Shown here: positions 1-35,134 of the stretch, piece by piece
Position numbering within the stretch: the stretch's first letter is position 1
Layout: the number at the start of each line of letters is the position of its first letter
From: Patescibacteria group bacterium
GTDB taxonomy: Bacteria; Patescibacteriota; Patescibacteriia; JAGPKW01
DNA length: 35,134 nucleotides
NCBI GenBank assembly: GCA_021734125.1
Contig: JAIPJN010000004.1
Location: 1 to 35,134 of the forward strand
Reading direction: 5' to 3'
Notes under the pieces: generated by a model
Databases searched by the model: none
What the model saw: only the letters and a program-made list of their open reading frames with translations
What the model was told of the DNA's origin: nothing
Program-made: the position numbers and the translations under genes

Positions 1-3000
1 ATATGATACCAATTTTCTAATTCAATTATTCCACTACTGGTGGTAATTATATTTCTATAAGTTCCATCAGATATTGTTGTCCAGATAAATCCATTGTTGT
101 ATATAGCAGTTCTCCAACCATCAGCTGCATCAGAGGTTCCTCCATAAGTAATTAAAGAATTTTGATCATGTAAACTATTCCATTGATCTACATAAACCCA
201 ACCTGCCCAAGAAAAATCGCTATTTCCAAATGCAAAATTTGAATTACTCAAAACATTTATATAATCACTTATTTCATCAAATTCCATTCCTTTTCCTGAA
301 ACTGCATCTTCTGTATATACTGCTCCATAATTTGTTCCATTATTTTCATTCCCTGAATAATCTCTTACTGGAAAAGTTTCTTCATCAAAACTCCAATGTC
401 CTACGAGCCCATCTGTTATAGATAATCCTAATTCCTGATTTTTATATTCTTTTTTTGTTGTATCAAATCCTTCTTTATATAAAGTTTTTTTAGTTGAATC
501 TGAGCTATAAGTGGCTGGTATTGGTTCTATCCCTGTCCAATTTTCATCTTTTGGAATTGTAGAAACTTCATCATTATCTATTCCTCTTACTTGAATATAG
601 TGTTTTGTATTTCCAATATTATATAAAGTTTTTATTTCTTCCTGATCCAAAGCACGGTCATAAATACGGACTTCGTCAATAGAGCCCATAAAAAAATAAT
701 CCCCCGTATTATTATTTGGGACACCAAAAGTTAATAAATTATCCGAATCTACTGTACTGACTGAATAACCATTATGACTTTCTATTTCTACACCATTTAT
801 ATAATGCTTTAAACTTATCCCATCCCAAACCCAAAATGTATGAGTCCATCCATCACTTATACTAGGAAAATAATTCCCATGAGTAATCCACCCTTCGGAA
901 CCATTTTTTATACTCCCACATAATGAAGAATCAAGACTATGTTCTATATAAGAAGAAATTCCATTTGAACCTGTTTGTGATCCAGAACTTAATAAATAAT
1001 CATTTGTCCCAACTCCAGAACCAGTATAATTAAACCAAAAACCCCAAGATAATGAACCATAAACACTTGGATCACTAATACCAACACCAGAAAAATCTCC
1101 AACATCCACATAATCATTCACCCCATCAAACTCTAATGCTCCTCCATATACTCCATCATGAAATTTATCATATGTATTTTCTCCTCCTGTATATAATGTT
1201 CCATTATTTTTACTAACTGACCCATCTTCTATTCTATCGCTTACCTCTTGATTAAATCCCCAATATCCCACTAATCCATCTTCTAAAGTATCTAAGCTAT
1301 AATCAAAAGTTGTCTCTAAATCTTTCCAATCTAAATTTTCTCCCCCATCTTGGATTTGATGAGTATAAATACCTGAATTGTAATAATCCCAAATTTCATC
1401 TTCTTTTATTTCTCTATCAAATAAAACAATTTCATCTAATAATCCATTAAAATAATAACCTGTATAACTATTAGAACCAAAATATAAATTACTAGTATTT
1501 GTAGTTAAATTTAAACCAGACTGTTCTGCTTCTAAATATCCATTTTTGTAAACTCTAGCAGTATCTCCATCGTAAGTTTGTAAAACATGAACCCAAGTTC
1601 CAATATCAGAATCATTTAAAAAAGCAGTATTCATTTCTGCAGAAGAGTCGCTATCAGTATAAGTTAACAAATTTAAACTATCTCTATGGAATAAATGCCC
1701 ATAACTATAAGAGAAACTAGCCTTCATCACTGTTCCCCAAAAACCTTCATCTGTCTCTAATTTATTAACTTTCATCCAATAAGAAATAGAATAAGGATGG
1801 TCTGTAGATAAATTTATTGTTTCATTTTGAGTAATAGAAATATAAGAATCCACACCATCAAAATTATAAGCTCCATTAAATTTACCATTTTCAGAATAAG
1901 AAGCCCCTCCAGCGATAGATCCATCAGCAGAATTACCACAAGAATCTTCTATAACTCCATCTTTATCAAAATGCCAAAGCCCTATGACTCCATCATAAGA
2001 GCAATCAAAAGGCTTTTCTAAAATATTATTACTTCCTAAAGTAATACCAGAATAAGAAGAATCATCATAAAAATTAGAAGTACCAAAAGAAGAATTATTG
2101 TAATCATCAAAAACCTCAGAAGGAGAAAAAGCTCTATTCCAAATTTTCACCTCATCCAAAGATCCATTAAAAAATTGATTATAACTTGAAGAATCTTTAT
2201 CAGCACCTAAAACTGTAACTTCTTCAAAAAAATTATTATCAAGAACATTCGTATAAGCAAGTGTAGAATCCAACTTACCATTTATATAAAGATACAAATT
2301 TTTATTATCATAAACAAAACTCAAATGATACCAAACATTTGGATTAACAGTATTTTGAGAATTAACTTTAGATGAATTATTAACAAGAGCTTCAAAATCT
2401 AAAGAAGAATCAACTCCTAATTTCAAAACCTCATTTAAAGTGTCTCCATAAAGACAAAATAAAAAAGGTGATCCAGAAAGACTATTAAATTTTACCCAAG
2501 TAGATAAGGTAAAATATCTTAGATTAAAATCATTTGTAAAATCAGAATTTTCAAGCTCTAAATAATCAGAATCACCATCAAAATTCATAGCACTTCCAAA
2601 TTTTCCATTTTTCCCTCTATAAACATCTCCGGTTGAAGAATACAAAATCTCTTTTCCTTTACCGTCTATACAATAAGTATCATCAAAAGAACAATAAAGC
2701 ATCAAGCCATCTCTATTAACAGCAATTGGAGTATCTTTTTTAAATCTAATTTTTATTTCAGCAAGCTCAGCCCAATCATTTATTTCATCAACTTGGACAT
2801 TTCCTTCTAAAGTTACACCAATAGAAGACCATAAATCATTCATAATTTCACCTCTTGTTACATAGTCAATCGGACTAACATGAAGTCTAGAAGCTCCAGA
2901 ATCAGAAGATCCAACCAAAAAACCACCTGCCCCTTTAGAAACAAGTGTGGTATTGGTGTCTATATTTAAATAAACATCATCTCCTTCTCCCGTATAAATA

Positions 3001-3173
3001 CCATCAGCATCACTATCATAACCTTCACTAGTAATTTTACTTTTAACTTCACCTGTTTCTGAGTCAAGAACAAATATACCTTCATCAGTTACAACTTGTA
3101 TATCTTTAGCAAATACAAAAGAAGAAACAAATAATATACCTAAAAATAAAGGTAGAAAAAACTTAAGTTTCAT
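1..3173 (-). CDS. Secreted multi-LamG-domain protein (C-terminus beyond window)
   Basis: The frame is open for 1057 codons from ATG at 3173 to the left edge, so the protein is partial. Residues 1-22 form a signal peptide (MKLKFFLPLFLGILFVSSFV then FA-KD). After a unique region (about 23-150) come four LamG/concanavalin-A-like jellyroll units at about 150-355, 388-600, 632-840 and 918 to the edge. Each starts with a motif like GLVGYWGFN or GLMLYCSFD, followed by FDG..DY, and the complete ones end with DEV.I(W/Y).RA....E....YN. The family is a sugar- or protein-binding fold common on large surface proteins. Export and adhesion are inferred. There is no Shine-Dalgarno; a TATAAT box lies 6 nt before the ATG. 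The ligand is unknown, and any membrane anchor or enzyme domain would lie outside the window. Confidence 0.88.
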   Translation of the reverse strand, partial: MKLKFFLPLFLGILFVSSFVFAKDIQVVTDEGIFVLDSETGEVKSKITSEGYDSDADGIYTGEGDDVYLNIDTNTTLVSKGAGGFLVGSSDSGASRLHVSPIDYVTRGEIMNDLWSSIGVTLEGNVQVDEINDWAELAEIKIRFKKDTPIAVNRDGLMLYCSFDDTYCIDGKGKEILYSSTGDVYRGKNGKFGSAMNFDGDSDYLELENSDFTNDFNLRYFTLSTWVKFNSLSGSPFLFCLYGDTLNEVLKLGVDSSLDFEALVNNSSKVNSQNTVNPNVWYHLSFVYDNKNLYLYINGKLDSTLAYTNVLDNNFFEEVTVLGADKDSSSYNQFFNGSLDEVKIWNRAFSPSEVFDDYNNSSFGTSNFYDDSSYSGITLGSNNILEKPFDCSYDGVIGLWHFDKDGVIEDSCGNSADGSIAGGASYSENGKFNGAYNFDGVDSYISITQNETINLSTDHPYSISYWMKVNKLETDEGFWGTVMKASFSYSYGHLFHRDSLNLLTYTDSDSSAEMNTAFLNDSDIGTWVHVLQTYDGDTARVYKNGYLEAEQSGLNLTTNTSNLYFGSNSYTGYYFNGLLDEIVLFDREIKEDEIWDYYNSGIYTHQIQDGGENLDWKDLETTFDYSLDTLEDGLVGYWGFNQEVSDRIEDGSVSKNNGTLYTGGENTYDKFHDGVYGGALEFDGVNDYVDVGDFSGVGISDPSVYGSLSWGFWFNYTGSGVGTNDYLLSSGSQTGSNGISSYIEHSLDSSLCGSIKNGSEGWITHGNYFPSISDGWTHTFWVWDGISLKHYINGVEIESHNGYSVSTVDSDNLLTFGVPNNNTGDYFFMGSIDEVRIYDRALDQEEIKTLYNIGNTKHYIQVRGIDNDEVSTIPKDENWTGIEPIPATYSSDSTKKTLYKEGFDTTKKEYKNQELGLSITDGLVGHWSFDEETFPVRDYSGNENNGTNYGAVYTEDAVSGKGMEFDEISDYINVLSNSNFAFGNSDFSWAGWVYVDQWNSLHDQNSLITYGGTSDAADGWRTAIYNNGFIWTTISDGTYRNIITTSSGIIELENWYH

Positions 3174-3179
3174 ACATTA

Positions 3180-3190
3180 ATTATAACATA
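3180..3190 (-). promoter_or_regulatory. Extended -10 promoter of the LamG gene, probably leaderless
   Basis: On the minus strand TATAAT (3185-3180) is preceded by TGT, an extended -10 (TGn). Six nucleotides separate it from the ATG at 3173, so a start about 7 nt downstream of the box would fall on the initiation codon. No good -35 is seen. Confidence 0.5.
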
Positions 3191-3249
3191 TAATCATCAC
3201 AAAATACGTGATATTCCCAAAACGCGTTTTTTGCAAATAATAATATTTT

Positions 3250-3272
3250 GTAGGGGCGCACATTGTGTGCCC
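3250..3272 (+). repeat. REP-type palindrome, GGGCGCAC class
   Basis: GTAG (3250-3253) is followed by a near-perfect palindrome (3254-3272, one G.T pair), then CGATAAATAAAAC. This is the first of the GTAG-headed hairpin repeats of this window. Confidence 0.8.
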
Positions 3273-3353
3273 GATAAATAAAACATGAATTATAAAAAAA
3301 TTACACGTTAAATCACGTGCAAATTTATTAAAAAACGTTAATGGATAAATTTT

Positions 3354-3378
3354 GTAGGAACGCGCCGCGGCGCGTTCC
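3354..3378 (+). repeat. REP-type palindrome, GAACGCGCC class
   Basis: GTAG (3354-3357) overlaps a perfect 22-bp palindrome at 3357-3378 (GGAACGCGCCG and its complement). It is pure G+C-rich sequence in an AT-rich gap between two divergent genes. Confidence 0.8.
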
Positions 3379-3451
3379 CACATGAATTATTCAATAAACA
3401 TTATTTATATAATCAAATATGATATTATAAATTATAACAAACTTGTACTAT

Positions 3452-5185
3452 ATGAATAAAAAAGAAATATCAAAAAAACCAGGCGTTTATATATTCTATG
3501 ATAAAAATCATAAAATTTTATATGTAGGTAAAGCAAAAAATTTAAAAAATAGATTAAATACTTATTTTAGAGCAGGAATTTTGGAAAATGAAAACACAAA
3601 AAAATGTAGTGTCCAACGATTATTGGACAATAAAGAAAAATTATTAAGACAAAACGCGGTAGAATTTGAAACTATAATAACAAATTCAGAAAGAGAGGCT
3701 TTAATTTTAGAATCCAATTTAATAAAAAAGCATAAACCAAGATATAATGTAATGTTGAAAGATAATTCTGAATATATTTATTTGAAATATAAATTTGATA
3801 AAGAAAAAATGTATATACCAGAATTGTCTATAATAAGAAAAAAAACTACCGTAGGAACAGGAGAGAATTTATCTCCTGTTCAAAGATCGCTGGACAACGA
3901 AAAATTATATGGTCCTTATACTTCAAAAAAAAGTATAGTTGAAATAATAAAAATATTGTCAAAAACATTTGGATTTGAATGTCTTAAAGTTTCTGAATTA
4001 AATAAAAAATATATAAAAGATAAAAAAGATAAAATAATTTTATCTCCTTGTTTTAATTACCATATAGGAAGATGTAATGGAATTTGTTGCGGAAAAATAG
4101 AAAGATCTGAATATATAGAAACTGTTAAAAATGCTATGTTATTTTTCAGTGGAAAAACTGTGGAAATCAGAAAAAAACTTGTTGAAAAAATGAATATAAA
4201 AGCTGGAAAAAAAGAATATGAAAAAGCTCAAAAAATAAAAGAACAAATATTAAATTTAGATAAAATATCTGAAAATCAAGATGTAAGAGAAATAAAACAA
4301 TCAACAAAAGATATAATAAGCTTTTATAAATATAATAAATCTATATTTATTAACATTTTTAATATAAGAAACGGATTATTATTAGGAAAAAGAAATTTAG
4401 AATTAAAAAATCTTGAAAATGAAAATGAAAAAGAAGAATTTTTGAAAATATATTATCTAAGTAGTGTCCAAAGATCTTTGGACAAAAAAGACAAGCCGAA
4501 AGAAATAGTTTTAGAAAATAATATAGAAAATAAAGATATAGAAAAAATATTAAATATAAAAATAAGAAAATATAATAATAAAAATGAAAGAAATTTAATA
4601 GAACTTGGGAAACAAAACTCAAAAATTTTTATAAAATCTAAAGAAGAAAATAAAAAAATATTATTAGAACTACAAAAAAGACTAAAATTGGATAAAATAC
4701 CAAATAGAATAGAGTGTTTTGATATATCAAATATACAAGGTAAGTATTCTGTTGGAAGTATGAGTGTTGCTATAAAAGGAATAATAGAAAAAAGTGAGTA
4801 TAGAAAATTCAAAATAAAAGAAGATTATAATGATAAACCAAATGATTTTTTAATGCTTTCAGAAATTATAAAAAGAAGATTATCCAATAAAAATATAAAA
4901 GCTTGGGGATTGCCAGATTTAATAGTATTAGATGGCGGAAAGCCACAACTTAATACAATATTAAAATTAAAAAAAAATAAAAAATACAAAAATATATTAA
5001 ATAAAATAAATATAGTGGCTTTAGCTAAAAAAAATGAACTTATATATTTCTATAAAAATGAAAAATTAGAAGAGGTATTTGGAGAAAAATTATTTTTAAT
5101 AAGACAATTAAGAGATGAGGCACATAGATTTGGAATAAAATATCACCGACAACGTCGGGATAAATCATGGAAAATTAATAAATAA
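3452..5185 (+). CDS. uvrC: UvrABC system protein C, lacking the C-terminal HhH domain
   Basis: UvrC makes both incisions in nucleotide excision repair once UvrB is loaded at a lesion. Seen: GIY-YIG nuclease domain (GVY at 11-13, YVGKAKNLKNR from about 26), a Cys cluster CFNYHIGRCNGIC near 200-212, a UVR helix pair near 255 (YEKAQKIKEQI) and the RNase H-like C-terminal nuclease (FDISNIQGKYSVGSMS near 420, LDGGKPQL near 490, RDEAHRFG near 554). ATG 3452 is preferred to an in-frame TTG at 3443. The protein stops about 10 residues after the HRxxR motif, so the usual tandem helix-hairpin-helix is absent. Three REP-type palindromes lie in frame (residues about 52-60, 134-149, 337-345), each encoding a peptide close to VQRSLDN. 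Function is confident; activity with these changes is inferred. Confidence 0.93.
   Translation: MNKKEISKKPGVYIFYDKNHKILYVGKAKNLKNRLNTYFRAGILENENTKKCSVQRLLDNKEKLLRQNAVEFETIITNSEREALILESNLIKKHKPRYNVMLKDNSEYIYLKYKFDKEKMYIPELSIIRKKTTVGTGENLSPVQRSLDNEKLYGPYTSKKSIVEIIKILSKTFGFECLKVSELNKKYIKDKKDKIILSPCFNYHIGRCNGICCGKIERSEYIETVKNAMLFFSGKTVEIRKKLVEKMNIKAGKKEYEKAQKIKEQILNLDKISENQDVREIKQSTKDIISFYKYNKSIFINIFNIRNGLLLGKRNLELKNLENENEKEEFLKIYYLSSVQRSLDKKDKPKEIVLENNIENKDIEKILNIKIRKYNNKNERNLIELGKQNSKIFIKSKEENKKILLELQKRLKLDKIPNRIECFDISNIQGKYSVGSMSVAIKGIIEKSEYRKFKIKEDYNDKPNDFLMLSEIIKRRLSNKNIKAWGLPDLIVLDGGKPQLNTILKLKKNKKYKNILNKINIVALAKKNELIYFYKNEKLEEVFGEKLFLIRQLRDEAHRFGIKYHRQRRDKSWKINK
3606..3629 (+). repeat. In-frame REP-type palindrome 1 inside uvrC
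   Basis: GTAG (3606-3609) then TGTCCAA (3610-3616) pairing with TTGGACA (3623-3629). It encodes C52-S-V-Q-R-L-L-D-N60, in the usually variable loop between the GIY-YIG core strand and the conserved SEREALILE segment. Confidence 0.8.
3851..3895 (+). repeat. In-frame composite REP-type palindrome 2 inside uvrC
   Basis: GTAG (3851-3854) heads a hairpin with perfect 10-bp arms GAACAGGAGA (3855-3864) and TCTCCTGTTC (3872-3881). A second, imperfect palindrome overlaps its end (3878-3895, GTTCAAAGATCGCTGGAC), resembling the perfect copy at 33900-33917. Together they encode VGTGENLSPVQRSLDN (residues 134-149), just before the conserved YGPY motif. Confidence 0.75.
4461..4484 (+). repeat. In-frame REP-type palindrome 3 inside uvrC
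   Basis: GTAG (4461-4464) followed by a perfect 20-bp palindrome, TGTCCAAAGA and its complement (4465-4484). It encodes S-S-V-Q-R-S-L-D-K (337-345), between the IYYL and PKEIV segments that are close together in ordinary UvrC proteins. Confidence 0.82.
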
Positions 5186-5190
5186 AATTT

Positions 5191-5213
5191 GTAGGGGCGC
5201 ACATTGTGCGCCC
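5191..5213 (+). repeat. REP-type palindrome, GGGCGCAC class
   Basis: GTAG (5191-5194) plus a perfect palindrome GGGCGCACATTGTGCGCCC (5195-5213). It starts 5 nt after the uvrC stop codon and may form the 3' end of its mRNA. Confidence 0.82.
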
Positions 5214-5246
5214 GTTTTGTTTATAAAAAAAATTAATAAACATATT

Positions 5247-5270
5247 GTAGTGGCCAGCCATGGCTGGCCA
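5247..5270 (+). repeat. REP-type palindrome, GGCCAGCC class
   Basis: GTAG (5247-5250) then TGGCCAGCCATGGCTGGCCA (5251-5270), a perfect palindrome. It is followed 12 nt later by CGCCCGATAAATAAAACG, the right flank of the other class, as if one repeat had landed in or replaced part of another. Confidence 0.82.
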
Positions 5271-5318
5271 TAAAAATTACACGCCCGATAAATAAAACGA
5301 TAATATATTTTATATTTT

Positions 5319-5341
5319 GTAGGGGCGCATATTGTGCGCCC
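5319..5341 (+). repeat. REP-type palindrome, GGGCGCAC class
   Basis: GTAG (5319-5322) plus GGGCGCATATTGTGCGCCC (5323-5341), one mismatched pair relative to the copy at 5191. Confidence 0.8.
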
Positions 5342-5417
5342 GATGAATAAAATGTGGAAATTCACATTAAAAATGTGCAAATTTATCAAATAATATTAAT
5401 ATATAAAATATTGATTT

Positions 5418-5440
5418 GTAGTGACCAACCATGGTTGGTC
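5418..5440 (+). repeat. REP-type palindrome, GACCAACC class
   Basis: GTAG (5418-5421) then T and GACCAACCATGGTTGGTC (5423-5440), a perfect palindrome. The changes from the GGCCAGCC class are paired on both arms, so the hairpin is kept. Confidence 0.8.
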
Positions 5441-5511
5441 ATAAAATATTATTCGCCCGATAAATAAAACGATAATATATTTTATATAATGTATGTTCCC
5501 AAAAAAAACAA

Positions 5512-5540
5512 TTGACCATAAAAAACAAACATGCTATATT
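5512..5540 (+). promoter_or_regulatory. nusA promoter
   Basis: TTGACC (5512-5517), a 17-bp spacer and TATATT (5535-5540) with TGC directly before it (extended -10). The predicted start near 5547 leaves a leader of about 75 nt before ATG 5621. The leader contains a 12-bp palindrome TAATCCGGATTA (5571-5582) of unknown role. Confidence 0.65.
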
Positions 5541-5620
5541 ACAAATATAATGATTGTAAGATTTATAGGCTAATCCGGATTATGGATTGGTTTATTTTTT
5601 TAAAAAATTAACAAAAATAT

Positions 5621-6796
5621 ATGGCAAATGAAATAAAAACAGCAATAGAAATAATTTGTGAAGAAAAAGGTTTAAAAGAAGAAGTGATTTTAGAAACTTT
5701 GAATCAAGCCTTAGCTGCAGCTTATAGAAAAGAATATTTAGCTGATAAAAATAACAATGTAAAAGCATTATTTAATATAGAAAATGGATCTATAAAGGTT
5801 TGGGATGAAAAAACTGTAGTAGAAGATATGGAATTAGATGAAAATGGAAAAGTTATACAAGATGAAGACACTCCAGAAGAAGAAAAGAAAAAATTCCACC
5901 CAAGACATGAAATAATGTTAAAAGATGCTAAAAAAATCAGAAAAGGAGCAAAAATAGGAGATGTAATAAAAGAAGAATTAGAATCAAAAAACGATTTTGG
6001 TAGAATAGCAGCACAAACAGCAAAACAAGTTATTATGCAAAAATTAAAAGAAGCAGAAAAAGAAATGTTATTTAGTGAATATAAAGATAAAGAGAAAACA
6101 ATAATATCAGGTGTTATACAAAGATATGAGAAAAATTTTGTTATAGTAAATTTAGGAAATGGAACAGCAACTTTACCTAAAGAAGAACAAATAGAAAGCG
6201 AAAGATATAATACAGGAGCAAGAATGAAATTCTATATCAAAGAAGTTTATCAAGATATCAGAGGCACAAAAGTAATATTATCTAGAACTAGCCCAGAACT
6301 TGTAAAACAACTATTTACATTAGAAGTACCGGAAATAACAAATGGAATAGTTCTTATAAAATCAATAGCAAGAGAAGCTGGGAAAAGAACTAAAATGTCT
6401 GTATATACAAACCAAGAAAATATAGATCCTATAGGCTCTTGTGTTGGGCAAAGAGGAATAAGAATTAACTCTATAACAGAAGAATTGGGAGGTGAAAAAA
6501 TAGATATTATAGAATATCAAGAAGATATAAAAGAATATATAATAAATGCATTACTTCCTGCTAAAATAGATAATGTAATTATAGTTGATGAAAAAAAGAA
6601 AGAAGTAGAAGTAAAAGTAGATCAAACTCAATTTTCTCTAGCAATAGGTAAACAAGGTCAAAATGTTAGATTGGCATCAAAATTAACAGGATGGAAAATT
6701 AATATAGATCAAGGAGAATTCATGGAAATATTTGATGAAGATGAAATTGAAAAAAATGAAACAAAAAAAATAAATAAAAAAATCATAGAAGAATAA
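5621..6796 (+). CDS. nusA: Transcription termination/antitermination factor NusA
   Basis: NusA binds RNA polymerase and modulates pausing, termination and antitermination. The 391 aa contain the N-terminal polymerase-binding domain with an acidic insertion near 75-95 (DEDTPEEEKKK), FGRIAAQTAKQVIMQKLKEAE near 128-148, an S1 domain from about 160, SRTSPELVKQLFTLEVPEI near 222-240 and two KH domains (IDPIGSCVGQRGIRINSI near 265 and FSLAIGKQGQNVRLASKL near 345). There are no C-terminal acidic repeats, as in many short NusA proteins. It stands alone here: the usual partners infB and rbfA lie 24 kb away on the other strand, and rimP is not seen. A good promoter lies upstream; no clear Shine-Dalgarno. 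Confidence 0.96.
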   Translation: MANEIKTAIEIICEEKGLKEEVILETLNQALAAAYRKEYLADKNNNVKALFNIENGSIKVWDEKTVVEDMELDENGKVIQDEDTPEEEKKKFHPRHEIMLKDAKKIRKGAKIGDVIKEELESKNDFGRIAAQTAKQVIMQKLKEAEKEMLFSEYKDKEKTIISGVIQRYEKNFVIVNLGNGTATLPKEEQIESERYNTGARMKFYIKEVYQDIRGTKVILSRTSPELVKQLFTLEVPEITNGIVLIKSIAREAGKRTKMSVYTNQENIDPIGSCVGQRGIRINSITEELGGEKIDIIEYQEDIKEYIINALLPAKIDNVIIVDEKKKEVEVKVDQTQFSLAIGKQGQNVRLASKLTGWKINIDQGEFMEIFDEDEIEKNETKKINKKIIEE

Positions 6797-6810
6797 TATA
6801 TATTATATTT

Positions 6811-6834
6811 GTAGTGGCCAGCGATCGCTGGCCA
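6811..6834 (+). repeat. REP-type palindrome, GGCCAGCG class
   Basis: GTAG (6811-6814) then TGGCCAGCGATCGCTGGCCA (6815-6834), a perfect palindrome beginning 14 nt after the nusA stop. Confidence 0.82.
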
Positions 6835-6878
6835 TGCACATTGTGCGCCCGATTTATTATAATGGATAAATATTAATT

Positions 6879-6902
6879 GTAGTGGCCAGCCATGGCTGGC
6901 CA
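6879..6902 (+). repeat. REP-type palindrome, GGCCAGCC class
   Basis: GTAG (6879-6882) then TGGCCAGCCATGGCTGGCCA (6883-6902), identical to the copy at 5247-5270. Confidence 0.82.
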
Positions 6903-6993
6903 TTTGAACATTGTGTGCCCGATTGATTGAACAATAATATATTTTATATAACGTGTAAATTTATCAAATAACATTAATTTATAAATATTAATT

Positions 6994-7025
6994 GTAGGAA
7001 CAGGACGACATTAGTCGTCCTGTTC
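6994..7025 (+). repeat. REP-type hairpin, GAACAGGACGAC class
   Basis: GTAG (6994-6997) heads perfect 12-bp arms GAACAGGACGAC (6998-7009) and GTCGTCCTGTTC (7014-7025) around ATTA. The same arms recur without GTAG at 7256-7283, and a relative lies inside uvrC at 3851-3881. Confidence 0.82.
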
Positions 7026-7177
7026 TTTTGCAAAAAAACGATAATATATATTATAATTTTTAATAAAAACGCACATCAAATAACATGTAATTTTTACAAA
7101 AACATATTATTCAAAATAAAATATATATCAAAAAATGTGCAATAAAAAAACGGATTTTATTTATACAAAAACACGAT

Positions 7178-7200
7178 GGTCAGCCATGGCTGACCACTAC
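7178..7200 (-). repeat. REP-type palindrome, GGTCAGCC class, reverse orientation
   Basis: Read on the minus strand: GTAG (7200-7197), then TG and GTCAGCCATGGCTGAC with a closing C. This is one of three reversed copies in the window. Confidence 0.8.
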
Positions 7201-7255
7201 AAAATTAAAAAATTCTCATTATATAAATCTGGGAAAACACCGTGGCACATTCATC

Positions 7256-7283
7256 GAACAGGACGACATTAGTCGTCCTGTTC
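7256..7283. repeat. 12-bp-arm hairpin without GTAG, at the 3' end of yraN
   Basis: Arms GAACAGGACGAC (7256-7267) and GTCGTCCTGTTC (7272-7283) with an ATTA loop, the same arms as 6994-7025 but with no GTAG on either side. It sits 9 nt beyond the yraN stop and could stabilise or end that mRNA. There is no T tract, so it is not called a terminator. Confidence 0.7.
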
Positions 7284-7292
7284 CGCCCAAAA

Positions 7293-7649
7293 TCAAATCC
7301 TCTCAAAAAATTTAATACTAGCCTTTCTGGTTTTTAAATTTAAAATAATAGCAACCACAGAAAAAGAATACATAATATTATATATTCTTTTTCTTTTTAA
7401 ATATATTTCGGCAGTTCTACTCATATTTTGTTGTTTTTTATAAGAAACAGCATTTTCAGGATAATTTCTGAAAATACTATTAGCCCTAGTTTTAACTTCA
7501 ACAAAAAATAACTCATTATTTTTACTAGAAATAATATCTATTTCTCCAAATTTAGTATAAAAATTTCTTAAAATAATCTTATAACCTCTATTAATTAAAA
7601 ATTCACAGGCAATATCTTCACCTAAATGCCCAAATTCCATTTTATCCAT
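7293..7649 (-). CDS. yraN: YraN / UPF0102 family nuclease-like protein
   Basis: This 118-aa protein has the UPF0102 pattern: FGHLGEDIACEFLINRGYKII near the N-terminus, then GEIDII (35-40) and FVEVKTR (49-55), the D..ExK catalytic arrangement of the restriction-endonuclease-like fold. The family's role is uncertain; a part in DNA processing is commonly suspected. Two ATGs (7649, 7640) are possible and neither has a Shine-Dalgarno. It follows ppaC on the same strand, with a weak hairpin between. Identity of the family is confident; function is not known. Confidence 0.88.
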   Translation of the reverse strand: MDKMEFGHLGEDIACEFLINRGYKIILRNFYTKFGEIDIISSKNNELFFVEVKTRANSIFRNYPENAVSYKKQQNMSRTAEIYLKRKRIYNIMYSFSVVAIILNLKTRKASIKFFERI

Positions 7650-7685
7650 AAAAATAAAATAAGCTTAATTAAAACTAAGCTTATT
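7646..7685 (-). terminator. Possible terminator after ppaC
   Basis: Arms AATAAGCTTA (7658-7667) and TAAGCTTATT (7676-7685) form a 10-bp stem with an 8-nt loop, followed on the minus strand by TTTATTTTTA. The stem has only two G-C pairs and the T tract runs into the yraN start, so partial read-through is likely. Confidence 0.45.
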
Positions 7686-7732
7686 CTAAAATAAAAATAT
7701 TAAAAAAATATTAACTTTATATATATTTTTAA

Positions 7733-8626
7733 TTAAATATTAGAAAGTTTTGGAAGAATTTGTTTTTTTCTAGACATCAAACCCTCATAAAATTTAGTAG
7801 ATTGCATATCATTCTCGAAAACATCAAATATTAAATTATCCCCAACAATCCAAAGATAACTCCCTTCCTTTATAATATCTGTAACCATCAAAATAATAGC
7901 AAAATAATTATCTCTTTCTAAAATTTCTTTTTGTTTTTTTAAAATATTTTCTTTTCTAGCCATAACTAAAGATGCATCAGCAAGTTCAACTTGGCCCACT
8001 CCAATTTTTTTATCTTTTATATCAAATTCTTTAAAATCATTATTTATAATTTCTTCATCTGTTTTATTTTGTATTTCAGATTTTTTTGAAAAAAGTTCCA
8101 TACCAAAAGCGTTAATATCTGAAATACCAGCAATATCAGCTAGTTTATTTGCAATATTAATATCCAAATCAATACATGTAGGAGATTTAAAAATAACAGT
8201 ATCTGATAAAATACCAGCAAGCAAAGCTCCTGCCATATTTTTATCTAATTTTATTCCCTTATCAAAAAACATTTCAGCTATTATTGTACAAGAAGAACCA
8301 CAAGGTTTAATAATAATATCTATAGGACAATAATTACAAAAATCCATTTTATGATGGTCTAAAATACCAACAATATTTTCTTCAGTAATACCATTAAGTC
8401 TTTGAGATTTTTCATTATGATCAACTAAAAAAAATTTATTTTCTTTAGATACAGAAGCTAGTTTTTTAGGAATATCAATATCAAATTTTTCTAAAACAAA
8501 AGCAGATTCTAAATTAAGATCCCCCGCAACAAGAGGTTGATAATCTTCACCCATTAAATGTGCATAAGCTACAGCAGAAACAACTGTATCTGTATCAGGG
8601 CTTTTATGACCAATTACATATATCAT
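7733..8626 (-). CDS. ppaC: Manganese-dependent (family II) inorganic pyrophosphatase
   Basis: The enzyme hydrolyses pyrophosphate to phosphate in the cytosol, pulling biosynthetic reactions forward. The 297 aa show the DHH-superfamily signature: GHKSPDTDT (H7, D11, D13), VDHNE (D69), ILDHHK (D90, H91, H92) and D142 in ILSDT, then a DHHA2 domain ending in the substrate-binding SRKKQ motif near the C-terminus. These match the metal ligands known for the Bacillus enzyme with a constant offset. Length is usual (about 310) and there is no CBS-domain insertion. It is the fourth gene of a tyrS-led minus-strand cluster, 18 nt after the methyltransferase. A second DHH-family protein lies at 28461. Confidence 0.95.
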   Translation of the reverse strand: MIYVIGHKSPDTDTVVSAVAYAHLMGEDYQPLVAGDLNLESAFVLEKFDIDIPKKLASVSKENKFFLVDHNEKSQRLNGITEENIVGILDHHKMDFCNYCPIDIIIKPCGSSCTIIAEMFFDKGIKLDKNMAGALLAGILSDTVIFKSPTCIDLDINIANKLADIAGISDINAFGMELFSKKSEIQNKTDEEIINNDFKEFDIKDKKIGVGQVELADASLVMARKENILKKQKEILERDNYFAIILMVTDIIKEGSYLWIVGDNLIFDVFENDMQSTKFYEGLMSRKKQILPKLSNI

Positions 8627-8644
8627 AATACAAATTTTTTAAAA

Positions 8645-9199
8645 TTAATTAACTACATTTAAAACAATCCCCCAATAATTTTCACCTGCAACAAAAATTT
8701 CTTCTTCTTCAACTTCTGGAATTTTTTCACATAATTTTCTAATTTTTTTAACATCAACTCTATCTTCATTAATTGGAGCAATTGGTGAAATAGCTGTTTT
8801 TGTCCAATCAACAATAACTATTTTACCACCATTTTTAACCATTCTTGCAGACTCTTTTATGATTTCAAACTCTTTAGAGCTTTGAAATAACATATTAACT
8901 AAAAATCCAGAATCTAAAGACTTACTTTCTATTTTAGTCGCATTATAAATTTCTAAATTAGACCAAATAGTTTTGAAATTATTTATACCTTCAATATGTA
9001 ATATTGTCTCTAATGAGGATAAAATATCTCTAACAATATCAACTGCATAAACCATGCCAGAATCAGTAACTTTTTTACAAAGTTTTTTTGTTAAATATCC
9101 TTGACCACAACCAAAATCTCCAACAATATCAGATTTATCCACCATACCTTTTTGTAATATGAGATCTAAGTTTATATTAGGAATAGAATTTGAATTCAT
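8645..9199 (-). CDS. Class I SAM-dependent methyltransferase, substrate unknown
   Basis: 184 aa with a Rossmann methyltransferase core: motif I VGDFGCGQGYLTKKL (about 26-40), acidic AVDIV at the end of strand 2 (about 53-57), a post-III helix region and KNGGKIVIVDW (about 122-132). It resembles the Methyltransf_31/UbiE-like group, whose substrates range from small molecules to metalloids. The C-terminus (VEEEEIFVAGENYWGIVLNV) gives no substrate clue. Its start overlaps the end of the upstream unknown gene by 23 nt, implying translational coupling. Fold is confident, substrate unknown. Confidence 0.85.
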   Translation of the reverse strand: MNSNSIPNINLDLILQKGMVDKSDIVGDFGCGQGYLTKKLCKKVTDSGMVYAVDIVRDILSSLETILHIEGINNFKTIWSNLEIYNATKIESKSLDSGFLVNMLFQSSKEFEIIKESARMVKNGGKIVIVDWTKTAISPIAPINEDRVDVKKIRKLCEKIPEVEEEEIFVAGENYWGIVLNVVN

Positions 9200-9611
9200 A
9201 TTTTTCTTTTTTATTTTTTTTAGTAATAATTTTTAATATCCAATATTGAATAAAAAACCTACTCACCCAAAAAAGCTTAATCAAAACCAAAATTCTAGTA
9301 TTAGCGGAGGAAGAAACAGTATCATCTATACCTTTTTTTGTATTTTTTTCTAAATTAACAAGTATTTTTTCAAATTTTTTATTTCTTTTACTTTCTGTAT
9401 AATAACTTTTTAAATTTAAAAAAGCTTCGTAAATTCTTTCAAAAAATTCATAATAAGAGACCTGTCTTGAATAAATATTTTTTTTATTCAAAAAAGAACC
9501 TTCTTTTTTTAAATTTTTTTTAACTTTATTTAATTCTTTATGTCTATTATAAAAATTTTTTCTTGCAACCCCATCAACACCATAAAAATTATCTATTTTA
9601 TGTCTTAACAT
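9177..9611 (-). CDS. Small basic protein of unknown function
   Basis: I do not recognise this 144-aa protein. It is very rich in Lys, Phe, Tyr and Asn. A charged N-terminal half (GVDGVARKNFYNRHKELNK, then KKNLKKEGSFLNKKN) leads to a hydrophobic stretch near residues 103-127 (ILVLIKLFWVSRFFIQYWIL) and a Lys-rich tail. One membrane-associated helix near the C-terminus is possible. It lies 10 nt after tyrS and overlaps the methyltransferase start, so it is probably co-translated with them. The conserved operon position argues for a real gene, but no function is proposed. Confidence 0.6.
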   Translation of the reverse strand: MLRHKIDNFYGVDGVARKNFYNRHKELNKVKKNLKKEGSFLNKKNIYSRQVSYYEFFERIYEAFLNLKSYYTESKRNKKFEKILVNLEKNTKKGIDDTVSSSANTRILVLIKLFWVSRFFIQYWILKIITKKNKKEKYEFKFYS

Positions 9612-9621
9612 AAATAAAAAA

Positions 9622-10851
9622 TTAATTAAATTTTATTTTTAAAAATTTTCTTTTCCCTGCCTGTATTACACAATCATTATATTCTTTTGTTAATATAAAT
9701 TTTGTATCTTCTACTTTTAGAATATCAGAATCTTTATGAATTTTTATAGCCCCCTGCTCTACCATTCTTCTAGCTTCGCCATTACTGGAATAAAAAGAAT
9801 TTTCTGTTAAAAAAGTTATAATATCAATCTCTTTTTTATAATTAACTTCTTTTATATTTTCTGGTAAATTCTTATTAGAAAATTGATCTATAAAATTTTC
9901 TTTTTCCTTTAAAGCTACTTCGTCTCCGTGATAAAGAGAAACAACCTCTGAAGCTAGCCTTAATTTTAAATCCCTAGGAGAAGTATTTTCCTTTTCATAA
10001 TCTTCTTTTATTTCTTTTATCTCTTCTAATGGAACTTTGGTACAAAGCTCAAAAGCTGAAACCATAACTTCATCTGTCCAAGACATAACTTTACCAAACA
10101 TTGTTTTAGGAGGGTCAGAAAGAGTTAACATATTCCCCTCACTCTTTCCCATTTTTTTACCAGAACTATCAGTCAAAAGCTTTATAGCAACAACAAATTT
10201 TTCTTTATTATTTATTTTTTTCATTAATGTTCTACCAGCCAACATATTAAAAATTTGATCATTTCCTCCCAATTCTAAATCAACATTCATAACAACGCTA
10301 TCATATCCCTGCATAAGTGGATATAAAAATTCATTCAAACCTATAGCTTTTTCTTCTTCCAATCTTTTTTGAAACATATCTCTTTCAAGCATTTGTTGTA
10401 CAGTGAAAAAAGAAGAAAGAGAAATGACTTCTGAAAAAGTTAATTTATCATGCCAATCAGAATTATATAATATTTTAACAGGATTTTTCCCCTCAAAATC
10501 TAAAACCCCTGATGCTTGTTTAATATAATCTTTACAATTTTCTAAAACTTGTTCTCTAGTTAGTGGCTTTCTTTGGGAATTTTTATCAGTAGGATCTCCA
10601 ATCATAGCAGTAAAACTGCCAATAAGAAAAATAATTTTATGTCCTAATTTTTGAAATTCTGCTAATTTATTTAAACATATAGCATGTCCTAAATGTAAAC
10701 TAGGTCCAGTAGGGTCTATTCCTAAATATAAACTTATTTTATCTCCTGAAAGTAACTTTTCTTTTAATTCTTTTTTAGAAGGATAAATAGCACTAATACT
10801 TCTATCTAAAAGTTCGTTTATAGCTTTTTCATTTATATTATTTTTTTTCAT
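9622..10851 (-). CDS. tyrS: Tyrosyl-tRNA synthetase
   Basis: TyrS charges tRNA-Tyr. The class I signatures are present: HLGHA (HIGH motif) near residue 50 and KKMGKSEGN (KMSKS motif) near 235, with the tyrosine-pocket segment DWHDK and NVDLELGGNDQIFNMLAGR between them. The C-terminal S4 RNA-binding domain (NGEARRMVEQGAIKIH) closes the protein. From ATG 10851 it is 409 aa, the usual size. An in-frame TTG farther up (10905) only adds a hydrophobic stretch unlike TyrS. It heads a minus-strand cluster with the unknown gene, methyltransferase, ppaC and yraN, and diverges from PBP1A. Confidence 0.95.
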   Translation of the reverse strand: MKKNNINEKAINELLDRSISAIYPSKKELKEKLLSGDKISLYLGIDPTGPSLHLGHAICLNKLAEFQKLGHKIIFLIGSFTAMIGDPTDKNSQRKPLTREQVLENCKDYIKQASGVLDFEGKNPVKILYNSDWHDKLTFSEVISLSSFFTVQQMLERDMFQKRLEEEKAIGLNEFLYPLMQGYDSVVMNVDLELGGNDQIFNMLAGRTLMKKINNKEKFVVAIKLLTDSSGKKMGKSEGNMLTLSDPPKTMFGKVMSWTDEVMVSAFELCTKVPLEEIKEIKEDYEKENTSPRDLKLRLASEVVSLYHGDEVALKEKENFIDQFSNKNLPENIKEVNYKKEIDIITFLTENSFYSSNGEARRMVEQGAIKIHKDSDILKVEDTKFILTKEYNDCVIQAGKRKFLKIKFN

Positions 10852-10914
10852 AAAAACTTTATTAAATACTAAAACTATTATTACACAAAAATAGCCTAAA
10901 AACAATAAAAATAA

Positions 10915-10944
10915 TTGACACAGTCAGTGTTTTTTTGCTTTAAT
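10915..10944 (+). promoter_or_regulatory. Promoter of the PBP1A gene
   Basis: TTGACA (10915-10920), 18-bp spacer, TTTAAT (10939-10944) preceded by TGC (extended -10). Transcription would start about 20 nt before ATG 10972. Confidence 0.65.
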
Positions 10945-10971
10945 TAATAGGAAATTTAAACAAAAAATAAA

Positions 10972-13842
10972 ATGAAAAATTTTAAAAACAAAAAATTAAA
11001 AGAAGAAAAAAAGGTTAAAAAATTCCATTTTTTTAGATTTTTGATAAATCTTTTTTTAATATTTTCAGTAGCAGGAATATTCACTACTATATTTTTATTT
11101 TCAAAATATAGTAAAGAAATACCTAGTCCAGATAAATTAATAGAAAGAAAACAAGCAGAAACAACAAAAATTTATGACAGAACTGGTGAAAATTTATTAT
11201 ATGAAATTCATGGAGATGAAAAAAGAACAATAATAGAATTAGATGAAATATCAGATTACATAATACAAGCTACTATATCAGCAGAAGATAAAGATTTTTA
11301 TAATCACCAAGGATTTTCATTAACAGGAATGGCAAGAGCTTTATTTAGAGATGTCTATTTATATATACAAGGTAAAAATTTACAGGGAGGATCAACATTA
11401 ACCCAACAGTTAGTAAAAAATACAATTCTTACAAAAGAACAAAAAATATCTAGAAAAATAAAAGAATTTATATTAGCTTACCAAATAGAACAAAAATTTA
11501 GTAAAGATGAAATTATTAAAATGTATTTAAATGAAATACCGTATGGTGCTGTTATTTATGGTGTTGAATCTGCCTCAGAAAGTTTTTTTGGAAAAAGTGC
11601 AAAAGATTTAAATATAGCAGAAAGTGCTTTACTTGCATCTTTACCTAAAGGCCCTACTCTTTATTCCCCATATGGGAATAACACAGACCTTCTTGTAAGA
11701 AGATGGGAATATATTATAGATCTTATGGAAGAAAATGGATATATTAATAAAAAAGAAGCAATAGAAGCAAAAAATACAGATATATTATCGAAAATACAAA
11801 TAAAAACTAATAATATAAAAGCACCTCATTTTGTAATGTATGTAAAAGAATTATTAGCTCAAGAATATGGAGAAACAGAAATAGAACAAGGTGGATACAA
11901 AATAATAACGACTTTAGATTTAGAATTACAAGAAAAAGCAGAAGAAATTATAAAAAATAATAGAGAAAGAATAGAAAGTAGAGGAGGAAGTAATGCTGGA
12001 TTAATTTCAATGAACCCAAAAAATGGAGAAGTACTAGCTATGGTAGGATCTATGGATTTTTTTGATAATAAAAATGAAGGACAATTTAATGTGACTTTAT
12101 CACAAAGACAATTAGGATCATCTTTTAAACCTATAGTTTATGGTGCTGCATTTGAAAAAGGATATACTCCTGATACTGTTGTTTTTGATGTAGAAACTAA
12201 TTTTGCAAATTCAGGAGAAGAATATATCCCAAAAAATTATGCATATAAAGAATATGGGCCAGTTTCTCTTAAAAAAGCATTAGCTGGATCTTTAAATATC
12301 CCTGCTGTAAAGGTTTTATATTTAACTGGGATAGAAAATGCCCTAAATTTCGCTGAAAATTTTGGATATACAACTATAAAATCAGAAGATAAAGACAAAT
12401 ATGGGTTAAGTTTAGTATTAGGAACAGCAGAGGCTTCATTATTAGAACATGTACGGGCTTATACTACCTATGCAAATGATGGAATTTTAACTAAAGAAAA
12501 ATTAATATTAAAAGTAATTAATAACAAAGAAGAAACTATAGCAGAAAATAATGAAATAGAGTCTGCTAGAATAATAGATAGAGAAGTAGCAAGAAAAGTA
12601 AATTTTTGTATATCAGATAACAATGAAAGAAGTTTTGCTTTTGGATATAATAATTATTTAACCTTAGGAGATATACCATCTGCAGCAAAAACAGGAACAA
12701 CAAACGATTTTAAAGATGCTTGGACTATAGGTTACACACCAGAAATAATAACAGGGGTTTGGGTCGGGAATAATGACAATAAAGAAATGTCTGAAGCTCC
12801 TGCAAGCGAAATTGCAGCTCCTATATGGAATGAATTTATGAAATTTGCAGTAAAAGATTTACCAAAAACAAATTTTATAGACCCTATATATACCACACAA
12901 GAAAATAAAATGTTAAATGGTAATTATATTAATTATAAAGAAATTGAAATAGATAAAATAACAGAAAAATTAGCAACTAAAGAAACTCCAGAAGATTTAA
13001 TAAAAGAAGTAAAATATTTAGATATACATAGCATATTACATTATATAGATAAAAATGATCTCACAAAAAAAATAATAGAAAATCCAAAAAATGATCCACA
13101 GTATGATAACTGGGAAAAAGCAATTGATGATTGGATTAAAGAAATTATAGAAAAAGAAGACAAAACAGAATATGAAAAAACTATTATATCTAATTTAATA
13201 GAAAGCCAAGATGAAGATATAGAAATAAAAACAGATGAACCACCTGAAGAATATGATGATGTGCATTCAAAAGATGCTGTTACAAATGTAAATATAAAAA
13301 ATTTAAATAATAACTCTATATTTAATAATTATATTGTCCCTATAAATATAGATTTTTCAGTTAAAGGAGTTTTTAAAAAAATACAATATATAATAGATGA
13401 TATAGTTGTTTATGAAACAAAAATACCTAAAAAAGAAATATTACTAGAATTATTAAATATAAATCAAGGACAGCATATTTTGACTGTAAAAGTTTTTGAT
13501 GAATATTTAAATAGAGATTCTGATTCTATAACTTTTACTATGAATGCTAATGAAGATAAAATAGAGTGGAAAAATAGTAGTTATAATGAAATTAACACTT
13601 GGAATAATTTAGAATTAAATTTATTTATACAAAACATAAACAACATTAGTAATATTAAATTTTATTATCAAAATTCAGGTAATCCAAAAAAATTACTAAG
13701 TTTATTAACAGATATAAAAGAAAATAATCTAAAAGTTAATTTTCAACCAACAAATTCTGGATATTATAAAATAAATGCAAAAATACAAAAAAACTCTGGT
13801 GAAATAATAACAACAGAAACTTTAAATATAAGAGTTAATTAA
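10972..13842 (+). CDS. Bifunctional penicillin-binding protein 1A
   Basis: A class A PBP that polymerises and cross-links peptidoglycan at the outer face of the membrane. Seen in order over 956 aa: basic cytoplasmic tail, one membrane helix (about 24-46), a GT51 glycosyltransferase domain (SAEDKDFYNHQGF near 103 with the catalytic Glu, GGSTLTQQLVKN near 141, KIKEFILAYQIEQKFSKDEI near 161), and a transpeptidase domain with S383-S-F-K, S440-L-N and K573-T-G. After about residue 640 comes an acidic linker and two Ig-like beta domains of unknown role. It shares no operon; its 3' end meets the dciA-like gene tail-to-tail with 1 nt between stops. Its presence shows the cell builds a peptidoglycan wall. 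Confidence 0.95.
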   Translation: MKNFKNKKLKEEKKVKKFHFFRFLINLFLIFSVAGIFTTIFLFSKYSKEIPSPDKLIERKQAETTKIYDRTGENLLYEIHGDEKRTIIELDEISDYIIQATISAEDKDFYNHQGFSLTGMARALFRDVYLYIQGKNLQGGSTLTQQLVKNTILTKEQKISRKIKEFILAYQIEQKFSKDEIIKMYLNEIPYGAVIYGVESASESFFGKSAKDLNIAESALLASLPKGPTLYSPYGNNTDLLVRRWEYIIDLMEENGYINKKEAIEAKNTDILSKIQIKTNNIKAPHFVMYVKELLAQEYGETEIEQGGYKIITTLDLELQEKAEEIIKNNRERIESRGGSNAGLISMNPKNGEVLAMVGSMDFFDNKNEGQFNVTLSQRQLGSSFKPIVYGAAFEKGYTPDTVVFDVETNFANSGEEYIPKNYAYKEYGPVSLKKALAGSLNIPAVKVLYLTGIENALNFAENFGYTTIKSEDKDKYGLSLVLGTAEASLLEHVRAYTTYANDGILTKEKLILKVINNKEETIAENNEIESARIIDREVARKVNFCISDNNERSFAFGYNNYLTLGDIPSAAKTGTTNDFKDAWTIGYTPEIITGVWVGNNDNKEMSEAPASEIAAPIWNEFMKFAVKDLPKTNFIDPIYTTQENKMLNGNYINYKEIEIDKITEKLATKETPEDLIKEVKYLDIHSILHYIDKNDLTKKIIENPKNDPQYDNWEKAIDDWIKEIIEKEDKTEYEKTIISNLIESQDEDIEIKTDEPPEEYDDVHSKDAVTNVNIKNLNNNSIFNNYIVPINIDFSVKGVFKKIQYIIDDIVVYETKIPKKEILLELLNINQGQHILTVKVFDEYLNRDSDSITFTMNANEDKIEWKNSSYNEINTWNNLELNLFIQNINNISNIKFYYQNSGNPKKLLSLLTDIKENNLKVNFQPTNSGYYKINAKIQKNSGEIITTETLNIRVN

Positions 13843-13843
13843 T

Positions 13844-14197
13844 TTAAACACTAAATACTATCTTTTCTATATTATATTGAGGATTTTTAATCTTTTCTAA
13901 AATTTTAGTTTTTTGTAATTTAATTTGAGAAGCAATAATAGGATTAGAACATTTTAAATTTAAAACATTTTCTTTTATAGAAATAGGTCTAACAAATTTT
14001 ATATTTTCCTCACCCAAAAATTCAATTAAAATTGTTTTTATTTCTTTAAAAAACATTTCCTTCATAACCTTTTCTCCTATTGCATTTTTAGAATTAATAT
14101 CAACAAATTTATTAGATTTATTAGGTTTATCTTTTGCATATTTTCTAAAAGGTTCTAATTTTTTTGTATTATAAAATATATCTTTAAATGATTCCAT
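13844..14197 (-). CDS. DUF721 / DciA-like protein
   Basis: 117 aa from ATG 14197, 4 nt after the dnaN stop; a longer frame would run back into dnaN and is not favoured. The C-terminal two thirds (EIKTILIEFLGEENIKFVRPISIKENVLNLKCSNPIIASQI) looks like the DUF721/DciA fold: a surface rich in beta strands followed by a helix. DciA helps load the replicative helicase where DnaC or DnaI is absent. Its tight coupling to dnaN supports a replication role. The match is by pattern only; function is inferred. Confidence 0.6.
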   Translation of the reverse strand: MESFKDIFYNTKKLEPFRKYAKDKPNKSNKFVDINSKNAIGEKVMKEMFFKEIKTILIEFLGEENIKFVRPISIKENVLNLKCSNPIIASQIKLQKTKILEKIKNPQYNIEKIVFSV

Positions 14198-14201
14198 ATA
14201 A

Positions 14202-15305
14202 TTAAACTCTAATAGGCATAACAATATATATATAATCAGAATTATCTTCACCTTTAATAAGTGCAGGCATATTTTCATTAATAAAACTAAAGGTAATAAT
14301 ATCTTCATCAATACTATTTAATCCATCTAATATATATTGATAATTAAAATTAATAAAATTATCTTCACCAAATATTTCTTTATCAATTTCTGCTATATTT
14401 TCACCAAATTGATTATTTTTAGATTCAATAATAAGTTTTTTATTTTCAGAATTAGTTTTTATATTTATATCAGAAGATGTTCTGTCAGAAAATAAACCTA
14501 TATTTTTAACTATATTTATAAATTCATTTTTATTAATTTTAAAACTAGTATTAAAATCACTAGGTATTATTTGTTTATAATCTGGATATTCACCACTTAT
14601 TAATCTAGAAATTAAACTAATATTTTTAGTTTTTACTAAAATTTGATTATCAGAAATAACAAAACTAATATTTTCCTTTTCAACTTGTAATATTTTTATA
14701 ATTTCTTGAACAGTAGATAAAGGAATAATAATTTCTTTTGAAGTATTAGATTCATTAACAATATTCATTTTTTTCTCTGTCAATCTATAACTATCAGTTC
14801 CAACTAAAGATAAATTATCATTTTCAATTTTAAATAATAAACCATTTATTTCGGGTCTATTTTTATTATTTGCTATAGAAAATACAATTTTAGATAAAGC
14901 ATCAAAAAATTCAACACCAGAAACAGAATAAGAAACTCCTTTTTCAATTTCAGGTAAAACAGGAAAATCATCAGGATTAAAACAATTAATTTTTGTTTTG
15001 AAACTAGCACATTTAATACTCATTTCTGTATCTTTTGTTTCAATAATAATATTACTAGCAGGAAGTGAATTTATATAATTACTAAACAATAACCCAGGAA
15101 CAACTAAATTTCCTTCTTCTATAACTTTACAAGGTAAAATAAATTCAATTCCCATTTCTAAATCTGTAGCAATTAATTTTAATTTATTTTCTTTGGTTTC
15201 AATATAAACATTATTTAAAATAGGTAAATTTGTATTTTTATTTATTATTCTACTAACAACGTTTAATCCTTTTTTTAAATTTTCTTGTGTACACTCGATT
15301 TTCAT
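14202..15305 (-). CDS. dnaN: DNA polymerase III subunit beta (sliding clamp)
   Basis: DnaN dimerises into the ring that tethers DNA polymerases to DNA. The 367 aa show three repeated clamp domains: N-terminal MKIECTQENLKKGLNVVSRII and NLPILNNVYIE, the ATDLEMGIE segment, middle-domain GTDSYRLTEKKM and the C-terminal conserved MPIRV end that forms part of the partner-binding pocket. Length is typical. Translation starts at ATG 15305 without a Shine-Dalgarno, downstream of a good promoter. dnaA, its usual neighbour, is absent here; the next gene upstream on the same strand is atpC. Confidence 0.96.
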   Translation of the reverse strand: MKIECTQENLKKGLNVVSRIINKNTNLPILNNVYIETKENKLKLIATDLEMGIEFILPCKVIEEGNLVVPGLLFSNYINSLPASNIIIETKDTEMSIKCASFKTKINCFNPDDFPVLPEIEKGVSYSVSGVEFFDALSKIVFSIANNKNRPEINGLLFKIENDNLSLVGTDSYRLTEKKMNIVNESNTSKEIIIPLSTVQEIIKILQVEKENISFVISDNQILVKTKNISLISRLISGEYPDYKQIIPSDFNTSFKINKNEFINIVKNIGLFSDRTSSDINIKTNSENKKLIIESKNNQFGENIAEIDKEIFGEDNFINFNYQYILDGLNSIDEDIITFSFINENMPALIKGEDNSDYIYIVMPIRV

Positions 15306-15334
15306 ATTTTTTCTTTTAATTATTTTGTATTTCT

Positions 15335-15363
15335 ATTCTATGCTTTGTAATATCTTTTTTCAA
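15335..15363 (-). promoter_or_regulatory. dnaN promoter
   Basis: On the minus strand TTGAAA (15363-15358), 17-bp spacer, TAGAAT (15340-15335). The predicted start near 15328 gives a leader of about 23 nt. The same TAGAAT box is seen before hup. Confidence 0.6.
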
Positions 15364-15683
15364 GTTGTTATTAAATTATTATTTTTATTTTTTTATATTT
15401 AATATATTTATTTATAGTAATTAATAGTAATTATAACAGTGGATTGTGTTTATATCTCATTTTTTTATCTTATTTTAAGTATTTTATATGTGCATATTTT
15501 TATAATATAAGGGTTCCTTTTTATATAGTATATGTTAATTTCTTTTTAATATTTTTATTTTTTTAACTTTTTAATATTTTTTTTACACTTTTATTATAAT
15601 TTTTTTTAGCCATTTTTTATTTTTTTAAACATTTTTAATATAATTAATTAACAACTTATATACTTTTACACAATTTATCAACA
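15364..15683. other. Gene-free, extremely AT-rich spacer between atpC and dnaN
   Basis: No gene is seen. The stretch is almost all A and T with long T runs. It contains a DnaA-box-like TTATCAACA (15675-15683) and ATATGCACA on the minus strand (15497-15489), each one base off consensus, but dnaA is not adjacent and gene direction does not change here. It is treated as the dnaN upstream region. Confidence 0.4.
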
Positions 15684-15717
15684 AAAAAATAACCTTGTGT
15701 GTATAAGATTATTTTTT
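15684..15717 (-). terminator. Terminator of the ATP synthase operon
   Basis: A 13-bp stem (15684-15696 with 15705-15717, one G.U pair) and an 8-nt loop starting 11 nt after the atpC stop. On the minus strand the stem ends in T6-7. The loop region also contains TTATACACA (15706-15698), a DnaA-box match that is probably incidental. Confidence 0.65.
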
Positions 15718-15727
15718 ATAATAAATA

Positions 15728-16036
15728 TTATTTAATTTTATCCATTTTTTGAGCTGAGTCAGTTAATATAATAATTTTAGTTATCTTTTTATTTTTATCT
15801 TCTTTATTTCTTTGTTTTATTTCAACTATTCCAGAACTAGAACTTATATATATTTTTTCATTTTCTTTTGTTAAAATAATTTCACCAATATCTATTACAG
15901 ATATAAGTGGCATATGTCTAGGCATCGCAGTTATTTGTCCATCTATAGTATTTAAAGTAACACTATCCACTAAATCACTATAAATAGTTTCAATAGGTGT
16001 TATTATTTCAAATTTTATTTTTTCTTTTTGTTCCAT
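15728..16036 (-). CDS. atpC: ATP synthase epsilon subunit, beta-sandwich domain only
   Basis: Epsilon sits on the gamma foot and contacts the c-ring. The 102 aa contain the N-terminal beta sandwich (FEIITPIETIYSDLVDSVTLNT, GQITAMPRHMPLISVIDIGEI) and stop after TKIIILTDSAQKMDKIK. The usual C-terminal helical hairpin (about 45 residues), which in many bacteria restrains ATP hydrolysis, is missing or reduced to a few residues. It is the last gene of the operon, 3 nt after atpD, followed by a terminator. Such short forms are known in some lineages; the consequence, freer hydrolysis, is inferred. Confidence 0.9.
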   Translation of the reverse strand: MEQKEKIKFEIITPIETIYSDLVDSVTLNTIDGQITAMPRHMPLISVIDIGEIILTKENEKIYISSSSGIVEIKQRNKEDKNKKITKIIILTDSAQKMDKIK

Positions 16037-16039
16037 AAT

Positions 16040-17416
<1,377 letters not shown>

Positions 17417-18334
17417 TTAAGAATTAAGAGCTTCTGCCCCAGAAGATATTTCTAATATTTCAGAAGTTATTGAGGCTTGTCTTACTTTATTATATTTTAA
17501 AGTTAAATTATCAACTATTTTACCAGCATTATCAGAAGCATTCTTCATGGCAATCATTCTTAAACTGTGTTCTGAAGCTAAAGATTCTAAAATACATTGA
17601 TAAATTTCTATTTTTACTAATATCGGTATAACTCTATCAAAAATAATTTTTGGGGATGGTTCAAAAATATAATCAATATTACTTCTATCTTTATAATAAT
17701 TTTGATCTATATTTTTATCATCTTGCCCTATTTCAGAAAATAAATAAATCATTCCTTTTTCAGTTAAAGGCAATAACCTTCTAATTTTTACATTATTAGA
17801 AATGGGAGATATAAAGTTAGTATAAATAATTTTTATTCTATCATAATTTTCTTCCAAAAATTCTTCTTTTATAAAATTATTTAAATTATTAATATCATCA
17901 ATTTTCACATTCTCTCCAAAAGAAGAAAAATTTTTAATAATATTTAAATTTAATTTTTTAGCATATTTTTTAGCATATTTCCCAATACATATAACATTAA
18001 TATTTTTATCTTTATTTTCATTTATATATTTATTCAAAGATTTAAAAATATTTATATTATATCCACCACAAAGACCCTTATCAGAGGTTAAAATAATCAT
18101 TAAAACATTTTTTATGTTTTTGTTTTTTTTCAAAAAAGGATGTTTTATATCTTTATTATTTTTTACTATATTAATCATCATAGACAATGCATATTCAGCA
18201 TAATATTTACCAGAAAGAGCTAACTTTATTTGTTTTTTCATCTTAGAAGCAGCTATCATCTCCATAGCTTTTGTTATTTTTTTTGTATTTTTTATTGAGC
18301 TTATTCTATTTTTTATATCTTTTGCACTTTCCAT
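17417..18334 (-). CDS. atpG: ATP synthase subunit gamma
   Basis: The central rotor shaft of F1. The N-terminus has the conserved coiled-coil start (DIKNRISSIKNTKKITKAMEMIAASKMKK) and the C-terminus the matching helix (ASEHSLRMIAMKNASDNAGKIVDNLTLKYNKVRQASITSEILEI). The middle Rossmann-like part carries TSDKGLCGGYN. At 305 aa it is normal to slightly long because of Asn/Lys-rich loops near 115-160 and 210-225. It starts 1 nt after the atpA stop, so the two are translationally coupled. Confidence 0.96.
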   Translation of the reverse strand: MESAKDIKNRISSIKNTKKITKAMEMIAASKMKKQIKLALSGKYYAEYALSMMINIVKNNKDIKHPFLKKNKNIKNVLMIILTSDKGLCGGYNINIFKSLNKYINENKDKNINVICIGKYAKKYAKKLNLNIIKNFSSFGENVKIDDINNLNNFIKEEFLEENYDRIKIIYTNFISPISNNVKIRRLLPLTEKGMIYLFSEIGQDDKNIDQNYYKDRSNIDYIFEPSPKIIFDRVIPILVKIEIYQCILESLASEHSLRMIAMKNASDNAGKIVDNLTLKYNKVRQASITSEILEISSGAEALNS

Positions 18335-18335
18335 A

Positions 18336-19820
18336 TTATTTTATATATTCTTCTATAGCATTTTTTAATAATTTTTCTTCTTCATCTCCCCATCCTTTAG
18401 AAATTTTTTCTAAAATATCTATTTTAAAATTTTTCATATATTCAAAAAAATCACTTTCCCATTTTTTAATATTTTTTATTTCTATATTATCTAAATATCC
18501 ATTATTTGCTAAATAAATCAAAGCAACTTGTAATGAAGTTTCTATAGGTCTATATTGCTCTTGTTTTAATATTTCAACCAATATATTACCTCTATCTAAT
18601 TGTTTTTTTGTTTTAGAATCCAAGTCAGAAGCAAATTGAGTAAAAGCTTCTAATTCTCTGAATTGAGCAAGTGAAAGTTTTAATTTTCCAGCATTTTTTT
18701 TCATAGATTTTATTTGTGCTGATCCTCCAACTCTAGAAACAGATACACCGACATTAATAGCAGGTCTAATTCCTTTATAAAATAAATTAGACTCTAAAAA
18801 TATCTGTCCATCAGTTATAGAAATAACATTTGTAGGTATATAAGCAGAAACATCTCCAGCTTGGGTTTCTATTATTGGTAAAGCTGTTATAGAGCCTCCA
18901 CCACTTTCCTCATTTCTTCTACATGCTCTTTCTAGAAGTCTAGAATGTAAATAAAAAACATCTCCAGGATAAGCTTCTCTACCAGCCGGCCTTCTTAATA
19001 AAAGAGAGATTTCTCTATAAGCCCAAGCTTGTTTTGTTAAATCATCATACACAATCAAAACATCTTTTTTCTTATCCATAAAATATTCTGCCATAGTTAC
19101 TCCAGAATATGGAGCAATATAAGACATAGCAGCAGGCTTAGATGCTGGAGCTGAAATTACTATAGTGTAATCCATAGCTCCACCCTCTTTTAATTTTGAA
19201 ACTATTCTGGCTAATTTAGATTCTTTTTGACCTATGGAAACATAAATACATATAACATCTTTTCCTTTTTGGTTTAAAATAGTGTCTATAGCTATCGCTG
19301 TTTTTCCGGTTTGTTTATCTCCAATAATTAATTCCCTTTGTCCTTTACCAATTGGTATCATAGTATCAATAGCCTTTATTCCTGTTTGTAATGGCTCAGA
19401 AACGGGCTCTCTTTCCATAACTGAAGGAGCCTTTTTTTCAATTAAATAATTTTCAGAACTTTCTATTTTTCCTTTACCATCAATTGGCTCACCTAAAGGA
19501 TTTATAATTCTACCTAAAAAATTATCAGAAACAGGAATAGATAAAATTTTTCCAGTTCTTTTTATTTCTTGGCCCTCTTTTATTTTTGTATAATCTCCTA
19601 AAACTATTATACCAACAATTTCCTCTTCTAAATTTAGAGCTATACCTGTTTCTCCATTTTCAAACTTTACCATTTCAGAAGATTCACAATTATCAAGACC
19701 AGATGCTTTTACTATACCATCTCCAACTTCTAAAACTTTTCCGATTTCAGTTATATTTATTTCTTTTTCAAAGTTTTTTATTTGGTTTTTTAATTTTTCA
19801 ACAATTTTTTTAGAATCCAT
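18336..19820 (-). CDS. atpA: ATP synthase subunit alpha
   Basis: Non-catalytic nucleotide-binding F1 subunit. It has the P-loop [13 protein letters not shown] near 168-180, the [12 protein letters not shown]-type segment ([17 protein letters not shown]), the alpha signature [19 protein letters not shown] near 350-370 and a C-terminal helical bundle. Its 494 aa are usual. It lies 4 nt after atpH and 1 nt before atpG. Confidence 0.97.
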
Positions 19821-19824
19821 ATAT

Positions 19825-20199
19825 TTAATTATTCATAATTTCTTTTATTTTTTTGATTTGAGACTTTAAACTAGCATCGTATAAAATATTATTTTTCTTT
19901 AAAACAAAACCAGAAATTAAATTATTATCAACAATAATATTTGCGTCATTTATATCTAGTTTATTAAAAATAGTATTTATACCTTCTTTATTTGTTTTTT
20001 CTGTTATAATTAAGCTATTTTTAATATTATTTTTATTTAAAAAATACTCTATATTTTTGCTAATTTTAGGTAAAATATTTATAAAATTATTTTTACAACA
20101 AAAATTAGAAAAGCTTTCTATTGTCTTTTCATAGTTTTTAGGATTTTCTTCTATAAGTTCATATAATGCCAAAGACAAAATTTTTGAATTAATTTTCAT
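19825..20199 (-). CDS. atpH: ATP synthase subunit delta, short form
   Basis: Part of the peripheral stalk joining F1 to subunit b. At 124 aa it is clearly shorter than the usual 175-180: a reduced N-terminal helical domain is followed by the beta-rich C-terminal part ([43 protein letters not shown]), which has the conserved pattern ending D.S....L. The start overlaps the atpF end by 11 nt. The call rests on this C-terminal pattern and on operon position. Short deltas occur in reduced genomes. Confidence 0.85.
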
Positions 20200-20698
20200 T
20201 TTTTTTGTTTAAAAATTCATTAATAATTTCTCTATTTTTTTCTGAATCTATATTTTCAGATAATAATTTTTCTGTAATAAAAACACCTAAAGATATAGCT
20301 TCTTGGTTTATTTCTTTTTTAGCTAATTCTTTTTCTTTATTTATTTCTTTTCTAGCATCTTCAATAATTTTTACTGTTTTTTCTTCTGCTTGTTTAGTAT
20401 AATTTTTTATAATTTCATCACCCCTTTTTTTGGCTGTATCTACTATTTTTACAGAATCTTTTTTAGCTTTTTCTATCTTTAAATTATAATCTTCTTCGGA
20501 TTTTAAAAAATTTTCAGTAGCACTTTTAGCATGTTCCAATCCTTTCTCTATTTTTTCTTTTCTTGTTTTTAAAACTTTATTTATTGGTTTAAACGCATAT
20601 TTTTTTAAAATAAAAAATATAATTAAAAAAGTAGCAAGATTTGATAATGCCATCCTCCAATCAAAACCAATTTTCCCTAATGTTTCTAATAAACTCAT
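20189..20698 (-). CDS. atpF: ATP synthase subunit b
   Basis: 169 aa: one membrane helix near residues 17-32 (MALSNLATFLIIFFILKKYAF), then a long charged coiled coil (KVLKTRKEKIEKGLEHAKSATENFLKSEEDYNLKI) ending in a delta-binding tail. It is the peripheral stalk that holds F1 against rotation. Between atpE and atpH, overlapping atpH. Only one b gene is present, as in non-photosynthetic bacteria. Confidence 0.94.
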   Translation of the reverse strand: MSLLETLGKIGFDWRMALSNLATFLIIFFILKKYAFKPINKVLKTRKEKIEKGLEHAKSATENFLKSEEDYNLKIEKAKKDSVKIVDTAKKRGDEIIKNYTKQAEEKTVKIIEDARKEINKEKELAKKEINQEAISLGVFITEKLLSENIDSEKNREIINEFLNKKNEN

Positions 20699-20713
20699 TT
20701 TAAAAAATATTAT

Positions 20714-20929
20714 TTATATTAAAAAGAAAGCAACAAAAGCATAAATAGCAGTTGATTCACACATAGCAATAGCTATAATCATTTTTGAAAATAATGATCC
20801 TTCAAGTTCAGGATTTCTTCCTATCGCTTCTAATGCTTTAGATGCTACTAATCCTTCACCAATAGCAGAAAGTCCCATTGTTAATGTGCATAATGCTTTC
20901 GCAATTAATCTAGCTGATTCTAATTCCAT
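20714..20929 (-). CDS. atpE: ATP synthase subunit c, two-carboxylate Na+-type
   Basis: A 71-aa hairpin of two membrane helices that forms the rotor ring. Helix 1 contains IGEGLVASKALEAIGRNPE with Glu25; the loop has R38-N-P40; helix 2 contains AMCE58-S59-T60-A-I-Y63. Counting from the essential carboxylate, E25 falls at Ilyobacter position 32 (Gln there), and E58, S59, T60 and Y63 at 65, 66, 67 and 70. The E-S-T..Y set is the known Na+ coordination signature. A Glu at position 32 is the two-carboxylate variant described for the Fusobacterium nucleatum ring. Na+ coupling is therefore predicted, not shown. It sits between atpB and atpF. Confidence 0.95.
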   Translation of the reverse strand: MELESARLIAKALCTLTMGLSAIGEGLVASKALEAIGRNPELEGSLFSKMIIAIAMCESTAIYAFVAFFLI

Positions 20930-20952
20930 ATATTTTATATATTAATTATTAT

Positions 20953-21756
20953 TTAATTATTAAAAATTTTATTTTCATCTATAGATCCTGAGTAATAAGC
21001 TGCCACAAGAGCTCCAAATACAATAGCTTGAACTACAGCAGTAAGTAAACTCATAACAGCCCAAACGGTTGGCAATCCATAAGCAAAAGCTCCAAAAATT
21101 AATGTTGCTAAAACTTCTCCAGCATATATATTTCCAAACAAACGTAAAGAAAGAGATATTATTTTTGCTATTTCTGAGATTATATCAAGAATTCCTACAA
21201 AAAAATCTATAATAGATTCTAATCCAGAAGAAATTCCTTTTTTAAAACCAATAAATACTTCTTTAAATTTAAAAAATCTACCTAAGTAACCAAAAAACCC
21301 ATAACTTTTTATACTTTGTATTTGTATAAGTAAAATTATTCCTAAAGATAGGGCAAAAGTCATATTAAAATCATTTGTTGGTGTTCTGAATAAATATTGT
21401 GAATCATAAGTTATGCTAGATAAACCAGGTATTATAAGGGTTATTAAATTTGATAATCCTATAAAAACGAATAAAGAGCCTATAAGTGGAAAAATATTTT
21501 CAGAAATTAATTTGCTCCCAGTTATTTGAGTAGTCATGTTTATCATAGATTCATATAAATATTCAAAAACATTTTGTATTCCTTTTGGTTTTTCGGTAAT
21601 TTTTTTATTTAAATAAATAACAAAAATAATAATTAAAAAAATTATAAATATTGTAAGCAATAAAGAATTGGTGACTGGAAAGTCGCCAATAGTATATATT
21701 ATATCAGGTTGTAATTCTGGTTTATCTCTGAAAAACCTCAAAAAACTTTCTTTCAT
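20953..21756 (-). CDS. atpB: ATP synthase subunit a
   Basis: Membrane stator subunit with the ion half-channels. The 267 aa hold five to six hydrophobic helices. The key Arg lies in SLRLFGNIYAGEVL (near residue 205), followed by a final helix pair (VMSLLTAVVQAIVFGALVAAYYSG). The N-terminal part (GIQNVFEYLYESMINM) matches the family. 9 nt separate it from the upstream atpZ/I-like gene. Residues lining the half-channels could be tested against Na+-type a subunits. Confidence 0.95.
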   Translation of the reverse strand: MKESFLRFFRDKPELQPDIIYTIGDFPVTNSLLLTIFIIFLIIIFVIYLNKKITEKPKGIQNVFEYLYESMINMTTQITGSKLISENIFPLIGSLFVFIGLSNLITLIIPGLSSITYDSQYLFRTPTNDFNMTFALSLGIILLIQIQSIKSYGFFGYLGRFFKFKEVFIGFKKGISSGLESIIDFFVGILDIISEIAKIISLSLRLFGNIYAGEVLATLIFGAFAYGLPTVWAVMSLLTAVVQAIVFGALVAAYYSGSIDENKIFNN

Positions 21757-21765
21757 ATATTATTT

Positions 21766-22017
21766 CTATTTCTTTTCTTTTTCGTATAATGATTTTAATT
21801 TTTTATATTTATATATAACTAATATCCAAGAAAAAATTAATGCTGCTAATAATGAAAATATTAAAATGTTTTTATTATTAAAAAAAATAAAGGGAAAATA
21901 ATTCCATAAAATCATAATAACAAAAGGAGGTATACCAAAAACAAATATAAAACTAAAAGCTATTCTAAAAGTTTTGGTTGATAAACTATCCTTATTAACA
22001 TTATTTTTTTGATTCAT
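21766..22017 (-). CDS. AtpZ/AtpI-like two-helix membrane protein
   Basis: 83 aa from ATG 22017, with two membrane helices (IAFSFIFVFGIPPFVIMILW and NILIFSLLAALIFSWILVIY) and a basic C-terminal tail. The place directly upstream of atpB is that of the AtpI/AtpZ accessory proteins, which help c-ring assembly or ion supply. Sequence identity to those is weak, so the call rests on size, topology and position. A longer frame begins at TTG 22053, but that codon lies in the -35 box of a good promoter, which favours ATG 22017. Confidence 0.65.
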   Translation of the reverse strand: MNQKNNVNKDSLSTKTFRIAFSFIFVFGIPPFVIMILWNYFPFIFFNNKNILIFSLLAALIFSWILVIYKYKKLKSLYEKEKK

Positions 22018-22024
22018 ATCTACG

Positions 22025-22053
22025 ATAGTACTATAAAAACAACTATTTTTCAA
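22025..22053 (-). promoter_or_regulatory. ATP synthase operon promoter, probably leaderless
   Basis: On the minus strand TTGAAA (22053-22048), 17-bp spacer, TACTAT (22030-22025), then 7 nt to ATG 22017. Transcription would begin at or next to the start codon. Confidence 0.5.
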
Positions 22054-22083
22054 TATTTAATTTTTATTTTAAATAAGCTATTT

Positions 22084-23013
22084 TTAGAGCTTTTTATTTT
22101 CTATATAAGTAGTGTTCCAAAGACTTACATATAAAGCATTAAATATTATAGATCCAAATAAAGATAAAATTATCAAAAGAATAATATTGGCAGAGTTAAA
22201 AATTGAAGCTAAATTTTCTTTTGCAATAAAAATAGAGATTATAATAAAAGGTAATATAAATACTATAATTCCTATAAATATTAATAAAAATAATAAAAAA
22301 CTTATTAAAGAGGCTTTAAAAGACTCTTTAAATCTTGAAAATAAAAGTTTTCTAGATTTTTTCAAAGAAGAAAAGATATTTTCTGAATCTAAAACAAGAT
22401 ATCTAAAAGAATATTCAAATATTATTTGTATAAACAAAGAAATAATAAAAATAAGAAGAAAAGAAATTGTAAAAAATAAATTAGAATTTAAATAAAAATT
22501 TTGTGATATAAGAACAACAATTACAAAAAGTAAAGAAATAATTAAATTTCTAATCAAAAATAAAGTTATTATTGGCAATATTTTTCTTTTATTTTCTTTT
22601 ATTAAAGATTTTTTTTCATTTAATGTAATGAGATAAGTAAAAGCTACACAAGTTATTACAAAAAATAATAAAACAACAAAAATGAGTATTAAATTAATAT
22701 TGTTATAAAAAAAATTATTTATAATTAAGGGATTGTCATAGACTACATCTTCTAATATTTTTGTAGTACTTATTTTAGTGAATAAATCTCCAATACCGGG
22801 CATTAAAGTATTTGCAAAAATAGATTTAAATACTAAGAAAAAATCACTTATAGTATCAGAAAATGAAATAAAATATCTATTAGATTTTAAATATATAAAA
22901 TTAAAAAATATAGATGAAAAAAATAAAAAACTAGATAAAGAAACAAAAAAAGTCAAAAACCAATTTTTTTTCTCTAAAGAGTATTTGTTAAAAACCTTTT
23001 TAAAAGAAATCAT
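22084..23013 (-). CDS. Multi-pass membrane protein of unknown function
   Basis: 309 aa with about six hydrophobic helices (near 18-40, 106-130, 150-172, 177-200, 238-262 and 272-298) and an amphipathic stretch FRYLVLDSENIFSSLKKSRKL between helices 4 and 5. That stretch recalls the DUF975/GlpQ-membrane-domain group, in which a similar VL...n.fsAL..S..L element precedes the last helices. No catalytic residues are seen. It stands between ftsH and the ATP synthase operon on the same strand, 30 nt before the proposed atp promoter. TATTAT lies 7 nt before ATG 23013, a possible leaderless promoter. Function unknown. Confidence 0.7.
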   Translation of the reverse strand: MISFKKVFNKYSLEKKNWFLTFFVSLSSFLFFSSIFFNFIYLKSNRYFISFSDTISDFFLVFKSIFANTLMPGIGDLFTKISTTKILEDVVYDNPLIINNFFYNNINLILIFVVLLFFVITCVAFTYLITLNEKKSLIKENKRKILPIITLFLIRNLIISLLFVIVVLISQNFYLNSNLFFTISFLLIFIISLFIQIIFEYSFRYLVLDSENIFSSLKKSRKLLFSRFKESFKASLISFLLFLLIFIGIIVFILPFIIISIFIAKENLASIFNSANIILLIILSLFGSIIFNALYVSLWNTTYIENKKL

Positions 23014-23045
23014 ATTTTTAATAATATTATTAATTACTAAATAAA

Positions 23046-24899
23046 TTATATCACATTTTCAATTATTTTTTTAAATTCATCTTTTTCAATAGTTTCTTTT
23101 TTTACTAAAACTTCAACTAACTTTTCTAAAGCCTTTTTGTTTTTTAATATAACGTTTTTAGCTCTGTTGTAAGCTGTGTCTATTATATTAGCTATTTCTT
23201 TATCAACCATTTTTGCAGTTTCTTCGCTGTAATCTACTTTTACGGTATTATTACCTAAAAAGAATAATTCATCTTTTTCTCCATAAATTCTAATAGGTAA
23301 ATTTTCTCCCATAGCAAATTCTGTTATTAATTTTTTTGCTAAATCTGTAGCTTTCTTTAAATCAGAAGATGGTCCACTAGATAGTTTTTTTAATAATTCT
23401 TTTTCAACAATATAACCACCAAGCATCATTGCTATAGTATCAATATAATAATCTTTAGAATGCAAATATATTTCTTTTTCAGGTAAATTTAATGTATATC
23501 CAGCTGCTCTACCTCTTGAAACAATACTTATTTTATGAACAGGATCACAATTTTCTAAAAAATTTGCAACAAGAGCGTGTCCTGCTTCATGATAAGCAGT
23601 TATTTTTTTCTCTTCTTTTGATAAAATATGGCTTTTCTTTTCTGGCCCTAATAAAACCTTTTCTATACTATTTAAGATATCTTCCAAAGAAATTTCTTTT
23701 TTATTTTTTGAAGCAGCTAATATTGCAGATTCATTTAATAAATTTTCTAAATCAGCTCCAGAAAAACCAGGAGTTCTTTCAGCTATTAATTTAAAATTAA
23801 CACTTTTAATGATTGGCTTATTTTTAGCATGAATTTTTAAGATTTCAGTTCTGTCTGTTATGTCAGGTGCATCTAAAACAACAACCCTATCAAATCTTCC
23901 AGGTCTAAGAAGTGCTTTATCTAAAACATCAGGTCTATTAGTTGCTCCTATAATAATAATATTTGTGTCAGTTCCAAATCCATCCATTTCTACTAAAATT
24001 TGATTTAATGTTTGTTCTCTTTCTTCATGAGATCCAGAAACTCCAACTCCTCTTTGTCTACCAACAGCATCTATTTCATCAATAAAAACTATACAAGGAG
24101 ATTGTTTTTTAGCCTTATCAAAGACATCTCTTACTCTAGAAGCTCCTACTCCAACAAACATTTCTACAAATTCAGATCCAGATATTGTAAAAAATGGAAC
24201 CCCTGCTTCACCAGAAACTGCTTTTGCAAGTAAAGTTTTACCAGTTCCAGGAGCACCAATAAGTAAAACTCCATGAGGAATTTTAGCTCCTATTTCTGTA
24301 TATTTTTTAGGATTTTTTAAAAAATCTACTATTTCAGTAAGTTCATCTTTTGCATTTAAATTTCCTGCAACATCTTTAAAATTAGTTTTTTTAGCGTCAT
24401 TATTTATTTGTTTTAAATTACTTTGCCCAAAAGATAATGTTTTGTTCCCTGCTCCACTTAATTTTTTTGATAAATATATAAAAAATAAAAAAAACAAAAG
24501 AAGAGGTAATAATATAGGCAAAAGAATATTAAAAATAAAATTTCTATTTGAAAGATTACTTACTTCTATATTTACAGAGTCTAAGGTTTCTTTTGAAATA
24601 TTATAAGTTGTGAAAATTTCATTTAAACTTTCTTGTTCTTCTTTATAAAAATATTTTTTTTCATCATTGTTTGTTGTAAAATTTACTCTATCTCCAGATA
24701 CAACAACTTCCTTTACATTATTATTATCAATAAAATTAATAAAACTGTTTATTCCAACTTCTTCTGAGTTTTGATTTTCTAAATTACCAAAACTAAGAAG
24801 GGCTCCTATAATTGAAAATACAAAAAAATAAATTAAAAAATTTTTTAAAATACTTTTTTTATCATTCTTTTTGATGGGTTTTTTGTCTTTTTTATTCAT
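23046..24899 (-). CDS. ftsH: ATP-dependent zinc metalloprotease FtsH
   Basis: Membrane-anchored AAA+ protease that degrades misassembled membrane proteins and some regulators. Seen over 617 aa: a first membrane helix near 20-38, a periplasmic-type domain, a second helix near 110-130, Walker A GAPGTGKT (about 210-217), Walker [10 protein letters not shown], the second region of homology ([23 protein letters not shown]), and the zinc site HEAGH (about 433-437) with a downstream Asp in the [12 protein letters not shown] segment. Length is usual. It is downstream of hup, separated by a terminator. There is no Shine-Dalgarno before ATG 24899. Confidence 0.97.
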
Positions 24900-24929
24900 T
24901 TAAAATTTATTATCTAATATTAGGTATAA

Positions 24930-24967
24930 AAATAAAAAACTAGAACAGTTTATTTATACATTCTAGT
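24930..24967 (-). terminator. Terminator after hup
   Basis: Arms ACTAGAA (24939-24945) and TTCTAGT (24961-24967) with a 15-nt loop; on the minus strand the stem is followed by TTTTTATTTTTAT. It lies 29 nt after the hup stop and separates hup from ftsH. Confidence 0.6.
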
Positions 24968-24996
24968 CTTTTAAACAAAAAAAATCAATAGAAAAA

Positions 24997-25281
24997 CTAT
25001 ATTCTGTTATTTATAGAGTCTTTTAATTTTTTTCCAGCCTTAAATTTAGCAACTTTAGTCTCAGGTACATCAATAATAGAAGAAGGATTTCTAGGATCAA
25101 CACCTTTTCTGGCGTGTCTTACTTTAGACATAAAAGAACCAAACCCAACTATATTAACTTTTTCGCCCTTAGATAAAGCTTTAATTGACTCATCAAAAAT
25201 AGTTTCTACTATATCTTCAGATACTCTTTTGGAGAGTTTAAATTTATCAGATACTATTTCTACTAATCTAGCTTTATTCAT
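24997..25281 (-). CDS. HU family DNA-binding protein
   Basis: 94 aa with the full HU/IHF fold: N-terminal helices (MNKARLVEIVSDKFKLSKRVSEDIVETIF), GEKVNIVGFGSFMSKVRHARKGVDPRNP carrying the beta arm, and the C-terminal FKAGKKLKDSIN helix. The Pro of the arm tip (RNPSS) needed for DNA bending is present. It compacts the chromosome and aids replication and transcription. It appears monocistronic, with a strong promoter and a terminator. HU versus IHF cannot be decided from sequence, but HU is likelier as the sole copy here. Confidence 0.95.
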   Translation of the reverse strand: MNKARLVEIVSDKFKLSKRVSEDIVETIFDESIKALSKGEKVNIVGFGSFMSKVRHARKGVDPRNPSSIIDVPETKVAKFKAGKKLKDSINNRI

Positions 25282-25325
25282 ATTTTTTCGTTTAATAATT
25301 AAAATTCTAAAAAATAACTAAATTA

Positions 25326-25354
25326 ATTCTATAATAAGAGAAATACCATGTCAA
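25326..25354 (-). promoter_or_regulatory. hup promoter
   Basis: On the minus strand TTGACA (25354-25349), 17-bp spacer, TAGAAT (25331-25326). Start near 25319 gives a leader of about 38 nt. It lies just beyond the ymdB stop. This is the best consensus match of the window. Confidence 0.7.
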
Positions 25355-25359
25355 CAAAA

Positions 25360-26142
25360 TTATACTATAGATTTAATATCAACTCTTTCAAACCTCTTTA
25401 TTATATAATTACTATCTATATTTAGTAAAACAGAATTAAAAATTGTTTCACCATCTTCAGGAATCTCATTTTTAAAAGGCTTTTCAGTTAAAAAACTTTT
25501 TATAACACTTTCATAAGAAGATCCAATAACAGAATTATAAGAACCAACCATACCAACATCAGAAACAAAAAAACAATTATTTTCTACTCTTAAATCAGAA
25601 GTTGGTACATGGGTATGAGTTCCAAAAATTATATTTGCTCTATCATTTGCATAATGAAAAAATGCACTTTTTTCACTGGTAGTTTCAGCATGAAAATCTA
25701 CAATAACGAAAGGATTTTCTTTTTTAAATTTTTTATATATATCATCAAAAGCTGAAAAAGGGCAAAAATAATTATCGCTCTTTTTCATAAAAACTTTACC
25801 AACAAGATTTATAAATAAAAATTTTTTATTTCCTATTTTCAATAGTTTATAACCAGAATTTATACCATTTTCTATATTATAAGGATGTATAATATTATAA
25901 TTTTTAAAAATAGTTTTTAAATCTTTTTCTTTATCAAAAGTATGATCTCCCAAAGTCATAAAATCTAAAAATGGAGATATCTCAGATAAAGTATTTTCAG
26001 TAACACCAGAACCATGAGCAATATTTTCTACATTTGCAACAACCAAATCTAAAGATAGTTTTTTTCTTAAATCAGGTAAAGTTTTTGCAATAGTTTTTCT
26101 TCCTATTTTACCAACAACATCACCTATCAATAATATATTCAT
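25360..26142 (-). CDS. ymdB: YmdB-type metallophosphoesterase (TIGR00282)
   Basis: 260 aa with the calcineurin-like phosphoesterase ligand set of the TIGR00282 family: GDVVGKIGR (7-15), VANVEN (36-41), GDHTFD (about 66-71), VDFHAETTSEK (about 149-159), GTHTHVPTSD (about 175-184) and SDVGMVG. The Bacillus member hydrolyses cyclic nucleotides (2',3'-cAMP) and affects RNA turnover and biofilm switching. It lies 8 nt after rny, the arrangement also seen in Firmicutes, which suggests a shared role in RNA metabolism. Substrate in this organism is inferred. Confidence 0.92.
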   Translation of the reverse strand: MNILLIGDVVGKIGRKTIAKTLPDLRKKLSLDLVVANVENIAHGSGVTENTLSEISPFLDFMTLGDHTFDKEKDLKTIFKNYNIIHPYNIENGINSGYKLLKIGNKKFLFINLVGKVFMKKSDNYFCPFSAFDDIYKKFKKENPFVIVDFHAETTSEKSAFFHYANDRANIIFGTHTHVPTSDLRVENNCFFVSDVGMVGSYNSVIGSSYESVIKSFLTEKPFKNEIPEDGETIFNSVLLNIDSNYIIKRFERVDIKSIV

Positions 26143-26150
26143 TAAATTAA

Positions 26151-27674
26151 TTATTTAGCGTATTCAATAATTTTTTTCTCTCTTATCATAGTCACTTTAA
26201 TTTCTCCAGGATATTTTAATTCTTCTTCTATATCGCTTGCTATTTCTTTCGCAATTTTTAATGCTTGTAAGTCATTTATATTTTCAGGGTTAACAAAGAC
26301 TCTAATTTCTTTACCTGCAGAAATTGCATAAGCTTTATTTATATTATCTTTTCTTATTGCAATATCTTCTAAATCTTGTAATCTTTGTATATAATTTTCT
26401 AAAGTATCTTTTCTAGCTCCAGGTCTAGCACCAGAAATAGAATCAGCAACTTGTACTATAACCCCTTCTATAGTAGAAGGCATATCATCATGATGTTCTC
26501 CAATTGCCTTAACTACAGTATCAGATAAATTAAATTTTTTCGCTATATTTTTACCAATCTCAGGGTGAGTCCCTTGAACTTCAAAGTCAACAGCCTTTCC
26601 TATATCATGTAATAAACCAGCTTTTTTACAAACAGAAGGATCAACTCCAATTTCATTAGCAAGTAATCCTGAAAGAATACCAACTTCTATAGAGTGTTGT
26701 AAAACATTTTGCCCATAACTAGTTCTATATTCTAATCTACCAAGAATTTGTATTAATTTAGGATCAATACCAACAACTCCAACTTCTGTTAAAGAATTTT
26801 CCCCTGCTTTTTTAATATCAGTTGCTAATTCATTTCTAGATCTTTCAATAAATTCCTCAATTCTAGCAGGCTGTATTCTTCCATCTGCTATTAAATAATC
26901 CAAAGCTTTTTTAGCAATATGTCTTCTTATAGGATTAAAACAAGATATTTGAATAATATCTGGAGTATCATCTATAACAATTTCAACACCAGTTAATTGC
27001 TCAAAAGTTTTTATATTTCTACCCTCCTTACCTATAATTCTACCTTTCATATCCTCATTTGGAATTTGAACATTTGTAGTAGTTATATCATTTACAATAG
27101 GAAGAGAAAATCTTTGTATAGCAAGCATTAATATTTTTTTTGATTCTTCTTCCATATCTTCGTATGTTTTTTCTTGTATCTGTTTTATTTTTTTAACAGA
27201 ATCATCTGAAATTGAATTTTCAATCTCTTTTATAATTCTTTCTTCAGCTTCAGATCTAGTTAATTTAGCAATTTCTTCAAGTTTTTTAATTTCATCCTCT
27301 TTTAATTTTTCAATTTTATCTTTTTGTTTTTCGATTTCTTCTTTAATAGAAATAATTTTATCTCTTTTTTCTTCTAAAGTTATTAATTTTTTATCAAAAA
27401 GAGTTTCTCTTTCTTCTAATCTTTTTCTTTGAGATTGCAGTTCTTTTTTTTCTTCTGCAATATCTTTTTTGGAATCGTCTACAATTTTTAAAGACTTTTC
27501 TTGGGCTTCTATAAGTAATTTTTTTTGTTTTTCCTTAGCTTCTTCTAAAATTTTATTAGCCTTATCAGAAGCCCCTTTGATCTTTTTTTCTAATTTTTTT
27601 TGATTGTATTTATTACCAATAAAAAAAGAGGCAATAATACTAAAAATAGCCAATACCCATAAAAAACTTTCCAT
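26151..27674 (-). CDS. rny: Ribonuclease Y
   Basis: Membrane-tethered endoribonuclease that starts mRNA decay. Seen over 507 aa: an N-terminal membrane helix (LWVLAIFSIIASFFIG), a long coiled coil (about 25-175, Lys/Glu-rich), a KH domain (GRIIGKEGRNIKTFEQLTGV near 210), and the HD domain with HDIGKAVD near 351-358 and HHDD downstream. ATG 27674 is preceded by AAGGAG (27686-27681), the only clear Shine-Dalgarno in this window. It forms a pair with ymdB. Length is normal. Confidence 0.97.
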   Translation of the reverse strand: MESFLWVLAIFSIIASFFIGNKYNQKKLEKKIKGASDKANKILEEAKEKQKKLLIEAQEKSLKIVDDSKKDIAEEKKELQSQRKRLEERETLFDKKLITLEEKRDKIISIKEEIEKQKDKIEKLKEDEIKKLEEIAKLTRSEAEERIIKEIENSISDDSVKKIKQIQEKTYEDMEEESKKILMLAIQRFSLPIVNDITTTNVQIPNEDMKGRIIGKEGRNIKTFEQLTGVEIVIDDTPDIIQISCFNPIRRHIAKKALDYLIADGRIQPARIEEFIERSRNELATDIKKAGENSLTEVGVVGIDPKLIQILGRLEYRTSYGQNVLQHSIEVGILSGLLANEIGVDPSVCKKAGLLHDIGKAVDFEVQGTHPEIGKNIAKKFNLSDTVVKAIGEHHDDMPSTIEGVIVQVADSISGARPGARKDTLENYIQRLQDLEDIAIRKDNINKAYAISAGKEIRVFVNPENINDLQALKIAKEIASDIEEELKYPGEIKVTMIREKKIIEYAK

Positions 27675-27784
27675 AATATTCTCCTTGTATTAAGTTTTCT
27701 TTAATTTGTTAATTTTATTAAATAAAAATAAGAGGTCTTTAATTAATTATAAATTATATGAAAACTTAAAAATTAATTCTTAAG

Positions 27785-27848
27785 TATATAAGGCAAAAAC
27801 AACTAATATTAGATAAAAACAATTATATCAAACAATATGCCTTATATA
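27785..27848 (-). promoter_or_regulatory. Inverted repeat around the probable rny promoter
   Basis: Perfect 11-bp arms TATATAAGGCA (27785-27795) and TGCCTTATATA (27838-27848) are 42 nt apart. Between them, on the minus strand, is an extended -10, TGA plus TATAAT (27827-27822). The pair could be an operator around the promoter or a hairpin at the 3' end of clpP mRNA; the sequence does not decide. Confidence 0.45.
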
Positions 27849-27881
27849 AAACTCTAACAAATTTTTTAAGTTTTGTAAATA

Positions 27882-28451
27882 TTAAATAATTTTATCTATA
27901 ATTCCATATTTTAAAGCTTCTTTCGCGCTCATATAAAAATCTCTATCAGCATCTTTTTCTATTTTTTCTTTTGTATTTCCAGTATTCTTTGCAAGAATAG
28001 AATTTAATTTATCTTTTATTTTTATAATATTTTCAGCAGCAATTTTAACATCACTAGCTTGTCCTTCAGCTCCTCCCATAACTTGGTGTATTAAAATTTC
28101 GCTATTTTCTAAAGCAAATCTTTTTCCTTTTTCTCCTCCTGCTAGTAAAAAAGATCCCATAGATGCAGCTTGCCCAAAACAAATAGTAGAAACATCGCTT
28201 TTTACATGTTGCATTGTGTCATATACTGCAAGACCTGCACTAACAGAGCCTCCAGGAGAATTTATATATAATTTAATATCTTTTTCTGGATTTTCAGCAT
28301 CTAAATAAAGAAGCTGTGCGACAATAGCATTAGCTACATCATTATTAATAGCTCCACCTAAAAATATTATTCTATTTTTTAGTAATCTGGAATATATATC
28401 ATATGCTCTATCTCCTTGTGGAGTTTTATCTATTACAGTTGGTATTAACAT
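27882..28451 (-). CDS. clpP: ATP-dependent Clp protease proteolytic subunit
   Basis: 189 aa. The serine protease triad is visible at the same numbers as in E. coli ClpP: S97 in QAASMGS, H122 in LIHQVMGG and D171 in [24 protein letters not shown] and the C-terminal [12 protein letters not shown] also match. ClpP forms the barrel fed by ClpX-type ATPases, none of which is in the window. It starts 9 nt after nrnA and probably ends the infB operon. Confidence 0.97.
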
Positions 28452-28460
28452 ATTATTATT

Positions 28461-29432
28461 TTAATTATTATTTATAGAAATTTTCCAATTATTATTTATT
28501 TTTATTAATTTACCAGGGATAAAAAATCCTGAAGCATTTTTATGTCCACCTCCACCAAAAAAATTAGCTATTTTAGCAACATCAAAATTTTCTTTTGTTG
28601 TTCTCAAGCTAAAATATATATTACCATCATCTCTATCGGAAATTAATACCCCAAAATTACAATCAGATATTTTATTTAAAAAATTTTTTATTCCACCTTC
28701 AACTTCATGATAACTTAATTTATATTTATTTAAAATATCTTGATTTAAAGCACACCAAACGCATTTTAATTCTTCACAATAGTTTAATTCTTCAAATATT
28801 TCACCTATAAAATTTAATGATGCTATCTTTTTATTTTTTAATAAATTTTTTGCTATTATTTTTTCATTTGCACCTTTAGATATCAATTTAGAAGCAACTT
28901 TTAATGAATTTTGGTTAGTTGAAGGCGTTGTAAAATTTTCAGTGTCTAAAACAATACCTGAAAGCATTGCAGTAGCTTCTAATGGACTAATATTATAATT
29001 TACTTCATTCAAAAAACGATAAATTAATTCACAATTTGAAGAACTATCTTTTTCGATATAAAAAGCTTTACAAAAAAAAGGATAATTTTCATTTATAATT
29101 TTATGATGATCTATAATAACCGTTTTATTAAGAGGAACATCTATATTTATTTTAGATCTTTCAACTGTATTTAAATCAAGTAATAAGAATAAATCATAGT
29201 TTATTTCTTTTTTTATCTCATGAATTATTAAATTATCAAGAGGTATAAAATTAAATTCTTTAGGGATTTTATCATAAGAAAAAATATCAACTTTTTTCCC
29301 TAATTTTAAAAGATAATTATACATACAAAAAGCTGATGCAATACAATCGGCATCAGGATTTGGATGTATAAGTATTAAAACTGTGTTTGAGTCTAGAAAA
29401 GAATTATTAATTTTTTCAAAAAGATCATTCAT
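28461..29432 (-). CDS. DHH-DHHA1 phosphoesterase, NrnA-like nanoRNase
   Basis: 323 aa from ATG 29432, which overlaps the rbfA stop by 8 nt (ATGAATGA); a TTG at 29447 is less likely. Motifs: HPNPDADCIAS (DHH motif I), LLDLNTVER, IDHHKI (DHH), a later Asp in IVLDTENF, and the DHHA1 substrate-binding GGGGHKNASG near the C-terminus. NrnA-type enzymes degrade short RNAs (nanoRNA) and 3',5'-pAp. The gene beside rbfA matches the common infB-rbfA-nrnA order. Specificity is inferred. Confidence 0.9.
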   Translation of the reverse strand: MNDLFEKINNSFLDSNTVLILIHPNPDADCIASAFCMYNYLLKLGKKVDIFSYDKIPKEFNFIPLDNLIIHEIKKEINYDLFLLLDLNTVERSKINIDVPLNKTVIIDHHKIINENYPFFCKAFYIEKDSSSNCELIYRFLNEVNYNISPLEATAMLSGIVLDTENFTTPSTNQNSLKVASKLISKGANEKIIAKNLLKNKKIASLNFIGEIFEELNYCEELKCVWCALNQDILNKYKLSYHEVEGGIKNFLNKISDCNFGVLISDRDDGNIYFSLRTTKENFDVAKIANFFGGGGHKNASGFFIPGKLIKINNNWKISINNN

Positions 29433-29766
29433 CTTTGATTTTATCAAGAATATTTTCTATTTTTTTAGCCCTTATTTCTGTTTTATCTAAAACAAATTTA
29501 AGTTTTGGAGTTTTTCTTAAAATTATAGAAGATGCAAAATCATCCTTTAAAACTTTTATATTTTTTTTAAGAATATTTATAGAAGTATTTGATTTATCTA
29601 GAGGGCTTACTATATAAAAAATTTTTGCTTCTTCTAAATCTTTAGTTGTTATAACCTTAGTTATAGTAAAAATAATGCCTTCTGGGAAAATAATATTTTT
29701 TGAAATAGAATTAGAAATTTCCCTATGTATCATTTCATTAATTTGTTTCATTCTAAAATTAGACAT
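29425..29766 (-). CDS. rbfA: Ribosome-binding factor A
   Basis: 113 aa from ATG 29766, 1 nt after the infB stop; an upstream TTG at 29781 inside infB is less likely. The family pattern is present: RMKQINEMIHREISNSISKNI, then a KH-like core (GIIFTITKVITTKDLEEAKIFYIV) and LRKTPKLKFVLDKTEIRAKKIENIL. RbfA matures the 16S rRNA 5' end in the small subunit. This is the only gene here ending in TGA; translation continued past it would soon stop at TAA. Confidence 0.92.
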   Translation of the reverse strand: MSNFRMKQINEMIHREISNSISKNIIFPEGIIFTITKVITTKDLEEAKIFYIVSPLDKSNTSINILKKNIKVLKDDFASSIILRKTPKLKFVLDKTEIRAKKIENILDKIKDE

Positions 29767-29767
29767 T

Positions 29768-31807
29768 TTATTTTCTTTCAATTTTATATGCTATTTCTAA
29801 CTCTTCATAAAATTCAAGTAAATCTCCTTCTAAAATTCTTACATCAATATTACTCAAAATCCCGCATTCATTACCAGGTTCAACTTTTTCTTGTTCTTTT
29901 TTTTCAATTTTTAAAGATTTTACATTTCCAAAAGCTATAATTTCATCGTTTCTTTTTAAATAAAATTTATCTCCCTTTTTTACAAAACCAGAATCAATTA
30001 AACAACCAAAAATTTGTTTTTTACCACTTGAAAAAACTTTTAAAACTTTAGCTTTTGCAAAAACATTCATTTTTATTTCTGGAGGGACTAATTTTTCAAT
30101 TTCTTGATATACAAAATCTATTAACTCATATATAACTTTTGAAGTTTTAATAACAATATCTTTATCTCTAGCTATCATAGAAGCTAAATTCCCTACGTGT
30201 ACTCCAAAACCTAAAATAATGGATTTTGTGTCCTCAGCTAATAAAACATCACCTTCTGTAACAGAACCAACATCATTTTTTATAATATTAATTTTTAAGT
30301 TAGGGATTTTATTTATCTTTTCTAGAGAATCGGTAAGAGCTTCCTTTGACCCTAAAAAATCAGATTTAATTATTAAATTTAAAGAAGTTATATTTTGTCC
30401 TTCATTATTTTCTTTGTTTAAAGATTTTACAGAGACATTAGAATTTAATTTTTCTGCTTTTTTGGCATAATCTTTAATTTTTTTTCTTAATTCTTTTTTA
30501 TTGTTAATAACTTGTAATATATCTCCAGAATTTGGTAATCCCCGCAACCCAGAAATAATAACAGGATCTCCAGGTTTTGCCTCATCTATAAATTCATTTT
30601 TATCATTTTTTAGAGATTTAATTTTTCCTTCAATATTATCAATTAAAACATAATCCCCTTTTCTTAGTGTCCCAGTTTGTATAATAACAGTAGCTTTAGA
30701 TCCTTCATTTTCATCAAGATGAGATTCTATAACAGTAGCCATAGCTGGTCCAGAACTATTACAATTTAATTTTTCTTTATAAATATCAGAAACCAAAAAT
30801 AAAACATCTAAAAGTTCATTAATTCCGATTCCTTTTAATGCAGAAATTGGAACACATATAGTATCTCCGCCCCAATCTTCTGGAGTTAAATTAATTTCAG
30901 ACAAATCATTTTTTACTTTATCAATATTTGCATCTGGTAAATCAGTTTTATTAATAGCAACAATAAAAGGAAGTTTTTCTTCTTGTATTATTTTAATAGC
31001 TTCTAAAGTTTGTGCTTTTAAAGAGTCATTTGCGGCAATAATTAAAATAGCAACATCAGCAACTTCCCCACCCCTTGCTCTCATAGATTGGAAAGCTTCA
31101 TGTCCAGGAGTATCAATAAAAGTTAATTTTCTATCATTTTTTTCAATTTGAAAAGCTCCTATGTGTTGTGTAATACCACCACTTTCACCTTTCATTTTAT
31201 TAGTATCAGAAATAGTATCTAATAATTTTGTTTTTCCATGATCTACATGTCCCATAACAACAACAACAGGGGGTCTTTCTAAACAGAAATCTTCATTATT
31301 TTTTTCTATCAATTCTTTTAAATCATCTTTTAGATTATTTTCTATAAGAGAGTTATTATCTATTTTTTTTAATTCTAAAGAATATCCTAACTCTTCAGCT
31401 ATTATAGAAGCTGTATCAAAATCAATAGCTTGATTTAAATTGGCAACTATACCATTTTTCATAAGCTCAGAAATAATCTTTACAACCGAAACATTCATTT
31501 TTTCTGCAAGTTTACTAACTATAATACTATCTCCTATAAAAATTTTATTTTCATTCTCATTATTATCAGAATCTTTATTCTCTTCTTTCTTTACTTTGTT
31601 TTTAAGGTCTATATTTTTAAATTTTTCTATTTTTTCTTCTAATAATTTTTTTCTTTTTTCTTCTTTAAATTTTTGTATAATTTTAGCGGTTTGATTTTCA
31701 TCAATTTTTATAGCTTTTTTACCAATATCAAAACCTAACTCAGGTAATTTTTCTTTGAGTTCTTCTGTAGTTATTTTAAGTTTTCTTGCTAATTCTGATA
31801 GATTCAT
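29768..31807 (-). CDS. infB: Translation initiation factor IF-2
   Basis: GTPase that brings initiator tRNA to the 30S subunit and joins the subunits. Seen over 679 aa: N-terminal IF2_N helix segments (MNLSELARKLKITTEELKEK; SKLAEKMNVSVVKIISELMKNGI), G1 GHVDHGKT near 186-193, switch II DTPGHEAF, G4 NKTD and G5 SALKG, then domain II, the IF-2 domain 3 and the C-terminal fMet-tRNA-binding barrel (VKSLKIEKKEQEKVEPGNECGI). It heads a minus-strand operon with rbfA, nrnA and clpP. Confidence 0.97.
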   Translation of the reverse strand: MNLSELARKLKITTEELKEKLPELGFDIGKKAIKIDENQTAKIIQKFKEEKRKKLLEEKIEKFKNIDLKNKVKKEENKDSDNNENENKIFIGDSIIVSKLAEKMNVSVVKIISELMKNGIVANLNQAIDFDTASIIAEELGYSLELKKIDNNSLIENNLKDDLKELIEKNNEDFCLERPPVVVVMGHVDHGKTKLLDTISDTNKMKGESGGITQHIGAFQIEKNDRKLTFIDTPGHEAFQSMRARGGEVADVAILIIAANDSLKAQTLEAIKIIQEEKLPFIVAINKTDLPDANIDKVKNDLSEINLTPEDWGGDTICVPISALKGIGINELLDVLFLVSDIYKEKLNCNSSGPAMATVIESHLDENEGSKATVIIQTGTLRKGDYVLIDNIEGKIKSLKNDKNEFIDEAKPGDPVIISGLRGLPNSGDILQVINNKKELRKKIKDYAKKAEKLNSNVSVKSLNKENNEGQNITSLNLIIKSDFLGSKEALTDSLEKINKIPNLKINIIKNDVGSVTEGDVLLAEDTKSIILGFGVHVGNLASMIARDKDIVIKTSKVIYELIDFVYQEIEKLVPPEIKMNVFAKAKVLKVFSSGKKQIFGCLIDSGFVKKGDKFYLKRNDEIIAFGNVKSLKIEKKEQEKVEPGNECGILSNIDVRILEGDLLEFYEELEIAYKIERK

Positions 31808-31815
31808 AATCTATG

Positions 31816-31872
31816 AAGATATAATAAATAAAGTACTTTGTCAAATTATACTATAATAAAGACGTTTTTACA
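31816..31872 (-). promoter_or_regulatory. infB promoters (two candidates)
   Basis: On the minus strand, P1: TTGACA (31844-31839), 17-bp spacer, TATCTT (31821-31816), 8 nt from the ATG, which would give an almost leaderless mRNA. P2: TTGTAA, 17-bp spacer, TATAAT (31850-31845), giving a leader of about 30 nt. Either or both may be used. Confidence 0.5.
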
Positions 31873-31934
31873 AATAAAAATATATTATAACATAAAAATA
31901 ATTATATTTATTATAAGTTGTAAGAAAATTATAT

Positions 31935-32414
31935 AAGTTATAACCCGTATATACAATTTAATATATTAAATTGTATACCAGGTATATAACTTTTTTTATA
32001 AAAATTTATTAATTTTGGAAAATTAATTTTTAATAAATTTTCATTAAATCACGTGAAATTAGGTTCTACATAGAAAAATAATTTTTTAAAAAATAGCTTA
32101 TATTAAACAAAAAATATTTTAAAATTAAAATGTTCCACAAAAAAATGTGCAAAATTCATCAATATATTAAAACACAAAAATAAATATTTTTCTTATAAAA
32201 TTGTAGGGAATAAGCGTAAATTGTAATACATATATACAACTTAAGATATAAAATTGTAAACCGTTTATACAATTTTATTTTTATTAAATTTATCCTTTTT
32301 TAATTAATTTTATAAAGTTATACACAATTACTATGATTTTAATAAAAAATTGTATACCATATATACAATTTCCTATATAAAAATATATAAAGTTGTACCC
32401 CATGTGTACAATTT
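31935..32414. repeat. Array of six 25-bp near-palindromes (AAATTGTA..TACAATTT)
   Basis: Six copies of a 25-26 bp near-palindrome lie at 31935-31959, 31968-31993, 32218-32242, 32251-32275, 32347-32371 and 32390-32414. The consensus is AARTTGTATACC, 2-3 nt, then TATACAAYTT; differences between arms are often G-T type. They come in close pairs with 8 nt (copies 1-2 and 3-4) or 18 nt (5-6) between members. They lack GTAG and are unlike the G+C-rich REP hairpins. A DnaA-box match TTATACACA lies at 32318-32326. The gap is where gene direction diverges. Operators, iterons or a second repeat family are possible. Confidence 0.7.
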
Positions 32415-32498
32415 TACAATTAACTAAATTGAAGAGTATAAATTTTTGAGCTATTATATAATAATATTAAATCAAAATTCAATTAAAATATTTTTTTA

Positions 32499-32504
32499 TA
32501 TAAT
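32499..32504 (+). promoter_or_regulatory. -10 box, leaderless arrangement, before the 47-aa ORF
   Basis: TATAAT lies 7 nt before ATG 32512, the same spacing as at the LamG and atp promoters. No good -35 is visible, so this is a candidate only. Confidence 0.4.
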
Positions 32505-32511
32505 CAAATAT

Positions 32512-32655
32512 ATGAAAAAGAAAAATACAAAACTCAATCTAGTGAACGTAGCGAAACTAATCAACGGGAGGGATTGGGACAAGATAGACGAGAAAGAAAA
32601 AGACGAAATAGTGGAGAAGATATTAGCCCAAATATCTCCAAACTCACAGAAATAA
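32512..32655 (+). CDS. Possible small protein, 47 aa, unusual codon use
   Basis: ATG 32512 to TAA 32655. The predicted peptide is charged and probably helical (NLVNVAKLINGRDWDKIDEK, then EKDEIVEKILAQI). I do not recognise it. Its codons differ from the neighbours: AAC, CTC, CTA, GTG, GAC and GGG occur where nearby genes use AAT, TTA and GAT, and the segment 32530-32640 is visibly richer in G+C. This could mean a transferred gene or a non-coding piece with a chance frame. It precedes the DUF3800 gene by 92 nt. Confidence 0.4.
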   Translation: MKKKNTKLNLVNVAKLINGRDWDKIDEKEKDEIVEKILAQISPNSQK

Positions 32656-32747
32656 TAAAAAATAATCTAGAAGGATTTATTATTAATTTAAATAAAAATT
32701 ATTTATTTTAAAATTAAAATAATTAAGTAAATTTAATAAAACTATAA

Positions 32748-33530
32748 ATGAAAGAAATTTCCGATAATAAAAATTATTTTTTTGTTGATGAAGCTGGAGA
32801 CCCAGTTTTTTATAATAAATATGGGAAAAATATAGTTGGGACAGAAGGTTGTTCTAAAATTTTAATTTTAGGATTTATAATAACTAAAAATCCAAAAATA
32901 ATAAGAGATGAAATTTTTAAATTAAAAAAAGAAATTCAAAATGATAAATATTTACAAAATATTCCATCTATGATTAAAACAAAAAAATATTTTCATGCTA
33001 AAGATGATTGTCCAGAAATTAGGGAAAAATTTTTTAAAATGATTTTAAAACTGGACTTTAAAGCAGAATTTATAGTCGCAAGGAAGAATGAAAAAATTTT
33101 TAAATCTAAATATAAAGGAAAACAGAATTTATTTTATGATGATTTAATAATTAAACTATTTAAAAATAAATTACATTTCTCAAAAGAAAATGATATTTAT
33201 TTTGAAGTTAGAGGTAATAAAAAGAGACAAAAACCTTTAGAAGATGCAATAAAAATTGCGGTTAATACATTTGAAAGTGAATGGAATATTAAGAATAATT
33301 GTAAAATTAATATATATCCAATGTCTTCTGTTGGGGAGCCTTGTTTATCTATAGCAGATTATATAAATTGGGCTGTATTTAGAGCTTATACAAAAAAGGA
33401 AGATAGATTTTTAAAATTTGTTGAAAATAAAATAAGTTTTTTATTTGATGTTTATGATTTTAATAAATATCCTAAAAACTTTTATAATAGAAAAAATAAA
33501 TTTGATATAAATAAAATAAGCCCTTTATAG
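32748..33530 (+). CDS. DUF3800 domain protein
   Basis: 260 aa. The N-terminal FFVDEAGDPVF (11-21) and the C-terminal LSIADYINWAVFRAYTKKEDRF carry the acidic positions of DUF3800, a family with an RNase H-like fold found near mobile elements, phages and defence genes, mostly uncharacterised. A further HAKDD (84-88) lies between. Codon use is like the housekeeping genes (AAA, TTA, AAT). It stands alone between the palindrome array and the repeat-rich tRNA-Arg region, without recognisable partner genes, so nuclease activity and any defence role are inferred. Confidence 0.8.
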   Translation: MKEISDNKNYFFVDEAGDPVFYNKYGKNIVGTEGCSKILILGFIITKNPKIIRDEIFKLKKEIQNDKYLQNIPSMIKTKKYFHAKDDCPEIREKFFKMILKLDFKAEFIVARKNEKIFKSKYKGKQNLFYDDLIIKLFKNKLHFSKENDIYFEVRGNKKRQKPLEDAIKIAVNTFESEWNIKNNCKINIYPMSSVGEPCLSIADYINWAVFRAYTKKEDRFLKFVENKISFLFDVYDFNKYPKNFYNRKNKFDINKISPL

Positions 33531-33697
33531 CTAGGTTAGTAAACTAACACACGGCATGAAGCCGACTTTCGCATATAAAAGACTATTTATATTTTAATAA
33601 TAACATTTTTATAAAAATATGCAATAGGATTTTCAACAGTTTTTAGTAATTTAAATATCTCTCTTTAAAACGATACAAAAACGAAAAAATAAAAAAA
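33531..33697. other. Spacer after the DUF3800 gene
   Basis: No gene is seen. It starts with two small hairpins: GTTAGT/ACTAAC (33535-33540 with 33543-33548) and CGGC/GCCG (33552-33555 with 33561-33564). These may mark the end of the DUF3800 transcript, though no T tract follows directly. The rest is plain AT-rich sequence. Confidence 0.4.
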
Positions 33698-33751
33698 TCC
33701 AAACATGGTTGGACGCTACAATTTTTTATTTGGTGCCCCCAAGTGGACTTG
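33672..33751. repeat. Direct repeat copy A: reversed REP plus tRNA-Arg 3' end
   Basis: A stretch with an ACGAAAAAATAA flank, a reversed REP-type palindrome (TCCAAACATGGTTGGA 33698-33713, CTAC 33716-33719), then CAATTTTTTATT and 21 bp of the tRNA-Arg 3' end (33731-33751). The same order recurs at 33879-33954. Confidence 0.75.
33698..33719 (-). repeat. REP-type palindrome, GTCCAACC class, reverse orientation
   Basis: Minus strand: GTAG (33719-33716), then CG and TCCAACCATGTTTGGA, one mismatched pair. Confidence 0.75.
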
Positions 33752-33870
33752 CCATTCGATAGACTTGCCTAACGGCAAGTCTTCTCATGGCCTCTCTCGC
33801 CATGTTCGCCTTTTCGGATGTGTTTTAATAACACATCCTCAAAACTCACATAAGGCTCTGAGTTTCAGGT
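33752..33870. repeat. Structured element with four consecutive hairpins
   Basis: Four stem-loops follow each other: AGACTTGCC/GGCAAGTCT (33761-33769, 33774-33782), CATGGC/GCCATG (33786-33791, 33799-33804), GGATGTGTT/AACACATCC (33816-33824, 33830-33838) and AAACTCA/TGAGTTT (33842-33848, 33859-33865). It is richer in G+C than its surroundings. Bases 33816-33852 recur exactly, inverted, at 35098-35134. It could be a mobile repeat or a structured RNA; no frame in it looks coding. Confidence 0.7.
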
Positions 33871-33878
33871 CCTAAGAT

Positions 33879-33954
33879 GATATTAAAACGAAAAAATAAG
33901 TCCAGCGATCGCTGGACGCTACAATTTTTTATTTGGTGCCCCCAAGTGGACTTG
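33879..33954. repeat. Direct repeat copy B: reversed REP plus tRNA-Arg 3' end
   Basis: Second copy of the block at 33672-33751. The flanks and the CGCTACAATTTTTTATT stretch are the same, but the palindrome core differs (perfect GTCCAGCGATCGCTGGAC, 33900-33917). Confidence 0.75.
33900..33922 (-). repeat. REP-type palindrome, GTCCAGCG class, reverse orientation
   Basis: Minus strand: GTAG (33922-33919), C, then the perfect 18-bp palindrome GTCCAGCGATCGCTGGAC (33917-33900). A decayed relative is inside uvrC at 3878-3895. Confidence 0.8.
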
Positions 33955-33969
33955 AACCACTATCGAGGG
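33934..33969 (-). pseudogene. tRNA-Arg 3'-half fragment (tandem copy)
   Basis: 36 bp identical to the 3' part of the adjacent tRNA-Arg (33973-34008), from the CCA end through the T arm into the variable region, repeated with a 39-bp period. It has no 5' half, so it cannot make a tRNA. A shorter third copy is at 33731-33751. Confidence 0.85.
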
Positions 33970-33972
33970 TTT

Positions 33973-34048
33973 TGGTGCCCCCAAGTGGACTTGAACCACT
34001 ATCGAGGGATTAGGAATCCCTTGTTCTATCCAGTTGAACTATGGGTGC
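33973..34048 (-). tRNA. tRNA-Arg (anticodon CCT)
   Basis: 76 nt on the minus strand, cloverleaf complete: acceptor GCACCCA with TGGGGGC (one A-G mismatch at pair 3-70), D stem GTTC/GAAC, anticodon stem AGGGA/TCCCT with loop TTCCTAA (anticodon CCT, reads AGG), T stem AGTGG/CCACT with TTCAAGT, discriminator A and an encoded CCA. Two partial copies of its 3' end lie just downstream. Confidence 0.93.
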
Positions 34049-34173
34049 AATTAACTATTTTTTTGATATTACTATAAACTCATGTTTATTTCAAGTTATT
34101 AATTATTAATTAATTTTTTATTTTTATTATTAAATTATATAATTAATAAGATTATTTAATTAGATAAAATTTT

Positions 34174-34878
34174 ATGAACTCAAACAAAAACAATATTAAT
34201 AAAAATTCTGAATATATTTTTTTAGGTAAAAATATTCAAGGAATTGTCCATAATTTAAAAAATGAAATTACTCCAATTTATAGTGTTCTTGATCTTTTAA
34301 AAAATTCTAAAAATTTTGATGAAGATACTTTAGATATGTTGAATATTGCTTTTTCTTCTGTTTCAAGAATAAATAATTTAACAGATAATATTCTTGATAT
34401 TTTTAAAATTAATAATAAAACTTTCAACTTAAATAAAAATATAAAAGAAATTATAAAAATTTTTAATTTTAATTTAAAATTTAAACATTATATTAATGTT
34501 AATTTTATTGAAAAGGGGAGTGATATTATTTTATGCTCTTTACCTGATGGTTTTTTTCAAATTCTTATGAGTTTGATTGAAAATTCTTTTGAATCCATTG
34601 ATTTGGATAATATAAAGGGTGAAATAAATATTATTATTGATGGTAGAGAAAATAGTTTTATTTTGGAAGATAATGGATCTGGTATTGATTGGTGTATTAA
34701 TTGTAATAAAGAGAATCGTAGTTTTAATTTGTGTAATGAATTTTATATTGGCAGGACTACTAAAAAAGAAGGTAATGGTGTTGGAATGAATTATTTTCAG
34801 TCTTTTGTTAATAAAATGGATTGGAAAACCATTATTTCTTCCACTAAAAAGGGGACTGAAATTAAAATTAATTTTTAG
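34174..34878 (+). CDS. Orphan histidine-kinase-like GHKL ATPase
   Basis: 234 aa, soluble, without a sensor domain or membrane helix. A short HisKA-like helical segment has GIVHNLKNEITPI with His26 as the likely phospho-acceptor. The ATP-binding domain has an N box (LMSLIENSFESI near 130-141), G1 (LEDNGSGID near 167-175), a zinc-like C.NC spacing (WCINCNKENRSFNLC) of unknown meaning and G2 (GNGVGMNYFQSFVNKM near 203-218). No response regulator is in the window. Input may come from a partner protein; it may also be a kinase-like ATPase with another role. It lies between tRNA-Arg (opposite strand) and tRNA-Ser. Kinase fold is confident, partner unknown. Confidence 0.85.
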   Translation: MNSNKNNINKNSEYIFLGKNIQGIVHNLKNEITPIYSVLDLLKNSKNFDEDTLDMLNIAFSSVSRINNLTDNILDIFKINNKTFNLNKNIKEIIKIFNFNLKFKHYINVNFIEKGSDIILCSLPDGFFQILMSLIENSFESIDLDNIKGEINIIIDGRENSFILEDNGSGIDWCINCNKENRSFNLCNEFYIGRTTKKEGNGVGMNYFQSFVNKMDWKTIISSTKKGTEIKINF

Positions 34879-34926
34879 TTTATAAGATTGACTTTAAAGG
34901 CAAATTATAATATTCTATATATTATT

Positions 34927-35016
34927 GGAGAGGTGCCTGAGTGGCTGAAAGGGGCACCCTGCTAAGGTGCTAGTCGGGAAACCGGCTCGAGGGTTCGAAT
35001 CCCTTCCTCTCCTCCA
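34927..35016 (+). tRNA. tRNA-Ser (anticodon GCT)
   Basis: 90 nt with the long variable arm of serine tRNAs: acceptor GGAGAGG/CCTCTCC, anticodon stem GCACC/GGTGC around CTGCTAA (anticodon GCT, reads AGC/AGT), variable arm TAGTCGGGAAACCGGCTC, T arm GAGGG-TTCGAAT-CCCTT with encoded CCA. The discriminator is T, unusual where bacterial tRNA-Ser mostly has G. Confidence 0.93.
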
Positions 35017-35097
35017 TAAATTATAGTGACTAGAAATTTTTAACAATCCTTTATAAAAATAATGTATTTATTTTTTAGGATTCGAAACCCGGAAGCA

Positions 35098-35134
35098 TAT
35101 GTGAGTTTTGAGGATGTGTTATTAAAACACATCC
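35098..35134. repeat. Inverted copy of the structured element, cut by the window edge
   Basis: 37 bp identical to the reverse complement of 33816-33852, holding the hairpin GGATGTGTT/AACACATCC. The flank at 35077-35097 (TTAGGATTCGAAACCCGGAAG) resembles a diverged form of the other copy's flank and of a tRNA T arm. The element probably continues to the right. Confidence 0.8.

Follow-up and report, generated by a model that had tools for sequence, protein, structure and literature searches.

Three segments of the uvrC gene are, by a reading to which we assign a probability of about 0.86, in-frame REP hairpins that came from a dense local cluster of such repeats, are tolerated by the protein and were likely mobilised by RAYT enzymes. 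The gene lies in the window, the 35,134-nt stretch of DNA analysed here, which is contig C24 of an AT-rich genome of 663 kb that is about 70% complete. The GTAG-headed palindromes that the first-pass annotation had described in uvrC are located exactly where it had placed them (Table 1), and all three do share one reading frame. UvrC scores 363 bits against NCBIfam TIGR00194 (cut-off 285), and in the alignment with relatives its motifs are unbroken despite the inserted segments. At window position 5180, UvrC stops after the RNase H domain and the usual helix-hairpin-helix tail is absent; the two same-family UvrCs are short as well.

The three sites differ in their construction. Copies 1 and 3 are exact matches to the GTAGNGNCCANNNATNNNTGGNC pattern and are read in frame as CSVQRLLDN and SSVQRSLDK, so that these two are of one design. 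Site 2, read as VGTGENLSPVQRSLDN, is not the same element but a composite in which a type-C REP runs at GTTC into the right-hand (3′) portion of a type-B REP, the source of its VQRSLDN. This fusion could have arisen by insertion of a second element into one already present, an order of events that we propose tentatively. At the DNA level, hairpins 1, 2 and 3 fold better than shuffled sequences, with z values of −4.1, −3.6 and −4.8, respectively. Scored with 10-bp arms and at most two mismatches, uvrC contains three GTAG palindromes, and the maximum is two in 3000 synonymous-codon shuffles and likewise two in 3000 codon-order shuffles. Specifically for copy 3, the probability that its peptide would be encoded by a perfect palindrome with 9-bp arms under the codon usage of the genome is about 1.6e-4.

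Table 1. GTAG-headed palindromes of the window and REP-derived arrays in other genes (window positions unless a contig and locus are given).
Feature	Position	Strand	Description
GTAG palindrome	3250..3272	+	GTAGGGGCGCAC type; intergenic, upstream of uvrC
GTAG palindrome	3354..3377	+	GTAGGAACGCGCC type; intergenic, upstream of uvrC
uvrC	3455..5185	+	576 aa, frame intact, three REP-derived segments; TIGR00194, Pfam GIY-YIG and UvrC RNase H domains
Type-B REP 1 in uvrC	3606..3629	+	GTAGTGTCCAACGATTATTGGACA; read CSVQRLLDN; within 13-aa net insertion; palindrome with 2 mismatches in 10-bp arms
Type-C REP in uvrC	3851..3881	+	GTAGGAACAGGAGAGAATTTATCTCCTGTTC; read VGTGENLSPVQ; matches 31-33 bp family
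Type-B REP 3′ half, fused to type-C copy	3878..3897	+	GTTCAAAGATCGCTGGACAA; read VQRSLDN; one mismatch to type-B coding pattern
Type-B REP 3 in uvrC	4461..4484	+	GTAGTGTCCAAAGATCTTTGGACA; perfect palindrome; read SSVQRSLDK; 7-aa net insertion
GTAG palindrome	5191..5213	+	intergenic, right behind uvrC stop
Type-B REP	5247..5270	+	TGGCCAGCCATGGCTGGCCA; intergenic
GTAG palindrome	5319..5341	+	intergenic
Type-B REP	5418..5441	+	intergenic
Type-B REP	6811..6834	+	intergenic, 3′ of nusA
Type-B REP	6879..6902	+	intergenic, 3′ of nusA
Type-C REP	6994..7025	+	intergenic
Type-B REP	7177..7200	-	intergenic
Type-B REP	33900..33922	-	intergenic; GTCCA...TGGAC arms as in uvrC copies
glyS insert	G000:C14, L105 5065-6456		four tandem 24-nt REP-derived units (SSGQRSLTSTNQRSLDNTNQQSLTSTNQKSLDNK), 33 aa
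truB array	G000:C13, L097 4482-5264		about 38 N-terminal residues from 39-nt REP-derived units

The elements in uvrC belong to families with roughly a hundred genomic copies. The type-B element consists of GTAG followed by a 20-nt palindrome (TGNCCANNNATNNNTGGNCA and variants), and the GTAGNGNCCANNNATNNNTGGNC pattern has 90 matches on both strands of the 663-kb genome with at most two mismatches, and none when reversed as a control. The type-C REP (GTAGGAACAGGA...TCCTGTTC) is matched 13 times in forward and 7 times in reverse orientation across the genome. In 286 kb sampled around repeat copies, we count 113 GTAG palindromes of several types, uvrC copy 1 falling narrowly under the threshold of this count. 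Both the uvrC copies and these 113 are palindromes of 20-40 bp with the tetranucleotide GTAG at one of their ends and, as is typical of REPs, the copies are many, dispersed and mainly intergenic: only 14 of the 113 lie within called genes, in sampled DNA that is 83.5% coding. Additionally, 26 of the 113 are paired on opposite strands as head-to-head dimers. Across the phylum, 379 further genomes contain no match to the coding-type pattern; for the broader type-B pattern, the only other matches in the class are single ones in two genomes. In public genomes, the coding-type palindrome has 13 scattered matches in unrelated taxa, about the estimated chance number.

Within the window, 13 of the 15 GTAG palindromes are gathered in the 3.95 kb around uvrC-nusA (3250-7200); nusA, in the middle of this cluster, has none, nor does the DNA from 7200 to about 33690. 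Because uvrC sits in a REP hot spot, no special attraction is needed to explain three hits in this gene. Towards the end of the window (33688-34048), the 3′ end of a tRNA-Arg (CCT) is partially copied at 33729 and 33932, each copy adjoining a REP, and a 60-nt inverted repeat pairs 33816-33875 with the contig end. AT-rich palindromic repeats of a different class (AAATTGTATACC...TATACAATTT) lie at 31935-32394, upstream of an IF-2-like gene.

The expectation that matching copies would be found elsewhere is borne out by many, coding as well as intergenic. The type-B element is present in the uvrC reading frame in glyS, truB, rpsA, a gene for a C39-peptidase-like protein and one for an unknown protein of 536 aa, which holds three clear copies and several degenerate ones. 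The 33-aa insert of GlyRS is missing from 14 comparable relatives. The same-family TruB can be aligned from residue 39 only, and the TruB array could lie partly upstream of the true start. In rpsA (G000:C8, L104 4651, 4815), a REP in the C-terminal tail of S1 is accompanied by a near-identical copy with matching flanks just past the stop, which looks like a duplication of the tail followed by truncation. A TraG/VirD4-like coupling protein (G000:C30, L111 5345-7507, minus strand) contains several other REP types read in frame, which encode VGANSVSP, VGTRHGAFQ and VGTGQAPCPIR in its low-complexity C-terminal tail. Apparent N-terminal insertions in SpoU-like and MurC-like proteins and in some short ORFs were left uncounted, the true start being probably downstream.

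That the same peptide recurs in these proteins is largely due to stops in the other frames together with a forward bias shared by the intergenic copies. All nine type-B coding copies, which are partly non-independent (three lie in one protein, two of these in a duplicated block), are in forward orientation and a single phase. Single intergenic copies between co-directional genes likewise favour the forward orientation (31 versus 11, p=0.003). Among the forward phases, one is always stopped by the TAG of GTAG and a second by TGA in 6 of 9. We therefore rejected the single frame as strong evidence for selection, given the forward bias and the closure of frame 2 by TAG and, in most copies, of frame 0 by TGA. 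What the coding copies encode in that phase is nevertheless distinct from what non-coding copies would encode in the same phase, some of the 57 non-coding copies representing both strands of a single head-to-head dimer. Specifically, a T before GTAG, which gives Cys, is found in 1 of 9 coding versus 45 of 57 non-coding copies (p=1.6e-4), Trp in 1 of 9 versus 26 of 57, and the mean hydropathy is −0.97 versus −0.19 (p=4e-4). In addition, coding copies more often have TGGTCA arms (5/9, against 2/48 loci; p=6e-4). This contrast between coding and non-coding copies does point to selection acting on the protein.

A stronger version of such selection would be a coding-resident REP sublineage, selected for its encoded peptide, that persists, duplicates in tandem and spreads between genes solely in the form of in-frame protein linkers. 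Its variants would be the TGGTCA arms with a GATC centre, Gly or Ser replacing Cys before the hairpin, and a derived unit (AGTACAAATCAACGATC). This unit and its variants have five genomic occurrences, exclusively in glyS and truB, which suggests transfer between these two genes, because independent change hardly explains a shared derived unit. We regard such a sublineage as unlikely. Less likely still is that the peptide is a selected, adaptive module conferring a shared property on UvrC, GlyRS, TruB and S1, such as a binding tag, regulation or RNA/DNA contact. The presence of one peptide across several nucleic-acid proteins, its tandem amplification in glyS and truB, and the preference of published REP hits for repair proteins, tRNA synthetases and truB (PMC3733652) are what such a module would predict, but frame constraints and orientation bias already yield the peptide, tolerance alone predicts hydrophilic filtering, and the unknown and peptidase-like proteins carry insertions too. 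We accordingly hold any adaptive role of the segments with low confidence.

Comparison with related UvrCs shows what has been added to this protein. The alignment comprises 21 relatives of the same class, two of them of the same family and none of the same genus, the nearest being 48% identical; a scan of public genomes with this UvrC found no relatives. The 13-aa segment with CSVQRLLDN and the 7-aa segment with SVQRSLD at site 3 are each found in 0 of the 21, missing outright with no diverged DNA in their place, and at sites 1 and 3 the length is otherwise nearly constant across the alignment. The idea that each segment falls in a variable loop consequently fits site 2 and fails for sites 1 and 3. 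Site 2 is a naturally length-variable loop, which is longer also in both same-family genomes, there in ordinary non-palindromic DNA. The net gains at sites 1 and 3, whose borders are alignment-dependent, are 39 and 21 nt, unequal to the 24-nt element. In the inserts of uvrC, glyS and rpsA, 21 of 68 codons are CGA, TCG, CTG, GTC, GAC or ACC, against 0.95% genome-wide; this set was picked once the repeats had been seen, so that the tiny p-value is descriptive only. The rates per thousand codons in 193 other genes are 0.34 for CGA, 0.43 for CTG, 0.77 for TCG and 1.2 for GTC.

These data bear on whether the segments might be native UvrC loops whose DNA is palindromic by accident and whose likeness to VQRSLDN is chance or convergence. 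A native QRLVE is indeed present close to site 1 in some solved UvrCs, and segment 1 could be partly native, converged sequence, though the same-family relatives are without it; the longer site 2 loop of these relatives fits native loops as well. Three GTAG-headed palindromes nevertheless arise in none of 6000 shuffles, the segments are rich in rare codons, the sequence recurs identically in intergenic DNA and unrelated genes, and segments 1 and 3 have no counterpart among the 21 relatives, which together make native loops very improbable. The earlier proposal of a mobile GTAG/REP hairpin that adds protein segments is thus upheld by the family copies, the absence from relatives and the rare codons, from which we infer movement. 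Hardly credible is that the hairpins are skipped in translation or cut from the mRNA, adding no protein segment, as with mitochondrial byp elements: known bypass elements do include hairpins of this size, but the coding copies are all in frame and stop-free and show an amino-acid-level filter that would be needless if they were skipped.

Candidate mobilising enzymes are encoded in the same genome. Two RAYT-like genes match NF047646 with E values of about 1e-16 and about 61 bits each, below the curated cut-off of 80. The first, in L031 (E 1.1e-16, 61 bits), also matches Pfam Y1_Tnp with 31.5 bits (cut-off 23) and has GTAG palindromes on either side, which are of the GTAGGGGCGCAC type and not the uvrC type. 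The second (G000:C28, L109 2719-3273, minus strand) itself carries an in-frame REP, read CRDAPWCVR, between the HxH motif and the C-terminal part, which the L031 gene is without. Other RAYTs recognise single-stranded GTAG hairpins in vitro and cut at a nearby CT or CA (PMC8266576). It is plausible that the uvrC-type REPs are mobilised by these RAYT-like enzymes. In the mechanism that we propose, GTAG-type REPs with hairpins of about 24-31 nt would enter uvrC out of the dense local cluster, one of the two RAYT-like tyrosine transposases being the likely mobiliser, acting on single-stranded hairpins. The element would enter mainly in the transcribed orientation, in which the forward stops TAG and, often, TGA leave the VQRSLDN frame. 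Selection would then remove the copies that lose the frame and the Cys- or Trp-bearing, hydrophobic versions, and the survivors would keep the frame and lengthen UvrC by short, hydrophilic stretches that it tolerates. The segments are presumably translated, with a probably near-neutral effect on UvrC.

Intragenic GTAG REPs were reported in 2013 in uvrA, uvrB, tRNA synthetase genes and truB of other bacteria, where a gene may hold one copy, two copies or a cluster that encodes tens of residues (Di Nocera et al., PMC3733652). The elements described here resemble them in being GTAG-tagged palindromes of 20-40 bp that are mostly intergenic, RAYT-associated and in some cases within ORFs. They differ in their species-specific stem, their lineage and the three uvrC sites, as well as in the contrast measured between coding copies and non-coding ones and in a derived tandem unit confined to glyS and truB. 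The authors of that report had already compared intragenic GTAG REPs with Rickettsia palindromic elements, among which the short intragenic repeats RPE-4 and RPE-6 of R. conorii are of the CGTC type and RPE-1 is longer (PMC3733652). Like those elements, the present repeats are palindromes in frame in functional genes (uvrC, glyS and rpsA) that add tolerated segments. Their GTAG head and length of 24-31 bp, in place of a CGTC head or the long body of RPE-1, agree with the distinction from the Rickettsia elements drawn in the first-pass annotation. REPtrons, in which GTAG-hairpin repeats flank the gene of a Y1 tyrosine transposase, TnpA-REP or RAYT (PMC8266576), are similar in arrangement; here, the RAYT is putative, scoring under the curated cut-off, and the flanking palindromes are of the GTAGGGGCGCAC type rather than that of uvrC. 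Our literature search found no paper combining "repetitive extragenic palindromic" with "candidate phyla radiation". Intragenic GTAG REPs are thus known elsewhere, and what is new is a lineage-specific, well-resolved and unusually clear and dense case.

Taken together, these findings indicate that a small mobile hairpin can lengthen housekeeping proteins (UvrC, GlyRS, S1 and probably TruB) in a bacterium with a reduced genome that is distant from Rickettsia, and that it leaves a measurable signature, the added peptides passing a protein-level filter. Because the same gene classes (Uvr, tRNA synthetases and truB) are hit in unrelated bacteria, it becomes testable whether these genes are hit through a bias or are simply those that tolerate insertions best.
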